Made by a program: the position numbers and the translations under genes | Notes under the pieces: model-generated | What the model saw: only the letters and a program-made list of their open reading frames with translations | Database searches by the model: none | Told to the model about the DNA's origin: nothing | Assembly (NCBI GenBank): GCA_001005265.1 | Contig: CP011392.1 | Span: 372,001 to 436,000 of the forward strand | From: Dehalogenimonas sp. WBC-2 | GTDB taxonomy: Bacteria > Chloroflexota > Dehalococcoidia > Dehalococcoidales > Dehalococcoidaceae | Direction of reading: 5' to 3' | DNA: 64,000 nucleotides | Shown: one piece after another, positions 1-64,000 of the stretch | Layout of the letters: each line of letters opens with the position of its first letter | Position numbering within the stretch: position 1 is the first letter of the stretch

Positions 1-1
1 A

Positions 2-856
2 TTCAATCATCTCCAGGTCATCTATTCGATCCCTAACTTTTTTTGCAGCGTCCTCCAGTTCCAGTGAAGCGGCCGTAAGTCGGGTTATCGCCTTCGACGC
101 TAACCATGCCTTGTAAGCCTCTACAAGCCCTAACCTAACATTTTCTTCCTGTCCGCGGGCCAGAGCCAGGATTGAGCCTCCGCGCCTGATGTCGCCGTGA
201 GGTTCGATGGTGATTCCCTGAATAAATTCATCTGAGCTAACGCGGGGCTTTCCAAGTGCGAAGGAATAGAAGATATCCCCTGTGGTATAGGAGTAAACGA
301 AGGGACGCGAGGGCTCATCCTTATCGATCATGGGCAGCCCGGTATTATTCTCGATGATTTCCTTGAGATCGTATTGGGCTTCAACGGCGGCAAGGTGCAA
401 CGTTTGGTTCGATTTCCCCCATGCCTTCAGAAGCCTCCATAGCTTGTCGTTCGTGAGGTGCTGTTTAAGCAGAATCCATTCTTTGGTTTCCGTGCCCTGG
501 ATTAGCGGAATTTGTTGTATCTCCTGGAGCGAGACTTCACGTTCCCTAAAGATACTGGAAGGGTTATGGCGATCGCGTTGCCAGGAAAGTGGTGCTTTGG
601 AAATGTCAACGGTGGCGATGGTTGATTTAAGCCCCTTGAGTGTCGCCATGAGTTTGTCGTTGTGTTTGAGCAGGGCATCCTTGAGTAGTTCGAGCCGGGC
701 TTGACGGGACTGGCGTTCGAGGATCAGGCGGTCGACGGCCTTTTTAACTACTCGGTGATCGACCTTCTTTTCTCTAGAGATCTCAACGGTGCTTTTACCT
801 TGGTCAAAAGAAGCGAGCCAGGCGCTCTGAATTACGTCGTCAAATTTTTTTGGCAT
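2..856 (-). CDS. HTH-like protein of unknown function (partial, runs off the left edge)
   Basis: This is an uninterrupted frame of 285 codons from an ATG at 856 to the left window edge, so the C-terminus is missing. A good AGGAGG lies five to six bases upstream of the ATG. The N-terminal 50 residues (start MPKKFDDVIQSAWLASF, then a basic helical stretch with DHRVVKKAVDRL) look like a helix-turn-helix. A charged helical segment with likely coiled-coil character follows, and then a mixed region. I do not recognise the family. It is divergent from the gene at 1359, which also begins with an HTH-like region, so both may be DNA-binding proteins of one accessory locus. That link is inference. Confidence 0.7.
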   Translation of the reverse strand, partial: MPKKFDDVIQSAWLASFDQGKSTVEISREKKVDHRVVKKAVDRLILERQSRQARLELLKDALLKHNDKLMATLKGLKSTIATVDISKAPLSWQRDRHNPSSIFREREVSLQEIQQIPLIQGTETKEWILLKQHLTNDKLWRLLKAWGKSNQTLHLAAVEAQYDLKEIIENNTGLPMIDKDEPSRPFVYSYTTGDIFYSFALGKPRVSSDEFIQGITIEPHGDIRRGGSILALARGQEENVRLGLVEAYKAWLASKAITRLTAASLELEDAAKKVRDRIDDLEMIE

Positions 857-1358
857 TAATCCCTCCTGAGTTATAAGACAGTTTAGCATTTAAATAATGC
901 AACTACAAGCATTATTGAGCAAGCAACAATCTAAACTGTATGTATGGTTGCGGCTTGATAATCAGTGGGATAATGAAAAGGTGGGGGATAATCAATTCCA
1001 GCAAGAGAAAGAAGTCAACCCCGGAACTTTTGAAGGGTTTCGACTGCTGGCCAAATTATTGGTCCGACATCATCAACGCCGCACCTCGCGATCCGACCCC
1101 GAACCAACCAAAGATGTAACCCTAACCCCAGAAGCCCCTTTTCATTCCAATTTGGAACCTCATTAGTAGGAAGCCCAATGTTAAAAATAATGTGCAGACT
1201 GGAATTTTTAAATGAGCCTTCAAATGGTGTTAAGGCTCGGTTCAAGTCGTATTCAAATTCGGTTCAAGATAAATTCAAGTGTGGGTGTCAATCGTTCAAA
1301 TAAACGGCCCCCATAAGGGGGTCAAATAGAATCAAAAATAGTACTGGGGGAAGGCATT
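857..1358. other. Intergenic region between two divergent HTH-like genes
   Basis: About 500 bases without a convincing gene. Between 1228 and 1300 the word TTCAA recurs several times (four are TTCAAG or TTCAAATTCGG-like), which could be an operator cluster. At 1303-1322 a GGCCCCC/GGGGGTC inverted repeat with a four-base loop sits just before the start of the gene at 1359. It could be a weak attenuator or a protein-binding palindrome. The open frame at 897-1166 has no ribosome binding site or recognisable motif. Confidence 0.4.
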
Positions 1359-2741
1359 ATGAAAGAGTTTTCCGCGGCAAAGCAGCTCCAGGTAATCAGG
1401 CTCTATTTCCAGGGATTTTCCTATGAAGAAATCGCAATCAAAGCTTCTGTCAGCATTGGTTCGGTGTCGAACATTGTAGCAGCGCTTAAAGCCGGCCAGT
1501 TTCCGATAGCAGCCGACATTACCGAAGAAATAGACGGCTTGAGGGAGCTATCGGTTTCCTTAAAACAATCCAACACCAACCCGATGAAAGCGATGACAGG
1601 TTTGTCGGTGTTATCCACGATGATCGACCTTGGAATCGAGCCTTCGGAGCTGGCTCAGCTCAAGCCTGCGATCAAAGCCTGCGGCAGTAATGACTCGGAA
1701 ACAGTGGCCTTGCTAACCGCTGCCAAAGCGATCATGGAAGTGGAGAAAAACACAGGAATTTCTTGTTCTGAACTCAAGGATCAGGTAGTCGAACTTGAGG
1801 CCAAGGCTGCCCAACTAGATCCTCTGGCCAAAGAAGTCTCTGCGAAAAAATCAGAACTGAAAAAACTGGATGTGACTATCACTCAACAAAATGTGCAAAT
1901 TTCGGACAACAATAAAATTCTCGCTAATCTTCAGGCTGAAATTACCTCAAGGAAGCAAGAAAAACTCAAGACAGACAGTCTCGTGGCCGACCTGGAGAAG
2001 AGGGCTGATCAAGCTAACTCTGAGATGATGGACGCCAGACAGGAGAGGAAAACGCTGGAAAAGCTGGGGATGACTTTGGAGGGATTGGTTGCCCTTATCC
2101 GCCAGATAAAGGTAGTTGCAGTCCATCTCGGGCTCAAACCAGGCGATGTGGGCAAGAGATTGACTGAGGAATTGAGATATCTTAACAAGGGTTATGGCCT
2201 TGAAGCGTTGCTGGATGCGAGGAAAGCTGAATTGGCTAAGCTTCAGGACTTAATCACCGAAGCTGAAGCGAAAATCCACGAGATGATTGGCTCTATCCAA
2301 ACTTTCTCTGCACAGCGGGATCAGATCATCACGGATATAAAATACGCTGAGACTATTCTGAAAAGCCAAATTCAAGCGTTCGTTGACGCGGTGAGTGCCG
2401 GCAAAGACTCATTGATGTCGCACCTCAATTCGGGCATTTCTGACGGAATGGCCCAACTTGGGGTAATGCGCGATGAAGCGATTCTAGTGGGAGAAGAGCT
2501 AGGGCAGCTGGTCGCCAAGGTCGAAGCAAGTTCATGGCTCTCTGATCTGAACAATTTCATCGGGGGTAAAGACATTTCCGGTGCCAGGCTCAAGATACTT
2601 CTGCAAAGCCTCTTCAGATTAATACTGTATAACCTGGAGCAGAGATATGCTTATAACCCGAATGCGAAACAGGTTAAGGAATGCGTGGCAACAGCCGCGG
2701 GAGCAGTAGAGATATGGGAACCAACAAAAATTATTGCCTGA
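1359..2741 (+). CDS. HTH plus long coiled-coil protein, unknown function
   Basis: A protein of 460 residues. Residues 1-50 form a helix-turn-helix of the resolvase or sigma-region-4 kind (KQLQVIRLYFQGFSYEEIA, then VSIGSVSNIV). Residues roughly 130-260 and 290-400 are rich in Lys, Glu, Leu and Gln with heptad-like spacing, predicting a long coiled coil. No transmembrane segment or enzyme motif is visible. The ribosome binding site GGGGGAAGG sits close to the ATG. The architecture suggests a DNA-associated structural or regulatory protein, but I cannot name a function. Confidence 0.8.
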   Translation: MKEFSAAKQLQVIRLYFQGFSYEEIAIKASVSIGSVSNIVAALKAGQFPIAADITEEIDGLRELSVSLKQSNTNPMKAMTGLSVLSTMIDLGIEPSELAQLKPAIKACGSNDSETVALLTAAKAIMEVEKNTGISCSELKDQVVELEAKAAQLDPLAKEVSAKKSELKKLDVTITQQNVQISDNNKILANLQAEITSRKQEKLKTDSLVADLEKRADQANSEMMDARQERKTLEKLGMTLEGLVALIRQIKVVAVHLGLKPGDVGKRLTEELRYLNKGYGLEALLDARKAELAKLQDLITEAEAKIHEMIGSIQTFSAQRDQIITDIKYAETILKSQIQAFVDAVSAGKDSLMSHLNSGISDGMAQLGVMRDEAILVGEELGQLVAKVEASSWLSDLNNFIGGKDISGARLKILLQSLFRLILYNLEQRYAYNPNAKQVKECVATAAGAVEIWEPTKIIA

Positions 2742-2932
2742 AACTCAACGGACTCAGAGGCGTAATCAGAACAAGAATAAGTGCGGTGGAAGAGTTGCAC
2801 CATCTTTTTAAACGGTTTAACGGAGAATCGTCTGAGAAAGAGCCGCTAACCTCCCGTGTTGTGACTAAGATCGTGAGCGTCAACGTCCAAAGAATCAAGA
2901 TTATTCTAATAGATGAGTCTTTGGAGCCCTAG
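2714..2932 (+). CDS. Small ORF overlapping the end of the coiled-coil gene
   Basis: A frame of 72 codons from the ATG at 2714, with GGGAG about 11 bases upstream, overlapping the previous gene by 28 bases. The product is basic (start MGTNKNYCLKLNGLRGVI) and has no motif I recognise. The tight overlap would fit translational coupling, but it could also be chance, since the following kilobase is decayed DNA. Confidence 0.35.
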   Translation: MGTNKNYCLKLNGLRGVIRTRISAVEELHHLFKRFNGESSEKEPLTSRVVTKIVSVNVQRIKIILIDESLEP

Positions 2933-3430
2933 TCTTCCCTCCAGTCACGACTGGGAGAGCCAACACAAAATAAGAGTCGGCCGCAACAGAAATGTCCCAT
3001 CCGAGGTGTGTCTCGCCGAAAGGTAACAATTGCAGAGATTGTTGGTTCTCTAGGGAGCGCTTGAAAGAACCGCTTGTCCAGGTCGTACAGCACCATGCCT
3101 GTGGCGGCCGGCTGATTTCGTTGAGTTTTCCCGAACTGGTCGGCTTCTCGGTGGCAACCGGACTTACATTGTTGACGCTCAGATCCAATCCGTGGGATTT
3201 AAAAACCTGCTGCCCGGATCAAGGTTGTCTGGGGTTTTCGTTATCCGGGGCACACTCAGCTAAATTGCGTGCGGAGTCACGCACGGATTATGCCGTTATA
3301 GGGCATTCACCGTTTCCGAATGGATAGATTATTTATAGAACAGTAGCATCGAGATTTTTGGAACCGAAAGTTTAGCTTACAAAAATTCGAAAGGCAAGGC
3401 GGTAATACTCCAGTAAGGTGGTTCATACCT
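2933..3430. other. Non-coding or decayed segment
   Basis: Neither strand of this half kilobase gives a convincing gene. The two open frames seen (2901-3188 minus and 2992-3327 plus) have no start signals or family motifs. The base composition resembles former coding DNA, so it is probably the left part of a degraded accessory region. Confidence 0.3.
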
Positions 3431-3439
3431 GACCTGTCC

Positions 3440-3832
3440 GCCGGACACAGCTTGGGATTTAATCGACGTCCCTTAGGCATCTCCCTCGACTATCCCGATA
3501 AGGGCACGTTCTGAGCAGATACCAACTCTTGGGCTGCTAGACGTGAGACCTCTCGGCCAAGCGTGTTTCCTGGAGTAAAATCCTGGGCGGGAAGTATGGC
3601 ATCCAGCATATCTACTTTTCTTGGGAGCGTTTTATCACCAACCGGAAACGCCTCAGGGAATTCTGCAACCTAGTCTTCGCCAAGAAATGGAAACTTACGT
3701 CGAACGCGCCCGTCCGGGTGGTATTGACGAAGGGGACGTTAAACCATAGCCAGTTGGCTGTTGGCTTCCTGAATATAGGCACTGTCGCCGATATGGAATG
3801 GATTTTCTGGGTTATGATTCAAATATTATAAT
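3440..3832 (+). pseudogene. Decayed B12-binding-domain radical SAM gene
   Basis: The remnant keeps three landmarks of B12-binding radical SAM proteins in the right order but in broken frames. A linker-like AWDLIDVP lies near 3450-3475, an ETSR (as in ETSRGCPxxCxxC) near 3548-3560, and a later conserved block GIQHIYFSWERFITNRKRLR lies at about 3597-3657. The cysteine motif itself is destroyed. Such corrinoid radical SAM genes are common in dehalogenase regions of Dehalococcoidia as I know them. The assignment rests on motif reading by eye. Confidence 0.4.
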
Positions 3833-4428
3833 CTTCCGACCCGGTTCATAATGTAATCTGATCCGCCGAGACGGTCGAAGATTTCAAGAAGAGTCTTTTT
3901 TCTTAAAACGACTGGTTGGGCTGGCACACCTCTACTTTTTTTGGTGCCTTATTCCGAGGCAAAACTCTTTGATTGCAGCGAGCAGGGGCTCCTCAAGCTG
4001 TTGGCGACAATCTCTGAATGTAGACTTTCCCATCAAGTGTTACCAGGAAGATCAACCTGCCTCAGGCGCCCCAAACATTGATGGATGGAAGCTATAGCGA
4101 GCTTCCGCAAGAGCGATTGGTTACCGTTTATTTAAAACACGGACAAAATGATAGCGGAATAACGATAAATAGGAACCAATAGTTTCGGATTGTAATATGT
4201 ATTTAGTGAAAAGTTATATTATACTCTTCAATTGTAATGTAATGATACACAGTTTAATCAGATTGTAATACTTTTAGGATAAAATTGCGGTATTAAAAAT
4301 CTTATATTTTGTTGACATGACTCAGCTGACAAATTAAGCGAGAGTGAGATTCGTTCAAATCGGCTTTAAAAAAAGCTCGTCATTTCTTCTAGCAACATTT
4401 TCTTATGTCGTTAAAGAGAGGGCAATCT
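3833..4428. promoter_or_regulatory. AT-rich region upstream of the first OmpR-type regulator
   Basis: The segment from about 4130 to 4400 is very AT-rich and contains repeated TTGTAAT/TGTAATGTAATG words near 4192, 4236 and 4265 and a GGTTACC near 4118. Similar GGTAAC and TGTAATG words occur before the receiver gene at 7025 and before the operon starting at 17371. This suggests a shared response-regulator site, but I have not shown a defined consensus. Confidence 0.35.
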
Positions 4429-5115
4429 GTGCGCATTTTAGTCGTAGAGCCCGTGAAATCGGATGTAGAAGCTATCAGTTCTATATTTGCAATGTTTTTA
4501 CCAGGTATTACCCTCGTGACAGTGGCGACAGGAACCGAAGGATTGATCTCCGTTGAACAACAGACACCGGATTTACTAATTCTTGATCTGGCTGTACCTG
4601 ATATCGATGGTTTTGAGATGATAAAAACGATACGGTTATTCTCATCCATTCCTATCATCGTGATTGATAGCAACCATAACGAATCTTCTTTGATTAGATC
4701 GATCGAATTTGGAGCGGATGATTACATTACCAAACCAATACGCCCCTTGGAACTGTTGGCCCGGGTAAAATCAATTATGCGGAGACGCCAGGGAACCAAT
4801 CAGGACCAGTACATCGTTGCAGGTCTACTCAGGTTGGATGCGTCCCTTCACAGGGTGTATGTGGGTGACAAAGAAGTTCGTTTAACTCGAACCGAAAATA
4901 TTATTTTACGGCATTTAATGGAGAATGCTGGGAACACAGTTACACACGGTAATCTCGCCCAGAAAATTTGGGGTGATGATTCGACCGAAGCATCAGCGAC
5001 TATTCGGGTTTATGTAGACCGGATTCGGAAAAAACTTGGTGACGATTCTAAAAGCCCATCAATGATATTTACTGAGACAGGACTTGGTTACCGTTTAGTT
5101 AAACTAACCCCATGA
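4429..5115 (+). CDS. OmpR-family response regulator (atypical receiver)
   Basis: A protein of 228 residues with an N-terminal receiver (1-115) and a C-terminal winged helix of the OmpR/PhoB type (130-228, ending in ETGLGYRLVKLTP). The phosphoacceptor Asp is present in LLILDLAVPD and the conserved Lys in TKPI. The usual acidic pair is replaced by Glu-Pro (LVVEPVKSD), which may weaken phosphorylation. I prefer the GTG at 4429, which has GAGAGGG ahead of it and gives the same length as the paralogue at 12332-13018. An upstream in-frame ATG at 4405 is possible. No kinase gene is adjacent. Confidence 0.85.
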   Translation: MRILVVEPVKSDVEAISSIFAMFLPGITLVTVATGTEGLISVEQQTPDLLILDLAVPDIDGFEMIKTIRLFSSIPIIVIDSNHNESSLIRSIEFGADDYITKPIRPLELLARVKSIMRRRQGTNQDQYIVAGLLRLDASLHRVYVGDKEVRLTRTENIILRHLMENAGNTVTHGNLAQKIWGDDSTEASATIRVYVDRIRKKLGDDSKSPSMIFTETGLGYRLVKLTP

Positions 5116-5227
5116 CTTCACTACCATTTTAAAACAGTAAAAGTTATAAAGACTTAGATAAAGATCTCGAATGCACCATGCAACGTATCATAGTGTTATA
5201 AAAGGTAATCAATTTGCGAGGTGTGAC

Positions 5228-5640
5228 AGTTACAATCATGTATATGAAATTCTTGGCAATGATAGATGATGTAGACGCCCTTTCAACAATTATCGTATGT
5301 ATCCGCTTCGATGGCTAAATTCCAATTAGGTTGTCCTAGAAACAAAGGTAAATCTCTAACAAAGGCAACAATTGGTGATTTTGGCTTTAATAATAATTGA
5401 TGGGGAGATGCAAAACATAATAACTTCAATTGAGGCAATACGCAGAGTCTCGGAAGTCCGTCTCATTTTTATGTCCAGTCCTGTTGGGAATCAGATGGAC
5501 ACCGCTCGTGTATTAAGTCTAATTATATCTGATTATCTGTTTAAACCCATAGCAAAAACGGATTTAGTGTCTGCAATTGAAGCGTTATCTAACCAGTCGG
5601 AAGAATTTACAGATCTCGATTCATCAAAAAGCATTCCTGG
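5228..5640 (+). pseudogene. Decayed copy of the receiver protein at 7025
   Basis: This stretch aligns over its whole length with the intact receiver gene at 7025-7450. Examples are the segment around ATAATAATTGATGG, the CTCGGAA block, the GGGAATCAGATGGACACCGC block and the TCTGATTATCTGTTTAAACC block. A deletion and frameshifts near 5290-5380 remove the start region, leaving an open fragment at 5372-5665. It is the first element of a decayed block whose intact version lies 1.8 kb downstream. Confidence 0.75.
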
Positions 5641-5663
5641 AACCTTTCATTGCAGTAATAACT

Positions 5664-5870
5664 AGAATGCAAAAATTACCTACCGAGCTGAGTCGTAAGG
5701 AGTTCCTTAGAGGACTCGAGAAAGAGACGTTAAATGCGGGCCCGAGGGAAACAATATCTTATCGCATTGCGATTTTATCGTTATTAATTCGTATCTACAA
5801 TCTCCTAAACTCTGGACGCCGTAAAATCCTCCTAAAACTACTGCCTACGTTTCGGACACAAATAGAGTAA
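5664..5870 (+). pseudogene. Decayed copy of the DUF2795 gene at 7453
   Basis: The order and spacing match the intact pair at 7025 and 7453. The remaining reading frame keeps fragments such as a YNLLNSG tail where the intact gene has RIYNCPSDL, and the DNA around CGTATCTACAA is conserved between the two copies. Frameshifts destroy the central YPASK-like motif. It is unlikely to make a functional product. Confidence 0.6.
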
Positions 5871-5900
5871 CATCTAAAAAAGTGTCCGCAAGGCGCGGGG

Positions 5901-6001
5901 CGGTGGAGGAATATCAGGGTGTCCTGCAACGACTCAGCCGACTTAATGTGCTGTGAAATCCCTTCAGCGTGTTCCCCCGAGTGTAATTGGGGTATCACTG
6001 C
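5901..6001. repeat. Conserved non-coding block, copy 1
   Basis: About 100 bases that align with 7770-7870 at roughly 70 percent identity by eye. Conserved cores include CGACTCAGCC, GCTGTGAAA and TGTAAT-GGGGT. It lies after the decayed first DUF2795 gene, as copy 2 lies after the intact one. No consistent frame is shared by both copies, so it is probably not coding. Confidence 0.55.
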
Positions 6002-6029
6002 AAATTTTGCCATATGAATGTCTAGATAA

Positions 6030-6212
6030 AAGAAAGAATCAAAGGTGAATTTGGATAAGGAAATGCTAAAACTGGCCCAATAGTAAGGCAAATGATGAAC
6101 TATCTGCCTAACACACTGTAGTCCTTTATCTCGACTTACCAGAAGGCCAATATCTCGCGAGAGACCTGTATTTTATGACTTCTTCCCAATTAGGTTCGTA
6201 TTTTGGGGAATT
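6030..6212 (+). pseudogene. Decayed copy of the second DUF2795 gene at 7907
   Basis: The DNA aligns with the intact gene at 7907-8119. The best match is the 3' part, where TACCAGAAGGCCAATAT, then CGCGAGAGACCTGTATTTTA, then TTAGGTTCGTATTTTGGGGA follow the order of the intact gene's PEGRYTASDLSFMATF...RFVFGG region. Several indels break the frame. It ends at the junction with the istB fragment. Confidence 0.6.
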
Positions 6213-6227
6213 TGAGAACAAATACGC

Positions 6228-6866
6228 TCAATTGAAGATCTCTTTCCAGCGTGCAAAGTCCAAATTGGTGGTAATTATCAAAGAACTTCGCTCGTAGCGT
6301 GAAGAGCAGAAAGTAAACAGGGCTTCGGCGCCCTCTTTACCGAAAGGCACGAAGCCCAGTTCATCCAGGAGTATCAGATCACACTTGGCCAAGGCCGATT
6401 CCAGTTTGCCTAGTTTAAGCTTTGATCCGGCTTCCAGCAGCTCGTTAATCAGTCCGGCGACGGTATAGAAACGGACCTTTTTGCCTTGGCGGCAAGTGCT
6501 GGCCGCCAAACTGATGGCTAGATGAGTTTTATCGGTGCCGTAGCTGCCGATAAGAATCACATTCTCGCGCCGGTCGATAAAAGTGCTGCGGGACAGCTCG
6601 AGTATCGGCGCTTTGTTGGCTGATGGAATAGCGCTGAAGTCGAAGTTGTCCAGGCTCTTGATCACCGGGAAAAGGGCTCTCAATAGTCTCAATTTTTGAG
6701 CATGATCTTCTCGTTGGATGACTTCACCCTCCAGCAGAGCGAAGAGGTAGTCCTGAAACGTCTGGTTATTGGCCGCCGCCTCTTCCGCGAGTCGTGAATA
6801 GTTTTGAGCCACCACCGGCAAACGAAGTCTCTTCAAAAAGCTGCGGATCTGTAGATCGTTACTCAT
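6228..6866 (-). pseudogene. istB: Truncated istB (IS21-family helper ATPase fragment)
   Basis: A protein of 212 residues typical of IstB. It has an N-terminal helical region, an AAA+ ATPase core with a Walker A-like segment IGSYGTDKTH and a Walker B LILLDELGF, and a sensor region IITTNLDFARWKEIF where the frame ends. IstB proteins normally continue 30-40 residues with a QMTxALLDR-type motif, which is absent. The Walker A glycine before Lys is replaced by Asp, which should abolish ATP binding. No istA or terminal repeats flank it, so it is a stranded remnant. It lies between the dead and the intact copies of the receiver/DUF2795 block. Confidence 0.75.
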
Positions 6867-6904
6867 CCGGTGCCCCTGCGCCAGTCTTAACGCTACTTAC
6901 AATC

Positions 6905-7024
6905 AACGAATAAGTTATATAGAGTTATGTACTGATTCATCGTTGTAACATTGTAAACAGGTAACGTAATGTAATGTCACAATATTTAATCATTTAGTAA
7001 GGCGCGAGAGTTACACTTATCTCC
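6905..7024 (+). promoter_or_regulatory. Promoter region with repeated GTAAC/GTAATG words
   Basis: Between 6943 and 6990 the words TTGTAAC, ATTGTAA, GGTAAC and GTAATGTAATG follow each other at spacings near one helical turn. This is the pattern expected for OmpR-type regulators binding direct repeats. Related words precede the regulator genes at 4429 and 17371. Confidence 0.35.
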
Positions 7025-7450
7025 GTGAAAATCTTAGTAGTGACAGATGATGCAGAAGCTGCCGCAACAATTATCATGAGTATTCGATTTAGATGGCCGA
7101 ATTCCAATGAGGTTTTATTGGGGGATGGGTCGGGTTTTCTTACAAAAGAACAACTTATTGATGTTAGTTTGATAATAATCGATGGCGCGATGCAAAACAC
7201 AATGGCCGCGATAATGGAAATCCGCAGATTCTCGGAAATTCCCATCATTTTTGTCTCCGAGCCTTTAGGGACTCAAATAGATACAGCACATGTACTTAGT
7301 ATGGGTAAATCTGATTATGTGTTCAAACCTATCATAATGGCCGATTTGGTGTTTGCAATTGAAACGATAACCGATCAATCAAAAGAATTGCCTAATCATG
7401 ATTTATCAAGAGCTTTCGGTATTTGGGCAAATAAGAAAGTTGGGACCTGA
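7025..7450 (+). CDS. Stand-alone receiver-domain protein
   Basis: A protein of 141 residues made of one receiver domain and no output domain. It keeps the phosphoacceptor in LIIIDGAM and the conserved Lys in VFKPI; the acidic patch is reduced (VVTDDAE). The GTG start follows an AT-rich promoter region. It is two bases upstream of a DUF2795 gene and begins the intact copy of a block that is duplicated and decayed at 5228-6212. Single-domain receivers act in phosphorelays or by protein contact, and no partner kinase is adjacent. Confidence 0.75.
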   Translation: MKILVVTDDAEAAATIIMSIRFRWPNSNEVLLGDGSGFLTKEQLIDVSLIIIDGAMQNTMAAIMEIRRFSEIPIIFVSEPLGTQIDTAHVLSMGKSDYVFKPIIMADLVFAIETITDQSKELPNHDLSRAFGIWANKKVGT

Positions 7451-7452
7451 AA

Positions 7453-7731
7453 ATGATTACGGTTGAAAAACGGCAGACGAAAAGTGTCAATGGATGGGCA
7501 CAAGGATTCGTTGAGGAGCCTAAGGTGAATGCCGCTGTAATCGAATATTTCGTTAGTGGTGTTGAATATCCGGCGTCGAAAGAGTCGATTATCAAGAAGG
7601 CCGAAGCCAACCGCGCTCCAGAAAACCTTATGAAATTTTACGTTTATCGTTTACCGGAACGTATCTACAACTGTCCATCAGATCTCAGCTTCGCGGCTTT
7701 CGCGAGCGCTTATTTTTTCGGGCAGGATTAG
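7453..7731 (+). CDS. DUF2795 domain protein
   Basis: A protein of 92 residues. Residues 30-88 fit DUF2795: a short helix VIEYFVSGVEYPASKES, then KKAEANRAPENL, then YRLPERIYNCPSDLSFA. In this family the YPASK and LP...Y motifs are typical, but the biochemical role is not known to me. Its start almost touches the end of the receiver gene, so the two are co-translated. Together with the DUF2795 gene at 7907 and nrdJ it forms one transcription direction. Confidence 0.8.
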   Translation: MITVEKRQTKSVNGWAQGFVEEPKVNAAVIEYFVSGVEYPASKESIIKKAEANRAPENLMKFYVYRLPERIYNCPSDLSFAAFASAYFFGQD

Positions 7732-7769
7732 CTTTTACAATTTAATATGCAGTTTTCCTGCAAGCCATG

Positions 7770-7870
7770 CGGTGGGGGAAACCGGGGTGCCTGGCTGTGC
7801 GACTCAGCCCGGCTTGATACGCTGTGAAACCCCTCCCGTGTGTTCCCTGGATGTAATCGGGGTTCACCGC
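7770..7870. repeat. Conserved non-coding block, copy 2 (possible structured RNA)
   Basis: This is the intact-block counterpart of 5901-6001. The ends GCGGTG (7769-7774) and CACCGC (7865-7870) can pair and would close a structure containing conserved GACTCAGCC and GCTGTGAAA segments. It lies 37 bases before the DUF2795 gene that overlaps nrdJ. A role as a regulatory leader is possible. It does not match the cobalamin riboswitch core as I know it. Confidence 0.45.
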
Positions 7871-7906
7871 AGTGCTTGCTAGTCTGTAAAGGTAGATAAG
7901 GACTCA

Positions 7907-8119
7907 ATGATCAAGGCAGATCTCGACAGATTAGAAGCAATACTCAAAGGGACCGATGACTCTTTAACCAAGGGCGACATGGTCCACAAAGCCGAATCGG
8001 ACGGAGCGCCAATTCGTTTACTCGGGTTTCTGTCCAGTCTGCCCGAAGGTCGGTATACCGCGTCCGATCTGAGCTTTATGGCTACTTTCCCGAGCCGGTT
8101 CGTTTTTGGGGGACTGTGA
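7907..8119 (+). CDS. DUF2795 domain protein, second copy
   Basis: A protein of 70 residues, nearly all of it DUF2795 (helical DLDRLEAILKGTDDSLTKGD, then HKAESDGAPIRLLGFLSSLP, EGRYTASDLSFMATF). It is a diverged relative of the protein at 7453, and both end in an aromatic-Phe-Gly pattern (YFFGQ, FVFGG). Its stop codon overlaps the start of nrdJ, so translation of the two is coupled, which suggests a role linked to the reductase or simple co-regulation. Confidence 0.8.
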   Translation: MIKADLDRLEAILKGTDDSLTKGDMVHKAESDGAPIRLLGFLSSLPEGRYTASDLSFMATFPSRFVFGGL

Positions 8120-9909
8120 TGCAAATGCCCAATACACTTGAAGAATCAGTTCCAAAAAAGATGCTCATTTCGGCGAACGCTCTTAGAGTACTTGAGAAAC
8201 GTTATCTGAGGCGCAATCGTGCAAGTGAGATCATCGAAACCCCTGAGGATATGTTCCATCGCGTAGCCAAAGCGGTTGCGTCAGCCGAATTCAAATACGA
8301 TCCCGATGCCGATGTTGCGATGGTAGAAAAGAATTTCTATCAGCTTATGATAAATTTGGAGTTCCTGCCAAACTCGCCTACGCTCTTGAATGCCGGTACC
8401 GAAGACGGTCAGTTATCCTCATGTTTCGTTCTCCCGGTACATGATTCTATTGAAGAGACGTTCGACGCAGTAAAATATACCGCTCTCATCCATAAAAGCG
8501 GCGGCGGCATCGGTTATGACTTTTCGCAGGTGCGCGCCAAGGGCAGTTCTGTGGGCGATCATCCAAATGCCGCTGGTGGCCCTGTAGCCCTTATCGATGT
8601 CTTTGCCAGAGCAGCAGATTATATTAAACAGGGCGGCGTCCGCCGCGGATGCAACTCTGTAGTCCTTAGTGTGGATCATCCGGATATCCTCGATTTCATT
8701 AAGGCCAAGAACGACCCGTTGGCGCTAACAAATTTCTATAACTCAGTGTCGGTTACGGACGATTTTATGTCGAGGGTGAGATCGGGCGAGAATTATCCCA
8801 TCATTGATCCTCGGAACGGGAAAGCGACGCTCTGGCTTAGAGCTAGAGATGTCTTTAACCTCATTGTCGATCAGGCTTGGCGAACCGGTGACCCCGGATT
8901 CGTGTTTATCGACCGCGTTAACCGCGACAATCCTACACCTCTCCTAGGACGGATGAAAACTATCACCGGCTGCGGCGAGCAGGCTTTACTCCCGTATGAG
9001 TCCTGCAATCTTGGCTCTATCAACCTTGCCATGATGCTCAAGAATCAACCCGAGGGACTTGAGATCGATTTCGAAAAGCTTTCAAGGATTGTCCCGTTGG
9101 CAGTACGTTTCCTTGATAACGTAATCGATATCAACCGTCTCCCCTTCCTCGAAGTCGAGCAGGCGACGAAGCGAACCAGAAAGATCGGTCTGGGCGTCAT
9201 GGGTTTTGCCGACATGCTCATACGACTCGGCATCCCTTATAACTCGACAAAGGCAATCACCGTGGCTGAAGAAGTCATGGAGTTTATCACCGACCTGGCA
9301 CACAAGGCTTCGCAGCAACTGGCAATTGAACGAGGCGTGTTCCCGGCCTGGAGCGGCAGTGTTTATGAAGCCGAGGGGATGCCGATGCGCAACGCCTGCT
9401 GCACCACCATCGCCCCGACTGGAACCTTATCAATTATCGCCGGGGTATCTAGCGGCATCGAACCAATCTTCGCAGCGGTTTTCGTTCGCAACATCCTAGA
9501 AGGGGAAAATCTGCTGGAGATCAATCCATATTTCGAGGAAGCAGCCCGGGAACGCGGCTTCTTCACCCGTGAGCTTTTTGAGCAGTTGGTAACATCAAAC
9601 CACCTTCATCTCAGGAAAGAGATCCCCGAAGACATACGTAAGATATTCGTGACCGCGCATAGGGTGTCTCCAGACTGGCACGTCAGAGTTCAGGCAGCTT
9701 TCCAGCGGCAAACCGATAATGCCGTTAGTAAGACCGTGAACTTCCCCAAGAGCGCCACCAGAGCAGATATCGCCAAGGTTTTTATGATGGCATACGAGCA
9801 AGGACTTAAAGGAATCACAGTGTACAGGGACAAGAGCCGGGACTTGCAACCACTTTGTACCAGTGAGACTGGAATGAATCTTGTTGGCCGACGGTTCAAA
9901 AACGATTAG
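8116..9909 (+). CDS. nrdJ: Adenosylcobalamin-dependent ribonucleotide reductase
   Basis: Class II ribonucleotide reductase of 597 residues, which makes deoxyribonucleotides using adenosylcobalamin and needs no oxygen. Visible motifs are NSPTLLNAG, SSCFVLPVHDSIEETFDAVK, KSGGGIGYDFS, the catalytic-loop Cys-Gly-Glu in ITGCGEQALLPYESCNLGSI, GLGVMGFADMLI and PTGTLSIIAGVSSGIEPIFA. It is of the short monomer type, and the C-terminus (TSETGMNLVGRRFKND) has no clear Cys pair for re-reduction. The start is a GTG at 8116 or the ATG at 8119, overlapping the preceding stop. A corrinoid-dependent enzyme fits an organohalide respirer. Confidence 0.93.
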   Translation: MMQMPNTLEESVPKKMLISANALRVLEKRYLRRNRASEIIETPEDMFHRVAKAVASAEFKYDPDADVAMVEKNFYQLMINLEFLPNSPTLLNAGTEDGQLSSCFVLPVHDSIEETFDAVKYTALIHKSGGGIGYDFSQVRAKGSSVGDHPNAAGGPVALIDVFARAADYIKQGGVRRGCNSVVLSVDHPDILDFIKAKNDPLALTNFYNSVSVTDDFMSRVRSGENYPIIDPRNGKATLWLRARDVFNLIVDQAWRTGDPGFVFIDRVNRDNPTPLLGRMKTITGCGEQALLPYESCNLGSINLAMMLKNQPEGLEIDFEKLSRIVPLAVRFLDNVIDINRLPFLEVEQATKRTRKIGLGVMGFADMLIRLGIPYNSTKAITVAEEVMEFITDLAHKASQQLAIERGVFPAWSGSVYEAEGMPMRNACCTTIAPTGTLSIIAGVSSGIEPIFAAVFVRNILEGENLLEINPYFEEAARERGFFTRELFEQLVTSNHLHLRKEIPEDIRKIFVTAHRVSPDWHVRVQAAFQRQTDNAVSKTVNFPKSATRADIAKVFMMAYEQGLKGITVYRDKSRDLQPLCTSETGMNLVGRRFKND

Positions 9910-10090
9910 CGTTAGAAATCAAAGTTATTGGAGAAAGGAAGAATATCTAACATAGCTTGAGTAGCTTTGTTTTTTCCAACCCTTGAATGTGCATGTGATA
10001 GCTACGAAGGAGGCGCGAGTGCAGCTTGGCATCCGGGAGAGACCGGAAAAATCAGCACAGATACCAGAAGAAAGAAGGAGAAATAAATCC

Positions 10091-11749
10091 ATGTCCAATT
10101 TCCATTCAAGCATAAGCCGAAGAGATTTTATGAAGGGCTTGGGTCTGGCAGGTGCAGGTGGGCTGGGTGCCGCTGTACTTGCGAACAATAATCTGCCGGT
10201 TGAGTTTAAGGATCTTGATGACGTGCTATCTGCAGGCAAAGCCCTAGAGGGTGACCACGCTAATAAAGTGAACAATGACCCGTGGTGGGTTGCAACCAGA
10301 GACCATGAAAACCCCACCTGTAACATTGACTGGAGCCAGATAACCAGATATAGCGGATGGAATAACCAAGGGGCCTATGTTATGCCTGACAATTACCTGT
10401 CATCAGATTATAGCGGAAGGCGATATACAATTATTGATTCGGTAATAGCAGCTGCCAATGGAACGAAACCTATTGATACTCTCCGCATGCAACAGGGGAT
10501 AAACTGGATGATTGCGAATATTGATCCGAACTACTACGCTGGTTATCAGGGCTATGGTGACCGCAAGGAAGATGCCTTACTTTATGCCGCCACGAATGGC
10601 TCGCATAATTGCTGGGTCAATCCGCTTTACGGGAGTGATCGTTATAATGGCTCTCGTCCCTACCTCTCACTGCGCTCCATGACCGGAACACTTGGCATGC
10701 ATGAATTCGGCTATAATGACGTCAAGCTTCAGGATTACCCGAAGTGGCAGGGTACGCCTGAGGAAAACTTGATTTTAATGCGCGCCGTAAGCCGATACTT
10801 TGGAGCGTCTTCCGTCGGTGCCATTAAGATAACAGATAACGTGAAGAAAATATTCTTCGCCAAAGCTCAACCCTTTCTCTTTGCGCCCTGGCATCACCTT
10901 TTGAAAACGGCTGAGTATGTTGAATACCCGGTCCCGGTGGATAATTATCCCATACCTATTGTGTTTGACGATGTACCCGCAGACCAAGGCCATTACAGCT
11001 ATAAGCGTTTCGGCGGTGATGATAAGATAGTAGTTCCCAACGCGCTGGATAACATCTTCACCTATACCGTTATGCTTCCCGAGACGCGCTTTAAATATGT
11101 ATGTTCGATAGGTATGGATCCTTGTTCCAGCATTGCCTATCCGCTGTTTACCGAAATAGAACAACGCCTGCAGACTTTCATTGCAGGCTTGGGATATAAT
11201 TCCATGGGCGGCGGTGTCTCCGCTTGGGGACCAGGTGGCGCCTTCGGTAATCTCAGCGGCCTTGGCGAACAAGGCCGCGTATCTAGTACTATTGAGCCAC
11301 GCTACGGCTCCGGTACCAAGGGTGCTTTAAGAATGCTCTCAGATCTGCCTCTCGCCCCCACTAAACCGATTGATGCCGGTATCCGAGAGTTCTGCAAGAC
11401 CTGTGGAATCTGCGCCACCAAATGTCCCGGACAGGCCATCTCCTACGAGGGCCCACGCTACGACTCACCTTTTTGGGATTGCGTGAGTGGTTATGAAGGA
11501 TGGCACCTTGATTATTCCAAGTGTATAGGTTGTACCAATTGTGAGTCATACTGCCCCTTTTTCACTATGTCTAACAACTCTTGGGTGCATGGTTTGGTAA
11601 AGGCGACAATTGCCTCTACACCCACTTTCAATGGCTTCTTTAAGAGAACGGAAGAAGCCTTCGGATACGGCCCGGTTTATTCCCCAAACCATGATCAATG
11701 GTGGGCTAAAGAAAACCCAATTCGCGGCGCAAGTGTAGATGTTTTTTAA
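10091..11749 (+). CDS. rdhA: Reductive dehalogenase catalytic subunit
   Basis: Corrinoid and iron-sulfur reductive dehalogenase of 552 residues, the terminal enzyme of organohalide respiration on the outer face of the membrane. It has a Tat signal (SRRDFMKGLGLAGAGG, residues 9-24), a long central domain, and two C-terminal cluster motifs, CKTCGICATKCP and CIGCTNCESYCPF. I chose the ATG at 10091 because the Tat motif then begins at residue 9, as is usual, and AAGGAG precedes it by ten bases. A GTG at 10019 with a perfect AAGGAGG would add 24 residues. Its substrate cannot be told from the sequence. The rdhB gene follows 26 bases downstream. Confidence 0.95.
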   Translation: MSNFHSSISRRDFMKGLGLAGAGGLGAAVLANNNLPVEFKDLDDVLSAGKALEGDHANKVNNDPWWVATRDHENPTCNIDWSQITRYSGWNNQGAYVMPDNYLSSDYSGRRYTIIDSVIAAANGTKPIDTLRMQQGINWMIANIDPNYYAGYQGYGDRKEDALLYAATNGSHNCWVNPLYGSDRYNGSRPYLSLRSMTGTLGMHEFGYNDVKLQDYPKWQGTPEENLILMRAVSRYFGASSVGAIKITDNVKKIFFAKAQPFLFAPWHHLLKTAEYVEYPVPVDNYPIPIVFDDVPADQGHYSYKRFGGDDKIVVPNALDNIFTYTVMLPETRFKYVCSIGMDPCSSIAYPLFTEIEQRLQTFIAGLGYNSMGGGVSAWGPGGAFGNLSGLGEQGRVSSTIEPRYGSGTKGALRMLSDLPLAPTKPIDAGIREFCKTCGICATKCPGQAISYEGPRYDSPFWDCVSGYEGWHLDYSKCIGCTNCESYCPFFTMSNNSWVHGLVKATIASTPTFNGFFKRTEEAFGYGPVYSPNHDQWWAKENPIRGASVDVF

Positions 11750-11775
11750 AGAAAGAAAGGATGGAATAGATTATT

Positions 11776-12060
11776 ATGGGTGGTGTCTTATATTACCTAT
11801 TAGTTGGCGCTTTGCTTAGCGGTACCACAGTTTGGTTTATTACCTATAATCACTTTAAAAATATAAAGTATAAATGGTGGGAGTGGGTCTTAATGGTTTT
11901 AAGTCTGCTTTTGGTACTGTCTATTTTCCAGCACATGTATGCTTCTATGACTGTGGAGATGGAGTTCCAGAGTGCATTTATGTACCTTGCTATCTTCGGT
12001 GGCATTGCACTCATTTTGGATCTTATCGTCCTACGAACATACAACCGCAGAAAAGAATAA
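11776..12060 (+). CDS. rdhB: Reductive dehalogenase membrane anchor
   Basis: A protein of 94 residues with three predicted membrane helices (roughly 4-22, 33-53 and 63-86) separated by short charged loops such as KNIKYKWWEW. RdhB proteins are thought to hold RdhA at the membrane. Length, order behind rdhA and helix pattern are all typical. The spacing of 26 bases to rdhA indicates one transcript, and a strong hairpin follows. Confidence 0.93.
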   Translation: MGGVLYYLLVGALLSGTTVWFITYNHFKNIKYKWWEWVLMVLSLLLVLSIFQHMYASMTVEMEFQSAFMYLAIFGGIALILDLIVLRTYNRRKE

Positions 12061-12076
12061 GGCGAATGCCAGTTTA

Positions 12077-12138
12077 TTAGCTTCAGAAGCTAAGTAAAAG
12101 TCAGAGGGGGGAGTATAATGGCTCCCCCCTCTGACTTT
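12077..12138 (+). terminator. Hairpins after rdhAB
   Basis: Two inverted repeats follow rdhB. A small one (TTAGCTT-CAG-AAGCTAA, 12077-12093) is followed by a perfect 17-bp stem with arms at 12097-12113 and 12122-12138 and an eight-base loop. There is no long U run after it, so it may act as an mRNA-stabilising or bidirectional barrier rather than a classical intrinsic terminator. Confidence 0.75.
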
Positions 12139-12331
12139 ATAAGAGCTGACTTTCTTCCCGAAAACTGGCACAACTGGAATTAGGGGAATTCTTGTAAATT
12201 AGTAAGTTCGGGGGGAAGGTCAGTCACACTGCCTCAAATAGTAGGAAGGACGAAATATGAAGCTAATTGCCGGTCCTTGACGCCAGCAGGTTGGGGAATT
12301 TAGCAGAAATTCGAGGCTGGCTAATAGCCAG

Positions 12332-13018
12332 TTACGAAATGGGTTTAACTAATCGGTACCCAAGACCCGTCTCAGTAACAATCATTGATGGGCTTTTAGA
12401 ATCATTGCCCAGTTTTTTCCGAATTCGGTCTATATAAACACGGATAGTTGCTGATGATTCTGTCCAATCGTCGCCCCAGATTTTATGGGCGAGATTGCTA
12501 TACGTAACTATATTTCCGGCATTCTCCATCAAATGGCGAAGGATGATGTTTTCCGTCCTAGTTAAACGAACTTCTTTGTCACCAACGTGAACCCTATGAA
12601 GACTCGCATCTAATCGGAGTAGGCCTGCAACTATATACTGGTCTTGGTTGACCCCCCGGGATCTCCTTAAGATTGATTTAGCACGCGCTAACAATTCCAA
12701 TGGGTGGATAGGCTTGCTGATGTAATCATCTGCTCCAAATTCAATCGACCTGATCAAAGAAGATTCATCATGATCAATATCAATCACAATGAGAGGGACA
12801 GAGGAGTACAGCCGTATAGCTTTTATCATCTCGAAACTGTCCATATCTGGAATAGCCAAATCAAGAATTACTAAGTCTGGTGGCTGTTGTTCAAAGGAGA
12901 CCAGCCCTGCATTTCCCGTCGCTACATTAACGAGAATAACCCCTGGCACACACATGTTGAAAATAGAACCAATGGCTTCTATGTCCGACTTTACTGGCTC
13001 TAGGAGCAAAATATTCAC
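12332..13018 (-). CDS. OmpR-family response regulator, paralogue of the one at 4429
   Basis: A protein of 228 residues and close to 80 percent identical by eye to the regulator at 4429, with the same domain order. The acidic pair is again replaced by Glu-Pro (LLLEPVKSD), while the acceptor Asp (VILDLAIPDMD) and Lys (SKPI) are kept. The start is a GTG at 13018 behind AGGGGGAA. It faces rdhAB from the far side, so the dehalogenase genes are bracketed by two near-identical regulators without adjacent kinases. Which one controls rdhA is unknown. Confidence 0.87.
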   Translation of the reverse strand: MNILLLEPVKSDIEAIGSIFNMCVPGVILVNVATGNAGLVSFEQQPPDLVILDLAIPDMDSFEMIKAIRLYSSVPLIVIDIDHDESSLIRSIEFGADDYISKPIHPLELLARAKSILRRSRGVNQDQYIVAGLLRLDASLHRVHVGDKEVRLTRTENIILRHLMENAGNIVTYSNLAHKIWGDDWTESSATIRVYIDRIRKKLGNDSKSPSMIVTETGLGYRLVKPIS

Positions 13019-13445
13019 AAATTCCCCCTGTTAATTGGCCACGATAAAACATCGTACGAAGAAACGACTGAATCGTACAAATTCTAACCGCGAGACAAAC
13101 CATCGATAATTTGCGGTCTAGGCTTGTCCAGATATAAAACTAGATTTTCAAAACCCCATTCATGCAGATTCGGCGGCTCAACGTTGGATGGAAAATTTGG
13201 ATGGACAATTCACCTTTATTTTGCCTTTCGTTTTCAATTACTGACGTTTTAGGTTTGTTAATGGACTCACAAGTTTCTCAAGCAGACATTATATCGATCG
13301 AAGGTGGCGCTCCAGGTAAATATCGGCGAACAATTAGTTAATTACGGTAACTAATTGTTACTGACGAATATGTTATCGTAAATAATCAGGGGAGGTTGTT
13401 CAAATCCAAAAACAACAGGCCGGGCGAGTTAAACCAAAGAATAAG
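13019..13445. promoter_or_regulatory. Upstream region with a 9-bp palindrome
   Basis: No gene is visible. At 13332-13356 the arms AATTAGTTA and TAACTAATT pair around a seven-base centre, and GTAAC-TAATT-GTTAC (13347-13361) overlaps them. The GGTAAC word recalls the repeats before the operon starting at 17371. It is about 310 bases from the regulator start, which is far for a simple operator. Confidence 0.35.
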
Positions 13446-13875
13446 ATCCCACTCCAACTAAATAGTATCGCCAAGATCTAAGGTCGTTCGCTAAAAGGAA
13501 CCGTTCAAGGGCTGTTTAATTGATCGATAAGAGTCTACTAGATGGTAGATCGTCACTGTGACAAAGGGAGCCTAAGCCGGGAAAACCAACGAACTGTGCA
13601 GCAAAGCATATTGTCCCTGACAGCATCCGCCATAAGAGAAAAGCAAATACACTGGTGTTTCGATCAGCGAGCTCAAATGACTTAACCCTTGGAAGATGAC
13701 AACCGAAGTATCAAAACAAACCACAGCCGACAGGCGCTTGGCACTTGGGTGCTTAAAGAGTTTGTGGTATAAATTTATTGAGCCCAAGCCAGGGTGGTGG
13801 GCGGTGGAGTTTGCCAGGGCGAATCTCGGGCTCATGATGGGAGTGTCTGTATCTTTGCTGGCGCCACTCGGTGTT
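13446..13875 (+). pseudogene. Decayed IS3-family element
   Basis: The segment is collinear with the left 400 bases of the intact IS3 copies at 27627 and 33172. It keeps the leader (TAGTATCGCC, CGCTAAAA, GTTCAAGG, AATTGATC), the orfA body (AAGCCGG..., GAAGATGA, GACAGGCGCTTGG, GTGCTTAAAGAG) and the start of orfB (GCGGTGGAGTTTGCCAGGG). Many point changes and indels break both frames. The homology fades after about 13875. It shows that this IS family was present here long before the intact copies moved. Confidence 0.7.
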
Positions 13876-14303
13876 CAAGCATCATTTACCGATTTTTGGG
13901 GAAACTGGATAAGAAGATCGAGAAGCCACGTGAATGGGAGATCGTATTGCATTCATTCGTAGAATTTGCGCTCGCTAAGGATGGAGTTGAGGATGGTGAG
14001 GAGAAAGGCTTTAGCACGTATTTCAGTGGGGATTGACGGCCGGCCTATCGTTGTACATTCGATTGAAAATAAAGAAGCTCTTTCAGCGCATGGTCGATAA
14101 TGAACTCATGCGTCGGATTATGATCCCCGAAGAATTACCTCATCAGGGGCATCCCGCGGAACATTGAAAGACAGATTTTCTGCTTAACCGAGCATTTTCG
14201 GACGAGTATGGCTGGAGGTTCAATTTTACCTCAAATACTGTTTGTGTTCTGCTTCATAGGCCAACATTTTCAGCACCCTGGTAATAGATCCGTTAACAAT
14301 GTT
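13876..14303. other. Unrecognised decayed segment
   Basis: Short open frames only (for example 13794-14036 plus) with no motifs. The DNA reads like former coding sequence with scattered stops. I see no repeats or clear regulatory element apart from being the 3' flank of the regulator gene that ends at 14304. Confidence 0.3.
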
Positions 14304-14981
14304 CTAACTAATTTTCAATATGTAGCCTCGCCCGGGACTATTCAATATCATTTTTGAAGAGGTCCTGTCCTCTATTTTTTTTCGCAGTCTTAAAATATAT
14401 GTTTTTAGACTTGCCCGGGCACCGGCATAATAATCTCCCCAAAGTATATCGGACAATTCTTCATAACTCACAACCTTATTAGCGTATTTCACCAGGAGGT
14501 AGAATATTCTTCCTTCGCTTGTTGTAAGATTTATAGGTTTATCATTATCCCAAACCTGTCTCAAAGAATCTCCAAAATGCAACGATCCACAAGAGATAGT
14601 TAAATCCTCCTCATAAAATTGCTTATTTACTAGTAGTCTTTTTACTCTCGCTAATAGTTCCAATTGTCTAAAAGGTTTTATAATATAATCGTTAGCGCCC
14701 AAAGATAGGGCTTTTACTACATCACTCTCTTCACCTCGAACAGATACGATTAGAACCGGAATCGGAGAAAACGCCCTTATTTGCTTTAAGACTTCGAATC
14801 CGTTTATGTCCGGCAATCCAAGATCAAGAATCACAATATTTGGTTCAAAAGTGGAGATAAGATCGATTCCTCTATTCCCATTGCACGCTGATTTTATTCT
14901 AAAGTTTGGGCAACCGATTTGAAATATGGTGGTTATTACATCTACTATTAACGGATCATCTTCAACTATAAGTAAGTTCAT
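14304..14981 (-). CDS. OmpR-family response regulator
   Basis: A protein of 225 residues with a complete receiver: acidic pair LIVEDDP, acceptor Asp in NIVILDLGLPD, conserved Lys in IIKPFRQLELLARV. A winged-helix output domain follows (LTTSEGRIFYLLV, WGDYYAGARASLKTYILRLRKK). The start overlaps the end of the kinase gene by 20 bases, so the pair is translationally coupled and almost certainly cognate. It is the last gene of a three-gene operon. Confidence 0.92.
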   Translation of the reverse strand: MNLLIVEDDPLIVDVITTIFQIGCPNFRIKSACNGNRGIDLISTFEPNIVILDLGLPDINGFEVLKQIRAFSPIPVLIVSVRGEESDVVKALSLGANDYIIKPFRQLELLARVKRLLVNKQFYEEDLTISCGSLHFGDSLRQVWDNDKPINLTTSEGRIFYLLVKYANKVVSYEELSDILWGDYYAGARASLKTYILRLRKKIEDRTSSKMILNSPGRGYILKIS

Positions 14982-16776
14982 CGAATGTTTTTCTCCTCAC
15001 TGTTAGAACCTCGTCCGATAATAACTCGTTTAGGGGTATACTTACGGCAAATATATTTCCTTGACCTTGAACTGTTTCGAACCAAATATTCCCATTGTGC
15101 AATTCGACTATCATCTTTGATAAAGCCAACCCTAACCCTAAGCCGTTTAACTTATCCCTGTCTCTTTCTAGTCGGTGGTATGGTTTAAATAAGGAAGCTC
15201 TTTCAGCCTCAGGGATAACGCTTCCTGAATCGATAATTTTAAATATGACCTTGTCCTCTATAGTTTCACATTTTAGAGTAATACGGCCTTTTTCTGGAGT
15301 ATATTTAATGGCGTTATCTAGCAAATTTAACAATACTTGCCTGATTCGTTCTTTATCTGCCATCAAAAGACCGGCGATTTCAGCACATTCAAATGATACC
15401 GCAATATTTTTCTTTTTAGCTTGAGGTTCAATGTATTGGAGAACGTTAGATGTCATTTCTACCCAATCGAAAGATTGTTTTCGAATACCGAGAATTCCAA
15501 CTTCACCCCGTGCTAATTCTAGTAATTCATCTATTCGTCGATTAAGATTCTCAGCTCCAGTATTTATATTTTGAGCTAATTTTAAAAATGATTTATTCTT
15601 AATACCTACGACAAGTACGTCACTCGCAGCAATGATAGGTGTAAGCGGGGTTTTAAGTTCGTGTACTAAAGCCCTAGTAAAATCATTCCGATTCTGTATT
15701 TGTTGCTCAAGTTCTAACCGCAACGAACTTTCCTTTTTGAGAGCATCTTCCAGCGATTGTTCTATGTTTTTCCGTTGGGTTATGTCTTCTATTTTACCGA
15801 TGAAAGCCTCGATCTCTCCACTGCTCGTAAATTGCGGGCATAACATTTCACGGATCCACTGCATTTGACCTTTTTCATTCACAACGCGATATTCCTTTTC
15901 CATAGGCCGGTGGAACCCACGGGCTATACTATCATTAATAAAATCATTGCGTTCATCGATGATCTTATCGCGATCTATATCGAAATAATACTTTTCCGAA
16001 TATTTGGAAAGGAAAGAATTTGCAAATTCTTGCGGGGAAATCCCCATTATATTTTTGATAATTGGGCTTATAAATGACACCTTCATTTTCTTGGGGTCGA
16101 TAGAGTAGATCGCATCATTCATATTTTCAAGTAATATTATTGGAACGGTGTTGTTCTTAAGTTGTATTATTGGACCTCTATTAGTTGCGCCATTTATACA
16201 AACATGTTCGAAGGCTGTACTTAAAGCAGCACTAAATACGTCAGTATTTCCCTTGATATAGTTATAGGGCATCCCGAAGGATTTACTGAAATCTCGAATT
16301 ATGTCTTCATCGAATTCCGAATTGTCGTAGTTGAATACGTCAATTTGCTTTATCCCAGAAATTTGTAAAACGTTCCCATTTGCACTATTGGCCCCGAACC
16401 CTCTCTCCATTTCCTTTTTCCATCGTTTAATAAAAGAAACATCCAAAAACCATGATTCAGAATTCGCGTATTCTAAATATTTATCCTCTCCTAGCATGAT
16501 TTCGAAACAATTATTGCCAGGAATCTTGTACACGTTGTTTCCATAATAATCTGCCCCGACCCGGTTCAGGTCAGGATGACAGGTACCATATATGATAATT
16601 GTAGAATCATTTGCTAATACTGATTTATCCATTTGTTTGCAAACAGTCTCCCCTTCGACATTGAACAAACAACACGGCAGTATCGGGTAAATAGTAAATT
16701 CGCAATCGTGAATATTATGAATAACAGATCTAACGTGATCCAACATTGTAATACAAGACACTAATCCAATTCGCAC
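14962..16776 (-). CDS. DUF1638-PAS histidine kinase
   Basis: A cytoplasmic sensor kinase of 604 residues with no membrane helix. Residues 1-190 resemble DUF1638 (IIIYGTCHPDL, NNCFEIMLGEDKYLEY, SWFLDVSFIKRW). A PAS domain follows (about 205-335), a short coiled coil, HisKA with ALVHELKTPLTP, and HATPase_c with the N box LLNLLDNAIKYTP and G boxes including LGLGLALSKMI. DUF1638 proteins are otherwise known to me mainly beside corrinoid methyltransferases, so the sensor may read a corrinoid or C1-related signal. The start is GTG at 16776, one base after the preceding stop. Confidence 0.88.
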   Translation of the reverse strand: MRIGLVSCITMLDHVRSVIHNIHDCEFTIYPILPCCLFNVEGETVCKQMDKSVLANDSTIIIYGTCHPDLNRVGADYYGNNVYKIPGNNCFEIMLGEDKYLEYANSESWFLDVSFIKRWKKEMERGFGANSANGNVLQISGIKQIDVFNYDNSEFDEDIIRDFSKSFGMPYNYIKGNTDVFSAALSTAFEHVCINGATNRGPIIQLKNNTVPIILLENMNDAIYSIDPKKMKVSFISPIIKNIMGISPQEFANSFLSKYSEKYYFDIDRDKIIDERNDFINDSIARGFHRPMEKEYRVVNEKGQMQWIREMLCPQFTSSGEIEAFIGKIEDITQRKNIEQSLEDALKKESSLRLELEQQIQNRNDFTRALVHELKTPLTPIIAASDVLVVGIKNKSFLKLAQNINTGAENLNRRIDELLELARGEVGILGIRKQSFDWVEMTSNVLQYIEPQAKKKNIAVSFECAEIAGLLMADKERIRQVLLNLLDNAIKYTPEKGRITLKCETIEDKVIFKIIDSGSVIPEAERASLFKPYHRLERDRDKLNGLGLGLALSKMIVELHNGNIWFETVQGQGNIFAVSIPLNELLSDEVLTVRRKTFDELTYS

Positions 16777-16777
16777 A

Positions 16778-17371
16778 TTACTCTCCCTCAGATAGATTAA
16801 GCACTAAATCGTTGATGGCATTCGGTATATCGAGAATATGTTTCGGGTATAAACATTGTTTGAATGGTGTTTTTAATTCGGGGATTAAATTAAATACATT
16901 TCCCCCAATTAACATCGTGTATTTGTTAGTAGGGTTATTCCTCAGAACGTTTAGGACAGGCAATTGATGATATTGATTAACAGTGACGACCATTATGGGT
17001 AACAGTGATTCTGAAACTAAATTTGGAGGTAGTTCGTGATTTGGGAACATAAATCTCTGGGTTCTTATTCCAGATAAAGCCAATAGAATTTCGAGAGTAA
17101 TAATAGCAGTCGGAATAATATTCGAAAAATATACAACCGGAATCTTCTTTGCGTATTTATAATCCAGTGTGAGGCGCGAACATTTTACCTTAATATAATT
17201 TAAAGTGGCAATAAATTCTGCGGCGCTTAGACTTTTGCCGTTATCCCAATTACGGATCACGTCGATTGTAAGGTCTAATAATTGCGATTGTGATAGATCC
17301 GGGAGCCCATTCAAATTGGAATTCAATAAATTAGAATAAAAAGGCGAAGATTTGATGCTTATTGCAGGCAT
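16778..17371 (-). CDS. Putative corrinoid-binding-fold protein without the lower-ligand His
   Basis: A protein of 197 residues. Residues 1-70 are helical; 75-190 read like a B12-binding Rossmann fold: a strand and helix VVYFSNIIPTAIITLEILL, then PIMVVTVNQYHQLPVLNVL, then MLIGGNVFNLI and a final helix DIPNAINDLV. The DxHxxG motif that supplies the axial His is absent. The ATG at 17371 has GGAGGG five bases upstream and is preferred over the GTG at 17398. It is the first gene of the operon with the DUF1638 kinase, so it may be a ligand-binding partner. The fold call is by eye. Confidence 0.55.
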   Translation of the reverse strand: MPAISIKSSPFYSNLLNSNLNGLPDLSQSQLLDLTIDVIRNWDNGKSLSAAEFIATLNYIKVKCSRLTLDYKYAKKIPVVYFSNIIPTAIITLEILLALSGIRTQRFMFPNHELPPNLVSESLLPIMVVTVNQYHQLPVLNVLRNNPTNKYTMLIGGNVFNLIPELKTPFKQCLYPKHILDIPNAINDLVLNLSEGE

Positions 17372-17430
17372 ATCAACCCTCCAAACGCAAAGTACCATTA
17401 ACTTGATGATACCAAAAACTAGTATATCAC

Positions 17431-17468
17431 AATGGTAAATAACGGTAACTAGATGGTAACTAAATGGA
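17431..17468 (-). promoter_or_regulatory. Direct repeats with 10-11 bp period
   Basis: GGTAA or closely related words start at 17434, 17444 and 17455, with ATGG again near 17465. That places similar bases on one face of the helix, as in PhoB/OmpR boxes. They lie 60-95 bases upstream of the first gene of the kinase operon, a position suited to autoregulation by the regulator at 14304. Confidence 0.5.
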
Positions 17469-17469
17469 G

Positions 17470-17852
17470 CCGCCTTTAGGCAATATTATACATTGTCATG
17501 CGTTTCCTATGCTTGTTGAACGTTAGCTAAAAAGCGGATCGGCCGTTAGTCTAACACGCCTTTGCTTTGAATAGATGTGATACAGCATTTATTAACCCAA
17601 CTGTGTGAAACTGAAAATGCACACACGATCGCCACTCCGTTAATGACCCGCTAAACAAATCAAGCAAATGTGACTCGCCTTAAAAACCAAAACTGATTTT
17701 AAGCTTTCCAAAGCGACATCTAATGTTTGGAAGAGATCCGACAGGCCATTTCGAGGCACGGTCATCCAAACTGACAAGATTATTCCTGCCACTGCGCTCA
17801 AGATGTTGATACCGGTATTTATCGTAGGTTGGAATGATGTAACCCCGAAACT
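17470..17852. other. Intergenic region
   Basis: No gene with a credible start is visible. A frame at 17680-17946 on the minus strand overlaps the next gene by 94 bases and has no family motif. I see no strong hairpin or repeat here. Confidence 0.3.
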
Positions 17853-18140
17853 TCAATCTCTTGGTTGTTTTGACATCTTTTTGTAACGGATATAGCTCGA
17901 TTTCAGGATCTTGTAGGGATCGTTTTCTCGGTCCACTCTTAGCCATTCACGGCAGTTCGGACAAACGATCACGCAATTTTCGATATCTCTGTTTCCTCCG
18001 GCGCCAATAGGTCTGATAGCAACAGCATACGACTCGGTTTCCCTGATCCATGACTTACAGCAGGCACAATACCAACCCAGGGCGTCTTTTCGGCTTTGCC
18101 TGCTTCTGGCCTGAATGACAACTTCGGGTCGAAAATCCAT
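17853..18140 (-). CDS. Small Cys-rich HNH-like or zinc-ribbon protein
   Basis: A protein of 95 residues with two Cys-x2-Cys knuckles, CACCKSW and CPNCREWL, separated by about 37 residues that include AIRPIGAGGNRDIENCVIVC. This layout resembles the HNH endonuclease zinc scaffold, but the usual catalytic His is replaced by Arg-Pro, so it may be an inactive or non-nuclease version. The ribosome binding site is weak (GAGGTTGG). The neighbour upstream on the same strand is another Cys-rich protein. Confidence 0.5.
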   Translation of the reverse strand: MDFRPEVVIQARSRQSRKDALGWYCACCKSWIRETESYAVAIRPIGAGGNRDIENCVIVCPNCREWLRVDRENDPYKILKSSYIRYKKMSKQPRD

Positions 18141-18200
18141 TGACCAACCTCAAATCGAGCAATGTGCGTGGATATCGCTAAAACTGCAGGCATGTGATGC

Positions 18201-18554
18201 TTACGTGAATAGGTTCCCAAGTCTAGTCGACAAAGTATTTGATTCGGCTTTGCCGTCCCGACAATGGTATGCGATCGGAGCTGCGGCTTTCAAGGAATAT
18301 TTCTCGAATACCGAGCACAACGGACAGTTGCACTTTTTGCGCATATCGAGATCGGCGCATGTAGCTTTACCCGTGGCACAGTAGACAAGCGGGATGTCTT
18401 TTGCCTGAAGCGGTTGCACCTTCAAGGCTTCGGTGATGTCTTTCATCTGGTCCTTGACACACTGGCTTAGGGTTTGAACGTAACACTCGACGCAAAGACA
18501 CATATTGATGTTTTCCCGAGTAAATGGAACGTTAGAAGATTGATGAATGGTCAT
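18201..18554 (-). CDS. DUF2769-like Cys-rich protein
   Basis: A protein of 117 residues when started at the ATG at 18554, which has GGAGG seven bases upstream. An upstream in-frame ATG at 18665 is less likely. It has a Cys pattern MCLCVECYVQTLSQC, then CATGKATCADL and KKCNCPLC, which suggests metal binding and resembles DUF2769 proteins seen in methanogens and Dehalococcoidia. The function is unknown to me. Confidence 0.55.
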   Translation of the reverse strand: MTIHQSSNVPFTRENINMCLCVECYVQTLSQCVKDQMKDITEALKVQPLQAKDIPLVYCATGKATCADLDMRKKCNCPLCSVFEKYSLKAAAPIAYHCRDGKAESNTLSTRLGNLFT

Positions 18555-18655
18555 CGGTTTCCTCCAGATCTGTTTGACGGCCTCGATTATAGTCCGACAT
18601 TTTTCGAACATCAAAAGGAGTTTGTATGAGCCACTAGGAGACGAAATGGATACTG

Positions 18656-18769
18656 ATGCTCCCAATTTTTTGTAGTGGGGTGACTTTAATTTCCGTGGGC
18701 CTTGCTCTTTCTGCGTTATTCGCGTATCTCACTGCTCCTGAAGGTAAACGCAACACGCGACCAAACTAG
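18656..18769 (+). CDS. Possible 37-residue membrane peptide
   Basis: A short frame starting ATG at 18656 encodes one hydrophobic helix (GVTLISVGLALSALFAYLTA) followed by a basic tail (PEGKRNTRPN). The composition is typical of small membrane proteins, but the nearest GGAG is about 15 bases upstream, so translation is doubtful. Confidence 0.25.
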   Translation: MLPIFCSGVTLISVGLALSALFAYLTAPEGKRNTRPN

Positions 18770-19166
18770 TAAAGGCAACTGGTATAGGGTTGGTGACGGC
18801 TGGTGTTCTAGTTTACGCGCTCGCAATATAGCTACGGTTCGTGTTTAACGCTGTTTAACCTCAACTGATACATTGCTCGGGTTTGCGCCTGTTAACACAA
18901 ATCGGGATCATTGTCCTTTCACATGTATGTACGCTCTGGAATATCTAAGACAACCGCGATGGAGCAAGCCTCCAATTATCCCAACAGTGAAGCCATTAGA
19001 AAATCAAACCCAAATACAACCACGATAACCGAGAACCTTTAAACATGCAATCCTACTGGAAATAGGGGTGTATAATGTCTGACGGTGGTGGGAACCTCCA
19101 AACCGGTCATTTAACCTTGTTAACGCAAGGATATTGAAACCGAAATCTAGTAGGAGGTTTGCGCTG
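18770..19166. other. Intergenic region with one arm of a long-range inverted repeat
   Basis: No gene is visible. GGTGGGAACCTCC at 19087-19099 is repeated in inverted form at 19244-19256, so that the two arms bracket the small ORF at 19167-19232. Confidence 0.4.
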
Positions 19167-19232
19167 ATGTTAGAAACAATCGTTACTCTAGTTGTAATTG
19201 CCAAATTACTCTGGAGCATAGCAACGGCGTAA
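19167..19232 (+). CDS. 21-residue hydrophobic peptide
   Basis: A tiny frame with a strong AGGAGG nine bases before the ATG. The product (start MLETIVTLVVIAKLLWS) is one predicted membrane helix. The 13-bp inverted repeat arms at 19087-19099 and 19244-19256 flank it. It may be a real small membrane peptide or the toxin part of a type I-like locus; no antisense RNA can be shown from sequence alone. Confidence 0.4.
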   Translation: MLETIVTLVVIAKLLWSIATA

Positions 19233-19406
19233 CTTAGGAGGAGGGAGGTTCCCACCCCTCCAAATTGTTACCTCTCAAATAGCCCTTTCGTTGGTGAAAC
19301 AACTCCGAGGACTGCTCGATTAGGAAGCCCGCAAGGAATAATCTGGCTATTGAAACACCACAAAGTAAGTGGTAGCCTATCAAGCAAAACTTTTAAGGAG
19401 GAGATC

Positions 19407-19550
19407 ATGGTACAGGGATATTGCATGAAAGATAAGAAAATGGTCACTATGAAGAACCCGAAATCGATCACAATGAAAAACGGGCGACCGGCCACTCAAG
19501 GCATTTGCCCGATTTGCGGAACTAAAGTGTTCCGTATTGGTAAGGCTTAA
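19407..19550 (+). CDS. DUF5679 small zinc-ribbon protein
   Basis: A protein of 47 residues with the family pattern YCMKDKKMV...MKNPK, KNGRPATQGICPICGTKVFRI. Two Cys come from CPIC and at least one from the N-terminal YC, so it probably binds zinc. The start at 19407 has an excellent AAGGAGGAG ahead of it. A strong terminator follows, so it is a single-gene unit. Its function is not known. Confidence 0.8.
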   Translation: MVQGYCMKDKKMVTMKNPKSITMKNGRPATQGICPICGTKVFRIGKA

Positions 19551-19568
19551 GCACTGCACAAGCGTTAA

Positions 19569-19602
19569 AGAGCGGGAATCTCCGAGATTCCCGCTCTTTT
19601 TT
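19569..19602 (+). terminator. Intrinsic terminator after the DUF5679 gene
   Basis: The 13-bp perfect stem AGAGCGGGAATCT/AGATTCCCGCTCT has a three-base loop and is followed by a T run. Confidence 0.92.
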
Positions 19603-19776
19603 GTTGCTTCAGTGAATGAACAATCTAGTATTTTGTTGGATAGTTAAAACCGCATTGAATTCACCCTCTTAGTCCGCGAAGCGAAAAATAATGATTGTAT
19701 TTGAAGAATTCTCAGGATAAAATTGTGGCCATAATCCCACTAGAATTCCCTACGTTTTATTGGCCAGAGGTTAAGG

Positions 19777-20307
19777 ATGTGTATTCTGACAGGTCGCCAG
19801 ATCAGGCAACTAATTTTCTCCGGCCAATATTTGATAGATCCATTCGATGAGTCACTTATCGAGCCGGCAACATGTGATTTGCGCTTATTTCATAAGGTAC
19901 TGGCTAGTCCTATAGGCGCTAATCAATCAGGTAAAGTAATTGATCTTCGTGATTGCCCTTCGGGTCATGAAATTCTTCCCGGTCAAATGGTCGCCATCCT
20001 TTCTTTTGAAAGGATTAACCTACCGTTAAATATTATAGGCAGGTTCGGAATCAGGTCGTCACTCGCCAGGAAAGGCATCAATGCTTTTGGCGGTCTTCAG
20101 CTCGATCCGGGCTTTCGTGGCAGATTGATGATGAACCTAATAAATGTGGGCCCAGAGCCTATTACAATACGCGATAAAGACCTTGTGTTTTCGATCGAAT
20201 TTAGCAAACTGGAAGAAGATGCAGAACAGGGGTATTCTGGTTCTTTCCAAGACCAAGACGATTTCCCTGCTGACCAATATAATTATGTTCTTTCCACAGG
20301 GACTTAA
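19777..20307 (+). CDS. dCTP deaminase/dUTPase-family protein, catalytic Glu not apparent
   Basis: A protein of 176 residues of the Dcd/Dut trimeric fold. It carries the family motifs GRFGIRSSLARKGINAFGG and LQLDPGFRGRLMMNLINVG. Dcd enzymes deaminate dCTP to dUTP using a Glu in the segment that follows DPG (LEFYN in the E. coli enzyme). Here that place reads MNLIN by eye alignment, so the Glu appears to be replaced by Asn. It may be a dUTPase-like, regulatory or inactive form. The start ATG at 19777 has AGAGG upstream. Confidence 0.7.
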   Translation: MCILTGRQIRQLIFSGQYLIDPFDESLIEPATCDLRLFHKVLASPIGANQSGKVIDLRDCPSGHEILPGQMVAILSFERINLPLNIIGRFGIRSSLARKGINAFGGLQLDPGFRGRLMMNLINVGPEPITIRDKDLVFSIEFSKLEEDAEQGYSGSFQDQDDFPADQYNYVLSTGT

Positions 20308-20360
20308 CTAGAAGTGGTTGTGATACAAGAGACAGGTATCGAGGGCAAGGATGCTAAACT

Positions 20361-20459
20361 ATGACATCAGAGCTGGGGTACGCTCTAGCATGGGTTATCA
20401 TTTTCATCATATCAGCTACCTTTCACGAGGCAGCCCACGCTTGGGCATCCAAAAAAGGC
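20361..20459 (+). pseudogene. Site-2 protease (M50 family), N-terminal part, interrupted by IS21
   Basis: A start ATG at 20361 opens a frame with one membrane helix (LAWVIIFIISATF) and the metalloprotease motif HEAAH. It is cut by the IS21 element at 20460. When the element and one copy of the 8-bp target duplication are removed, the frame continues exactly into 22969-23571 through ASKKGGDPTAYEGGQVSLDP. It is a recent disruption. Confidence 0.85.
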
Positions 20460-20622
20460 TGGTTGTTGCATACTTAAATAGGACGGAATTGCAAACAGAA
20501 TTCCCCACTATTGCAAAGGAAATTCCCCACTAATGCAAAGAGGTCATTGAAGGCGCCGGACCCAAAACAATATCCTTGTGCTGGGAAAAAACAGCTGCAA
20601 GGAGGAATGGAGGTTGCTGACA

Positions 20623-22146
20623 ATGACTGAGTTGCATGATCTCAGGAAACTATATTTCGAAGCAGGCAAGAGTATCACGGAGATTTCGCGAGAGACCGGG
20701 CGGGACCGGAAAACGGTCAGGACGTACGTGATAAAAGAGGACTGGAATGAGAAACGCCCCGAGTCCGTGGCGGGGATAGGCTTTCCCAAGCTGGACCCGT
20801 TTAAAGCTGAAATCAACGCCTGGCTGACGGAGGACAAGAGAGCTAAGCGGAAACAAAGGCATACCGCCCGGCGGGTCTATCAGAGGCTGGCAGAAAAATA
20901 CCAGGAGGACTTTACCTGCTCTTACCGCACGGTGGCCGGGTATGTCGCCAGGAGCAAGAAGGAGATCTTCGGACAGAGTGCCGGCCACTTGCCGCTGGAG
21001 CACATTCCGGGTGAGGCACAGGGGGATTTCGGTGATGCCGAATGCTACGAAAACGGGCAGCTTTGCAGCGGCAAATATCTGAATCTGTCCTTTCCCCACA
21101 GCAACAAGGGCTATTTCCAATGGTTCCGGGGAGAAAACCAGGAATGCCTGTTCGAAGGCCTGATCTCGATCTTTGCGCATATTGGAGGCGTGCCGCCGAG
21201 AATCTGGTTTGATAACACCAAGACTATTGTCACCCGGGTGTTAAAGGAAGGCGGGCGCACACTGACCGATGATTTTCTGCGCTTCAGTGAGCATTACGGC
21301 TTTGAAGCCGTCTTCTGCAATGTCGAGGCTGGTCATGAAAAAGGCAACGTGGAAAGCAAGGTCGGTTACCACCGCCGTAACTGGCTGGTGCCGGTGCCGC
21401 GCTTTGACCTGTTAGCCGATTTCAATCAGGAGCTGCTGAAGGTCTGCGACCAGGACGCCGAGAGGGATCACTACCGTAAGGATGCTACGATCGCCGAGCT
21501 TTATTCGGCCGACAAGGCCGCCCTGCTGGCTTTACCGGCCATACCGCTGGATGTCAGCAAATACACCACGGTAAGGACTAACGGCTACGGCCGCTTTTAC
21601 CTGGCCAACGGTCTGCACGAGTACTCGGTCTCTCCCCAGTATGCCAATAGCCGGGTACTCGTAAAGATCACCGCCGGCGAGGTCACGCCCCTGGATAAAA
21701 GCGGCCAGCCAATTGTGAAACACCGTAGATTGTACGGCGACACCAGGCAGCAGAGCATGCAATGGCTGCCCTACCTGACCCAGCTATCCCGCAGCCCGAA
21801 CGCCCTGAAGTACACCGGAATCTATCCGATGTTACCGGAATCGCTGAAAACCTACCTGGGCCAGTGCGGCAGGGCCGATAAAGGCAAGATATTAAGGGTG
21901 ATCGCCGCGCTCACCGAAAGGAACGGCTTTGAAGGCGCCCTCGAAACCGTGGACCACGCTCTGAGATACGCGGCCACCGATATCGACAGCCTGATCAATC
22001 TCCACAATCGGATTTACGGTCAGATCCCGGTGCCGCCGCCAATGCCTCTGGCGGGGAATATTCCCCGGCTGAGACGGGTGACCCCCGATTTGGCAGCTTA
22101 TGATGCCAGACTGGTAAAGGCGGGTGAGCTAAATGCTAACGGCTGA
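20623..22146 (+). CDS. istA: IS21-family transposase IstA
   Basis: A transposase of about 507 residues from the ATG at 20623 (GGAGG lies just upstream; a GTG at 20578 is an alternative). An N-terminal helix-turn-helix (AGKSITEISRETGRDRKTVRT) is followed by a DDE catalytic domain with acidic residues in QGDFGDAE, IWFDNTK and HEKGNVESKVG, and a C-terminal beta domain. The end overlaps istB by 14 bases, typical of this family. Confidence 0.93.
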   Translation: MTELHDLRKLYFEAGKSITEISRETGRDRKTVRTYVIKEDWNEKRPESVAGIGFPKLDPFKAEINAWLTEDKRAKRKQRHTARRVYQRLAEKYQEDFTCSYRTVAGYVARSKKEIFGQSAGHLPLEHIPGEAQGDFGDAECYENGQLCSGKYLNLSFPHSNKGYFQWFRGENQECLFEGLISIFAHIGGVPPRIWFDNTKTIVTRVLKEGGRTLTDDFLRFSEHYGFEAVFCNVEAGHEKGNVESKVGYHRRNWLVPVPRFDLLADFNQELLKVCDQDAERDHYRKDATIAELYSADKAALLALPAIPLDVSKYTTVRTNGYGRFYLANGLHEYSVSPQYANSRVLVKITAGEVTPLDKSGQPIVKHRRLYGDTRQQSMQWLPYLTQLSRSPNALKYTGIYPMLPESLKTYLGQCGRADKGKILRVIAALTERNGFEGALETVDHALRYAATDIDSLINLHNRIYGQIPVPPPMPLAGNIPRLRRVTPDLAAYDARLVKAGELNANG

Positions 22147-22858
22147 AATCGCCGCCTGCTGCAAGCAGCTTAAATTAAGCCGCAACATCGTGGAAATGGC
22201 GGACATGGTACAGGCGCCGAGCCACCAGGAGTACCTCCTGAAACTACTGAGGTCCGAGCTGGAGCACCGGGAAAGCCAGCGCAAGGATAAGTTCCTCAAG
22301 AATGCCGGGTTTTACTCTGTCAAGGATATTGGCGGCTTCCGCTTCGATGAAGTCACCTTACCCGCGGCCGTCACCCCGGAGTACCTCGGGAACTGCGAGT
22401 TCCTGAAAACCAAAACCAATCTGGTGATGTACGGCAATGTGGGCACCGGCAAGACCTATTTATCCATCGCCCTGGGCGTCGAGGCTTGTAAAAGGGGAAT
22501 ACAAACCCGGTTCTTCAGGACGGCCGCCCTGGTCAACCGGCTCTCGGAAGCCAAAAAGAATGGCAGCTTGTCTGCCTTCATGAATAAGCTTGCTAAAGCG
22601 GATCTTTTGATCTGCGACGAGTGGGGTTACGTGCCATTGGACAGGACTGGGGCCCAGCTGCTTTTTGAGGTGGTCTCCGAGTGCTACGAACGCAACACAC
22701 TGATCATCAACACCAACATCGAGTTTTCCCGTTGGGTCAACGTCTTCTACGATGAGCAGATGACCGGGGCAATTCTGGACCGGGTGCTGCACCATTGCCA
22801 TCTGCTTCTGTTCCCTGGCCAAAGCAACCGGATGCGGGAATCCGGATTGAGACAATAA
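22133..22858 (+). CDS. istB: IS21-family helper ATPase IstB
   Basis: An AAA+ ATPase of 241 residues with Walker A GNVGTGKTYL, Walker B LLICDEWGYV, sensor IINTNIEFSRW and the C-terminal QMTGAILDRVLHHCH segment that is missing in the fragment at 6228. It regulates and assists IstA. Confidence 0.93.
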   Translation: MLTAEIAACCKQLKLSRNIVEMADMVQAPSHQEYLLKLLRSELEHRESQRKDKFLKNAGFYSVKDIGGFRFDEVTLPAAVTPEYLGNCEFLKTKTNLVMYGNVGTGKTYLSIALGVEACKRGIQTRFFRTAALVNRLSEAKKNGSLSAFMNKLAKADLLICDEWGYVPLDRTGAQLLFEVVSECYERNTLIINTNIEFSRWVNVFYDEQMTGAILDRVLHHCHLLLFPGQSNRMRESGLRQ

Positions 22859-22960
22859 CCGGAGCAAGGAGGTGCATGACTTAACAGTAACTTAATTTTT
22901 CCCCACCGGCGCCGGGGAAAATATTTTGCAAAAACGGGGAATTTTCACTTGCAAAAAACA

Positions 22961-23571
22961 AAAAAGGCGGTGATCCGACTGCCTACGAAGGAGGCCAAGT
23001 CTCGCTTGATCCTATACCCCATATTCGACGTCAACCCTTCGGTATGGTCGTCCTACCGCTAATTTCAGCGGTATTGGTCGGATGGCCGTTTGGATTTGCC
23101 AGCACTCCCTTTGACCCACTGTGGGCTCACAACCATCCGCGCAAAGCAGCCTGGATGGCGGCAGCGGGACCGGCGGCAAATCTGTTATTGGTACTGCTCT
23201 CCGCCTTGGCTATCAAGCTGTGTATCCTGGCCGGAGTATTTGTCGAGCCGGTCTCAGTGACCTTCCGCCAGATCGTCGACCCGGCATCGGCGGGCGCCTT
23301 ATCCGGTCTGGCGATCTTTCTGAGCATGATGTTTACTTTGAACCTGATCATGTTCGTACTAAACCTGATCCCGTTGCCCCCTCTTGACGGTAGCGGTGTC
23401 ATCGCTTTGTTCATGACGGAAAATACGGCGCGGGCCTATAGGAAGGTAATTGCCAATCCGATGTTCGGTTTTCTGGGACTATTTCTGGTGTGGCAAGTAA
23501 TCAGCCCGATCATCGAGGCCGTTTTCCCATGGGTAATGAACGTGCTCTACCCCGGCGCAGGCTTCAGTTAG
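22961..23571 (+). pseudogene. Site-2 protease (M50 family), C-terminal part
   Basis: This is the continuation of the gene starting at 20361. It includes the conserved MAAAGPAANLLLVLLSALA segment and the second metal-ligand region NLIPLPPLDGSGV, in hydrophobic helices. Without its N-terminal HEAAH half the protein cannot be active. A local ATG at 23044 could restart translation of a fragment, but this is unlikely to matter. Confidence 0.85.
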
Positions 23572-23767
23572 ATTAGATATCTATATTGTAGCGAGCTTAT
23601 ATTCAGTAATACTTCTGGTCCGGCTCGATTGTCGAAGTTCAAAAGTCACATCTTGACGTTTTGTTCAGCTAAATCTCCCCTATGCGGGCTTGACGCCAGT
23701 TTGGTATCTCTGTAAGTTAAAGTAACTCCTCTCACTCGACGGGACATCGTTCTTTCCAGGAGGTAGC

Positions 23768-24829
23768 ATGCATATTTGGACCAATCGTCCATATGAAGCG
23801 ATGTGGGATCATTTGGACTTCTTGGCTCAGCCAGCAAATGTTAAACGACTCCTGATGGGTGAGATTGATTCGAAACGTTCATCGCCAGCGCTCGCGAAGT
23901 CCATTGCTGAGCGAAAAGCACCACAGGTCGGGTATTCGATCAGACAAGGTCATGAATATTTTAAAGCTGCCGACTCTGTTTCGATCGTGACCAGCCCTTT
24001 ACTCTATTATTACGGTATGCTCTCCCTCACGAAGGCATTACTCGTAGCGAACAATGAAAGCTTATTTCTTGAGAACCTGAAATATCATGGACTGGACACG
24101 CGACCAAAAAATGAATCGCAACGAATCTATTGTGAGGACCCCAGTCTGTGGTCAATCGAAGAGGAGTATGCCAATATTAATGACGGCGTTTTCAAAGAAC
24201 TGGCAAAATATGTGCACAGGTTTAATTTTCCAAATGACGCAACGATTAAGTATTTTGATCTTCTTGCAATAGAACCCGAAATTTCAAATATGTTCCAACG
24301 GTATTATCACATCGAACCCCGCACTCAGTATCTCTATACCGTAGAAGAGCAACAAGATCCTTATAGACTGATGATTTCCCCAAGTACAAATAACTTCGAA
24401 CAATTTGAAGCCAAGTTCCCGGCCTTCAAAGCCGATTTCGAAAGAAGCAAAGAATTGAAACATGGGGTAGCAATCGAGTATTCCTCAAAGCCTGATCGAG
24501 TTACGAAATTCCCGGACTATTTTGGTACGTATCAAACGACCGCAGGGGGGCGTTATATCGTTAACGGACTTCGATATGAAGTAGATAAGATTAAAACCGA
24601 TAGATTCCTATTCCCTGAAGTGTGCGATTTCATAACCTTTTTTATTCTTAGCACTTGTGTCAGATATAAACAAGAATATTGGAATAGAATTATCGAAGGA
24701 AAAGACAATGGAGCTCTTGGAATAATCGCATTATATGTAAATATCGCGAGGAGTAGATTCCCCAATTTTGTTCTTGATCAATTATTCGGAGAGAGGTTTT
24801 CTTTCGGGGCGGGCGCTCGCTTAGCTTAA
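23768..24829 (+). CDS. YaaC-family protein
   Basis: A protein of 353 residues matching YaaC-like proteins by WDHLDFLAQPANVKRLL near the start and SIVTSPLLYYYGMLSLTKALL at residues 75-95. No catalytic motif is known to me. The ATG at 23768 has a CAGGAGG five to six bases upstream. It lies in the accessory island beside interrupted genes and the defence operon; YaaC homologues sometimes occur in such islands, so a defence role is possible but unproven. Confidence 0.65.
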   Translation: MHIWTNRPYEAMWDHLDFLAQPANVKRLLMGEIDSKRSSPALAKSIAERKAPQVGYSIRQGHEYFKAADSVSIVTSPLLYYYGMLSLTKALLVANNESLFLENLKYHGLDTRPKNESQRIYCEDPSLWSIEEEYANINDGVFKELAKYVHRFNFPNDATIKYFDLLAIEPEISNMFQRYYHIEPRTQYLYTVEEQQDPYRLMISPSTNNFEQFEAKFPAFKADFERSKELKHGVAIEYSSKPDRVTKFPDYFGTYQTTAGGRYIVNGLRYEVDKIKTDRFLFPEVCDFITFFILSTCVRYKQEYWNRIIEGKDNGALGIIALYVNIARSRFPNFVLDQLFGERFSFGAGARLA

Positions 24830-24940
24830 TTTCATACATTCCTGACTATCGTATACTCCTCTTACTATCCATAATTGCTTGCCTATAGTAGAAAACACCT
24901 ATAACATACAGGCACATTAAATTAAGGGAGGCAATCGATC

Positions 24941-25162
24941 ATGATTTGGATATCACTCTGCGTATTAATAGTTCAAATCCTTGTAGCGTTGGTCAGCTAC
25001 TTTACGATTTATCGACATAGGGTTATTTATGGAATTGAAACTGTAGTATTAAGAATGCCGCATGGCACGAGAAACGATGAATTTGCATTAAGAAAAGAAC
25101 ATATAGACGAAAGACTATCAAGCGGAGTTTTTACTATTCTGCAGGTTGTTGAAAGAGATTCA
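24941..25162 (+). pseudogene. Small membrane protein interrupted by IS21 (5' part)
   Basis: An ATG at 24941 behind AGGGAGG encodes one N-terminal membrane helix (WISLCVLIVQILVALVSYF) and a charged cytoplasmic tail. The element at 25163 cuts the frame after residue 74. Skipping the insertion and one target duplication, the frame continues at 28919 with DKDLEIILGRIKQV and a stop, giving an original protein of 88 residues. No family is recognised. Confidence 0.75.
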
Positions 25163-25295
25163 TGTGAATAACCACCAACTTTGACCCGTGTCTCCGCCAA
25201 ATAACCACAAACATTGACCCGGGTAACCGGTATCATTGACCCACCCTGAAAACCAAATAAGTTACCATTGTCGCAGTCAAAATTGAGGAGCGGCA

Positions 25296-26864
25296 ATGGG
25301 ATACAAGGAGTTTTCAAGGGTGGAAATAATCGAAATCATACGTCGCTGGCAGGCCGGTGCCAGCGTGCGCGGCCTGGCCCGAGTATCCGGCCTATCTCGG
25401 AACACGATAAAGAAGTACATTCAATCGGCCCAGAACTGTGGTTTGACCAGCACCGGGCCGCCGCCGGATGATTCCCAGGTGATCAAGCTGGTGCAGATGA
25501 ACACCGCCGGTCGCCGCGCGGCGACCGGGTGCCCGACCGAAGAAATACTTGCTCCATGGGTGGACCAGGTGCGGCGATGGCTTCAGGAAGATCGCCTGCT
25601 GCTGACCAGGGTGCAGGAGCTGCTGAATCAAAAGGGCTGCCAGGTGGCGTATACTTCGCTCCGGCGCTTTGTGGCCAGGCACGGCTGGGGCAAAGCCAAC
25701 CAGACCACGGTGCGCATGGCGGACACCATGCCGGGAGAGGTGGCAGAGATGGACTTCGGCCGCCTGGGAATGATCTGGGATCCAGCGAGCAATCGGAAGC
25801 GACTCGTCTGGGCGCTGGTCATCGTCCTGGCTTATTCCCGCCACAGCTTTGTTTGGCCGCTGTTCCAACAGCAGCTTAGCGACGTCATCGAAGGACTGGA
25901 GGCGGGCTGGGCCTTCTTCAGAGGTCTTCCGCGATTCCTGGTGATCGACAATTTTCCGGCGGCGGTGGCCGGGCCGGATCCACTAGATCCCAAGCTCACC
26001 CGCGGTTTCCTGGAATATGCTCAGCATCGAAGTTTCTTCGCCGATCCGGCCCGGGTACGCCATCCCAAGGACAAACCCAAAGTCGAAAACGGCGTGCGCT
26101 ACGTGAGGGAGCGCTTTTTCAAAGGCGGGGATTTCCGTAGTCTCGCCGACCTGCGCGCCCAGGCCAGAGAGTGGTGCCTGAAAACCGCCGGCCAGAGAGT
26201 CCACGGTACCACCCAGCGCCTGCCGCTGGTAGTCTTCCAAGAAGAGGAGCGAGCCAAGCTGGCCACGTGGAACGACGAGCCTTACGACTTGCCTGATTGG
26301 AAAACCGTGACCGTCCATCCCGACCACCATATCACCTACAAATACTCCCTGTACTCGGCGCCGAGCGCTTCTTCCCCGCCGGGAACAAAGCTGGAAGTCA
26401 GGGGCGACAGCAAGACGGTGCGGCTCTATCGCCGCGGCGTACTGGTCAAAATCCACCCACGGCAGCCGCGTGGCGACCGCGCCACTGATCCTGATGATTA
26501 TCCGGCCGAGCTGACCGCCTACACCATGAGGTCTCCTAACCATCTGAAGCGCCAACTGGCTGATCTTGGCAACGGCGTCGGGGAGTTTGCCGACCGGTTA
26601 CTCAGTGGTCCCACGCCCTGGTCCAAGCTTCGCCAGGCACAGAAGATGCTTCGGATGGGAGAGCGCTATACCCCGGTGCGACTCGATGCCGCCTGCCGGC
26701 GGGCACTGTCCGTGGATCTCATCGATGTCCGCAGGCTTGAGCGCATCTTGATGGAAGCCCTTGAGAGTGAGCCGGAGATCCAGGTGATGGCCTCATCGCC
26801 GCCGCCGGGCCGTTTCGCCCGGCCGGGTAATGTCTTTGCCATCTGCGCCGGAGGAAACTCATGA
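25296..26864 (+). CDS. istA: IS21-family transposase IstA, second type
   Basis: A transposase of 522 residues with an N-terminal helix-turn-helix (ASVRGLARVSGLSRNTIKKY), DDE residues in VAEMDFGRLG, FLVIDNFPAAV and DKPKVENGVRYV, and a C-terminal beta region. The DNA is more GC-rich than the surrounding island genes, indicating foreign origin. Its stop overlaps the istB start by four bases. Confidence 0.93.
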   Translation: MGYKEFSRVEIIEIIRRWQAGASVRGLARVSGLSRNTIKKYIQSAQNCGLTSTGPPPDDSQVIKLVQMNTAGRRAATGCPTEEILAPWVDQVRRWLQEDRLLLTRVQELLNQKGCQVAYTSLRRFVARHGWGKANQTTVRMADTMPGEVAEMDFGRLGMIWDPASNRKRLVWALVIVLAYSRHSFVWPLFQQQLSDVIEGLEAGWAFFRGLPRFLVIDNFPAAVAGPDPLDPKLTRGFLEYAQHRSFFADPARVRHPKDKPKVENGVRYVRERFFKGGDFRSLADLRAQAREWCLKTAGQRVHGTTQRLPLVVFQEEERAKLATWNDEPYDLPDWKTVTVHPDHHITYKYSLYSAPSASSPPGTKLEVRGDSKTVRLYRRGVLVKIHPRQPRGDRATDPDDYPAELTAYTMRSPNHLKRQLADLGNGVGEFADRLLSGPTPWSKLRQAQKMLRMGERYTPVRLDAACRRALSVDLIDVRRLERILMEALESEPEIQVMASSPPPGRFARPGNVFAICAGGNS

Positions 26865-27643
26865 GCACGACAACCGAACTGACGCCGCTCTTAAAGCGAC
26901 TCAAATTGGGAGCCATGCTGCCGACGCTGCCGGAACGGCTGTCCCTGGCCCGGCGCGACCAGCTGGATCACGCCATCTTCCTGCAGATACTGCTTTCAGA
27001 CGAGGTTAACCGGCGCGACACCCGCAATCTTGAAAACCATCTCCAGAAAGCCGGATTCGAGGAGATTTGCCGGCTGCAGGACTTCAACTGGGAGAGCGGC
27101 GTCACCATCGACCGGCAACTAGTCGACACCGTCTTTTCACTCGATTTCCTTAACCGACAGGAACACGTGCTTCTGGTCGGCCCGGTCGGTGTCGGCAAGT
27201 CTTTCCTGGCCCAGGCCGTCGGCTACACCGCCGTCTGCGCTGGGCACAGTGTCCGTTTCACCCGCGCCGACAACTTCTTCCGGGATCTGGCCCAGTCGCG
27301 AGTCGATCACACGCTGGAGAAGACATTCCGCTCCTACCTGTGCCCTGACCTGCTCATCCTCGACGACTTTGGGCTGCAGAAACTGAGCGCCCAGCAATCC
27401 ACCGACCTTTACGAACTCATCGTGGCCAGGCACCGTAAATCCAGCCTGGTCATCACGAGTAATCGGGCGGTGGACGAATGGCTGGGGCTATTCGACGACC
27501 CAATCCTGGGTAACAGCGCGCTGGACCGGCTGGCTAACGCCAGCTACCAGATCGTGATTGAAGGCACCAGCTATCGGCAGAAGCAATCACCGCATCGCCG
27601 GAAAGGAGGAGGGAGATTGACGCCATTGACCCTACCCCCGTAA
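26861..27643 (+). CDS. istB: IS21-family helper ATPase IstB, second type
   Basis: A protein of 260 residues with Walker A GPVGVGKSFLAQ, Walker B LLILDDFGLQ and the sensor region LVITSNRAVDEW. The C-terminal end reads through into the nested IS3 left end at 27627, so the last five residues (TLTLPP-like) come from the IS3 rather than from the original IstB. The protein is probably still functional. Confidence 0.9.
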   Translation: MSTTTELTPLLKRLKLGAMLPTLPERLSLARRDQLDHAIFLQILLSDEVNRRDTRNLENHLQKAGFEEICRLQDFNWESGVTIDRQLVDTVFSLDFLNRQEHVLLVGPVGVGKSFLAQAVGYTAVCAGHSVRFTRADNFFRDLAQSRVDHTLEKTFRSYLCPDLLILDDFGLQKLSAQQSTDLYELIVARHRKSSLVITSNRAVDEWLGLFDDPILGNSALDRLANASYQIVIEGTSYRQKQSPHRRKGGGRLTPLTLPP

Positions 27644-27701
27644 TTAGTATCGCCGAGATGTAGAGTCCTCCGCTAAAATAAAGCGTTCAAGGAGGGCTCA
27701 A

Positions 27702-27968
27702 TTGATCAGGAAAAGGTTCACCGAAGAGCAAATCATCACCGTGCTCAAAGAGGCCGAAGCCGGGGCTAAAATCGGCGAATTGTGCCGAAAGCATGGAGTC
27801 AGTGACGCCACCTACTATAAGTGGAAAGCCAAATATGCGGGTCTTTCCGTTAGTGAGCTTAAACGGCTTAAAACTCTGGAAGATGAAAACCGCCGTCTCA
27901 AGCAGATCGTGGCCGACCAGGCGCTTGATAATTGGGCGCTTAAAGAGCTTCTCGCAAAAAACTTCTAG
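27702..27968 (+). CDS. IS3 transposase OrfA
   Basis: A protein of 88 residues with a TTG start behind AAGGAGGG. A helix-turn-helix ([36 protein letters not shown]) binds the ends, and a leucine-rich C-terminal helix mediates multimerisation. At 27956-27962 the frame runs through A-AAA-AAC just before its stop, a canonical -1 slippery site that would produce the OrfAB fusion transposase. Confidence 0.93.
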
Positions 27969-27991
27969 AGCCCAAGGTCAGGCGGGAGGCG

Positions 27992-28816
27992 GTGGAGTTT
28001 GCCAGGGGGAATCTTGGGCTCAGTGAAAGAAGAGCTTGTCTGCTTGTCGGTATTTCACCATCGGCCTACCGTTACAAGCCAAAACTAGACGATGATATTG
28101 CCTTGCGCCATCGTCTACGGGATCTGGCCGGACAGCGGAAGCGCTTTGGCAGCCCGCGGCTCCACATCATGCTTAAACGGGAGGGGCTGGTGGTCAATCA
28201 CAAGCGGACCGAGCGGATCTACAAGGAAGAAGGATTGGCGTTAAGGAGGAAGCGCAAACGTAAAGGCACAGCCGTTAATCGGATCATCTTGCCGCTGCCC
28301 GATAGACCTAACCAGAGGTGGAGCATGGACTTCGTCTCTGATTCCACCGTGACCGGGAGGCGTTTCAGGACACTGACCATTGTGGATAACTTCACCAGAG
28401 AATGCCCGGCGATTGAAGTGGATACATCTATCGGCGGCGCCAGGGTGGTGAGCGTTCTGGAAAGGTTGGCTGAGATTCGAGGCTTGCCCGAGGTCATCAC
28501 GATCGATAACGGACCTGAGTTTGCCGGCCGGGCACTTGATGAATGGGCTTATCGGAGGGGTGTAAAACTGAATTTTATACGTCCGGGCAAACCGATAGAA
28601 AACGCCTTCGCCGAGAGCTTTAACGGTAGATTCAGGGATGAATGTCTGAATGAAAACTGGTTCATGAGCTTGAAAGAAGCCCGGGAAATCATCGAGGAAT
28701 GGAGGATTGATTATAACGAGGTCAGGCCACACACTTCATTGAAAGGTCAAACACCGCAGGAGTATGCTGAGGCTAGTTCTGGACTCTACTCCGGAATGCT
28801 ACTAAAGGTGGGGTAA
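27992..28816 (+). CDS. IS3 transposase OrfB (rve integrase core)
   Basis: The frame encodes 274 residues of the DDE integrase-type transposase with motifs [18 protein letters not shown] and a final Glu in [18 protein letters not shown]. Translation as a separate protein from the GTG is doubtful. The real product is most likely the OrfAB fusion made by -1 frameshifting 30 bases upstream, since the shifted frame ([18 protein letters not shown]) enters this ORF without a stop. Confidence 0.93.
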
Positions 28817-28918
28817 GGTCACCATGACCTAACGATGATACAACAACGGCGCCATCAGGGTGGGTCAATGATAGTGGCGACGGGTGGATCAATGGTGGTG
28901 GTTTTTCACAGAGATTCA

Positions 28919-28963
28919 GATAAAGACCTTGAAATCATATTAGGCAGGATCAAGCAAGTGTAG
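28919..28963 (+). pseudogene. 3' end of the interrupted small membrane protein
   Basis: Fifteen codons (DKDLEIILGRIKQV and a TAG stop) continue the frame broken at 25162. They have no start of their own and are not translated. Confidence 0.75.
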
Positions 28964-29175
28964 AATGACAATTCTCGGTTTTAGGCAGTTCTGCTTTTCG
29001 CACAAGAACTCAATTTGTTAAATTGTTGTGTTACAAGGTTCCCTTTAGTTTTCTTGCCAACAGATTTAATCGCTCAAGCTCAGCAAAGAGGGGACGTTGA
29101 AGGGGACTAAAAAGGTCCGCTTGACCCCAAAGCTAAATTCATCAAAGCTAGCCCTCGCCCTCGAGAAAAGAAGCT

Positions 29176-30153
29176 TTATATCCGTTTATTCCTCACTAGT
29201 CTGAGATAATGCTCGCCCAATATAGTTAGCTTGCATGTTTTGCTATTCATTGCTGCATGCCACATATGCGGGGCATTAACCGGAACAACGAGGTTCACTC
29301 GGTTGTATTTCTGCAGAATCGCAAATTTAGCAGTGTTTGTCGGGTTCGGTTCCGGTATTCCAGAAGTGTCGCCCGCGCGCTCGGGCTCAAATGATGGGTC
29401 AAGATGGAATTCAAATCCCGGAGAGGGGAAAAACTCAGTAATACGTTGAAGGTCCTCTAAGGCAATAGGAGGTTGGACTTTACGTAAAGATACGAAGGTT
29501 TTCACATTTGTTTTGAATATTGGTCGCTGATCCCAGGGACCGAGAGACTGATCGATATGAGCATAAACGCTCCCGGGTGTTACGTCACCGACCAAGTTGC
29601 ATGCCGCTCCATTTAAGCCATCCACCAGAAGGGCCGTGAAAACGCCAGATCCATTTATTTCGTTCGCGTATTGATCTTCGGTAGATGCGGTAAGGATCGT
29701 AGTGCCTAGCGTGAGTTCTGAATTGGTTGGATCATTCGGGGCAGATCCAGCGATTCCAGAGTGGCAACTATCCAGTATGATTATTCTGTTTTTTGCTTTT
29801 GATCCATTAGCATAGGTCAGAACATCCTGCAAAGGAACACCTTCATCTCCCGACCTTGAATCGCTAGCAAGAATGTATCCGCCGGTGACTTCGATGTGGC
29901 CATGACCAGCGAAATAGAAAAGTGCGATCTCGCTATCATCGGTGAATAGCTCCCTAATCTGCTGTCTCAATTCCGAACGCACTACTTTATCTATCGGTCC
30001 GTTTGCTACCAACAGCTTAACCCCAAAGTTTACGGCGCCATCGCTATTTCTCTCAAGTACGTTTTGCACTTTATAAGCGTCGTTGACACAGCCTGTTAAG
30101 GGTGGACCAAACTCGTAGTAGTTGATTCCAACCACAAGTGCCTTTCGCATCAT
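29176..30153 (-). CDS. Caspase-like protease of a TIR-caspase defence operon
   Basis: A protein of 325 residues. Residues 1-225 are a caspase/metacaspase fold with the catalytic His in [10 protein letters not shown] and the catalytic Cys in [10 protein letters not shown], after an N-terminal strand [16 protein letters not shown]. Residues 235-325 form a separate C-terminal domain ([44 protein letters not shown]), possibly the ligand-binding or regulatory module. In type IV Thoeris a TIR protein makes N7-cADPR, which switches on a caspase-like protease that kills the infected cell. This gene is the last of the operon and fits that effector role. Confidence 0.88.
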
Positions 30154-30164
30154 AGCTATCCCCT

Positions 30165-30548
30165 TTAATCGAACTTTCCCTCACGTTTCAATAAGTGTTT
30201 AAGGTTTTTCCATTTCCAAACAATAACCTCACCAGCTCCGTCTACCGGAATCGGCATATGACCCTGTTTTCTCAGCTGGAATCTTGTTTTATTGAGTTGC
30301 CTTGCCATTTTGGCCTCACGAAGAACGCCAGAACATTTATGGGTATTTTCACCTAGTAGGACCAAAAAAACATCACAACTTTCTATGTATTCTCTGGCTT
30401 TTTGCTGCCAATCAACGACTGTTTCTTTAAGAGAGACATCGTTTATTGAAAAGGGTGAGTCAGGAAGTTTAGATTGGCCAATTACTGTTTCTTTTAAAGG
30501 AGCGTCATAATCAAAATCATAGCTGACAAACACTTTGGTTTTTGCCAC
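30165..30548 (-). CDS. TIR-like domain protein (ThsB-type), second
   Basis: A protein of 127 residues that is all TIR-like fold of the DUF1863/ThsB group: first strand and loop [20 protein letters not shown], then [34 protein letters not shown], and a helix with the candidate catalytic Glu, [13 protein letters not shown]. The GTG start has AAGGA upstream. It lies 11 bases before the caspase gene and 25 bases after the first TIR gene. The presence of two distinct TIR proteins suggests one enzyme and one sensor, or a heteromer. Confidence 0.78.
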
Positions 30549-30573
30549 TTTAATTTCCTTGCTGTCCGGTCAA

Positions 30574-31086
30574 CTAATGTTGTTGTTTTTTCGCCCTTAC
30601 AGTATTGATTGCTTCAACAATAGAATCCTTATTCCAACCAACTATAATATCTGCATTTTCTTGTAGGATTGTTGGGATGACTTCACTCCCCCAAGGTTTG
30701 ACGGCAACAATTGGCTTGCCTAATTGTTTTGATAGCTCAATCTCCTTTTGAATGCTGCCGCTATATGTAACGTACATTCCCGCTGGGATCAAAACTACTG
30801 TGGCATGGTAAATTTGATCTTTGAGCCCTTCTTCTAATTGCTTGGCGGTGTCGGCATCGATTGCGTCTTCCCTGGGTATGCTATAGTCTTTAAATTCGAA
30901 ATCTTCCGTATCCTTTAATAAGGCTAACAGCCTTTGATATTCTCCCTCATGGTCCCAAGAGTGGGGCACAAAAAGATTGCAAGTCTTGTCTAAACTGTTT
31001 AACTTTTCAAGTCGCTTTTTTGCTAATTCTTCTAATTCATTGGAATCTGAAATGCCCCCAGTATATCCACCACCTCCCCCTCCCAT
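30574..31086 (-). CDS. TIR-like protein with a poly-glycine N-terminus
   Basis: A protein of 170 residues. It begins with Met and six Gly (MGGGGGGYTGG), then a short helix, then a ThsB-like TIR domain (NLFVPHSWDHEGEYQRLL, ATVVLIPAGMYVTY, candidate catalytic Glu in SIQKEIELSKQLGKPIVAV). The ATG at 31086 overlaps the QueC-like stop as TGATG and has AAGGAG eight bases upstream. The longer frame from 31188 lies inside the previous gene and is rejected. An exposed glycine N-terminus made immediately after a QueC-like enzyme suggests it is the acceptor of a 7-deazaguanine group. That modification is inference. Confidence 0.82.
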   Translation of the reverse strand: MGGGGGGYTGGISDSNELEELAKKRLEKLNSLDKTCNLFVPHSWDHEGEYQRLLALLKDTEDFEFKDYSIPREDAIDADTAKQLEEGLKDQIYHATVVLIPAGMYVTYSGSIQKEIELSKQLGKPIVAVKPWGSEVIPTILQENADIIVGWNKDSIVEAINTVRAKKQQH

Positions 31087-31715
31087 CAAAGCGCTCCTTG
31101 GTTTTCTTTGTTCAATGATTGCATGGCCGATATCCTCTCTTTGCAAGAAATGCAAATTCCACAAGGCTTCTCCGTTCCAGCATGACAAGAATATACCTGC
31201 GAAATATCAACTCCTTTCTGTTTAGCCAATACAATTACATCCGCCTTAGAAAAATCGAAAAGTGGTACCAACACCTTAATATCTAACCCTAGCGCAAGCT
31301 TAAGCGTTGTTTCTGTAGAATCAAGAAAATTCTGCTTTTGGTCTGGGAATAACGCGAATCTTTGACTCAACAGTCCAATAGATACAAATGAACCGCCAGA
31401 TTGAACCGCTGCAGCAGCAGCCATGATTAAAAACACTAGGTTTCGACAAGGTAAAAAAGCATCTTCGGCAAGCCTTTTTTTCGTATTGGTGATCCCTGAC
31501 GCGATAAACTTTCCATATCCATTAATATCTAACCTTTCAGGTTTAGGTAATGACAGTCGTGAAAAGTTGGCTTGGCAGCTTTCCCATTCTTTCTCGACCG
31601 CCAATTGTCCATAGTCGATAAATAGGGGGGTCTGACCGAAGCCTTGTTCGTTCAATAAAACAGTCATTAATGTAGAATCCAAGCCCCCTGAGACCAACGT
31701 TATACCCTTAATCAC
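31086..31715 (-). CDS. QueC-like enzyme (Cap9-type) in a defence operon
   Basis: A protein of 209 residues of the QueC family, ATP-dependent enzymes that amidate 7-carboxy-7-deazaguanine and then form preQ0. The PP-loop VSGGLDSTL, the FLPCRNLVFL segment and the zinc site SCHAGTEKPCGICISCKER are present, so it should be able to adenylate the carboxylate. There are no queD, queE or folE genes nearby, so it must use host precursor. It sits between an OGG-like gene and a poly-glycine TIR gene, the ancillary order known from type IV CBASS rather than from queuosine operons. The start is GTG with GGAGG upstream. Confidence 0.85.
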   Translation of the reverse strand: MIKGITLVSGGLDSTLMTVLLNEQGFGQTPLFIDYGQLAVEKEWESCQANFSRLSLPKPERLDINGYGKFIASGITNTKKRLAEDAFLPCRNLVFLIMAAAAAVQSGGSFVSIGLLSQRFALFPDQKQNFLDSTETTLKLALGLDIKVLVPLFDFSKADVIVLAKQKGVDISQVYSCHAGTEKPCGICISCKERISAMQSLNKENQGAL

Positions 31716-31731
31716 CTCAATACACCTCCGG

Positions 31732-32442
31732 TCAGCTAACTTCAGAGACTCTCATAACTGCCCAAATTGCTAAGTCTAAGTGAGCAGGGCGAATTCCAAC
31801 CGTCTGAGAGTACTTAACAAACGTTTTTTCCATCTGCAAATATTGACGTTTGTCCTTTGGAGATTTACTAATATTTGAAACCAACCCCTTTATTTGCAAG
31901 AACTTTAAAATGTGGGAATCAATAATAGCTAGACTATGGGAATAACCAATGTTACGTAGAAACAAACTCGCTTGTTTTGGCCCAATCCCTGAACACAGAT
32001 TTACTAATTTTGTCCTGGCATCATAATCGTCTGTTGCATTGTTTAAATTAACTTTCAGTGAACCGCCTTGAGTATAAATCGCAATTGCAGACTTAATAAT
32101 TTGGCCAGTCTTTGTTTTTGGAAAACGAAACTTACACCCTGATCCTTTTGCAGTCATAGGCTCGTAAATGGATTTTGAAAGCTCACCCACTATGATCTTT
32201 TCTGCATCAGGTTGTTTAACCAAGAATTTTGAACATATATATCCTAAAGAATAAAGATGTTTCCAGGCAGAAGTAGCGTGTTCCCATCTAACGTGGCTCG
32301 CAAGAATGCATTTAACGAGCTCAGCCCAGATTTCTTCTTCCGAAAGGTTATGCCATTTTCCTAGATCACAGAAATAGTTCTTGGTTTCCTCGGATATATC
32401 CCATGCAACTCTTTCTAGCCTTTCGATACTAGTGTGGATCAT
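31732..32442 (-). CDS. OGG-like HhH-GPD glycosylase (type IV CBASS ancillary type)
   Basis: A protein of 236 residues with a helix-hairpin-helix GPD core at 145-185: LCSGIGPKQASLFLRNIGY followed by the catalytic-Asp region LAIIDSHILKFL. The Lys in GPKQA occupies the lyase position of Ogg enzymes. No iron-sulfur Cys are seen. OGG-like proteins are one of the three ancillary proteins of type IV CBASS with QueC- and TGT-like partners; their substrate there is not established to my knowledge. The gene lies between the TGT-like and QueC-like genes with gaps of 8 and 16 bases. Confidence 0.8.
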   Translation of the reverse strand: MIHTSIERLERVAWDISEETKNYFCDLGKWHNLSEEEIWAELVKCILASHVRWEHATSAWKHLYSLGYICSKFLVKQPDAEKIIVGELSKSIYEPMTAKGSGCKFRFPKTKTGQIIKSAIAIYTQGGSLKVNLNNATDDYDARTKLVNLCSGIGPKQASLFLRNIGYSHSLAIIDSHILKFLQIKGLVSNISKSPKDKRQYLQMEKTFVKYSQTVGIRPAHLDLAIWAVMRVSEVS

Positions 32443-32450
32443 CGTTCCGT

Positions 32451-33171
32451 TTATATCCTAATTCTTTCGAGCAATTTCGTTGGAAAATAGTTTGTTAGCA
32501 TATCTCCGACTGAACCTGTATTAATAGAGGATTGGATTTTTTGCATCCAGTCGATGTAGAACAATAAATTATGTCCGAGAGTCACAGCACTATAGGAACC
32601 TGATGTATTACACGCCGCACACTCACAACCAGTGAGTTCACGCTGGGAAAAGTGTAGTAGTGTACCGTCTCGTTGGTCGACCGCAGTTTGACACCATTCT
32701 AATCCGTCAAAAGATATCGCACCACAGGCCGCATACAGCAAAATTGACCTTGGGTTGCCGGTACCCAACAAGTGGATGCCATGTTTGAGCCCTTCTCCTT
32801 CAATATTTTTTACAATGGAACATAATGTCGTTGCTCGTTGAACGATCCCATCCCCTAATTCTCTTTCTGCAACTGCAATTAGAGGAGTATCCTTGTAACT
32901 CTGGGCAGCTGCTAATACTTGTTTTGGTAGGTTCGTGGGGTTGCCGTGGACGATTGGTAAGCAATTTGGGATGTTAAGATCTAACGAACCATTGCCTCCT
33001 GTATGGGACCAAGGATTATCAAAAGCCAAAGTCAAATCCGGTTTGATTTGAGAGACCGCTTTCTCAAACGTTTTTAGGTCCCAATCCCTATCACGAAGCC
33101 AAAATGCCTCGTAATTTCCACTATCCAATAATAAGACAGATTGGTCGCTACGTTGGGTTACAGGTATGGAT
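32451..33171 (-). pseudogene. TGT-like (Cap10-type) enzyme, C-terminal part, cut off by IS3
   Basis: The frame encodes the C-terminal three quarters of a tRNA-guanine-transglycosylase-like protein: the active-site Asp region LLLDSGNYEAFW, LPIVHGNP, the segment GIHLLGTGNPRSILLYAAC, and the zinc site CECAAC with the later LGHNLLFYIDW His. The IS3 copy at 33172 removed its start. In front of the insertion the frame SIPVTQRSDQSVL joins exactly to HSWE at the end of the N-terminal part (34367-34606), sharing the duplicated GGAT. An internal TTG at 33128 could restart a fragment lacking the N-terminus. Confidence 0.85.
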
Positions 33172-33176
33172 TGACC

Positions 33177-34001
33177 TTACCCCACCTTTAGTAGCATTCC
33201 GGAGTAGAGTCCAGAACCTGCCTTAGCATACTCCTGTGGTGTTTGACCTTTCAATGAAGTGTGTGGCCTGACCTCATTATAGTCAATCCTCCAATCCTCG
33301 ATTATTTCGCGGGCTTGTTTTAAGCTCATGAACCAATTCTCATTAAGACATTCGTCCCTGAATCTGCCATTAAAGCTCTCAGCGAATGCATTTTCTATCG
33401 GTTTGCCCGGCCTTATGAAATTGAGTTTTACGCCCCGCCGGTAAGCCCATTCATCAAGCGCCCGGCCAGCGAACTCTGGTCCATTATCGATGGTGATGAC
33501 CTCGGGTAGGCCTCGAATCTCAGACAATCTTTCCAGGACGCTTACCACCCTGGCACCGCCAAGAGAGGTATCCACTTCGATTGCCGGGCATTCTCTGGAG
33601 TAGTCATCGACGATGGTCAGTGTCCTGAAGCGCCTTCCAGTAACGATGGAATCAGAAACGAAGTCCATGCTCCATCTCTGGTTAGGTCTATCGGGCAGCG
33701 GCAAAATGATGCGATTAACGGCAGTGCCTTTGCGCTTGCGCTTTCTTCTTAAAGCCAATCCCTCTTCTTTGTAGATACGCTCAGTCCTCTTGTGATTGAC
33801 CACCAGCCCTTCTCTTTTAAGCATGATGTGGAGCCGCGGACTGCCGAAGCGCTTTCGCTGTCCAGCCAGATCCCGTAAACGTTGGCGCAAGGCTAAATCA
33901 TCGTCTGGTTTTGGCTTGTAGCGATAGGCCGATGGTGAAATACCAACAAGCAGACAAGCTCTTCTCTCACTGAGCCCAAGATTCTCCCTGGCAAACTCCA
34001 C
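33177..34001 (-). CDS. IS3 transposase OrfB, copy B
   Basis: A frame of 274 residues nearly identical to the one at 27992, with the same DDE motifs ([29 protein letters not shown]). It is expressed as part of an OrfAB fusion by -1 frameshifting. A handful of substitutions (for example DDYSRE for DNFTRE) show that the two copies have been separate for some time. Confidence 0.93.
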
Positions 34002-34024
34002 CGTCTCCCGTCTGACCTTGGGCT

Positions 34025-34291
34025 CTAGAAGTTTTTTGCGAGAAGCTCTTTAAGCGCCCAATTATCAAGCGCCTGGTCGGCCACGATCTGCTTCAAACGG
34101 CGATTTTCTTCTTCTAGGGTTTTAAGCCGTTTGAGCTCGCTGACCGAAAGCCCCGCATATTTGGCTTTCCACTTGTAGTAGGTAGCGTCACTGACTCCGT
34201 GCTTACGGCACAGCTCGCCGATTTTAGCCCCGGCTTCGGCTTCCTTGAGCACCGTAATGATTTGTTCTTCTGTAAACCTTTTCCTGATCAA
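34025..34291 (-). CDS. IS3 transposase OrfA, copy B
   Basis: A protein of 88 residues differing from copy A by a single visible residue (LEEENRR for LEDENRR). It has the helix-turn-helix and ends at the same A6C slippery run. The TTG start sits behind AAGGAGGG. Confidence 0.93.
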
Positions 34292-34366
34292 TTGAGCCCT
34301 CCTTGAACGCTTTATTTTAGCGGAGGACTCTACTTCTCGGCGATACTAATTAAGGGGGGAGGGTCA

Positions 34367-34606
34367 GGATTCCCACGAATGGATAAAGTCATATGCTGAC
34401 AACAGAAAGTTTGGATAGCCAAATTTATTAATGAATTGGAAATAATCTCTTGGAGGGAAATTAGTTTTTATACTCGAAATTGACGCGAAAAAACATGGGA
34501 ACATGAGTTTTCCGTTGGCCAGAAGGATCGATCTTGTTTTACTGGTGCCGCCTATTTCGAGCATAAGCCCTTCATATTCGGACCGTTGACGCCTCGATAA
34601 TAACAT
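34367..34606 (-). pseudogene. TGT-like enzyme, N-terminal part, truncated by IS3
   Basis: Eighty codons from ATG at 34606, or more likely from the ATG fourteen codons in (MLEIGGTSKTRSILLANG). The protein end HSWES is where the IS3 sits. The reading frame continues at 33171 when the insertion is removed, giving an original gene of about 320 codons. It was the first gene of the defence operon. Confidence 0.8.
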
Positions 34607-34754
34607 AATTGCCTGGCTGTTAATAGGTCCGAAACCAAGTCCCTTGTGATCTGCCGATTTTTGGTAAAAAGTGACGCGCTTTGTTTTTACGAGTCGAAGG
34701 GATAAAATCCTTGTAGTTTAATAAATGCTAGATCCGTGTGAAGGAAGTTGATTT

Positions 34755-35513
34755 ATGGAATTTTTTAACCTAATGAGTATCTCACACCGCTATATGGAGA
34801 TACTAAACCCTTCCACGCCTGAAAAAATCATCAAACTTGGCAAATTACTCGGACTAAAAAATGGAAACCGGGTCATCGACTTTGGTTGTGGATGTGCTGA
34901 GGCCCTAACTCTCTGGGCCGAGGAATTCGGTATTACTGGTATTGGTATAGATATATCCCAGGATTTCTGCGACCGGGCTAGGAAAAAGCTGGCCATGAAG
35001 GGGTTGTCTGACCGGATAGAAATCGTTTGTTCCCCCGGAGCTGAATATATGTTTCAACTTGGAACTTTCGATGCCGCAACGTGTATTGGGGCAACATTTA
35101 TTTTTGGCAGTTTCCAAAAAACAATCCAAGCCATTAAGAGGGCTGTTCATCAGAATGGACGTCTTGGTATCGGTGAAACCCACTGGCTTAGCAATCACGT
35201 AAACCCGGAATACGCCCAAAAACAGACAACCACGCACACAGAACCGGAACTAACTCAATTTACCCGGGATGAAGGCTTTGAACTCGAATACATCATCCGT
35301 GCCAGCAACGATGACTGGGATAGGTACATTTCGGATGGTTGGCATGGACTGATACGCTGGCTTGAAGAAAATCCCACCCATCCTGACTATGAACAGGTGT
35401 TCGATTATTTTCGTATCGACCAGGATGATTTTTTAAAGTTCCAACGCCAATATATGGGTTGGGCGATGTATTGCCTCGCGCCCAGCAAAACTCTAATTCG
35501 AAGCGGTGGTTGA
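34755..35513 (+). CDS. Class I SAM-dependent methyltransferase
   Basis: A protein of 252 residues with the SAM-binding motif I VIDFGCGCAEALTLWAEEF at residues 40-58, the acidic loop GIGIDIS after it, and motif IV around GTFDAATCIGATFIFG. The substrate is unknown. The C-terminal half contains an insertion rich in aromatic residues (DRYISDGWHGLIRWLEE) that may bind it. It is divergent from the defence operon across a 150-base gap. Confidence 0.82.
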   Translation: MEFFNLMSISHRYMEILNPSTPEKIIKLGKLLGLKNGNRVIDFGCGCAEALTLWAEEFGITGIGIDISQDFCDRARKKLAMKGLSDRIEIVCSPGAEYMFQLGTFDAATCIGATFIFGSFQKTIQAIKRAVHQNGRLGIGETHWLSNHVNPEYAQKQTTTHTEPELTQFTRDEGFELEYIIRASNDDWDRYISDGWHGLIRWLEENPTHPDYEQVFDYFRIDQDDFLKFQRQYMGWAMYCLAPSKTLIRSGG

Positions 35514-35544
35514 ACGATTTGTTGAAAAGTGCAACAAGCTCCGG

Positions 35545-36114
35545 CTAATAGTTATCGGGGCTCATCAACTTGAACTCATCTTTAAGTCTGCTCTTCATAT
35601 ACTTGATTACGGGAAGAGCGATTTTGGCTTCGTCAAGAGCCAGTAGCGCAGCAACGATCGAAGATTTGATCTCGGTGTCACGTGGGTCTTCAAGGATAGA
35701 TATCAGTGAACCGATAGCACTATCATCGCCAAGTCTTCCAATGGCGTGGGCGGCGGTGTACCTGATCCTAAAATCCTCGTTTTTATTGTTCAGAAGTCTG
35801 ATCAATGTCTTGGTCGTTCTGAAGTCACCGACCTCGCCGATCAGGGTGATCAGAATACACCTCAGTCTGTACTGTTCATCTCCAGGTACGAGAACCTTTT
35901 TAACGAATCGAAGTACAAAATCCAAATCAACTCCGGCAGGCTGTTTTGCTAAAGCTCCAGCGGCTTCTTCCCTGAGACCGAGCGATTGATTCGGATCTTT
36001 CAATAATGTCATCAAGCCCTGGATGTTACCCTTTTTGGCCAGGTCGGAGACCGTTGATGAGCTACTGATATTAGCGATTTGTTCCACTGGTGACTCTCTA
36101 GAGGGGCGTTGCAT
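35545..36114 (-). CDS. HEAT-repeat protein
   Basis: A protein of 189 residues with at least four helical HEAT/PBS-lyase-type repeats between residues 20 and 170: GLREEAAGALAKQP, RLRCILITLIGEVG, RIRYTAAHAIGRLGDDSAIGSLISILEDP and EIKSSIVAALLALDE. There is no catalytic motif, and a role as a protein-binding scaffold is likely. It is convergent with the methyltransferase gene. Confidence 0.8.
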   Translation of the reverse strand: MQRPSRESPVEQIANISSSSTVSDLAKKGNIQGLMTLLKDPNQSLGLREEAAGALAKQPAGVDLDFVLRFVKKVLVPGDEQYRLRCILITLIGEVGDFRTTKTLIRLLNNKNEDFRIRYTAAHAIGRLGDDSAIGSLISILEDPRDTEIKSSIVAALLALDEAKIALPVIKYMKSRLKDEFKLMSPDNY

Positions 36115-36185
36115 ACCGTGATTTTATCACATTATGTGCTCTAGGAGAACACTCCAGATGTCGGCTTTGCATTATCATTCGCCTT

Positions 36186-36443
36186 GTGCGCTCGAAGAAC
36201 ATCATTGGACCAAAGATTAGGGCAGCAAGGGATAATGCCCGGATAAGTCAGGCAAAGCTGGCTGCCAGGCTTCAAATCATGGGGATCAAGATCGATCGTT
36301 CGGCTATTGCTAAAATTGAAACTGGTCGCCGACCGGTCTCGGATATTGAAATCGCCGCGATCGCGGACATATTGACCATTCAGCTTCCGTGGCTGTTTGC
36401 TGAGAGCAGGGCTTGGTTTCAGCAGCAGATCGAAGCCGATTAA
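36186..36443 (+). CDS. XRE-family HTH transcriptional regulator
   Basis: A protein of 85 residues with a typical XRE helix-turn-helix: IGPKIRAARDNARISQAKLA, then IDRSAIAKIETGRRPVSDIE, then a third helix block IAAIADILTIQLPWLF. The start is GTG at 36186. It is a single gene followed by a terminator hairpin. Confidence 0.82.
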   Translation: MRSKNIIGPKIRAARDNARISQAKLAARLQIMGIKIDRSAIAKIETGRRPVSDIEIAAIADILTIQLPWLFAESRAWFQQQIEAD

Positions 36444-36527
36444 CGCCTAATCTTGGGCGGTTCTAGAGCTGGAAAGTCAGCTTGAAAGTTCTTGGTGTCA
36501 TACTGGACGGTCTACCAATTACAGTTT

Positions 36528-36560
36528 AAAGGGTGCAATCTTCAGACTGCACCCTTTTTG
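36528..36560 (+). terminator. Intrinsic terminator between the XRE gene and thyX
   Basis: The stem AAAGGGTGCA/TGCACCCTTT has a ten-base loop and ends in a T run on the plus strand. An A run on the other side lets it serve thyX on the minus strand as well. Confidence 0.85.
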
Positions 36561-36586
36561 TTTCGTACCGATGGCTTGGAACTTGA

Positions 36587-37171
36587 CTACAAATCTCCAA
36601 ACACCTTTGGAGCCTGGTCTTTCATGATTTCCTTAATCATATTGGCGACGGCGCGCATCTCCGGCAGGGCGGCGGGCCCGGAGCGAAGGTTGATGATGTG
36701 CCGGATCTCCCGGAAGTTCCAGGTACAGATGATTTCTGTAGAGCAGGCGTTAGGCAGCACGTAACGAGCGATTTCAGCTTTCACACCGGCTTTCAGGAGC
36801 TGGCGATAGGCATCCCATGCCGCCTCCATTGATGCTCTGTATACTTCGGACGCGCCCTCAAAATCAGCAAGTTCCGGCGGGGTGATAAATTCCGCCCCGG
36901 TTTCCTTGACATAACGCTGACTGCGCTGAGAGTAACTGGCGATGCGGTGCCGCACCAGTTCATGGGTTAAGGCTCGGGAGGCTTTGATATAAAATGTGGC
37001 GGAGGCGTGCTCAAGCAGGCTCTCATGACCCTGTTTGATGCGGGTTTGCAGCCAGTGCTCATTCATTCCCAGTTTATCCCCGCTGGCGTAACATAACCGG
37101 CCGGCCTGTTCAGTCAAGGATTCGGCATCAGGAGTTACGGCCAGCAATTTGACTTCAACCTGGTATTGCAT
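36587..37171 (-). CDS. thyX: Flavin-dependent thymidylate synthase
   Basis: ThyX of 194 residues, which makes dTMP from dUMP with FAD and NADPH and methylenetetrahydrofolate. The signature RHRxxSxxxxSxRY is present as RHRIASYSQRSQRY at residues 75-88, and further dUMP-contact regions include ACSTEIICTWNFREIRHIINL. The length is at the short end for the family. It is a single gene. Confidence 0.95.
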   Translation of the reverse strand: MQYQVEVKLLAVTPDAESLTEQAGRLCYASGDKLGMNEHWLQTRIKQGHESLLEHASATFYIKASRALTHELVRHRIASYSQRSQRYVKETGAEFITPPELADFEGASEVYRASMEAAWDAYRQLLKAGVKAEIARYVLPNACSTEIICTWNFREIRHIINLRSGPAALPEMRAVANMIKEIMKDQAPKVFGDL

Positions 37172-37400
37172 AGATTGTCTCTCTCATTCAAAACTGTGGA
37201 AACTTATAATAATTGCCCCGTATTATAAACTGCCCGGCGATTTAGATAAACCTCATTAGAGGTGTTGCGGTCTTTTGAGATTGAGCAAATTGGTTCAGAT
37301 AATGAGTATAGCAAACCTCGGTAAGCGGCTATCAATGCAGAATCAGATTGCTGGATTTCTATCTTGCACATGATATAATCCTACTTGTTGAGGTATTGCC

Positions 37401-37619
37401 GTGCCGGACATTGACGATTATAAGCAACAGTTTTATCAAGAAGAAGAACAATTACTTGCCAGAAGAAGAGTTTTACTGGGGCAAAAATTGTTAGTTGATC
37501 ATATTTTCACCACTGAAGCCGCCCGCCAAAGGAAAGAACTGGAGAAAGAACTGGCAACGGTCGAGAGGCGCATCAGTGAGGTGCGTACCATCCTTGGTGA
37601 AAATTTTAGCAAGAATTAG
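37401..37619 (+). CDS. Small coiled-coil protein, unknown function
   Basis: A protein of 72 residues with a GTG start behind TTGAGG. It is almost entirely charged helix (DYKQQFYQEEEQLLARRRVL, RQRKELEKELATVERRISE). It is 14 bases upstream of the metallopeptidase gene, so it is the first gene of a small operon. I recognise no family. Confidence 0.7.
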   Translation: MPDIDDYKQQFYQEEEQLLARRRVLLGQKLLVDHIFTTEAARQRKELEKELATVERRISEVRTILGENFSKN

Positions 37620-37633
37620 CGACTTCCAGGACT

Positions 37634-38020
37634 ATGAATAAGGAACGGTTTACGAGTCTGGTCACCAGCGCTTTGGATCATTTACCGGATGAATTCCTGG
37701 ACCTTTTGAATAATGTAGACGTTACGGTTGAGGATTATCCCACACGGGCTCAGAGCAAGGGGATGGAACGCAACAGGCTTTTGGGTTTATATGAAGGTGT
37801 CCCCCTCACCGATAGAGATACTCATTATGGGCTGGTGCTGCCGGACAAGATCACCATCTTTCAGAAGCCTATTGAGCACAATTGCTCTTCAGACGATGAA
37901 ATCATTGATCAGGTGGAGAAGACGGTGCGCCATGAGATTGCCCACCATTTTGGGATGACTGATGATGAATTGGATGAAATTGAAGCCAATTGGAAACGAA
38001 GAAGTGTTCATAAAGAATAA
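37634..38020 (+). CDS. Metallopeptidase-family (zincin-like) protein
   Basis: A protein of 128 residues with the zinc motif HEIAHHFGMTDDELDE at residues 101-116, as in the minimal zincin family formerly DUF1025. The pattern VEDYPTRAQ and the LPDKITIFQKPIE strand fit this family. It is likely a cytoplasmic protein of unknown substrate. It follows the coiled-coil gene and directly precedes tag. Confidence 0.82.
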   Translation: MNKERFTSLVTSALDHLPDEFLDLLNNVDVTVEDYPTRAQSKGMERNRLLGLYEGVPLTDRDTHYGLVLPDKITIFQKPIEHNCSSDDEIIDQVEKTVRHEIAHHFGMTDDELDEIEANWKRRSVHKE

Positions 38021-38047
38021 CAGGTGTTTGAAGCTAAGGTGGTTGGA

Positions 38048-38617
38048 ATGAAACGCTGTTCCTGGCCGGAATCCGGTGGTGAACTGATGATAGACTACCA
38101 CGATAAGGAATGGGGAACACCGGTGCATGACGATCAGAAACACTTTGAATTTCTGGTGTTAGAGACATTTCAGGCCGGTCTTAGCTGGCTTACCGTATTA
38201 CGAAAGAGGCAAAATTTTGCGAAGGCCTTCGGTGGTTTTAATCCTGTAATCGTTGAGGCGTATGATGCCGCAAAAATTGAGGAATTAGCAGCCGACGCAG
38301 GCATTATCCGTAATCGGATGAAAATTTCCGCTGCAGTTAACAATGCTCGCAGGTTGTTAGAGGTGCAACAGGAATTCGGCAGTTTTGACCGCTATTTATG
38401 GAGTTTCGTTGACGGCCAGCCGGTAATTGGTAATTGGGTATCAATGGATCAGATACCTGCCAAAACAGAACTCTCCGACCAGGTCAGCGCCGATCTCAAA
38501 CGCCGCGGATTTAAATTTGTTGGTTCAACTATCATTTATGCCCATTTGCAGGCGGTCGGCATCGTAAACGACCATGTGGTTGACTGTTTCAGGTTCAAAG
38601 AACTGGTACAGGTTTAA
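38048..38617 (+). CDS. tag: DNA-3-methyladenine glycosylase I
   Basis: A protein of 189 residues that removes 3-methyladenine from DNA. It contains MKRCSWP at the start (zinc Cys), YHDKEWGTPVHDD, LETFQAGLSWLTVLRKR and the C-terminal YAHLQAVGIVNDHVVDC zinc-ligand region. The ATG at 38048 with AAGGTGG upstream is preferred over the GTG at 38024. Confidence 0.93.
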   Translation: MKRCSWPESGGELMIDYHDKEWGTPVHDDQKHFEFLVLETFQAGLSWLTVLRKRQNFAKAFGGFNPVIVEAYDAAKIEELAADAGIIRNRMKISAAVNNARRLLEVQQEFGSFDRYLWSFVDGQPVIGNWVSMDQIPAKTELSDQVSADLKRRGFKFVGSTIIYAHLQAVGIVNDHVVDCFRFKELVQV

Positions 38618-38687
38618 GAAAAGGGCTTTGAACGAATTTTGAAGATGGCAGGTGTGACATTATACTGTTATACGAGGTGAAAATATT

Positions 38688-39209
38688 ATGAAAGTGACTG
38701 TCTATACTACCCAGACCTGACCGCATTGTCATACGGTGAAAGGGTTCCTTTCACAACGGGGTATTCACTTTACTGAGGTTGATGTTTCCACAAATGCGGC
38801 CGCTGCTCAGGAGTTGGTGCGGCGCACCGGGCAAATGGCGGTTCCGGTAACGGATATTGACGGTAATCTGGTAGTAGGTTTCGACCAACGGAAATTGGAA
38901 CACTATATCTCACAGGCTAAAAATGCTTCTGCGCCAAGTCTGGGGGCGTCGGTTGCGGACGCTGAAAAATATACCGCGGCGCATGGTATGACAGTTTCCC
39001 GCGGCGCTTATATCGGCGGCGTTAAACAGGGTTTATCGGCAGCAAAAGCCGGACTCAAGACCGGAGACATCATTACAAAAATTGATTCCACAGCAATTAA
39101 CACTGCGGCTGACCTTGATAAGGTCATCGGTTCACTGGAAAAAGGCGCCAGGCTGAAAATTACCTTTATACGTGACGGCCAACCGCGCCAGACCGAAGGC
39201 TTGCTTTAA
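38688..39209 (+). CDS. Glutaredoxin-PDZ protein, probable selenoprotein (UGA at codon 11)
   Basis: From an ATG at 38688 behind GAGGTG, the frame reads MKVTVYTTQT, then an in-frame TGA (38718-38720), then PHCHTVKGFLSQRG and on to a stop at 39207. The TGA sits exactly where the first Cys of the glutaredoxin C-x2-C motif belongs, giving U-P-H-C. The glutaredoxin domain (1-80, with TGQMAVPVTDI) is followed by a PDZ domain (about 95-170; GGVKQGLSAAKAGLKTGDII). A SECIS-like hairpin follows the UGA. If it is not selenocysteine, then this is a nonsense mutant. I prefer the selenoprotein reading. Confidence 0.8.
38736..38754 (+). promoter_or_regulatory. SECIS-like hairpin after the in-frame UGA
   Basis: A perfect 8-bp stem GTGAAAGG/CCTTTCAC closes a three-base loop GTT. 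The loop starts with G and lies 23 bases after the UGA, within the spacing and loop rules I know for bacterial SECIS elements. It lies inside the coding sequence, as expected for bacteria. Confidence 0.65.
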
Positions 39210-39240
39210 CGGCCAATAAACTAGCTCAGAGTAATCCTGA

Positions 39241-39807
39241 ATGTCAGCAGAAATCATGTTGAATACGGCCAGGCTTAGGTTGAAACGCTTAGGACTGGAA
39301 GATGCACAAGCACTTTTCAGTTACCGCTCAATGCCAGGCGTATACCGCTTTCAGTCATGGCGCCCGGTTGATATTAGAGATGCTGTGGTATTTATTAATG
39401 ACGTAGCAGATATACCTGATATCCCCGGCACGTGGTATCAATTAGCTATTTTTCTCAAGAAGACTCAGCAGCTTATTGGCGATATAGGTGTCCATTTTTC
39501 GGCGTCAGGTGAAAAAAGAGAGGTAGAGTTAGGCTGTACTCTGGCTCCGGAATCTCAAGGTTTTGGATATGCAACTGAGGCTTTGACTGAGGTCATTGCA
39601 TACTTATTTACCAGTTTAAAGAAACGCTCAGTGCGTTTTTCAATAGACCCACGCAATATCCCATCTATAAAACTGGCGCTTCGACTCGGATTGCACCAGG
39701 TTGAATACCTTGAGAAGAGTGTTTGTATTGATGGGGAATGGTGCGATGATGTGATTTATTCTATTGATGCGGCGGAATGGTCACTCTGCCTTACAGTTGA
39801 TTCTTAA
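39241..39807 (+). CDS. GNAT-family N-acetyltransferase
   Basis: A protein of 188 residues of the RimJ/RimL type: TARLRLKRLGLEDAQALFSY near the start, strand QLIGDIGVHF, and the acetyl-CoA loop region ESQGFGYATEALTEVIAYLF. The substrate is not known. It sits between the selenoprotein gene and a terminator. Confidence 0.82.
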   Translation: MSAEIMLNTARLRLKRLGLEDAQALFSYRSMPGVYRFQSWRPVDIRDAVVFINDVADIPDIPGTWYQLAIFLKKTQQLIGDIGVHFSASGEKREVELGCTLAPESQGFGYATEALTEVIAYLFTSLKKRSVRFSIDPRNIPSIKLALRLGLHQVEYLEKSVCIDGEWCDDVIYSIDAAEWSLCLTVDS

Positions 39808-39873
39808 CGGTTGTTTTCTTCGGCGGTCAAGCAGAAACGACAATCACTTAATAAATTGAATCTGAAATACAAA

Positions 39874-39902
39874 CCAGGAGAGCCACCGAATGGCTCTCCT
39901 GG
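39874..39902. terminator. Strong hairpin after the acetyltransferase gene
   Basis: A perfect 12-bp stem CCAGGAGAGCCA/TGGCTCTCCTGG with a five-base loop. It lies between convergent genes and has no long T run, so it is likely a bidirectional barrier. Confidence 0.75.
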
Positions 39903-39931
39903 TAGGCTGTCTCTAAGAATTTTACTCAGGT

Positions 39932-40186
39932 TTAATTGATGTTAGACATGACTTTATGGCGATATTTATCTGCATTGTCAGTGACGGTGGTGCCGAACTC
40001 TTCAGCCCTCTCCTTTACAACATCACTAAAATGCTCCGCTTTCTTTTTCAGTTCACCTGCTTGTTTTTGAAGATCCCGGCGAGTCTTGCGGCCAGACTGG
40101 GGAGCATAAAGCATCCCTATTCCGGCGCCTATGGCCGCGCCAGCGATAATTCCTAGAACTACTCCACCCCAATTACTGTTTGCCAT
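39932..40186 (-). CDS. YtxH-domain protein
   Basis: A protein of 84 residues with one glycine-rich membrane helix (GGVVLGIIAGAAIGAGIGML) followed by YAPQSGRKTRRDL and a charged amphipathic helix, the YtxH layout. The ATG at 40186 with AGGAGGA upstream is preferred over 40225. YtxH-type proteins are often stress-related, but no function is assigned here. Confidence 0.85.
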   Translation of the reverse strand: MANSNWGGVVLGIIAGAAIGAGIGMLYAPQSGRKTRRDLQKQAGELKKKAEHFSDVVKERAEEFGTTVTDNADKYRHKVMSNIN

Positions 40187-40443
40187 GATATCCTCCTGTT
40201 TTTTGGTCCACCTAAAGGCGTCCAATCATATTAACGTCTGACAAACTTATAAGATATAATCATCCCCAAAAATTCGTCGATTACTACTATTGTAACTTAA
40301 ATATCAGGTTTGTGGAATCCGTAAAACTACTCAATTCGGCATGTTAATTCACCTATTCTTGTTGTGCAGGCGAGGAATTTCACTTCACGAAATTTTGAGA
40401 TATTATGAAAGATAGTACATCTAATGGTCACAGGAGGTTGGAT

Positions 40444-41577
40444 ATGGAACTGTTGCATAGGGAAGACATGCTGGAAATGTTGAAAAGGCCGGAAAGCCCA
40501 GCTGTGACCATATACTTGCCGACCCACCGCACCGGCGATACCGAAGCTGACCCCATAAGGTTCCGCCATGTTTTGGATGAGGCGGAAAACCGGTTGGTTG
40601 AAACTGGAGTCAGGGCGCCTGTCGCCCGGAAGATGCTGGCCCCGGGCCGGAACCTGCTGCCGGATGGTCTCTTCTGGCAACATCAGGAAGAAGGGATGGT
40701 CTGTTTCATAACGCCGTCATCGTTTAGATATTACACTCTGCCGTTCACCGTGCCGGAGACCGTGGTGGTGGCGGATGATTATCATATCAGGCCGCTGCTG
40801 CCTCTTCTGGAAAATGATGGGATTTACTATTTACTTTCTTTGAGTTTGAACAATACCAGCTTGTTTCAAGCCCGTAGGTTAGTCAGCCGGGAAATCCCTC
40901 TGCCGGAAGAACTGCGGAATATGGTGGATGCTAACCAGCATGATGATTCAGAGAAATCCCTGCAATATCATACTACCGGCCCCGGTCCGGCCATATTTCA
41001 CGGGCAGTCCGACCCGGATAATTTCAATAAAGCCCATATCACCCACTTTTTACAGAAGCTCAGCCGGGAGTTAGAAAAAATACTGGCTACAGAGCGGGCC
41101 CCACTGGTTGTAGCTGGCGTGGAAAATATCCGGACAATGTTTCGCGGGGAATGTGCGTATGCCCATATCTTAGAGGAAGGCATTGAAGGTAATCCGGAGC
41201 GGATGACGCCTGAAAAGCTCCACGCTGCTGCCTGGGAGACCGTCAGTCAGTACTTTGGCCGACAGCGAGAGCAGGTATTATCACAGTATCTCAACGCCTC
41301 CGGGCCGGAGAGATCGGTTAAAGGGTTGGAATCGGTTTTATTCGCCGCCGAGGATGGAAGGGTGGCGGCTCTATTTCTCACTGAAACGCTGGAAGCCAGG
41401 GGCACGATTGACCGGATGCAGCGGAAAATTGAAATTGATCCCAACCCCGTTTCTGACAATACTGACCTGGTTGAATACTCTGTCAGGCAAACGCTTATGA
41501 CCGGGGGCGATGTCTACGTTCTAACGCCCGAAGAACTGCCGGATGCGGCGGAAATCTCTGCGATGCTGAGGTATTGA
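40444..41577 (+). CDS. baeRF-family (archaeo-eukaryotic release-factor-like) protein
   Basis: A protein of 377 residues with the family's N-terminal block PAVTIYLPTHRTGDTEADPIRFRHVLDEAE, the central YYLLSLSLNNTSLFQARR, and the C-terminal YSVRQTLMTGGDVYVLTPEELP. These proteins resemble eRF1 domains 2-3 and may act on stalled ribosomes, but this is unproven. The ATG at 40444 has AGGAGG six bases upstream, so the ATG at 40405 is not used. It is a single gene. Confidence 0.78.
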   Translation: MELLHREDMLEMLKRPESPAVTIYLPTHRTGDTEADPIRFRHVLDEAENRLVETGVRAPVARKMLAPGRNLLPDGLFWQHQEEGMVCFITPSSFRYYTLPFTVPETVVVADDYHIRPLLPLLENDGIYYLLSLSLNNTSLFQARRLVSREIPLPEELRNMVDANQHDDSEKSLQYHTTGPGPAIFHGQSDPDNFNKAHITHFLQKLSRELEKILATERAPLVVAGVENIRTMFRGECAYAHILEEGIEGNPERMTPEKLHAAAWETVSQYFGRQREQVLSQYLNASGPERSVKGLESVLFAAEDGRVAALFLTETLEARGTIDRMQRKIEIDPNPVSDNTDLVEYSVRQTLMTGGDVYVLTPEELPDAAEISAMLRY

Positions 41578-41659
41578 AAAACCGGCGGAGTTTATTTACT
41601 GGTTGAAGTGGTTGTCACGCTACGGCTTAGCTGTTATTATGGGGGCACAATTTAATATA

Positions 41660-41749
41660 GTTACTGGGGGAGCTGAAAAGCTGAGAGTTTCGGACAGGCC
41701 GGACGACCCTTGGAACCTGGTCTCGATAATGCGAGCGTAGGGAAGTAGC
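41660..41749 (+). promoter_or_regulatory. TPP riboswitch
   Basis: A complete THI element: P1 arms GTTACT and AGTAGC, GGGGGAGC, CTGAGAG, GACCCTTGGAACCTG, and the pyrophosphate-sensing GCGTAGGGAAG. It controls the genes from 41853 by attenuation, judging from the terminator 12 bases downstream. Confidence 0.95.
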
Positions 41750-41760
41750 AGAACCTTAGA

Positions 41761-41792
41761 CCAGAAGAACTTTTCTTCTGGTTTTCTTTTTT
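41761..41792 (+). terminator. Terminator of the TPP riboswitch
   Basis: The 9-bp stem CCAGAAGAA/TTCTTCTGG has a three-base loop followed by a TTTTCTTTTTT run. It lies directly behind the aptamer and is the expression platform. Confidence 0.9.
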
Positions 41793-41852
41793 AAACTTCC
41801 GGCCCCCCAGCTGAACTATAGACTCCGGTAACTTGATGAAGAAGGAGACATA

Positions 41853-42908
41853 ATGAGCGCGGACATGCCTGAAATTGGTAAAATTTCCCCGGATATCTTC
41901 CGGGAGATTATTTTCCCTCGGCTGGGGGCAAAAAGTGACAGTGTCCTGGTTGGGCCGCAGCACGGCGTTGATGTCGGTATCGCCGAAATTGGCGGGCAGG
42001 CGGTATCATTTACTACGGATCCGGTTTTCATCGTGCCTCAGTACGGCTGGGAGCGGGCTGCCTGGTTTGCCATTCATATAATTGCCTCAGATTCGGCCAC
42101 CAGTGGTCTCAAGCCCAAATACCTGTCCATTGACTTAAATCTGCCGATGGAGATGTCCAAGGAAGAGCTTGAGGTTATGTGGGAGGTAATGCACCGGGAG
42201 TGCCTCAAGATGGACATAAATATCATTACCGGGCATACCGCCCGCTATGAAGGCTGTAATTATCCTATGGTTGGCGGTGCTACCATGATTGGTATCGGCG
42301 GGCTGGATGAATATGTTTCCCCTAAGTTTGCTAAAATCGGTGACGTTATCATCATCACCAAAGGCCCGGCCATAGAAGCCTGCGGCATTTTTGCGGCCAT
42401 GTTCCCAGACCGGATCGCCGCTGAATACGGCGAGGACTTTGCCCATAAGGCCGAAGGAATCTTCTATCAGATGTCGGTAGTGGAAGATGCTATGGCCGCG
42501 GTGTCGATTGGTGTCCGGGATGACGGGGTGTCTTCTATGCATGACGCTACCGAATGCGGCTTGTGGGGCGGGCTATATGAAGTGGCACAGGCGGCGGGGC
42601 TGGGGGCGCGGATTGATAAGGACAAGATAGTGGTGGCTGATGGTGTGCCGGAAATATGCCGTTTATTTAACATTGACCCTTACGCGTCAATAAGTGAAGG
42701 CAGCCTTATTATTACGTGCCGACCACATAAGGCTGAGGCGGTAGTTGCAGCGCTTAAGGCTAAAGGCATACATTCCTCAGTGGCCGGTGAACTGACGGAA
42801 GTGGAAAGAGGCATGATCCTCATAGATGATGGCCGGGAGAAGCCGCTGGAACACCCTATAGTTGATCCTTTCTGGCGGGCGTTTTATGATGCCGCCAAAA
42901 AAGCTTAA
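41853..42908 (+). CDS. AIR-synthase-related (PurM/HypE-like) protein under TPP control
   Basis: A protein of 351 residues of the PurM-fold family, with VGPQHGVDVGIAEIGGQAVSF, FTTDPVFIVPQYGWERAAW, NIITGHTARYEGCNYPMVGG and SSMHDATECGLWGGLYEVA, which contain the Mg-ATP-binding acidic residues. The protein is close to HypE and ThiL in fold. Because it is the first gene of a TPP-riboswitch operon with thiE next, a role in thiamine metabolism is likely, possibly as a ThiL-like kinase or a related ATPase. The exact reaction is unknown. The start follows AAGGAG. Confidence 0.82.
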   Translation: MSADMPEIGKISPDIFREIIFPRLGAKSDSVLVGPQHGVDVGIAEIGGQAVSFTTDPVFIVPQYGWERAAWFAIHIIASDSATSGLKPKYLSIDLNLPMEMSKEELEVMWEVMHRECLKMDINIITGHTARYEGCNYPMVGGATMIGIGGLDEYVSPKFAKIGDVIIITKGPAIEACGIFAAMFPDRIAAEYGEDFAHKAEGIFYQMSVVEDAMAAVSIGVRDDGVSSMHDATECGLWGGLYEVAQAAGLGARIDKDKIVVADGVPEICRLFNIDPYASISEGSLIITCRPHKAEAVVAALKAKGIHSSVAGELTEVERGMILIDDGREKPLEHPIVDPFWRAFYDAAKKA

Positions 42909-42929
42909 TATTGGTGGTGAGGTAGCACC

Positions 42930-43580
42930 ATAAAATATCGGCATCTGCCTGATACGGACATCTACGCGGTTCTGGCGAGTGCCCATTCTTTGGGGAGGGG
43001 CAACGTCGAGACAGCTAAACAGCTTCTTGAAGCTGGGGTGAAGATTATTCAGTATCGGGAGAAAAGCTTTACCTCCAGGCAAAAGTATATTGAGTGCACA
43101 GCTATCAGAGAACTGTGCTGCCGGCACGACGCCTGTTTTATTGTGAATGATGACCCTTATCTGGCGCTTGAGGTCAAAGCTAATGGCTTGCACCTGGGGC
43201 AAGATGACATTGCGCCGGAGGCAGCCCGGCGGATAATCGGTGATGAGATGCTTTTAGGTTTTTCAGTGACCAGGCCGGGAGAGATAGACCGGGCCGCTGA
43301 TACTGACGTTATTGACTATTTGGGTGTCGGGCCAGTGTATGCTACTTCCACCAAGAAAGACGCGGCGACTCCCGGCGGCAGATCACTCATTGAATATGCC
43401 CTTAAACACTCTGAATTACCGGTGGTAGCCATCGGGGGTATACGTTTGGAGCATGTGGCGGAACTGACCTGCCAGGGTGTGTGTTACATCGCCATGGTGT
43501 CTGAGTTGGTGGGCGCGGCGGACATTGGGAAGAGGGTGGCTGATATCCGGGCCGCTATCGCTGAGGGGAAAATTTTCTAA
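42930..43580 (+). CDS. thiE: Thiamine-phosphate synthase, apparently with an AUA start
   Basis: ThiE joins the pyrimidine and thiazole phosphates. Core motifs are IIQYREKSF, CFIVNDDPYLAL, GLHLGQDDI, LGFSV, VDYLGVGPVY-like DYLGVGPVYATSTK and PVVAIGGI. The conserved first strand YAVLASAHSLGRGN lies upstream of any ATG, GTG or TTG that gives a full-length protein. The only plausible start is ATA at 42930, seven bases after GAGG. The TTG at 42987 would remove part of the barrel. The product is 216 residues, normal for ThiE, if begun at ATA. It is in one operon with the AIR-synthase-like gene. Confidence 0.8.
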   Translation: MKYRHLPDTDIYAVLASAHSLGRGNVETAKQLLEAGVKIIQYREKSFTSRQKYIECTAIRELCCRHDACFIVNDDPYLALEVKANGLHLGQDDIAPEAARRIIGDEMLLGFSVTRPGEIDRAADTDVIDYLGVGPVYATSTKKDAATPGGRSLIEYALKHSELPVVAIGGIRLEHVAELTCQGVCYIAMVSELVGAADIGKRVADIRAAIAEGKIF

Positions 43581-43605
43581 ATTTTCAAATCCTAAAAGGT
43601 GAATG

Positions 43606-43638
43606 GGCGAATTGTGTCAAAACAATTCGCCGTTTTTT
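43606..43638 (+). terminator. Intrinsic terminator after thiE
   Basis: The 9-bp stem GGCGAATTG/CAATTCGCC has an eight-base loop and then GTTTTTT. Confidence 0.9.
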
Positions 43639-43710
43639 GATTACTAGAGTTTGATTCAAATCAATAATTAGGTAACTATCATGCCTTTCGCCCCCCCCAC
43701 GTTGTAGGGG

Positions 43711-43724
43711 CGAGGCATGCCTCG
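43711..43724. repeat. Perfect palindrome CGAGGCATGCCTCG
   Basis: A 14-base palindrome within a GC-rich stretch between thiE and terC, followed by GTGTGGGTTTATTTTTTA. It may form part of the terC terminator or a dispersed intergenic repeat. Confidence 0.5.
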
Positions 43725-43754
43725 TGTGGGTTTATTTTTTAGCGGTGGCTGGAG

Positions 43755-44726
43755 TTAATGCCTGTCCTGGTCAATGGTGGTTATATCGCATATTGATGAT
43801 TGAGATACAGGCTCAACCTGCGGCGGACGCTTTATGGAAGCAATTATTGCGATACCCAGGATGACGGCAATAACAAGGAGTGAAAGGAACGTTGGTATAT
43901 GAAATATACCAGAAATTACCATCTTGAAACCTAAAAACACCAGTACCGCCGACAGGCCGTAATGCAGGTAGTACAGGCGATTGGCGAAGCCCTCAAGAGC
44001 AAAATAGATTGATCTAAGTCCCATGATAGCAAACATATTTGATGTATAGACGATGAAAGGGTCGGTGGTGATGGATAGCACTGCCGGAATAGAATCCACG
44101 GCAAAAATGATGTCGGTAGTCTCCACAGCGATGAGTACGGCCAACAGGGGGGTGGCGAGGCGGCGGCCATATTCTATGGTAAAGAATTTGCCGCCATGGT
44201 AATTGGGGCTCATGGGAAGGTAGCGGCGCAACAGTTTAAGGATGGGGTTGGCTTCAGGGTGGGGATCCTCTTCTTTTTTGACGCCCATGCGGATGCCAGT
44301 GAAGATCAGAAATGCGCCGAAGATGTAGATGATCCACTGGAAATTATTTATCAGGGTGATACCACCGAAGATAAAGGCGGCACGCATGAAGATGGCTCCA
44401 ATGATGCCCCAGAAAAGAACCCGGTGACGGTATTCCGGAGGAACACAGAAATAGGTGAATAGCATCAGAAAAACGAAGAGGTTATCAACAGAGAGTGATT
44501 CCTCAACGACATAGGCGCTGAAATAGCTGATGGCATGGGCTTGGCCGGAGAAAACCCAGATGCCGATACCGAAGATAACAGCCAGGCTGACCCAAAGAGC
44601 GGCCCAGCCAACAGCTTCCCTGGTTTTAATCACATGGGCGTGACGGTGGAAAACGAACAGATCCAGCATCAACATGGCGATTAAGAAGAGATTGAAGAGT
44701 ATCCAGGGCAAGACGCCGATATCCAT
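43755..44726 (-). CDS. TerC-family integral membrane protein
   Basis: A protein of 323 residues with about eight membrane helices and the TerC motifs VEESLSVDNLFVFLMLFTYF and VETTDIIFAVDSIPAVLSIT, whose acidic residues are implicated in metal transport. Alx/TerC proteins export manganese or protect secreted metalloproteins. AAGGA precedes the ATG. I see no manganese riboswitch upstream. It is a single gene. Confidence 0.9.
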   Translation of the reverse strand: MDIGVLPWILFNLFLIAMLMLDLFVFHRHAHVIKTREAVGWAALWVSLAVIFGIGIWVFSGQAHAISYFSAYVVEESLSVDNLFVFLMLFTYFCVPPEYRHRVLFWGIIGAIFMRAAFIFGGITLINNFQWIIYIFGAFLIFTGIRMGVKKEEDPHPEANPILKLLRRYLPMSPNYHGGKFFTIEYGRRLATPLLAVLIAVETTDIIFAVDSIPAVLSITTDPFIVYTSNMFAIMGLRSIYFALEGFANRLYYLHYGLSAVLVFLGFKMVISGIFHIPTFLSLLVIAVILGIAIIASIKRPPQVEPVSQSSICDITTIDQDRH

Positions 44727-45017
44727 GCGTATCCTTTGTGAGGGCCAAAACAGCCTACGGGTGAATAATGTGATTACCTATTGGAGGAAAAGTATAACTT
44801 AAGGCAAAATCAAAGTAAAATGATTGTACTTATCTTACGAAGGGTGTATCATCTGTTCTTGATTAAGGTACTCACTGATGCTATTATCTTCTTTTTTACG
44901 GCATGTCGCAATAGGCAATTGCCATCCCCCTTCAGATATCAGCCCATAAAATACCCGCTAATCTCACTGATATTGAGAAAATGCCGCTAATGTGGATATG
45001 GACAGCCCGGAGGCAAC

Positions 45018-48000
45018 ATGGAAGAGGATAAACGCGAGGGTATGTATGCCCTGAGCGATGGTCTGAGAGAAATCGTCACACAGGATCCCGACGGTAAAAT
45101 TGTCGTTGATGCCGATGGCAGAGTACTTTTTGCCAACCCAGCTGTAAAACAAATCTTGAACCGCGACCCTGAAAGCATGACGGGACACTTATTTGGGTTT
45201 CCAATAGTACCCTGGGGCTTTTCAGAGATTGAATTTATCACAAAAGACGGCGGTGCCGGTCAGGCTGAATTACATGTTGCGGCTATCAAGTGGGGACAAC
45301 AGGAGGCATTTCTGGTGTCGCTCCGGGATGTTACAGGGCGCAGATATGCCGAAGAGGAACTTCTGAACCGCAACGCCACATTATCAGTGGTGTTTGAAAA
45401 TACCCCTAATATCCTGATGCTGGTTGACATTGATGGCAGAGTGACGGACATTAACCGTGCCGGCACTCAATTGGTCGGAAAAACCAAGGAAGAACTGCTT
45501 GGCCTGCTTGGCGGTGATGTGTTCGGTTGCCTGAACTCTTTCCGGGCGCCGGGTTGCGGAAAAAATAAAGAATGTAATGATTGTCCAATCCGTTCCAGAG
45601 TTATGCTGACTCTTGAAACCCAAAAACCTATCTTTGATGAAGAAGGACAATTTGAGATCATACGCGATGGGAAAAAGGTAACATTGCATATTCTTGTTTC
45701 AACCGCGCCAGTCAAAACTCCCAGAGGCAAACAAGTGCTGGTTACTATTACCGATATTTCCGAGCGCTATAACACAGAAAATGCGGTTAGAGAGAGCGAA
45801 AACAAATACCGGTCGTTGATGAAAGATATGCCAAGCGGGGTATATATCGTTCAAAACGACCGAATAGTTTTTGCGAACGCCAGAACCGAGGAGTTGACCG
45901 GTTATTCCATCAAAGAATTGAAAAGTATGAATGGATTCAACCTGATACACACTGAAGACAGAGAGAAAATCAGGGAATTAACCAGATTAAAGCTAAACGG
46001 GGAAAAAGTTCCAAGCGCTCATTCATTGCGAATGATAAGAAAAGACGGAACGGTAATCTGGCTTCGTCGCCGTACCGCGACAACCGATTGGGCAGGGGCT
46101 CCGGCTACTCTGATTATGGATATGGATATCACAGCGCGCATGCAAGCGGAAGAAGCCCTGGTTTCAAGCGAGAGACGATTCCGTGAACTCTTTGAGTTGA
46201 TGAGGGAGGGGGTGTGCATTCATGAATTGATCTATGATGATTCCAGCAAAGTGGTCGATTATCGGATAATCGATGCCAATCCAGCATTCCAGTCTATTCT
46301 CGGGTTGAAGGTTGAGAAGGTAAGAGGTCGAAACGCTTCAAAGGTGTACGGAACCGGATACCCTCCATATCTGGAAACATACGAACGAGTGGCTACTTTG
46401 GGGAACTCCGAGGCTTTTGAAACATATTTTGCTCCATTGAACAAATATTTTGACATTTCCTGTTTCTCCCCCTGTAAAGGTCAATTTGTAACGGTGTTTA
46501 GCGACAGCACCGAGCGCAAGCTGGCTGAGTCAAAGCTGCACGATTTTACCGCCGAGCTTGAAAAACGCAACATGTTTATCCAGACAATTATTGATAAGCT
46601 GCCCATAGGGTTGGCAATAAACAATATGGGTGACGGAAAAGTGACATACATAAATGACAAGTTTGAGGAGATATACGGCTGGCCCAAAGATGATACTTTA
46701 GATATCAATACTTTCTTTGATAAGGTGTATCCTGACCCAGTTTATCGCAGTGAAATCAAAGGTAGAGTGATGTCAGATATCGCCAGCGGGGATCCAGCGC
46801 GCATGGTTTGGGAAGATTTAACGGCGACTACAATAAGCGGCGAGAAACGGATAATCAGCGCAGTAAACATTCCAATAGCAGACCAGGGGATAATGGTCTC
46901 TACAGTCAGAGACGTTACCAAGCAAAAAAAGGCTGAAGAAGCTATTCAGCAAAGTGAACGAGACAAGGCGACGATCATCAGCAACCTGCCGGGTATGGTT
47001 TACCGGTGCCGGAATGACCAAAATTGGACGATGGAATACTTGAGCGACGGATGCCAGGCATTAACAGGATATTTGCCAGAACAACTCCTGAATTCAGAAG
47101 AGTTCGGTTATAATGAACTGATTTTGCCGGAGGACCGGGACGAGGTGTGGAATAAGACGCAGGACGCAATAAGCCAGCATCGTTCCTTTGAGTTGAATTA
47201 CCGCATCATAGCGGCCAACGGCGAAACCAGATATGTTTGGGAGCGGGGTACCGGAATCTGGTCAGAAAATGGAGAACTTAAACACCTTGAAGGTTTCATC
47301 TCTGACGTTACTAAATTGATACGAACTGAGAGTGCGCTTATTGAAAGTGAAAAGCGGTACCGGGAGTTATACGAACAATCTCCAGCCGCCTATCAATCTC
47401 TGGACATCAATGGGAATATTATTGAAGTGAATAAAGCATGGCTGGATGCAATGGGCTACGAACGTGAAGAAGTGATAGGGCGATGGTTTGGGGATTTTAT
47501 CGTTCCAGAGGGCGTAGCCCAATTCAGGGCGAGTTTCCCGAGATTTAGAAAAGCCAGCAAAATCCATTCCGAATACTGGTTGAAGCATAAGAATGGCGGA
47601 ACCAGATTGCTCGCATTTGACGGACGAATCGGGCATGACATGAAAGGTGATTTTAAGCGAACCCATTGCATAATCCAGGATATAACTGAGAAACATAAAG
47701 CTAATGAAGCCATTAAAACTGCGGCGGAAGAATGGCGCACCACGTTTGATTCCATTAAAGATATGGTGGCACTGATTGATTTACATCATACCATTGTAAG
47801 AGTAAATAAAGCGTTTGCCAGCACGCTCAAACAGGAACCGAATGATCTTGTGGGTAAGCAGTGCTATGAGGTAATCCACAATATGAATCAGCCCCACCCG
47901 ATGTGTCCTCATGCCCGCATGTTGGAGTCAAAACATGTGGAATCCAGTGAATACTTTGATAAAAAATTGAAAATGTGGGTGGAAGCATCTTCATCGCCAA

Positions 48001-49229
48001 TCTTCGATAAGAATGGATCGTTAACTGGTTCAGTGCATATCATCAAGGATATTTCGGAGAGAAAACGTGAGGAACAACAAACCCAGCAACTTCGTACCAA
48101 AGCTGAAATGTCCAGCCGGCTGGCGGCGGTGGGAGAGATGGCGGCAGGAATAGCCCATGAGATTAATAATCCGCTGACCGGGGTGATAGGGTTTTCCGAA
48201 CTATTGATGGAACGGAATGACTTGCCAAAAGACGTTCTGGAGAATATTGAGATTATCAATGACGGCAGCCAAAGGGTTAAAGAGATTGTTAAACGGATGT
48301 TGACCTTTGCCCGTCAGGCAAAACCTCAAAAAAACAGCATCAGTATCACGGAACTCATCGATAATACATTGGAACTGCGGGGATACGTACTCAAAACATC
48401 AAATATTGAAGTGGTGAAGGATTATGCGCCTGGTTTGCCCTGGGTGATGGCGGATGCGGGGCAATTGCAGCAGGTGTTTTTGAACATAATTGTCAACGCT
48501 GAGTACGCAATGAAGAAAGCCCATGACAGAGGCGTCCTGACAATCAAGACAGAATATAGTGACGGTCATATCCGTGTGTCAATCAAGGATGACGGCCAGG
48601 GGTTGCCCGAAAGCGTCAAAGCCAAGCTTTTCCAGCCGTTCTTCACCACCAAGGATCCGGGAGAAGGCACAGGATTGGGCCTTAGCCTCTCATTAGGCAT
48701 CATCCAGGAACATGGCGGCAAAATCATGGTAGAGAGTGAGTATGGTCACGGGGTAAACTTTATCATTGAGTTACCGATTGGAGTGATAGAAACGGTGCCA
48801 GCTGAAGAACTGGAAATTGTGCCGGTAATAGAGAAAGCTAAATCAGCCAGACTGTTAATTGTAGATGATGAACCTGCTATCAGAACGCTATTAAAGAAAA
48901 TTCTGAAACAGGAAGGGCATGAAGTCACCGAGTGTAGCTTGCCGGAGACAGCTATCGAGAAAATCGGGCAATCAAAGTATGACCTGATCTTTCTGGACGT
49001 CCGGATGCCGGGTATGAGCGGTATAGAATTGTTTGATAAGATTTCTAGATTGAGACCAGAATATACACATCGTGTTATTTTTATTACCGGAGACACTTCG
49101 GACCTGATTACCCGCGAGTACCTTATACAACATCAAATCCCTTTTGTAGATAAACCTTTTGACAGAAAAACATTGTTGGACAAAATCAACGAGGCGTTGT
49201 CTTACAGGCTCAATGACAGAACGAGTTGA
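45018..49229 (+). CDS. Large soluble multi-PAS hybrid histidine kinase
   Basis: A protein of 1403 residues with no membrane helix. About eight PAS domains lie in tandem (approximately 15-110, 120-250, 265-375, 385-500, 515-640, 645-765, 775-895 and 905-1020). HisKA (AAVGEMAAGIAHEINNPLTG), HATPase_c (FLNIIVNAEYAMKK and GEGTGLGLSLSLGI) and a C-terminal receiver (ARLLIVDDEPAIRTLL, acceptor in LIFLDVRMPG, Lys in VDKPFDR) follow. PAS2 contains a Cys cluster (GCGKNKECNDCPI) that could bind a metal or an iron-sulfur cluster, so it may sense redox. CGGAGG precedes the ATG. It is a single gene. Confidence 0.92.
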   Translation: MEEDKREGMYALSDGLREIVTQDPDGKIVVDADGRVLFANPAVKQILNRDPESMTGHLFGFPIVPWGFSEIEFITKDGGAGQAELHVAAIKWGQQEAFLVSLRDVTGRRYAEEELLNRNATLSVVFENTPNILMLVDIDGRVTDINRAGTQLVGKTKEELLGLLGGDVFGCLNSFRAPGCGKNKECNDCPIRSRVMLTLETQKPIFDEEGQFEIIRDGKKVTLHILVSTAPVKTPRGKQVLVTITDISERYNTENAVRESENKYRSLMKDMPSGVYIVQNDRIVFANARTEELTGYSIKELKSMNGFNLIHTEDREKIRELTRLKLNGEKVPSAHSLRMIRKDGTVIWLRRRTATTDWAGAPATLIMDMDITARMQAEEALVSSERRFRELFELMREGVCIHELIYDDSSKVVDYRIIDANPAFQSILGLKVEKVRGRNASKVYGTGYPPYLETYERVATLGNSEAFETYFAPLNKYFDISCFSPCKGQFVTVFSDSTERKLAESKLHDFTAELEKRNMFIQTIIDKLPIGLAINNMGDGKVTYINDKFEEIYGWPKDDTLDINTFFDKVYPDPVYRSEIKGRVMSDIASGDPARMVWEDLTATTISGEKRIISAVNIPIADQGIMVSTVRDVTKQKKAEEAIQQSERDKATIISNLPGMVYRCRNDQNWTMEYLSDGCQALTGYLPEQLLNSEEFGYNELILPEDRDEVWNKTQDAISQHRSFELNYRIIAANGETRYVWERGTGIWSENGELKHLEGFISDVTKLIRTESALIESEKRYRELYEQSPAAYQSLDINGNIIEVNKAWLDAMGYEREEVIGRWFGDFIVPEGVAQFRASFPRFRKASKIHSEYWLKHKNGGTRLLAFDGRIGHDMKGDFKRTHCIIQDITEKHKANEAIKTAAEEWRTTFDSIKDMVALIDLHHTIVRVNKAFASTLKQEPNDLVGKQCYEVIHNMNQPHPMCPHARMLESKHVESSEYFDKKLKMWVEASSSPIFDKNGSLTGSVHIIKDISERKREEQQTQQLRTKAEMSSRLAAVGEMAAGIAHEINNPLTGVIGFSELLMERNDLPKDVLENIEIINDGSQRVKEIVKRMLTFARQAKPQKNSISITELIDNTLELRGYVLKTSNIEVVKDYAPGLPWVMADAGQLQQVFLNIIVNAEYAMKKAHDRGVLTIKTEYSDGHIRVSIKDDGQGLPESVKAKLFQPFFTTKDPGEGTGLGLSLSLGIIQEHGGKIMVESEYGHGVNFIIELPIGVIETVPAEELEIVPVIEKAKSARLLIVDDEPAIRTLLKKILKQEGHEVTECSLPETAIEKIGQSKYDLIFLDVRMPGMSGIELFDKISRLRPEYTHRVIFITGDTSDLITREYLIQHQIPFVDKPFDRKTLLDKINEALSYRLNDRTS

Positions 49230-49250
49230 CCGCTGAACGGCACCGTAGTG

Positions 49251-49290
49251 TTTGGGCACGAACCAACACAAGCGTTGGTCCGTGCCCAAA
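49251..49290. terminator. Bidirectional terminator between the kinase and SPFH genes
   Basis: A long imperfect stem with perfect ends TTTGGGCACG and CGTGCCCAAA and inner AACCAAC/GTTGGT pairing lies between the two convergent stop codons. Confidence 0.8.
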
Positions 49291-49315
49291 TTTCAAAGCT
49301 TCTTGTGGTCAGGTA

Positions 49316-50224
49316 CTATGAGCCGGTGGAACCATCCAGACCTGCGAGGTTACCGATGACGTTAGTGATGGCGGTACCGCTGGGCAACACTATCTTGGAG
49401 TTATTGGTCAAAGCAGCTTCTACCGCTTGTAATTGGCGGAGCTTTTGGGCATTGCCTTTAAAATAGGCTTCGGCAGCCTCGTTAACCAGTTTTATGGCTG
49501 CGGCTTCACCTTCTGCGATTAATATCCGTGACTGTTTATTGCCTTCAGCTTCAAGAATTGCTGCCTGACGGGCGCCTTCCGCTGCTTTGATGGCGGCACG
49601 CCGTTTGCCGTCCGCTTCTGTCTCGGCGGCGGTGGCAAAATCAACAGCGGCCTGTTTTTTATTTTCGGCCATGACCACGCTGTTCATGGTAGTTTGAACA
49701 TCAGCGGGCGGGTTTATTTCCTTGAGTTCAGTGCGGACAATATCAATGCCCCAATTTCCGGTCTCTTTCTCAAGAGTGGCATAAAGATTGCCGTTGATGA
49801 TGTTGCGTTCGCTGTTGGCCGAGGTGAGGGTCAAAGTACCGATGATGTTCCGCAGAGTGGTGCGGGCCAGAGACACGATCTGGCGTTCAAACTCCTGGAC
49901 GTTATATTGCGACGCTTTAACGCCTTCCTCTGTTTGACGGACTCTAAAATAAACCTGAGCGTCAACAGAGGCGTTAAGTTTATCGGCGGTGATAATCTCC
50001 TGCGAGCCAGCGTCGATCATGCGCTCGGTGATGTCAATCCGGCGAAGAGTGTCCACGAACGGGATGATGACATTGAGTCCGGGGTTGGCGAACCGGTTGT
50101 ACTTACCCAGCCGTTCGATGAGGCCGCGGTGAGTGGGCCGCACGACTCTGAAACTGAGCGCTATTAGCAGGATAACAAGAATTACCACGACAAATGTGAC
50201 AATCATACCGGTCAGATTTTCCAT
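49316..50224 (-). CDS. SPFH/band-7 membrane protein (slipin-like)
   Basis: A protein of 302 residues with an N-terminal membrane helix (MIVTFVVVILVILLIALSF), a band-7 domain (RGLIERLGKYNRFANPGLNV, GLNVIIPFVDTLRRIDITER) and a C-terminal coiled-coil region rich in Ala, Glu and Lys (AAETEADGKRRAAIKAAEG). It forms oligomeric membrane assemblies in the family. No NfeD partner gene is adjacent. GGAG precedes the ATG. Confidence 0.9.
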   Translation of the reverse strand: MENLTGMIVTFVVVILVILLIALSFRVVRPTHRGLIERLGKYNRFANPGLNVIIPFVDTLRRIDITERMIDAGSQEIITADKLNASVDAQVYFRVRQTEEGVKASQYNVQEFERQIVSLARTTLRNIIGTLTLTSANSERNIINGNLYATLEKETGNWGIDIVRTELKEINPPADVQTTMNSVVMAENKKQAAVDFATAAETEADGKRRAAIKAAEGARQAAILEAEGNKQSRILIAEGEAAAIKLVNEAAEAYFKGNAQKLRQLQAVEAALTNNSKIVLPSGTAITNVIGNLAGLDGSTGS

Positions 50225-50605
50225 GCCTGTTTTATCTCCTTTTTACTCAATGTGGCAGGCGGGGAGTTTGGAGCGACTCTGTAAGCACACTCGACTGAAA
50301 GATTACACGGGTATGAAGCGGGTGTCAATGGATTGTAAGTATCTACAACATATAGGACAGGAAAAAATCTGAATCACAAGTCAAACCCAAAGGTTGATTG
50401 GGGTGACAAGCAGGGCAGACGAAATAGGAAGACCCTTCGACAGGCTCCCCGAGTGCTAACCCGGGCAAACAGAAGGATTCTTCGCTTTTGAGTAGAATGA
50501 CAAATGAGGTGGGATGGCATGACCACACAGTAACATATGTTCATCAATTTGAGGGCTTTTTGAAGCTATGTTACAATGACCTTTCGTTAAGGAGTTAAGT
50601 TATTC
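50225..50605. other. Intergenic region before trpS with an interspersed repeat
   Basis: No gene is visible. The words CTTCGACAGGCTCCCCGAGT and GCTAACCCGGG at 50434-50465 recur in diverged form at 53623-53656 and 62481-62513, so they are a dispersed intergenic repeat. I see no T-box leader for trpS. Confidence 0.45.
50434..50465. repeat. Dispersed intergenic repeat, copy 1
   Basis: The core CTTCGACAGGCTCCCCGAGT followed by GCTAACCCGGG recurs at 53623-53656 (CTTCGACAATCTCCCGAGTG then CTAACTCGGGACAGG) and partly at 62481-62513. Copies lie only between genes, which suggests an extragenic repetitive element. Confidence 0.5.
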
Positions 50606-51580
50606 ATGAAAACACGTGTCTTTTCCGGTATCAGGCCGACCGGCCGGATCCACCTGGGTAACTATCTAGGCGCGGTTCAGAACTATGTGGCGATGCAGGA
50701 CGAATTTGATTGCGTTTACTGTGTAGTGGATATTCATGCATTGACGACGCTTGAAGACACTCATTTGCTCAAAGATAATGTTCGGGAGCAGGTGACTGAC
50801 CTGCTGGCGGCGGGTCTGGACCCCGAAAAATGTATCCTCTTTGTCCAGTCTCATGTGCCGGAAGTGATGGAATTATTCACCCTGCTGGGAATGGCGACAC
50901 CATTGTCATGGCTACTGCGGGTGCCGACGTTTAAAGAAAAGGTTAAACAGCAACCGCATAACGTCAACTATGGTCTGGTGGGTTATCCGGTACTGATGAC
51001 TGCCGATATTGTATTGTACAAAGCAGAGGCGGTCCCGGTTGGTGAAGATCAATTACCCCACTTGGAGCTTGCCAGAGAGATTGTACGGCGGTTTAACGAC
51101 CAGTTTGGCCCCACCTTCCCCGAACCGAAAGGGCGGTTGACCAATTGCCCGATGGTGGTGGGGCTTGACGGGCGGGACAAGATGAGCAAGTCGCTTAATA
51201 ACCACATCGAATTGGCGGCAACGCCCGAAGAAACGATGAAAAAGGTAATGAGCGCCGTTACCGACCCGGCCAGGCGCCTGCGCTCTGATCCGGGTCATCC
51301 TGAAGTGTGCAATGTCTATAAACTGCATAAATATTTCAGTCCGGCGGTCGTCGACACTATAGCTATGGAATGTCGGAGCGCTGCAAGAGGTTGTGTGGAC
51401 TGCAAAAAGCAGCTCGGCGTGGCAATCAATGAATATCTGGCACCACTTCGCAGCCGGCGGGCTGAAATTGCTGCGGACCAGGGTTATATTGACCGGGTAA
51501 TCAGAGAAGGCGCTGAAAAAGCCCGGGCTATTGCCAAAGTAACGATGGTTGAGGTCAAACAGAAGATGGGGCTGCTTTAG
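50606..51580 (+). CDS. trpS: Tryptophan-tRNA ligase
   Basis: A class I aminoacyl-tRNA synthetase of 324 residues. The HIGH-like motif is HLGNYLGAV (residues 17-25) and the KMSKS motif is present exactly as KMSKS (residues 192-196). Other family segments are VVDIHALTT, YPVLMTADIVLYKAEAVPVG and LRSDPGHPEVCNVYKLH. AAGGAG precedes the ATG. It is upstream of purU with a gap of 53 bases. Confidence 0.96.
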   Translation: MKTRVFSGIRPTGRIHLGNYLGAVQNYVAMQDEFDCVYCVVDIHALTTLEDTHLLKDNVREQVTDLLAAGLDPEKCILFVQSHVPEVMELFTLLGMATPLSWLLRVPTFKEKVKQQPHNVNYGLVGYPVLMTADIVLYKAEAVPVGEDQLPHLELAREIVRRFNDQFGPTFPEPKGRLTNCPMVVGLDGRDKMSKSLNNHIELAATPEETMKKVMSAVTDPARRLRSDPGHPEVCNVYKLHKYFSPAVVDTIAMECRSAARGCVDCKKQLGVAINEYLAPLRSRRAEIAADQGYIDRVIREGAEKARAIAKVTMVEVKQKMGLL

Positions 51581-51633
51581 CACCTCATACTCGCGTCAAT
51601 CCTTCTTGAAATAGAAGAAGATGGAAAGCTAAT

Positions 51634-52488
51634 ATGAGTTCCGCAATCTTAAAAGTAAGCTGTCAGGACCGCAAAGGAATCATCGCGGCGGTGGCCGATT
51701 TTATTTCAGTCAACGGCGGCAATATCATTACACTCGATGAGTTCGTTGACCATCCCAGCAACACCTTCTTCATGCGGGTGGAGTGGGATATCAAAGATTT
51801 CAAAGTTGAACGCGGTAATATCGGGGCCGCTATTGATTCACTAGCTGTGACAAATGGTTTTGGTGGGAATTGGGAGATCTTCTATTCCGACCGCCTGCCA
51901 AAAATGGCGATTATGGTCTCCCGGTTTGACCACTGCCTGTGGGATTTATTACTCAGATATAAGGCGGGAGAAATCCGATGTGAAATCCCGGTGATAATCA
52001 GCAACCATGAAGATCTGAGATATATCGCCGAACTTTTTGGTATCGACTATCAAGCCGTGCCGAAATGGCCGGGGAATAAAGAAACAGCGGAACAACTGGA
52101 GCTTGAAATCCTTGAAAGTTGCGGGGCGGATTTTGTGGTCATGGCGCGGTATATGCAGGTATTGAGTCCGGACTTCCTTGGCCGCTTTAAAAACAGAGTT
52201 ATCAACATTCATCACTCATTTTTACCCGCTTTTGAAGGCGCCAAACCGTACCATCAGGCTTTCGAAAGAGGAGTCAAAGTCATTGGAGCCACAGCGCACT
52301 TTGCCACGGTGGATTTAGACAAAGGGCCAATCATTCACCAGGGAACGCTTCAAATCTCACATCAGGACAGCGTTGATGATCTAATAACAAAAGGCCGGGA
52401 TATCGAGAAGCGGGTGCTGTCAGACGGGGTGAAACTGTTTGTTGCGCGGCGGGTGTTTGTGCATGGGAACCGGACGGTGATTCTTTAA
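51634..52488 (+). CDS. purU: Formyltetrahydrofolate deformylase
   Basis: A protein of 284 residues that hydrolyses 10-formyltetrahydrofolate to formate and tetrahydrofolate. An N-terminal ACT domain (LKVSCQDRKGIIAAVADFI) precedes a formyltransferase-like domain with the catalytic Asn and His in VINIHHSFLPAFEGAKPY and the Asp in TVDLDKGPIIHQ. It is likely co-transcribed with trpS. Confidence 0.95.
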   Translation: MSSAILKVSCQDRKGIIAAVADFISVNGGNIITLDEFVDHPSNTFFMRVEWDIKDFKVERGNIGAAIDSLAVTNGFGGNWEIFYSDRLPKMAIMVSRFDHCLWDLLLRYKAGEIRCEIPVIISNHEDLRYIAELFGIDYQAVPKWPGNKETAEQLELEILESCGADFVVMARYMQVLSPDFLGRFKNRVINIHHSFLPAFEGAKPYHQAFERGVKVIGATAHFATVDLDKGPIIHQGTLQISHQDSVDDLITKGRDIEKRVLSDGVKLFVARRVFVHGNRTVIL

Positions 52489-52490
52489 TA

Positions 52491-52697
52491 TCAGTCATCA
52501 CCAGTTCCATCTAAGATAAAGACCTCGTCTATCGTCGAATGCAGTGCCAAGGCAATGCGGTGCGCCAGCATTAGTGACGGATTGTATTTGCCCTTCTCAA
52601 GGTAGAGCAATGTTTGCCGCGTTATACCGACCTTTTCTGCCAATTCTTCCTGAGTAAGGTCGTAGCGGGCGCGGAGTTCTTTGATACGGGTTTTCAA
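52491..52697 (-). CDS. XRE-family HTH regulator
   Basis: A protein of 68 residues, essentially one helix-turn-helix ([40 protein letters not shown]). It lies 11 bases behind the membrane protein gene at 52709 and is probably in its operon. The pairing of a small XRE regulator with a DUF2178-type membrane protein is common. It may repress its own operon through the palindrome at 53468-53484. Confidence 0.85.
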
Positions 52698-52708
52698 TTA
52701 CCACACCC

Positions 52709-53386
52709 TCATTCGATTGGGCTTTGTTTCTGATATATGTATAAAGAAATAACGAATACTAAGGCGGCAACTCCGATCACGATCAGGACTTTAACAGCCT
52801 GATCCATAGTTGCGGTTATCATCCCATTGCCCCAAGCCTGGAGAAGTGAGTCAGCAGAAGTGTGGGACCTTTCTGCACTCCCGTGGATGGGGGAACCGAT
52901 GACTAATAACAGTCCGAACCATGTCGCCCCCAGCGCATTCCGGGCACTCCGGTTCGTGATCTCTCTGGTGCGCTCATCCGTTGCCACACGTTTTGAGCGT
53001 GTCGAACGATAAAAGTATAAGGCTGTGCCAATGGCAACCATGACAGCTAAGGAATATCGGATGAAAGACCAATAACCGCTAGAGTGATCCCCAAAGCCGA
53101 CTTGTGCTGAGTTTATAATCAAGGAGTAAGCCAGGAAAGCTAGTCCAAAATTTATCCAGTTGACGGTTTTCATCCGCTCGTCAACCCCAATTTTACCGAT
53201 GATGCCAACCAACTTGAGAAGGAAGGCAATAGCGGTAATAATCACCATGAAGAATAGGTATGCCGTCAAGGTTGGATAACTGCCGAAGCCCTCAAAAACG
53301 CCTAACCCCACAAAAACAATTACAAACACTGCGAAACTGATTAATGCCAAGTCCAGCCAATTGACGCTTTTTACCAGGGGTTTCAT
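52709..53386 (-). CDS. DUF2178-like membrane protein
   Basis: A protein of 225 residues with six or so membrane helices (LALISFAVFVIVFVGLGVF, FFMVIITAIAFLLKLVGII and others) and the loop VATDERTREITNRSARNALGATW typical of the family. No function is assigned. It is the first gene of the operon with the XRE regulator. Confidence 0.8.
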   Translation of the reverse strand: MKPLVKSVNWLDLALISFAVFVIVFVGLGVFEGFGSYPTLTAYLFFMVIITAIAFLLKLVGIIGKIGVDERMKTVNWINFGLAFLAYSLIINSAQVGFGDHSSGYWSFIRYSLAVMVAIGTALYFYRSTRSKRVATDERTREITNRSARNALGATWFGLLLVIGSPIHGSAERSHTSADSLLQAWGNGMITATMDQAVKVLIVIGVAALVFVISLYIYQKQSPIE

Positions 53387-53467
53387 TAAGCCCTCCTACT
53401 ACTCTGTTTTTTCTATTGTGAATATTTACCGACTGTCTTGTTTCATACTGGCCTCGTGTAATATTGT

Positions 53468-53484
53468 TTGTACCTTATGTACAA
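53468..53484. promoter_or_regulatory. Operator-like palindrome upstream of the membrane protein/XRE operon
   Basis: TTGTAC-CTTAT-GTACAA is a 6-bp inverted repeat with a five-base centre, inside a longer ATATTGT/ACAATAT symmetry. It lies about 80 bases upstream of the ATG at 53386 in an AT-rich promoter. It is a candidate site for the XRE protein at 52491. Confidence 0.5.
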
Positions 53485-53717
53485 TATATATTACATCTTG
53501 GGCGGCATGTCAAGAGAGTTTTACCGGTATTGTGAGAAATTAGGAAACCCTAATTATGGATATAGCTGATTTTTAGATACCACACTACCGGAATTAGAGC
53601 AGAAAAAACGGCAGAGGAGGACTCTTCGACAATCTCCCGAGTGCTAACTCGGGACAGGTGGGACAGGCAGAGCGAACACTGATCTTGGGGTGTCCCAGCC
53701 TTAGTAGAGGATTATTA

Positions 53718-54896
53718 CTACAAACCTTTAAGGAAGCGGTTGATGCGCTCCAGGGCTTCTTCAATCTGAGACAGGGAAGTGGCGTAGCAGCAGCGGAGGT
53801 AACCCTCACCCTGCTCACCGAAGGCGGTGCCGGGGACGGCGGCCACTTTCTCCTGCTTGAGGAGACGTTCGGCGAATTCATCAGAGGACAGCCCGGTGTT
53901 TTTTATTGATGGGAAAGCATAGAAAGCGCCACGCGGTTCAAAACAGGATAGGCCGAGGGAGTTAAAACCGGAAACCATGACCATGCGGCGGCGGTTGTAG
54001 TCGTCCACCATAGCTTGAATGTCTTCTTCACCGTTCTTGAGTGCCTCAATAGCGGCCGCCTGGCCCATGGATGAGGCACAGAGCATGGTGTACTGGTGGA
54101 TCTTGGTCATGGCGGCGATGATCTCTCGCGGGCCGGCGGCGTAACCGATGCGCCAGCCAGTCATGGAATAGCACTTGGAGACACCATTCAAGAGGATGGT
54201 GCGCTCCTTCATACCGGGCAGACTGGCGAAAGACGGCACAGTGACACCGTAAGTCAGGCGGTTGTAGATCTCATCAGAAATGACGGTCAGGTTATGGCGC
54301 TGGGCCAAAACGGCGATTTCGGCAAGTTTAGCGGTGGGCATGACGGCGCCGGTGGGGTTGGCGGGAAAGCCCAACAGGATCGCCTTAGTTTTCGGTGTGA
54401 TGTAACGGGCGACGTCGTTGGGATTGAGTTCAAATGATTGTTCCTCATAAGTCGGAACGGGTACCGGCACACCGCCGGCCAGGGTGACGCAGGAGGAGTA
54501 GGAGACGTAGCAGGGATCAGGCAGCAGGACTTCATCGCCGGGGTCAAGGATAGCGCGGGCGGCCAAGTCTAAAGCCTCACTGACGCCGACAGTGACCAGT
54601 AACTCACCATTCCAGTCGTAGTCCAGATCATGGGTATCGCCAAGGTAGCGGGCGATCTCATGTCGCAATTCCGGCGAACCGGCGTTTGAAGTATACATGG
54701 TGCGGCCGTGTTCCAGTGCATATATAGCCGCTTCACGGATGTGCCACGGCGTGGCGAAGTCCGGCTCGCCGACACCCAGCGAGATAGCGCCTTCCATGCC
54801 AGCCAAAAGGTCGAAGAACTTCCTGATGCCGGAAGGCTTTATAGCTTTGACCCGCTGCGAGGTGAGCGAACGCTCGACTCTGGTTTCAATAGACAT
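53718..54896 (-). CDS. Class I/II pyridoxal-phosphate aminotransferase
   Basis: A protein of 392 residues of fold type I: VGEPDFATPWHIREA near the start, the phosphate-binding TSNAGSPELRHEI, FPANPTGAVMP, and the PLP Lys in NGVSKCYSMTGWRIGY. The substrate is likely an aspartate- or aromatic-type amino acid but cannot be resolved from sequence. An Lrp-type regulator lies 15 bases upstream on the same strand, suggesting amino-acid-responsive control. Confidence 0.9.
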   Translation of the reverse strand: MSIETRVERSLTSQRVKAIKPSGIRKFFDLLAGMEGAISLGVGEPDFATPWHIREAAIYALEHGRTMYTSNAGSPELRHEIARYLGDTHDLDYDWNGELLVTVGVSEALDLAARAILDPGDEVLLPDPCYVSYSSCVTLAGGVPVPVPTYEEQSFELNPNDVARYITPKTKAILLGFPANPTGAVMPTAKLAEIAVLAQRHNLTVISDEIYNRLTYGVTVPSFASLPGMKERTILLNGVSKCYSMTGWRIGYAAGPREIIAAMTKIHQYTMLCASSMGQAAAIEALKNGEEDIQAMVDDYNRRRMVMVSGFNSLGLSCFEPRGAFYAFPSIKNTGLSSDEFAERLLKQEKVAAVPGTAFGEQGEGYLRCCYATSLSQIEEALERINRFLKGL

Positions 54897-54911
54897 AATA
54901 TTTACCTAAAA

Positions 54912-55397
54912 CTAGAGGACTAATTGTTGCCGCGGAATCTCTTCAGCACCAGCCAGCACAGCGCCATCTTCCTTGTAACGCTTGAGCATGAAGTGAGTGG
55001 TTGTGCCCTGGACGCCGTCTATCTGGGACAGTTTCTGAGATACGAAATCTGCCACCTGGTGCATTGTTTTACCGGTCACTAACACCGCCAGATCGTAGGT
55101 GCCGGACATAAGGTAAACGGTACGGGCCTCGGGGAAACGGTAGATGCGTTCAGCGATGGCATCAAAACCGGTGTCACGCTGCGGCACAACCTTGACTTCA
55201 ATTATCGCCTCAACCCGTTCATTGGAGACTTTTTCCCAGTTGATGACCGTTTTGTAGCGGACGATGGTGCGATCGGTTTCGGCGTCACAGATGATCTGTT
55301 TGATCTCGTCGATATTAGCACCGGTCATGCGGGCAATCTGTTCGGGGGTGGTGCGGGCATCGCCTTCCAGAATTTTGAGGATTTCTTGTTTAAGCAT
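54912..55397 (-). CDS. Lrp/AsnC-family transcriptional regulator
   Basis: A protein of 161 residues with an N-terminal winged helix (LKILEGDARTTPEQIARMTGA, IDEIKQIICDAETDRTIVRY) and a C-terminal RAM domain (VEAIIEVKVVPQRDTGFDAIAERIYRF, VYLMSGTYDLAVLVTGK). It is in one operon with the aminotransferase and probably senses an amino acid substrate. Confidence 0.9.
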   Translation of the reverse strand: MLKQEILKILEGDARTTPEQIARMTGANIDEIKQIICDAETDRTIVRYKTVINWEKVSNERVEAIIEVKVVPQRDTGFDAIAERIYRFPEARTVYLMSGTYDLAVLVTGKTMHQVADFVSQKLSQIDGVQGTTTHFMLKRYKEDGAVLAGAEEIPRQQLVL

Positions 55398-55552
55398 AGC
55401 AAACCTCTAACGTCGGCTGTGCCTGCCATTATACGCATTACAGCTATGGGGTGTAAAGTGACCGTACTCGTTCAGGTGTTTCCAGACACACCATCCAAGA
55501 GATTGTAGTGCTACAGTTATCGTAGGATGAGCGGTGGACAAGTCCGGCGGCA

Positions 55553-56029
55553 TCACGGTTTGGGGATAAGGTATTTCACAAGATAGGATATTTCCTCATC
55601 AATAGCGTCTTTTATGGGGTCAATACTAATTGATTTTGGGTAGCCATAGGTGGGATCATATTTGACGACAAGGCTGTCGGCGCCAGTGTCGATAGAGTTC
55701 TGAATGATGTCAAAAAGTTTCTCGATAGTGTCGGCGCGCTGGAAAAAGTCAGTGGTCACCTCGAACGGAGCGTCGGCGTAAGTGACAGTAACCGGATTGC
55801 CACCGGCGACCTGAACTGTGACTGGTCGCGTGTAGTCATAAGGACAGAAACAAACGATACGTAATTGGAATTCATAATCAACGATACCCGCCTTCTCCCA
55901 TATAGAGCGGTTGGTATCCAGTTCTAGTTGCGCAGGGTCCTTTGTTACGGCGCAACCAGATAGCGCCGGCAAAACGAAGGCCAAACTTAGGCAGAGCAGG
56001 AGGACTGGGTGGATAAATCTGTTTTTCAT
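55553..56029 (-). CDS. DUF6174-like lipoprotein
   Basis: A protein of 158 residues with a lipoprotein signal (LCLSLAFVLPALSGC, lipobox LSGC near residue 26) and a DUF6174-like domain (WEKAGIVDYEFQLRIVCFCPYD, PVTVQVAGG). It is exported and anchored in the membrane; function unknown. It is a single gene. Confidence 0.78.
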   Translation of the reverse strand: MKNRFIHPVLLLCLSLAFVLPALSGCAVTKDPAQLELDTNRSIWEKAGIVDYEFQLRIVCFCPYDYTRPVTVQVAGGNPVTVTYADAPFEVTTDFFQRADTIEKLFDIIQNSIDTGADSLVVKYDPTYGYPKSISIDPIKDAIDEEISYLVKYLIPKP

Positions 56030-56120
56030 ACTAAATACAACGGATCACTCATGAAAACGATAGCATCACAGAGCTTACAATCGAAATCATGATAGGTATA
56101 GATGATCGGCATGGCGACGC

Positions 56121-56627
56121 TTAGGCGAAACGTTCAAACCTCTCTTTTGGGGCCTTGCAGATAGGACAGATATCCGGCGGTTCAGACCGGGCGCAGAGGT
56201 AGCCGCAGACCTTGCAGCGCCACACCGGTTGGGAAAATTGAATGGTGACCCCGCTCACCGGGGCTTTTTCCTTGGGTTCTGGCATTTCCTGGCCTCTTCT
56301 TTCCGGCACCGGTTGCAGTTTTTCTTTGCCTTGGAGTATCGGTGTGTTGACGTAAAGACTGCAGAAACAGGCACCGTATTGGCTTATATCCGGGTCGCGA
56401 TAGTCACAAGGGCAGATGATGTCCAGGTCTTCGGCTTTTACGCCGGAGGCCAGACGGCACGGGCAGGCCTGGTAGCCGTACCGGCCGGTATTGACCAAGA
56501 GCCCCTCGACCAGCGATTTAGTGAATTCCATATCCGGATTCAGATGATAACCGCCGTTCTCAGCCTCGGTGTTTAGCTTCTGATAATGTTTTTCTATTGT
56601 CTGAGGATCAGGTTTGGGGTCTTTCAC
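56121..56627 (-). CDS. Ferredoxin-thioredoxin reductase catalytic chain fused to a rubredoxin-like domain
   Basis: A protein of 168 residues. Residues 20-100 match the FTR catalytic subunit, with its CPCR, CPCDY and CFC cysteine pairs that hold a 4Fe-4S cluster and the redox disulfide. Residues 130-168 form a rubredoxin-type iron site ([24 protein letters not shown]). Such fusions let electrons enter by way of the rubredoxin. Its ATG overlaps the glutaredoxin stop by four bases, so the glutaredoxin is the likely substrate. Confidence 0.9.
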
Positions 56628-56902
56628 TTGAGAGCCTTTCGAATCTCATCTTCCTTGAAACCAACGATGTATTTCTCGCCGTTGATGACCATGGTCGGGA
56701 AGGAAGAAGCCGGGTTCCATTTTTTCAGTTCCTTGACAACTGCTTCCCGTTGGGCACCTTCTAAAAGGTCAACATACTCGTAGGTGTACTCCACACCCAG
56801 TTCATCAAGCAGTTTCTTAGTTTTGCCGCACCAGACACAGGTGGAAAGGGCAAACAGCATGACGTCGCCTTTATGGCTGCCTTCAACTTTGATACGTGTC
56901 AT
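56624..56902 (-). CDS. Glutaredoxin-family protein
   Basis: A protein of 92 residues with redox motif CVWCGK (C-V-W-C) at residues 22-25 and a [13 protein letters not shown] segment with the usual fold. The ATG at 56902 with GGGAGAG upstream is preferred over the GTG at 56917. It is coupled to the FTR-rubredoxin gene, forming a thiol redox pair. Confidence 0.88.
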
Positions 56903-57028
56903 TTCACTCTCTCCCACTTCATAGTCATATATTCAATTGTGGGCTATCAACCGAGTTGTGTCAAAACCTTGCCGCGGCTAATAAATATGTTGACAGCCTC
57001 GCAAATCAATCGTATATTGTAATTAAGC

Positions 57029-57098
57029 TGTCGCGCGACTGGCGGAAGTGGAATGAACCACATGGAGCGCGACCAAAGAAAAGCCGACCGCCTGGGCA
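57029..57098 (+). promoter_or_regulatory. ZTP (pfl) riboswitch
   Basis: The aptamer has the P1 arms GTCGCGC and GCGCGAC (57030-57036 and 57067-57073), the conserved CTGGCGGAA, a hairpin GTGG...CCAC, and the late CCGCCTGGGCA whose GCC bases form the pseudoknot with GGCGG. The last element overlaps the terminator that follows, as in known ZTP riboswitches. Binding of ZTP or ZMP should prevent termination and switch on the gene at 57140. Confidence 0.9.
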
Positions 57099-57120
57099 AA
57101 CCGCTCAGGCGGTTTTCTGT
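57087..57120 (+). terminator. Terminator of the ZTP riboswitch
   Basis: The stem CCGCCTG/CAGGCGG with an eleven-base loop is followed by TTTTCTGTTT. It competes with the pseudoknot of the aptamer. Confidence 0.85.
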
Positions 57121-57139
57121 TTATTGGAGGGGCAAGGCT

Positions 57140-57610
57140 ATGTTTTCAAGGGAATGGTTCGTTTATGTTTTCGGGCGATGGATACTTCTGTCAGGAATCG
57201 CCGGGGCGCTGATGCAGGTACTTATCGCTGATAAGCTGGGAGTGCCGACTTTCCCGGCCTTTCTTTTAAACCAACTGATACTGGCTTCGGTATTCTGGTA
57301 TATAGACAAGTATATTTTCCAGCGCCATTTTAGCAGCGTCAAGCAGATTTTCAGGTTCCCGCGTGTCCGCGGTGAGTTCACACCGGCGCATCAGTTCGTT
57401 AAGATCTCCGAGGAGTACTCCGAATTCGCTGAGGCGTACCAGAAGAGTCCTGATGATTATAACAACTGGCTGCACGAGTTCCTTGACCTGTCTCACGCGG
57501 TAGAGATGACCGAGCGGGTGTTACGGGAAAAAGGAGTCGATGTTAATGCTGAATTCTATCACATCATCCAGCAGAACAAGGCCAGGGATCTGTATGACGC
57601 TTCGGCATGA
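57140..57610 (+). CDS. Membrane-anchored MazG-like protein under ZTP control
   Basis: A protein of 156 residues from the ATG at 57140 with TTGGAGGGG upstream. The ATG at 57053 would lie inside the riboswitch. Two membrane helices (FGRWILLSGIAGALMQVLI and AFLLNQLILASVFWYI) precede a cytoplasmic helical domain with a MazG-like acidic pattern: SEEYSEFAEAYQ and then HEFLDLSHAVEM (E-E-x2-E and E-x2-D). MazG proteins hydrolyse nucleoside triphosphates. With ZTP control, removal of ZTP or related nucleotides is an attractive guess, but it is not shown. Confidence 0.65.
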   Translation: MFSREWFVYVFGRWILLSGIAGALMQVLIADKLGVPTFPAFLLNQLILASVFWYIDKYIFQRHFSSVKQIFRFPRVRGEFTPAHQFVKISEEYSEFAEAYQKSPDDYNNWLHEFLDLSHAVEMTERVLREKGVDVNAEFYHIIQQNKARDLYDASA

Positions 57611-57644
57611 GGTTCGATTGACAGTCGATAATGGTCCGAGTAGA

Positions 57645-58361
57645 TTACACTCCCAGCAGTTGATCCAGACCAGCGGCACCGCTCTTGCCGGGGTATTTCT
57701 TGAGGCGGGTTAAGGCCTTTTTAGTGTCGGAAGCGACGCGGGCTTTGTCAGTGTGGTTTAGGCGGTATTTGAAAAGCCAGTAGGTGAATTCACGGAACTC
57801 TGACAGTTTCAATGAGCGGCTGGCGCGTTCAGAGCGGTCATGGCGGAAGAGTTTCAAGAGTTCAGCCCGCGGCTGGTCATAGACGCGCAGAAAGCTCTCA
57901 TCAATGGTATCGTAGCCTTTGATAACCAGTGAACGTTCCTCTTTTCTGACTTCGTCCTGGACAGCCAGAATGAGGGCTTCCTCCACGGTAATACCGTAGA
58001 AATAATTCAAGTGCTGCTGGTAGCGGGTATCACCCATCAGGCGCCGCATTTCCTCGGTGGTGACGTCGATGGGCGGGATAGAGTTGAAAAGGAGGGCGAC
58101 GCGTTCCTTCTCAGGTACAAGCTCCGGCAGAGCGCCGGTCAACCGTTCGGCGATGAGCAGGAAATCAAAGGCCTCTCCGGTGATGAGATAACGCTGGATG
58201 CGGCCATCGATACATTCTTCATCCTCAGTCCACAGACTGATAGCCTCCAGGAGCGCCAGGTACCAGTGACGGCCTTGTTCGATAACCTCACGCATCCGGT
58301 TGATGGCGGCGTTTGAGCTTTCGCTGAGGCCGGTGGTTGAGCGGCAAGATTCTGAGGTCAT
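57645..58361 (-). CDS. Conserved-looking protein in the MNT-HepT operon, unknown function
   Basis: A protein of 238 residues, mostly helical ([40 protein letters not shown]). Its ATG overlaps the hepT stop by four bases, so it is translated from the toxin-antitoxin transcript. No family is recognised and no membrane segment or catalytic motif is seen. Confidence 0.7.
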
Positions 58362-58696
58362 AGGCTGTTTCTGATGGTCATCAAATTTGATTTCAATATG
58401 GGAAGACTGTTTTTAACAGTTTGCCAGGTCAGGCCAAGGTTAACTCCGAAATATTCATGTATCAGTATGTCCCTCATTCCCGCGATCCCCCGCCACGGCA
58501 CATCAGGATATTGTTTCCTAAACTCAGCCGGTACGTGTTTGGCAGCCTCTCCGATTATTTCTAGGCGGCGCATTACGGCATCCTGGATTTGAGACGACCT
58601 TGTGAAATCATCCACGGCAAGATTATGAGTATAGGCTTCGATCAGATTGATGCTGTCGGGGATATGTTCCAGAAATACGCCCGTGTCTTTGCTCAA
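58358..58696 (-). CDS. hepT: HepT-like toxin
   Basis: A protein of 112 residues of the HepT/DUF86 family, a HEPN RNase. The catalytic R-x4-6-H motif is present as [10 protein letters not shown] at residues 75-84. In the best-studied pairs, the MNT partner silences HepT by adding AMP to the Tyr of the H-x-Y motif (HEY here). The gene overlaps mntA by four bases. Confidence 0.9.
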
Positions 58697-58983
58697 AATA
58701 TTCTCATTTCCTCGGAGAGCACCTTATCCCGGATCAGGGGATTGAGAGACCTATAGGTTACAACATTCACTTTGCGGTGTACCTTTTCTTCAAGGTCAAT
58801 CTTGAGTGATACAAGGTCCAGAAGATTTTTTTCACCCTGGAACTCTACCAGTATATCCAGATCGCTGGTTTCAGTTGCGGTGCCGGTGGCCACCGAACCG
58901 AAAACAGCTGCACGGGCGACGTTATGCTGTTTTAGAACGGGCAAAAGTCTTGATTTCAAGTCCTTGACGGTTAAGGTTCTCAT
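58693..58983 (-). CDS. mntA: MNT-domain nucleotidyltransferase antitoxin
   Basis: A protein of 96 residues with the minimal nucleotidyltransferase motif [20 protein letters not shown] at residues 29-48 (GSx...DxD). The ATG at 58983 lies one base after the secA stop. It is the antitoxin and AMP-transferring partner of HepT. Confidence 0.9.
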
Positions 58984-58984
58984 C

Positions 58985-61900
58985 TTAGGTCCCGCAACAT
59001 TTCTTGTGTTTTTTACCCGAGCCGCAGGGACAGGGATCGTTGCGGCCGACTTTATGACCCTCCGCGTCCTTGGCGGCGTGGCTGACATTTGCAGGAGCGG
59101 CCACTGCCTGCATTGGTGAAGAAGCGGCTTTGGCAGCAACAGGTACGGGAGCGGCGGCAACTGCCAGCGGCGCTTGCCGGGCCTGAATTCGCTGTGGTGC
59201 GGCGGCGCCGGGTGATTGTTTGACCACCTGAACCTTGAAAACGGCGTGGACAACATCATGCTTGATGCCATCGAGGAGCTCCTGGAAGGCGCGGAAGCCC
59301 TCGTTCTTGTAGGCATCAACGGCTTTGACCTGCCGCAGTGTCTGCCAGCCTGCTTCCAGGCGCAGGTGCTCGACGAAGGTCAGATGCTCAATCCATAGTG
59401 TGTCCATGACGCGGAGCATCAAATGGCGTTCAATCTGGCGCATGACCGGGGCGGTAATCTCCTGTTCCTTTTGGTCGTACAGGGCTTCAGCGGCGGTTTT
59501 CAGGTGTTCGCCGACCTCCTCCGAAGACAGGCGGGAGATGTGTTCGGCGGTGAAATCAGCGGGCTGGGGCATAAAGGCACCAAGATCAGTCAGCAGGCCG
59601 TCAATGTCCCAGTCCTGATAGTCCAGGCCGGACAAGCGCTCGGAGATGATGCTGTCGATAGTCTCATGGATCATGTTGATGATATTTGATTTCAGGTCGG
59701 CACCGGACAGTATCTTCTTACGCTCGCCGTAGATGATCTCACGGTGCTTGTTGACCACGTCATCATACTCGACCAGATTCTTGCGGATGTCGAAGTTGTA
59801 GCCTTCTACACGTTTCTGGGCGTTCTCTATTGATTTGGAAATAAGGGAGTTCTCTATCGGGGTGTTCTCGTCGAAACCGAAGCGATCCATGAGGCCGCGC
59901 ACCATCTCACCGCCGAAACGGCGCATGATGTCATCTTCCAGCGACACGAAGAAGCGCGACGAGCCAGGGTCTCCCTGTCGTCCGGAGCGACCTCGAAGCT
60001 GGTTGTCGATGCGGCGGGCTTCATGGCGCTCAGTGCCGATGACGTGCAGGCCGCCAGCCTTGACCACGGTAACATAGTTTTGGAGCCAAGCGTTGAAGCG
60101 TTTGCGCTCCTTATCAATGACCTGCTGGCAACGGCCGGTATCGATGCGGCATTCAAGTTTTTTGGGGCTTTCGGGCAACTGTTTTGAAATATCGGATACC
60201 CAGCCAGCATAGGCAGCCAGATAATGCTGCCCCTGCGCCTTGAGTTCTTTTTCCAGCTTTTCGATCTCGGTCAGGACGTTGTCAGGGTCGCTGGCAGCGG
60301 TTTCCGACCAGGCGTCAGGGTTGTCCTTGATCTGCTGGATGTATTCCAGGCGCAGAGTGTTGATACGTCCCTGGAGACGGACGATCTCGGCTTCTTCACG
60401 GGCGACGCCTTTTTCAAATTCGGATAAGCTGTCACGGTCAACCGGAGCGGCGGTCAGTTCTGACGACAGATGCTCTTTAAGATCGCCAAGCGGCTCGTAA
60501 CCTTCCAGCCTACCGCCGAGGATGATGTCGACGCCGCGGCCAGCCATGTTGGTGGCCACAGTGACGGCACCGGGTTTGCCGGCTTCGGCGACGATGGCGG
60601 CTTCACGTTCATGCTTTTTGGCATTGAGTACCTCGTGGGCGATGCCTTTCCTTTTCAGCATATCGGAGATGACGTCAGAGTTCTCAATGGACACCGTGCC
60701 CAGGAGCACCGGACGGCCGAGGGCGCGCATCTCCTCCACTTCACGGATGACAGCCTTAAATTTGGACGAAATATCCTTGTAAATATGATCGCCCTGATCC
60801 TGACGAACATTGGGACGGTTCGTGGGTACAGCAATCACTTCCAGCTTGTAGATACGGGCGAACTCCTCAGCTTCGGTCAGGGCGGTGCCGGTCATGCCGG
60901 ACAGTTTGTCATACATGCGGAAGTAGTTCTGGATGGTGATGGAGGCGATAGTCGCGGTTTTCTCCTGGACTTTCAACTTTCCCGAAAGGGATTCTTTTGC
61001 TTCGATTGCCTGATGTAGTCCTTCAGAATATCGCCTGCCTAGAAGTTTCCGACCGGTGAATGTGTCAACAATTACTACCTCACCGTTTTCAATAACATAG
61101 TCCCGATTAATATTGTAGATTTCTTTTGCACGAAGTGCATTTCTAAATTCATGTTCTATTATTTGCTCAACGGATTTGCCTTCTAAGGGGTCCTTCTTTT
61201 TTTCATTTCCGGCTTTTTTAGAATACCATTCCTTTAGAGAGAAAATTTCCTTCTCAACTTTTTCATAACCCTCTTCATTAAGGATTACATCGCGTTCTTT
61301 TTCTTTGATTTCATAACCGTGGCTATTGAACGATTTCGCTATTCTCGCGACTTGCTTGTAAACATCTTCACCAACATCTTTGAGTTCTTCGAGAAGACCT
61401 TGAGTGAGTTTATTCACATATTCGTAAGGGGCACTAATGATGAGGGGGGTGCGCGCCTCATCAATGAGGAGATTGTCCACCTCATCCACGATAGCGAAAT
61501 ACGGTCCGCCGGGGCGCTGACTGGCCTTTTCCAGGTCCATCACCATGTTGTCGCGGAGGTAATCAAAACCGAACTCGGCAGAGGTACCGTAGGTGATGTC
61601 AGCAGCATAGGCCTCTTTGCGGGACACCGGCCGGTAGTGCTTCCATGGGTCATTGTCCTTGCCGGAATCGTAAGTTGGATCGTACAAACGCGACGGCTGG
61701 TACTCGTCCGGAGTCTGCATGGGATAGATGGAAGCGACGGTGACGCCGAGGGCGTGATATACCGGTCCCATCCAGTAGGCGTCGCGGCGGGCGAGATAAT
61801 CATTCTGAGTAACCAGGTGAGCACCCTGGCCAAGGAGCGAATTGAGGTAGAGAGTCAGAGTGGCCACCAGCGTCTTGCCTTCACCGGTCTTCATTTCAGC

Positions 61901-62299
61901 GATCTTGCCGTCGTGCAGAACGGAACCACCCATTAACTGAACGTCGTAATGGCGCAGACCCAGGGTGCGACGTGAAGCCTCCCGCACAGCGGCGAAGGCG
62001 GCGGGCATGATATCCTCGAAGCATGAATTCTCAAGGATGATGATCTTGTCTTTGAGTTTATTGCGTTCGTCGGTGCCGACGGTTACGGCGAGACGACTTT
62101 TCAAGCCTTCAATATCGTCGGCGAGCTCCGCGTAGTTTGCGGCGACTTGGGTTCTGAATTCAGCGGTTTTGGCCTTAAGTTCATCGTCGGACAGCTTCAA
62201 AAATTCTGGTTCAAGGTCATTGGCCATTTTGACCAACGGTTCCAGTTTTTTAATCTCTTTTTCATTGGAATCAACCAGGTTACCAAACCATTTGAACAT
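58985..62299 (-). CDS. secA: Preprotein translocase ATPase SecA
   Basis: A protein of 1104 residues that drives protein export through SecYEG. It includes Walker A MKTGEGKTLVATLTLYLNS, the DEAD-type box IVDEVDNLLIDEARTPLI, the AGRGVDI helicase motif and QLRGRSGRQGDPGSSRF, and a C-terminal zinc SEC-C motif CPCGSGKKHKKCC. Its length of about 1100 residues is greater than the usual 850-900 because of long helical insertions, common in Dehalococcoidia. A stretch near 60,960-61,450 is visibly more AT-rich than the rest. The downstream mntA-hepT genes are co-directional. Confidence 0.97.
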   Translation of the reverse strand: MFKWFGNLVDSNEKEIKKLEPLVKMANDLEPEFLKLSDDELKAKTAEFRTQVAANYAELADDIEGLKSRLAVTVGTDERNKLKDKIIILENSCFEDIMPAAFAAVREASRRTLGLRHYDVQLMGGSVLHDGKIAEMKTGEGKTLVATLTLYLNSLLGQGAHLVTQNDYLARRDAYWMGPVYHALGVTVASIYPMQTPDEYQPSRLYDPTYDSGKDNDPWKHYRPVSRKEAYAADITYGTSAEFGFDYLRDNMVMDLEKASQRPGGPYFAIVDEVDNLLIDEARTPLIISAPYEYVNKLTQGLLEELKDVGEDVYKQVARIAKSFNSHGYEIKEKERDVILNEEGYEKVEKEIFSLKEWYSKKAGNEKKKDPLEGKSVEQIIEHEFRNALRAKEIYNINRDYVIENGEVVIVDTFTGRKLLGRRYSEGLHQAIEAKESLSGKLKVQEKTATIASITIQNYFRMYDKLSGMTGTALTEAEEFARIYKLEVIAVPTNRPNVRQDQGDHIYKDISSKFKAVIREVEEMRALGRPVLLGTVSIENSDVISDMLKRKGIAHEVLNAKKHEREAAIVAEAGKPGAVTVATNMAGRGVDIILGGRLEGYEPLGDLKEHLSSELTAAPVDRDSLSEFEKGVAREEAEIVRLQGRINTLRLEYIQQIKDNPDAWSETAASDPDNVLTEIEKLEKELKAQGQHYLAAYAGWVSDISKQLPESPKKLECRIDTGRCQQVIDKERKRFNAWLQNYVTVVKAGGLHVIGTERHEARRIDNQLRGRSGRQGDPGSSRFFVSLEDDIMRRFGGEMVRGLMDRFGFDENTPIENSLISKSIENAQKRVEGYNFDIRKNLVEYDDVVNKHREIIYGERKKILSGADLKSNIINMIHETIDSIISERLSGLDYQDWDIDGLLTDLGAFMPQPADFTAEHISRLSSEEVGEHLKTAAEALYDQKEQEITAPVMRQIERHLMLRVMDTLWIEHLTFVEHLRLEAGWQTLRQVKAVDAYKNEGFRAFQELLDGIKHDVVHAVFKVQVVKQSPGAAAPQRIQARQAPLAVAAAPVPVAAKAASSPMQAVAAPANVSHAAKDAEGHKVGRNDPCPCGSGKKHKKCCGT

Positions 62300-62850
62300 T
62301 ACTAATCAACCTCTTTTTCAAATATCGATGGTTTCTATAGATTATAACGCTAGAAACCGGATTTAGTATTTTACCATATTCGCCAGTCATTAAGGCAGGC
62401 TGGAAGAGGACGCTCCTGCGGCAGGTGCCGTGATAGTCCCTTGTTTATTAGATGGAGTCCGAGATTGCGTCGACGTAGTCCTTCGACAAGCTCCTGATTG
62501 GTCGGGACAGGCGGGTAAACGGGTGGAGAGGGTTTTCCGCGTTGTACCTTGATCCGAGCCTATCGAGTTTCCATAAAAACAATGCCTTGTTCATCCAGAA
62601 TATCCGGTCTCTGTAGCCAGAATTTGGTAGCGGCGGAGGTTGTTCCCCCCAAAAATGAAAAATGCATAAACAACCTCTTTATAACTAACTAATAAACAGA
62701 GAACGAATGTTAGCATACGAGTAGATGAGCGTCAATAAGGTTTTTGAACTTTTTGAGGGCTTATTTTGCGGTGGGAGAAGATCCTATTGAATAATCACCG
62801 GGAATCACTAATTAATATAAGCATACTACTGCCAAGCGGCTGTTCTTTAG
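62300..62850. other. Intergenic region upstream of secA
   Basis: About 550 bases without a gene. It contains the dispersed-repeat word at 62481-62513, and an inverted repeat GAGGTTGTT/AACAACCTC at 62636-62644 and 62669-62677 followed by TTTAT, which could be a terminator or an operator. The AT-rich segment around 62300-62380 probably holds the secA promoter. Confidence 0.45.
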
Positions 62851-64000
62851 CTATTGTCCGCTAAGATGATCCAACAATTCATTGAGATCAAGGCTGGCTA
62901 TACAGACCACCTGGTCGGCACCGCCGTAGGCGACAAAAAGCTTCCCGTTGACGACAGCTGCGCCGCAGGAGAAGACGACGTTTGGCACTTGTCCGTGAAT
63001 CTCGTAGTTTTTTACTGGTTTTAATATAGGATGACGGCAACGGCCAACAACCTTGAAAGGGTCTTCCAGGTCTAGCAAGGCTGCTTTAAGGTAGTAGTAT
63101 CTGTAACCTTCTTGAGCCACTCCATGATAAATGAGCAGCCAGCCGGCATCTGTTCTGATGGGAGGGGCGGCGGTTCCTATCTTCTCGATAAGGGGTCCCT
63201 CATTCCGGTAATCCAGCAGCACTTCACCGGCCAGATTTCGTTCACTGGCAAATTTGAGGTCGTCAAAGTAATCGAGCCAAATATTTCTATCCGAACGGTG
63301 GAGGACGGCGAACCGATTGTTTATCTTTTGGGGGAATAAAGCAGCGTTCTTATCCATATGAGACGCTGGAGAGATCACAGTCGGCCAGTCCCAGTTCCAG
63401 TCTTTGTTGAGAAAATCCTCCCGCTTGATCGACGTGATGGCGACGCGCGGCGGGTCTTTTCCGTCATAAGCTGTGTAGAGCATGTAAATCCGATCTCCAA
63501 TGCGGGTCAGGCGGGGGTCCTCGCAACCTGAATTGCCGCCGGGAGTGAGTTTTTGCTCGAAATCGGCTCGAGGTATATAGACAGGCTCAGATAATCTTTT
63601 GAATTTATGGCCGTCCTGGCTTTCGGCATAGCCCAAAACCGAGGTGTTGTCCTCCGCTTGGGCGCGGTAAACCAGGTGAAATTTGCCGTTATCATGTAAT
63701 AAGGCCGGATTGTAGACCGCTTTAGCCTCCCAGGCTCTCTCAGGAGCCGCCTGAAGTACCGGGTTTCCGGCAAACCGTTTCAGCTTGGGATGAGATGAAC
63801 CGGGGTTGAGCATTTCAGAAATTAGAATTTCCAAAGGGCATGTAGCCACGGCGCAAACAGTATCAGCGGCACCGTAATACAGGTGAAGAATGCCGTCCCG
63901 CAGCAGCACGCCTGAGGGGAATACGACCTCCGGCACCATACCGTATTTCTCATAAGCTTCCCGAGTTATTAGAAGAGGGTCGGCTGACCGGGCCAGCACG
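62851..64000 (-). CDS. GH130-type protein with two modules (partial, runs off the right edge)
   Basis: At least 382 residues, missing the N-terminus. The visible part has the GH130 five-bladed propeller motifs VYNPALLHDNGKFHLVYRAQ and the acid-containing GCEDPRLTRIGDRIYMLYTAYDG, and ends with the domain tail GQVPNVVFSCGAAVVNGKLFVAYGGADQVV. The first 60 residues repeat that tail (YGMVPEVVFPSGVLLRDGILHLYYGAADTVC), so the protein consists of at least two GH130-like modules. GH130 enzymes phosphorolyse beta-mannosides. The real start lies outside the window. Confidence 0.8.
   Translation of the reverse strand, partial: VLARSADPLLITREAYEKYGMVPEVVFPSGVLLRDGILHLYYGAADTVCAVATCPLEILISEMLNPGSSHPKLKRFAGNPVLQAAPERAWEAKAVYNPALLHDNGKFHLVYRAQAEDNTSVLGYAESQDGHKFKRLSEPVYIPRADFEQKLTPGGNSGCEDPRLTRIGDRIYMLYTAYDGKDPPRVAITSIKREDFLNKDWNWDWPTVISPASHMDKNAALFPQKINNRFAVLHRSDRNIWLDYFDDLKFASERNLAGEVLLDYRNEGPLIEKIGTAAPPIRTDAGWLLIYHGVAQEGYRYYYLKAALLDLEDPFKVVGRCRHPILKPVKNYEIHGQVPNVVFSCGAAVVNGKLFVAYGGADQVVCIASLDLNELLDHLSGQ

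What the first reader, a model, noticed from the sequence alone, without database searches (positions are those of the whole stretch)
30574..31715. Poly-glycine N-terminus on the TIR protein encoded directly after a QueC-like enzyme
Seen: the TIR protein starts with Met and six Gly, and its ATG overlaps the QueC-like stop codon as TGATG. QueC chemistry activates the carboxylate of 7-carboxy-7-deazaguanine as an adenylate for attack by an amine. I recall recent reports that QueC-like proteins in Qat and type IV CBASS attach a 7-deazaguanine to protein N-termini; I cannot check these here. Inference: after Met removal the terminal glycine of the TIR protein is the acceptor, making it a deazaguanylated signalling enzyme.
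Basis: partly seen in the sequence, partly recalled or inferred. Interest (0 to 1): 0.92.

Follow-up and report, generated by a model that had tools for sequence, protein, structure and literature searches.

The report
QueC-tagged TIR immune signalling operon
Next to a bacterial immune-signalling (TIR) protein lies an enzyme that probably glues a modified guanine base onto the TIR protein's glycine start; the same pairing and the same glycine start recur in 28 loci from many bacteria, suggesting that a protein modification known from one phage-defence system also controls TIR-based defence.

Summary
The TIR protein (31086-30574, minus strand) starts MGGGGGGYTGG and its ATG overlaps the QueC-like stop as TGATG. 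The operon is TGT-like (Cap10-like, interrupted by an IS) - OGG-type glycosylase - QueC - TIR - small TIR - caspase: the type IV CBASS ancillary set with a TIR instead of the CD-NTase.

This QueC clade was found in 27 further loci. All have the order TGT-OGG-QueC-TIR, and the TIR after QueC always starts M/V-Gly-Gly, with all four Gly codons used at both positions. QueC-less TIR relatives lack the tail. The 13 plasmids with tail-bearing TIRs are the same 13 that carry this QueC. The conserved feature is MGG plus a Gly/Ser tail and a short helix, not polyglycine as such. The QueC is closest to Cap9, the TGT to Cap10.

Most likely QueC joins 7-carboxy-7-deazaguanine to Gly2 of the TIR, as Cap9 does to the CD-NTase. 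This is inferred, not shown chemically. The window copy may be inactive: its TGT gene is interrupted and no QueE was found in the genome. No held paper describes a QueC-TIR system. New variant of a known kind.

The parts
31086..31715 (-). QueC-like (Cap9-like) ATP-dependent ligase, 209 aa, GTG start, TGA stop overlapping the TIR start codon
   Evidence: PF06508 4e-35; best solved-structure match Cap9 9nto by sequence and by fold; clade with the QueCs of the other TIR systems 99/99; below the canonical QueC cut-off
30574..31086 (-). TIR protein, 170 aa, proposed substrate of QueC
   Evidence: ThsB_TIR 8e-12; model with TIR-like fold; Glu115 invariant in the family alignment
31048..31086 (-). 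Disordered tail MGGGGGGYTGGIS (residues 1-13); Gly2 is the proposed acceptor after Met removal
   Evidence: Gly2 and Gly3 28/28 with all four Gly codons; pLDDT under 50
30991..31044 (-). Linker helix, residues 15-32 (NELEELAKKRL...), shared with QueC-linked TIRs
   Evidence: Invariant L18 E19 A22 K23 L26; helix in the model; similarity beyond shuffles for L054 and L061
31732..32442 (-). OGG/HhH DNA-glycosylase-like protein, 236 aa
   Evidence: PF22175 2.7e-28; same place in all relatives
32451..33171 (-). TGT-like (Cap10-like) gene, 3' part after the insertion
   Evidence: PADLOC TGT 1e-14; family profile best match Cap10 9ntn
34367..34717 (-). Separated 5' part of the TGT-like gene (ends approximate)
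   Evidence: Frame reads ...FLLSAYDFIHSW, matching ...LLVSAWDLVDRR of relatives
33172..34366 (-). IS3-type element interrupting the TGT-like gene; GGAT target duplication
   Evidence: 90% identical to the copy at 27627-28821; ends TGACC...GGTCA
30165..30548 (-). Small weak TIR/ThsB-like protein, 127 aa, role unknown
   Evidence: TIR_2 and ThsB_TIR only E about 0.01
29176..30153 (-). Caspase-family (C14) protease, putative effector, 325 aa
   Evidence: PF00656 6e-15; 68% identical to the caspase next to a QueC-less TIR in Thiolapillus

Best explanation
The operon is a TIR-based defence-signalling module carrying a deazaguanylation cassette. Methionine aminopeptidase exposes Gly2 of the disordered MGG tail (inferred). 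The Cap9-like QueC adenylates 7-carboxy-7-deazaguanine (CDG) and transfers it to that amine, giving an N-terminal 7-amido-7-deazaguanine (inferred from Cap9 homology and the co-occurring tail). The Cap10-like TGT binds the modified tail and, with the OGG-like protein, holds or licenses the TIR (inferred from Cap10). On infection the TIR makes an NAD-derived signal that activates an effector, here the caspase, in relatives perhaps SLATT membrane proteins (inferred from Thoeris). Shown: gene order, homologies, conservation of the tail with QueC and its absence without QueC. Not shown: the modification, NADase activity, the signal, phage defence.
For: 28/28 QueC-linked TIRs start M/V-Gly-Gly with mixed Gly codons; QueC-less TIRs lack the tail; the same 13 plasmids hold this QueC and the tail-bearing TIRs; conserved order TGT-OGG-QueC-TIR; QueC nearest to Cap9 and TGT nearest to Cap10; base-reading Asp, aromatic position and zinc motif kept; tail disordered in the model; N-terminal Gly of the partner is the acceptor in type IV CBASS and essential in Qat; Thiolapillus TIR-caspase pair without QueC has no tail.
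Against: No chemistry measured. The loci are related, so 28/28 is far fewer than 28 independent events (perhaps two TIR lineages). The stacking Tyr of Cap9 is Phe here and the following Cys is Gln. In the window genome the TGT gene is interrupted and no convincing QueE (CDG source) was found.
Confidence: 0.73

Rival explanations
1. QueC makes a free 7-deazaguanine (amide or nitrile) that the TGT-like protein inserts into tRNA or DNA and the OGG-like protein excises; the TIR only senses or executes, and its glycine tail is a flexible linker.
For: QueC, TGT and a glycosylase are nucleic-acid-modifying families by ancestry; DNA 7-deazaguanine pathways exist in phages and bacteria (PMC6884629).
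Against: QueC and TGT are closest to Cap9 and Cap10, which act on a protein; it leaves unexplained why Gly2-Gly3 is invariant only in TIRs after QueC.
Confidence: 0.13
2. The tail is a docking element bound by QueC or TGT without covalent modification; QueC acts as a scaffold or on another acceptor.
For: Tail and helix are conserved with the cassette; docking alone would also give co-occurrence.
Against: QueC keeps its ATP loop, base-reading Asp and zinc site, so it looks catalytic; the constraint is strictest at residues 2-3, as expected for an acceptor.
Confidence: 0.1
3. The glycine run is a chance or slippage product at an overlapping start codon, without function.
For: Six GGN codons in a row can arise by slippage; the longest run is in the window.
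Against: 28/28 Gly2-Gly3 with all four codons used at each position; background 2 of 448.
Confidence: 0.01

Closest known systems
Type IV CBASS (CD-NTase with Cap9, Cap10, OGG; Wassarman et al. 2025, abstract PMC11996544)
   Same: Cap9-like QueC, Cap10-like TGT and OGG in one operon; adjacent signalling enzyme with MGG start
   Different: The signalling enzyme is a TIR, not a CD-NTase; caspase (window) or probable SLATT effectors; TGT often fused to a further TIR domain
Type IV Thoeris (TIR plus caspase-like protease; Rousset 2025, as cited in PMC12847820)
   Same: ThsB-like TIR with a caspase-family protease in the same operon
   Different: QueC, TGT and OGG cassette and MGG tail added; second small TIR-like gene; signal untested
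Qat (QatB/QatC; PMC13279940)
   Same: QueC-family enzyme beside a partner with a disordered MG start
   Different: No QatA, QatB or QatD among the domain hits; QueC here is short and keeps the base-reading Asp that QatC lacks
Canonical QueC (preQ0 synthase)
   Same: Fold, SGGxDS loop, PxRN loop, zinc cysteines
   Different: YPDC replaced by FPDQ; below the NCBIfam cut-off; always beside TGT-like, OGG and TIR genes

Membership tests
Type IV CBASS | CD-NTase in the operon | tested here: not met
   No CD-NTase among the six operon ORFs or the three neighbouring ORFs scanned
Type IV CBASS | QueC (Cap9), TGT (Cap10) and OGG ancillary proteins | tested here: met
   Best structural relatives Cap9 and Cap10, OGG-HhH domain; TGT gene interrupted in this copy
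Type IV CBASS | Signalling enzyme with M-G-G start next to Cap9 | tested here: met
   By the TIR instead of the CD-NTase, 28/28
Type IV CBASS | NDG adduct on Gly2 | not testable with these tools
   Needs mass spectrometry
Thoeris type IV | ThsB-type TIR plus caspase-like effector in one operon | tested here: met
   a QueC-less TIR-caspase pair with 68% identical caspase in Thiolapillus
Thoeris type IV | TIR makes N7-cADPR that activates the caspase | not testable with these tools
   Glu115 invariant, no assay
Qat | QatA, QatB, QatD and a long QatC with extensions | tested here: not met
   209-aa QueC; weak QatC match only (2.5e-4), no QatA, B or D match
Canonical QueC | Above curated NCBIfam equivalog cut-off and YPDC motif | tested here: not met
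   108.9 against 150.3 bits; FPDQ in place of YPDC

The most novel reading that the evidence does not exclude
The MGG tail with its helix is a portable acceptor tag for nucleobase conjugation. It has been joined to a separate TIR lineage in the window and serves across unrelated immune signalling enzymes (CD-NTase, TIR, QatB and possibly the small MGSTGSG or MSGSG partner proteins of PfkB-QueC operons), so that 7-deazaguanine status gates several signalling pathways.
Probability: 0.4. Interest if true: 0.86.

Novelty: new variant of a known kind. Interest (0 to 1): 0.76.

Why it matters
If true, deazaguanylation is not peculiar to CBASS but a wider control of bacterial immune signalling, and TIR enzymes, whose relatives act in plant and animal immunity, can be governed by a conjugated nucleobase. 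It ties the queuosine-precursor pathway to TIR signalling and gives a compact set of intact homologues (Pseudomonas, Catenovulum, Rhizobium and others) in which to ask what the modification does, an open question for Qat too. It also gives a sequence rule (Cap9-like QueC directly before an M-G-G partner) for finding further systems.

Tried and rejected
Viral-contig scans with the window TIR or QueC alone found no relative; a scan with the family alignment found one full system. QueC hits in sequenced phages were about 28-31% identical, not this clade. A 400-genome sample of the window's phylum holds no other member of the clade (best other hits 28-39% identical; same-genus genomes sampled have none at 1e-15). 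A first QueC tree had several control loci in the wrong orientation and was discarded; the corrected tree is. In it two rows that I had labelled canonical (L038, L039) group away from canonical QueC, so that label was wrong for them. TIR tree: the window TIR groups with QueC-less TIRs at 100/99 and no bootstrap tree joins all QueC-linked TIRs, but the AU test does not reject one clade (p 0.118) and long branches make the exact place unsure, so grafting of the tail is suggested, not shown. The TIR fold search ranks nucleotide N-glycosidases above TIRs because the folds are alike, so it was not used to name the function. L072 (Kiritimatiellaeota, 31%) is outside the clade and was not counted. 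The Science paper itself is not held, so I cannot exclude that it mentions TIR neighbours. Chance or slippage as the origin of the glycine start was rejected on codon diversity and background frequency.

Full report
What was claimed and what is there. The TIR protein begins Met and six Gly, and its ATG overlaps the QueC-like stop codon as TGATG: true, on the minus strand at 31088-31084. The minus-strand operon, in transcription order, is a TGT-like gene (interrupted), an OGG/HhH glycosylase-like gene, QueC, the TIR, a small weak TIR-like gene and a caspase-family protease. QueC, TGT and OGG are the ancillary set that I know from type IV CBASS, but no CD-NTase was found among the six operon ORFs or three neighbours scanned; the TIR stands where the cyclase would be.

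Relatives. QueC proteins about 49% identical were found on Rhizobiaceae plasmids. There the order is TIR-TGT fusion, OGG, QueC, TIR. A scan of one genome per species with the C-terminal half of this QueC returned 24 loci, 23 of them in the clade, from Pseudomonas, Brenneria, Bradyrhizobium, Ruegeria, Catenovulum, Pseudoalteromonas, Halomonas, Saccharospirillum, Methylotenera, Desulfuromonadales and others. All 23 have TGT-like, OGG, QueC and TIR genes in that order, and a viral contig carries the same set. Pfam finds a PfkB-type kinase upstream and SLATT/DUF4231 and ThsB-type TIR genes next to the operon in Neorhizobium; similar genes lie near many of the others.

The N-terminus. In all 27 relatives (4 plasmid representatives and 23 genomes) the TIR directly after QueC starts Met (once GTG) - Gly - Gly, followed by a Gly/Ser-rich tail (with the window, 54% Gly and 25% Ser over residues 2-10) and a helix with the pattern LE(E/Q)KAKxxL. 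There are 16 different tails. Gly2 uses all four Gly codons (17/5/4/2) and so does Gly3 (13/6/5/4), so the constraint acts on the protein. In some loci other in-frame starts lie upstream inside QueC; the MGG start was chosen because it sits at the QueC stop, and in several loci (L058, L063, L066, L067, L068, L069, L070) it is the first start in the stretch examined.

Controls. Other genes of the same operons do not start MGG: 22 TIR-TGT fusions (MADIY-like), 23 OGG, 12 DUF4231, 8 TIR2 (several of these start MG, none MGG). Outside the QueC-linked TIRs, 2 of 448 long ORFs start MGG. Thirteen QueC-less TIR relatives whose start was read have no MGG tail; one unannotated ORF reads MGRSS. In the plasmid collection, 13 records hold a TIR match covering at least 80% of the Neorhizobium TIR, and they are the same 13 records that hold this QueC; the other matches listed begin at residue 31-34, after the tail. 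The neatest pair is Thiolapillus brandeum: its TIR is 46% identical to the window's over the TIR domain and its neighbouring caspase is 68% identical, but there is no QueC beside it and the TIR starts MPKLKNYRLF. The Klebsiella plasmid TIRs with TRAFs-binding and DUF4231 neighbours likewise lack QueC and tail.

Evolution. The QueC proteins of the TIR systems form one clade (99/99); the window's is closest to that of a Hahellaceae MAG (95/97), and Cap9 lies on their side of the tree rather than with the main canonical group (96/79). For the TIR domain alone the picture differs: the window's TIR groups with QueC-less TIRs (100/99), away from the other MGG TIRs, and 0% of bootstrap trees join them, although an AU test does not reject a single clade (p 0.118). 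The window's linker helix resembles the relatives' beyond shuffled sequence (7 of 5000 shuffles for L054, 4 of 5000 for L061, weaker for others). This suggests that tail and helix travel with the cassette and were joined to a second TIR lineage; it is not proved.

Enzyme features. The best solved-structure match of the window QueC is Cap9 in the Cap9-CdnD complex, both by sequence (2e-14 against 1e-11 for canonical QueC) and by fold of a confident model (mean pLDDT 89.9). It keeps the SGGLDS loop, the PxRN loop, the aspartate that reads the base edge in Cap9, an aromatic residue at the stacking position (Phe for Tyr), and the YSCxxG..CGxCxxC zinc motif; the Cap9 roles are from PMC13279940 and PMC13329287. 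It scores below the curated cut-off for canonical QueC. The TGT-like family's best match is Cap10. The model of the TIR has residues 1-13 at low confidence, a helix at 15-32 and a TIR-like fold, mean pLDDT 76.7.

Mechanism. By analogy with Cap9, QueC activates CDG with ATP and the exposed Gly2 amine of the TIR attacks, giving an N-terminal 7-amido-7-deazaguanine; the Cap10-like TGT would bind the modified tail. The TIR would then make an NAD-derived signal for the effector. In type IV Thoeris the signal is N7-cADPR and the effector a caspase-like protease (PMC12847820, citing Rousset 2025), which fits the window's caspase. Everything in this paragraph is inferred; shown are gene content, homology and tail conservation. 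The part played by the OGG-like protein is unknown; removal or recognition of the base is a guess.

This copy. The window's TGT-like gene is split by an IS3-type element (33172-34366) with a GGAT target duplication; a second copy, 90% identical, lies at 27627-28821 with its own duplication CCAT, so these look like separate insertions. The genome has QueD and an ordinary TGT; its only other QueC-family match is a 359-aa protein that looks like a tRNA thiouridylase-type ATP pyrophosphatase. No convincing QueE was found. So this copy may be dead or dependent on salvage; the family-level case does not rest on it. I did not establish the organism's name.

Known or new. Held papers describe NDG for type IV CBASS and propose it for Qat; neither the Qat paper nor the 2026 survey of the QueC family mentions TIR or Thoeris, and searches pairing Thoeris, TIR or TGT with QueC found no such system. 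The Science article itself was not readable here. I therefore call it a new variant of a known kind, with that reservation.

Noticed in passing
L018:4289-7279, L019:2650-6297, L083:2293-5274: Another QueC operon type (small protein - PfkB/deoxyribosyltransferase - QueC - HhH protein) whose small first protein starts MGSTGSG or MGSSGSG: possibly a further N-terminal conjugation system.
   Followed up: partly
L078:4821-8385, L080:4851-7856, L081:4734-7689, L082:4743-7873, L079:4803-9538: A related type (OGG - small protein - PfkB - QueC) whose small protein starts MSGSG, MSGGGGG or MSSGD: Ser rather than Gly after Met. It seems to match QueC cluster 4 of PMC13329287, there read as purine salvage.
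   Followed up: partly
27627-28821 and 33172-34366: Two IS3-type copies, 90% identical and in opposite orientation, bracket the operon; each has its own 4-base target duplication (CCAT, GGAT), so not a simple composite transposon.
   Followed up: partly
20578-22858 and 25296-27643: Two IS21-like pairs (transposase plus ATPase) upstream: the operon lies in a region dense in mobile elements.
   Followed up: no
31732-33171 and whole genome G000 (C1:46745-47095, C1:194154-195212): The host has QueD and an ordinary tRNA TGT but no canonical QueC and no convincing QueE was found, so how it obtains queuosine precursors or CDG is unclear.
   Followed up: partly
L094:3059-10197: A viral contig (IMG/VR) carries the whole system, PfkB - TIR-TGT - OGG - QueC - MGG-TIR, with DUF4231, TIR2 and a TRAFs-binding-like gene next to it, so it can travel on mobile or proviral DNA.
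   Followed up: no
L007:1396-1836: In a same-family genome a QueC-less TIR without tail abuts a closely similar IS3-type transposase, which seems to cut its C-terminus.
   Followed up: no

Follow-up and report, generated by a model that had tools for sequence, protein, structure and literature searches.

An in-frame UGA at the redox site of a glutaredoxin-PDZ gene in Dehalogenimonas sp. WBC-2 is very probably read as selenocysteine

The stretch of DNA analysed here (the window) comprises 64,000 nucleotides of the Dehalogenimonas sp. WBC-2 genome, and one of its genes carries a TGA where a cysteine would be expected. The open reading frame runs on the forward strand from an ATG at 38688 to a TAA at 39207-39209, is interrupted once, by a TGA at codon 11 (38718-38720), and continues from there for 162 codons. 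Is this UGA a stop, or does it encode selenocysteine (Sec)? On readthrough the N-terminus becomes MKVTVYTTQT-U-PHC, so that the TGA occupies the place of the expected first redox cysteine of a glutaredoxin (Grx) and Sec takes the first position of a UPHC redox motif. The initial annotation had described 38688-39209 as a selenoprotein gene in these terms, and its coordinates, the UGA at codon 11, the U-P-H-C motif and the 162 further codons were all recovered. With the UGA taken as Sec the product has 173 residues, a full length that is kept across the phylum. The sequence GAGGTG (38674-38679, forward strand), 8 nt before the ATG, is a probable ribosome-binding site, and GAGGT-like motifs occur at roughly the same distance from the ATG in the relatives within the genus.

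Two domains make up the protein. The first, of the YruB-like glutaredoxin type (38694-38873, residues 3-62), matched Pfam PF00462 with an E-value of 9.5e-18 (64.6 bits against a cut-off of 22.9) and NCBIfam TIGR02196 (YruB) with 91.5 bits against a curated cut-off of 88.55. The second is a PDZ domain of the HtrA/DegP type (38934-39194, residues 83-169; Pfam PF13180, PDZ_2, E-value 1.2e-14), which DegQ and DegP chains matched in a sequence search of the PDB. Since the protein begins at once with the glutaredoxin domain and no signal sequence was seen, it is probably located in the cytoplasm. A single-sequence AlphaFold model reached a mean pLDDT of 38 and was set aside. Its neighbours are the genes for a 3-methyladenine DNA glycosylase, at 38024-38617, and for an acetyltransferase, at 39241-39807. 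Nearby, the product of 40405-41577 belongs to the bacterial archaeo-eukaryotic release factor superfamily (baeRF; Pfam E-value 2.3e-33).

Mechanical ORF calling placed the start at the GTG at 38736, past the UGA, and returned a protein of 157 amino acids that lacks the redox centre, which bears out the expectation of the initial annotation that gene finders would begin behind the UGA. Precisely this ORF would be obtained if the UGA were a true stop, separating a 10-residue leader from a shorter protein that starts at GTG 38736. We consider such an arrangement very unlikely, because the GTG lies inside a hairpin (described below) with no ribosome-binding site in evidence, conservation extends to either side of the UGA, and the 22 homologues that are open at this site have a cysteine there. 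Moreover, the codons upstream of the UGA are under constraint at the level of the protein: within the genus, the number of changes per codon pair in codons 1-10 was 0 at the first and second positions versus 0.375 at the third, and this restriction of the variation to third positions implies that the segment before the UGA is translated.

The homologues delimit what codon 11 may be. Across the 294 genomes searched within the class, 40 full-length Grx-PDZ genes were found, the one in the window included, with TGA at the site in 24 and a cysteine codon (TGT or TGC) in 16; no other residue or stop was found among them. Another 20 homologues from elsewhere in the phylum divided into 14 with TGA and six with Cys, which brings the full-length Chloroflexota genes to 60 (38 TGA, 22 Cys and nothing else). 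Alignment of homologues had been proposed in the initial annotation as a check, on the ground that a residue other than Cys or Sec would speak against it, and none of the 60 copies has one. All eight Dehalogenimonas genomes retain the TGA, at protein identities of 64-79%. It is true that TGA is a single base away from TGC and TGT, so that an ordinary Cys glutaredoxin might have acquired its stop by mutation or sequencing error; but the same codon is TGA in eight independent genomes of the genus as well as in numerous further families of the phylum, the remainder of the frame is intact, and neither TAA nor TAG ever occurs at this codon in the full-length forms. That the gene is a pseudogene or an artefact is therefore the least probable of the readings considered here, to the point of being negligible.

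The distribution of SelB points in the same direction as the codon. Of the 26 genomes with a TGA form (two frameshifted copies counted), 24 have a SelB match, versus 10 of the 16 with a Cys form, and both SelB and the Grx-PDZ gene are missing from three genomes of a sister genus that is presumably Dehalococcoides. The two Sec-form genomes without a SelB match are drafts (G040, 69% complete, and G041, 94% complete); the hairpin core in G041 is just 6 bp long. In two related drafts (L138 and L139) the Grx-PDZ frame is broken at the identical place, near residue 50. Two short glutaredoxin genes (L142:528-572 and L144:528-572) have a TGA at the redox site and no hairpin in the usual place; they may use another type of SECIS element or represent something else. 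Scanning genome contigs with the protein brought up chiefly PDZ-only relatives, which are uninformative on the codon-11 site. Viral contigs contained short relatives with the glutaredoxin part only, and a DNA search in plasmids gave zero matches.

Insertion of selenocysteine depends on a dedicated machinery, the absence of which the initial annotation had named as grounds for abandoning the reading. The genome, a single contig of 1,725,728 bases, contains the whole set in one cluster, in the order selC, selD, selA, selB, at positions 1686340-1691174. The tRNA-Sec encoded by selC scored 68 bits, over the cut-off, and was assigned the anticodon TCA by ARAGORN; SelA, SelB and SelD were matched with E-values of 3.5e-128, 9.7e-109 and 4.3e-105, respectively. 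An in-frame TGA with a hairpin behind it is present in selD as well, and in the formate dehydrogenase gene of the same genome the TGA is followed by a hairpin with a GGUCU loop. According to a survey, all analysed Dehalogenimonas genomes have selCDAB and a Sec-containing formate dehydrogenase (PMC13390414), and for D. alkenigignens selenophosphate synthase and formate dehydrogenase were named among "multiple genes" for Sec proteins (PMC4918011); neither publication mentions a glutaredoxin. Two other candidates were discarded in this context. An AIR-synthase-like protein in the window (41853-42908) shows weak likeness to HypE, ThiL and SelD, in each case below the cut-off, and was rejected as the SelD of this genome. 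The second glutaredoxin-like match in the genome (L120) is an ordinary Cys protein, and its TGA is its stop.

A further alternative is that the UGA is translated otherwise, as Trp or Cys by near-cognate readthrough or through a changed genetic code. A changed code is not the explanation, since TGA is the ordinary stop of several long ORFs within the window; and with the whole Sec machinery present and a SECIS-like hairpin tied to the UGA, we regard decoding of this other kind as highly improbable.

The hairpin is located at 38736-38754 on the forward strand (GTGAAAGG / GTT / CCTTTCAC), with an 8-bp stem (38736-38743 paired with 38747-38754) and a GTT loop (38744-38746). It corresponds to the perfect 8-bp hairpin with a G-first loop that the initial annotation had placed 16 bases past the UGA: its onset is the 16th base past the UGA, 23 nt separate the UGA from the loop, and the minimum free energy of the hairpin alone is -8.5 kcal/mol. 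All four constraints of a published bacterial SECIS model (PMC13188914) are satisfied (GUU loop, 8-bp stem, 23 nt, -8.5 kcal/mol). On single-sequence grounds the hairpin is nevertheless weak evidence. It is energetically unexceptional (fold z-score -0.79), a hairpin of at least 7 bp arose in place in 3.3% of random synonymous recodings of the same protein, and for the common form a comparable one arose in 2-6% of cases. In an Rfam scan of the region the SECIS family was unmatched, and one chance match was all that appeared.

It is the comparative evidence, and not the energy, that puts the hairpin far beyond chance. Within the class, 23 of the 24 Sec forms, and none of the 16 Cys forms, have a hairpin of 7 bp or more in place. 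In the 37 Sec forms that share the common geometry 97.3% of the cells are paired, and sliding the pairing partner lowers this to at most 71%. These forms contain 25 compensatory cells versus a shuffle mean of 6.9, and not one of 500 shuffles reached as high a count; examples are the replacement of U-A by C-G at pair 2, and of A-U by G-C or C-G at pair 8. At the same positions in the 22 Cys forms 40.3% of the cells pair, which equals the shuffle level. Within the genus, third-position variation is about sevenfold lower in the codons of the hairpin than elsewhere in the domain (0.077 vs 0.525). Relatedness limits a phylogenetic test to three independent pairs, and the hairpin accompanies the UGA in nearly all pairings. 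The alignments thus indicate that the hairpin is conserved as an RNA structure in the UGA forms and lost in the Cys forms. Three more Sec forms have another geometry, with 7 bp and a 4-nt loop, that begins at the same base.

Sec and Cys appear to have replaced each other repeatedly. The tree needs four Sec/Cys changes, at least three of which are forced by well-supported branches, and an arrangement of all Cys forms as a single clade was rejected (p-AU 0.00015). The tree and the different hairpin together suggest that Sec was regained inside a Cys group (G186, G109 and G208), although a tree that holds the Cys rows together was not rejected (p-AU 0.21). The forms with the 7-bp stem and the 4-nt loop (L114:1918-1962, L134:531-575 and L137:335-379) are nested among Cys forms, and an independent regain of Sec is possible for them.

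Given the presence of selCDAB, a site that is only ever TGA or Cys, translated codons ahead of the UGA and a hairpin tied to that UGA, we are highly confident, as far as sequence can tell, that the Grx-PDZ gene encodes a functional selenoprotein with Sec at its active site. In the proposed mechanism, SelB carrying Sec-tRNA(Sec) would bind the hairpin at 38736-38754, and the UGA at 38718-38720 would be decoded as selenocysteine. The product would be a glutaredoxin of 173 residues in which a U-P-H-C centre is joined to an HtrA-type PDZ domain; we infer in this way that selenium is inserted at codon 11. In glutaredoxins the N-terminal residue of the motif attacks and the second cysteine resolves. 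By analogy, Sec11 would be the attacking residue, a nucleophile directed at disulfides or other oxidised thiols, and Cys14 would resolve. Most likely, the PDZ domain would bring the redox centre to the C-termini of clients or partners.

With respect to the physiological role, the gene neighbourhoods of the relatives are informative. In 10 of the 30 neighbourhoods from the class, dnaK, dnaJ or clpB lies directly upstream on the same strand (confirmed with Pfam for representatives). The loci concerned are L207, L209, L212, L213, L215, L216, L218, L225, L227 and L230. Both Sec forms (G149, G170, G052 and G213) and Cys forms (G071, G062, G175, G094, G039 and G143) are found next to a chaperone gene, and the adjacency spans five families of the class. 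The occurrence of three different chaperone genes at one position is suggestive of a shared role rather than a single inherited arrangement. In the genus itself no chaperone gene is adjacent, and the functional prediction therefore rests on the relatives. As their gene is often found directly behind dnaK, dnaJ or clpB, we tentatively favour, as the most likely one, a chaperone-linked role in which damaged proteins are repaired by reduction or undergo quality control. The protein may instead be a general thiol reductase that works with thioredoxin reductase or a small thiol, in the manner of NrdH or YruB, without any link to chaperones and with the PDZ domain serving another partner, an idea that we entertain just as tentatively. 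The similarity to YruB and NrdH agrees with it, as do a rubrerythrin gene upstream in G007, the missing chaperone neighbour in the genus and a short Sec paralogue in G045 (L140, about 500-1219) that is followed by a thioredoxin-reductase-like flavoprotein, a possible reductant partner; the recurrent adjacency to dnaK, dnaJ or clpB in five families of the class does not. To return to the chaperone-linked role, a more speculative extension is that the Grx-PDZ selenoproteins act throughout the phylum as a redox co-factor of DnaK, DnaJ and ClpB; oxidised clients would be offered to the Sec centre by way of the PDZ domain. If this is true, one branch of protein repair in the cytoplasm would depend on selenium.

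A conserved redox enzyme of the organohalide-respiring and other Chloroflexota is thus probably mis-annotated in many genomes, since standard gene calling removes its redox centre. The alternation of Sec and Cys within the family, with the hairpin following, provides a clean natural test of the loss and gain of SECIS elements, and the adjacency to chaperone genes makes a role for selenium in protein repair testable.

Glutaredoxins with Sec (PF00462, UxxC) are already known, e.g. from Geobacter sulfurreducens and Clostridium oremlandii (PMC13188914, PMC9312934), and three cases had been included in PMC1794560. The protein in the window shares with these the replacement of the first redox cysteine by Sec and a bacterial SECIS element right after the UGA, whereas the known type is given as a plain glutaredoxin and the present one is YruB-like and fused to a PDZ domain. 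Like the Trx7/PDZ family NF041199 it combines a thioredoxin-fold domain with PDZ and has selenoprotein forms, but that family pairs CxxU with Thioredoxin_7 where the window protein has UxxC, and the score of 38.3 bits (cut-off 300) stems from the PDZ part only, which places the protein outside the family. With the Uxx-star families (NF041212, NF041211 and NF041114) it has in common a small glutaredoxin-like domain with an N-terminal Sec, but it stays under every cut-off (55.5 bits against 66 for NF041212, hence no member of it), retains the second cysteine and has a PDZ domain. The glutaredoxin domain lies above the cut-off of YruB (TIGR02196), a model of 74 positions without PDZ, and differs in the Sec that replaces the first cysteine. 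None of the NCBIfam models among the matches listed for the protein covers the Grx-PDZ combination, and a selenoprotein family named for it was not found in NCBIfam or two reviews, nor a description of it in the papers retrieved from a literature covered in part, so that an earlier one may exist elsewhere. Very probably, then, the gene encodes a genuine selenoprotein with an unlisted combination of domains, which is made by a known mechanism and not by a new one.

Follow-up and report, generated by a model that had tools for sequence, protein, structure and literature searches.

A conserved ZTP riboswitch precedes the gene for a membrane-anchored MazG-like protein

ZTP riboswitches normally act on genes of folate and purine metabolism. 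The locus studied here raises the question of what such a switch would do in front of a gene for a membrane protein. It lies in a window of 64,000 nucleotides (the whole stretch of DNA that we analyzed), and an earlier note had read it as a ZTP riboswitch controlling a membrane-bound MazG-like protein, a possible nucleotide pyrophosphohydrolase that could remove ZTP itself. When a riboswitch target has no known function, it is a good lead to missing biochemistry. In this case the expected ligand is a folate-stress alarmone, the target is the sole one in its genome, and the arrangement is found in all eight genomes of the genus, so that a substrate or role is directly testable. The features of the transcription unit are as follows.

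56990 to 57018, + strand: sigma-70 type promoter, TTGACA-17-TATATT, near-consensus (11 of 12 matches in a consensus scan)
57025 to 57104, + strand: ZMP/ZTP (pfl) riboswitch aptamer, RF01750 (62 bits against a gathering score of 39)
57086 to 57124, + strand: intrinsic terminator from a terminator scan (12-pair stem at 57086 to 57114 plus a T-rich tail)
57126 to 57132, + strand: ribosome-binding site GGAGGGG, read from the sequence
57140 to 57610, + strand: gene for the membrane-anchored MazG-like protein, 156 amino acids (ATG at 57140; monocistronic)

The covariance search against Rfam that the earlier note had proposed returned a match above the gathering score and spanning the full model (positions 1 to 86). 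The aptamer and terminator do stand directly before the gene, as had been claimed, with the 12-pair terminator overlapping the aptamer and the ATG following. The aptamer's 3' strand (the P3/pseudoknot strand) doubles as the 5' arm of the terminator, an overlap present in all eight genus genomes; consequently, the two structures should be mutually exclusive, as in an ON switch. Both the ligand, ZMP or ZTP, and the ON direction of this leader would be those expected from the riboswitch class. An alternative start at 57053, listed by the open reading frame tool, falls within the aptamer and is not likely to be the true start of the gene. The genes flanking 57140 to 57610 lie on the opposite strand and, because this holds for the downstream gene wherever it was read, the MazG-like gene is the unambiguous target, in a one-gene unit.

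Several neighbors in the window are of separate interest. Divergent from the ZTP unit, at 56121 to 56917, are a ferredoxin-thioredoxin reductase beta chain fused to a rubredoxin-like domain and a glutaredoxin gene. About 5 kb upstream of the unit is purU (51634 to 52488, above the equivalog cut-off), encoding formyltetrahydrofolate deformylase, an enzyme that lowers 10-formyl-tetrahydrofolate. A TPP riboswitch (41656 to 41760, 65 bits) is followed in an ordinary arrangement by AIR-synthase-like and thiE-like genes. At 58358 to 59319, a HepT-like RNase adjoins a nucleotidyltransferase-like frame that overlaps the end of secA, possibly a HEPN/MNT toxin-antitoxin pair.

The aptamer, the terminator and the orthologous gene occur as a unit in all eight genomes of what is probably the genus Dehalogenimonas (its sister genus would be Dehalococcoides), with one ZTP riboswitch per genome. 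In the host genome (1.73 Mb, one contig, complete) that single riboswitch is the one at 57025 to 57104. Across the eight leaders, P1 carries compensatory changes at three pairs and the terminator stem keeps 12 invariant pairs; 99% of cells in the leader alignment are paired, against 31 to 46% in slid controls. Of the other seven genomes, most also show hexamers resembling TTGACA in their leaders. The gene is under strong purifying selection (dN/dS of about 0.01 to 0.06 where measurable), and its synonymous sites are near saturation between most genus pairs. That the unit has been kept in every genome despite this divergence shows its conservation to be selective and excludes chance. The claim of ZTP-riboswitch control is thus well supported by the aptamer, its coupled terminator and the gene in all eight genomes, and we consider regulation of the MazG-like gene at 57140 to 57610 by this riboswitch very likely.

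The earlier note had also called this target unusual, and a survey of the class bears it out. ZTP riboswitches occur in 31 of 245 class genomes, and at the 22 loci outside the genus that were readable downstream they precede purH (19 loci) or glyA (3 loci), as judged by Pfam for five of the downstream genes and by eye for the others. The targets usually described are purH, fhs, pfl, glyA, folD and other purine or tetrahydrofolate genes (Weinberg et al., PMC2864571). A literature search found no coupling of a ZTP riboswitch to MazG, with a listing in Kim et al. 2015 possible, and where riboswitches come up in a Dehalogenimonas genomics paper, the only one named is a Moco riboswitch. We rejected the idea that the odd target reflects a loss of PurH, since PurH is present in all eight genus members, where it is without a ZTP riboswitch. 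The riboswitch itself belongs to a known class; the target is what is unusual. Because the only ZTP sensor RNA of the genome, in eight of eight genomes, controls the gene of an unstudied membrane protein, the folate-stress response would seem to have a part that is not yet known.

What the protein might do has to be read from its parts, which are listed below.

57149 to 57352, + strand: two-helix membrane hairpin, helices at residues 4 to 33 and 38 to 71 (conservation, AF2 model, hydropathy)
57365 to 57607, + strand: soluble three-helix MazG-like domain, residues 76 to 156 (AF2 pLDDT 91 when modelled alone; Foldseek, VIA)
57410 to 57424, + strand: E91-E92-x2-E95 motif (E91 and E92 invariant; E95 replaced by Q in many relatives)
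57476 to 57487, + strand: E113-x2-D116 motif (D116 invariant; E113 in this genus only)

The two membrane helices that had been proposed lie between residues 1 and 71, where hydropathy peaks at residues 6 to 17 and 33 to 37, and the full-length AF2 model (pLDDT 71) has two long N-terminal helices followed by a three-helix C-terminal part. For that C-terminal part, the MazG likeness comes from structure comparison. With residues 76 to 156 as the query, the top eight Foldseek matches all belong to the MazG superfamily (iMazG, DCTPP1, Bacillus MazG and the AF1178 pyrophosphatase; probability 0.82 to 1.00, E values of 0.15 or worse). VIA gave MazG and HisE chains prominently, at Z scores up to 8.3, which is low for helical bundles. 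Helical folds readily give middling Z scores, which makes the Foldseek and VIA evidence good, not final.

Sequence comparison went less far. The 156-residue protein has no Pfam or NCBIfam match above any cut-off, and sequence profiles gave only sub-threshold MazG and HisE matches; MazG-like families in PHROGs were matched by 8 and 3 of the 28 family members, again below threshold. In hhalign the family scored 19.8 against MazG, only slightly higher than shuffled controls (at most 16.2), with E-E-x2-E in register. A phage family of unknown function, phrog_5164, was matched by 13 of the 28 soluble domains with a best E value of 6.6e-4, better than the annotated MazG families. A defence-system reading was dropped after PADLOC gave no convincing match.

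These data also bear on the possibility that residues 76 to 156 are an ordinary three-helix hairpin whose likeness to MazG, motif included, is a matter of chance, the membrane protein having some unrelated function under ZTP control. The lack of a significant sequence match, a HisE profile comparison in hhalign that did not rise above shuffled controls, and VIA Z scores of 7 to 8 for unrelated helical bundles would all fit such a protein. They are set against top eight Foldseek matches that agree on one superfamily, a motif whose register agrees with MazG in hhalign, and the invariance of E91, E92 and D116, and we regard a chance likeness as improbable. The MazG-like domain of the earlier note is supported at the level of the fold and finds no match among curated sequence models; on the predicted structure, a MazG fold for residues 76 to 156 is likely.

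The acidic motif, E-E-x2-E and E-x2-D, is present just as had been described, and E91, E92 and D116 do not vary among 28 sequences. The complete motif is found in seven of the eight genus members (the window protein and 6 of its 7 relatives). One genus member, G006, has Q at position 95, as does one large group of relatives. Outside the genus, residue 113 is Q (sister genus and two further families), H (L024 and L025) or R (the group linked to hisH/hisF), leaving E-x2-D incomplete in every such lineage. The complete metal-binding set therefore coincides with the genus that bears the riboswitch. As this is a single clade, the coincidence amounts to one event at most and carries no statistical proof. 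From these residues, nucleotide hydrolysis is plausible for the genus protein, and it may not be the ancestral role of the family. That the protein is an active pyrophosphohydrolase, as the note had it, is accordingly a possibility, favored by the full acidic motif in 7 of 8 genus members and weakened by the loss of E113 elsewhere and of E95 in many relatives.

The main rival to a hydrolase is a protein with a MazG fold and no catalysis, which would serve the hairpin as a scaffold, sensor or regulator through binding to a partner or a nucleotide, ZTP control having been added in the genus. The membrane hairpin is the best-conserved part of the protein and holds most of the invariant residues, an indication that the anchor is no less important than hydrolysis; moreover, a hairpin-only relative of 57 amino acids (L038) occurs in one MAG, labelled Desulfurellaceae. 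The replacement of E113 by Q, H or R in all lineages outside the genus, and the frequent Q at position 95, would be expected of such a binder. The full acidic set in seven of eight genus members would not, nor would the family-wide invariance of E91, E92 and D116, and we hold this explanation to be a tentative one that deserves to be kept in mind.

Where else the family occurs offers some guidance to its role. Orthologues were found in 13 of 61 relatives, and the family is present in 18 of 245 genomes of the class Dehalococcoidia and 15 of 350 genomes of the phylum; among the genomes searched, L038 is its only member outside the class. The sister genus keeps the gene in genomes of 1.4 to 1.5 Mb, in which an Rfam search found no ZTP riboswitch. 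No other riboswitch precedes the gene in other lineages at the Rfam gathering threshold, and none does so at the Dehalococcoides-like, f9 and f12 loci even at E values up to 1. The gene has Moco riboswitches in its vicinity in L023 and elsewhere; as these are on the opposite strand and more than 1.6 kb distant, they were rejected as its control.

In one family, at f51-type loci (L023, L027 to L031, L034, L035 and L037), hisH and usually hisF come after the MazG-like gene on its strand, both above their equivalog cut-offs as checked on L028, with a membrane protein gene in between at most of them. That membrane protein (L028:5512-6210 and relatives) is conserved and resembles an ECF transporter S component in sub-threshold Pfam matches. 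HisHF releases AICAR, which is ZMP. In G018, 26 bases separate the MazG-like gene from thyX downstream of it. Two genus members have thyX in convergent orientation and G280 has metF in divergent orientation; in the sister genus and L024/L025, no hisH/hisF, thyX or metF neighbor was seen. These links, picked out after the fact and without a chance rate, suggest a role for the family at the AICAR/folate node.

The histidine neighbors raise a more specific alternative, that the protein replaces HisE (phosphoribosyl-ATP pyrophosphohydrolase) in the ZMP-releasing pathway of histidine synthesis. We considered it because canonical HisE is found in none of 61 relatives (Dehalococcoidales) and HisI in 50, and because a MazG-family protein takes the HisE role in Desulfovibrio (PMC5764234). 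In these 61 genomes the HisE step is unfilled, and is perhaps performed by MazG. None of the searched carriers of the MazG-like gene has HisE, another family of the class has the gene in front of hisH/hisF, and the bifunctional HISN2 is among the Foldseek matches. The alternative is weakened because most HisE-less genomes with HisI are without the MazG-like gene. In addition, every carrier outside the genus is without E113, a membrane anchor and ZTP control are ill-suited to a housekeeping histidine enzyme, and the canonical MazG of the genome is a simpler candidate. The PF01503 (PRA-PH) cut-off of 21.3 bits was not reached, the best score being 13.7, in a relative only. We judge a HisE replacement to be very improbable.

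We favor the reading in which the riboswitch induces a membrane protein of the MazG superfamily. A shortage of 10-formyl-tetrahydrofolate would stall PurH, and AICAR (ZMP) and ZTP would accumulate. Binding of ZMP or ZTP by the nascent leader aptamer would hold back the terminator strand, and transcription would continue into the single gene. The product would be a membrane hairpin bearing a MazG-superfamily domain, presumably on the cytosolic side. In the genus, with its full set of metal-binding acids, this domain would most likely hydrolyze, under folate stress, a nucleoside triphosphate with a link to the metabolism of purines, histidine or thymidylate. Against this stands the canonical MazG elsewhere in the genome. 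Taken whole, with catalysis as its most conjectural step, we see this reading as evenly balanced between right and wrong. A reading as the missing dUTPase was rejected, the genome having a dUTPase above the NCBIfam equivalog cut-off. The narrower proposal, in which the tethered protein, itself induced by ZTP, hydrolyzes ZTP or its precursor pool and so switches off the folate-starvation signal by feedback, is unlikely; ZTP as the substrate is speculative, nothing in the sequence singling it out. If the protein does act on ZTP, it would be a dedicated removal route for that signal. The unit adds a one-carbon/purine stress response to what are probably organohalide-respiring bacteria.

Among known systems, HisE (PF01503) shares with this protein the predicted superfamily fold, a sub-threshold match in 3 of 28 relatives and the hisH/hisF neighbor in another family of the class; in contrast to HisE, the protein is membrane anchored, far under the Pfam cut-off and, in most relatives, without the first acid of E-x2-D. 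The all-alpha NTP pyrophosphohydrolases MazG, iMazG and DCTPP1 resemble it in the predicted fold of residues 76 to 156 and in the two acidic motifs of the window protein, and differ in that it has a two-helix membrane anchor, matches no curated model and does not keep E113 and E95 family-wide. The leader is a typical pfl motif (RF01750) in its full aptamer model, overlapping terminator, presumed ON switch and single copy before a gene, whereas its target is an uncharacterized membrane MazG-like protein.
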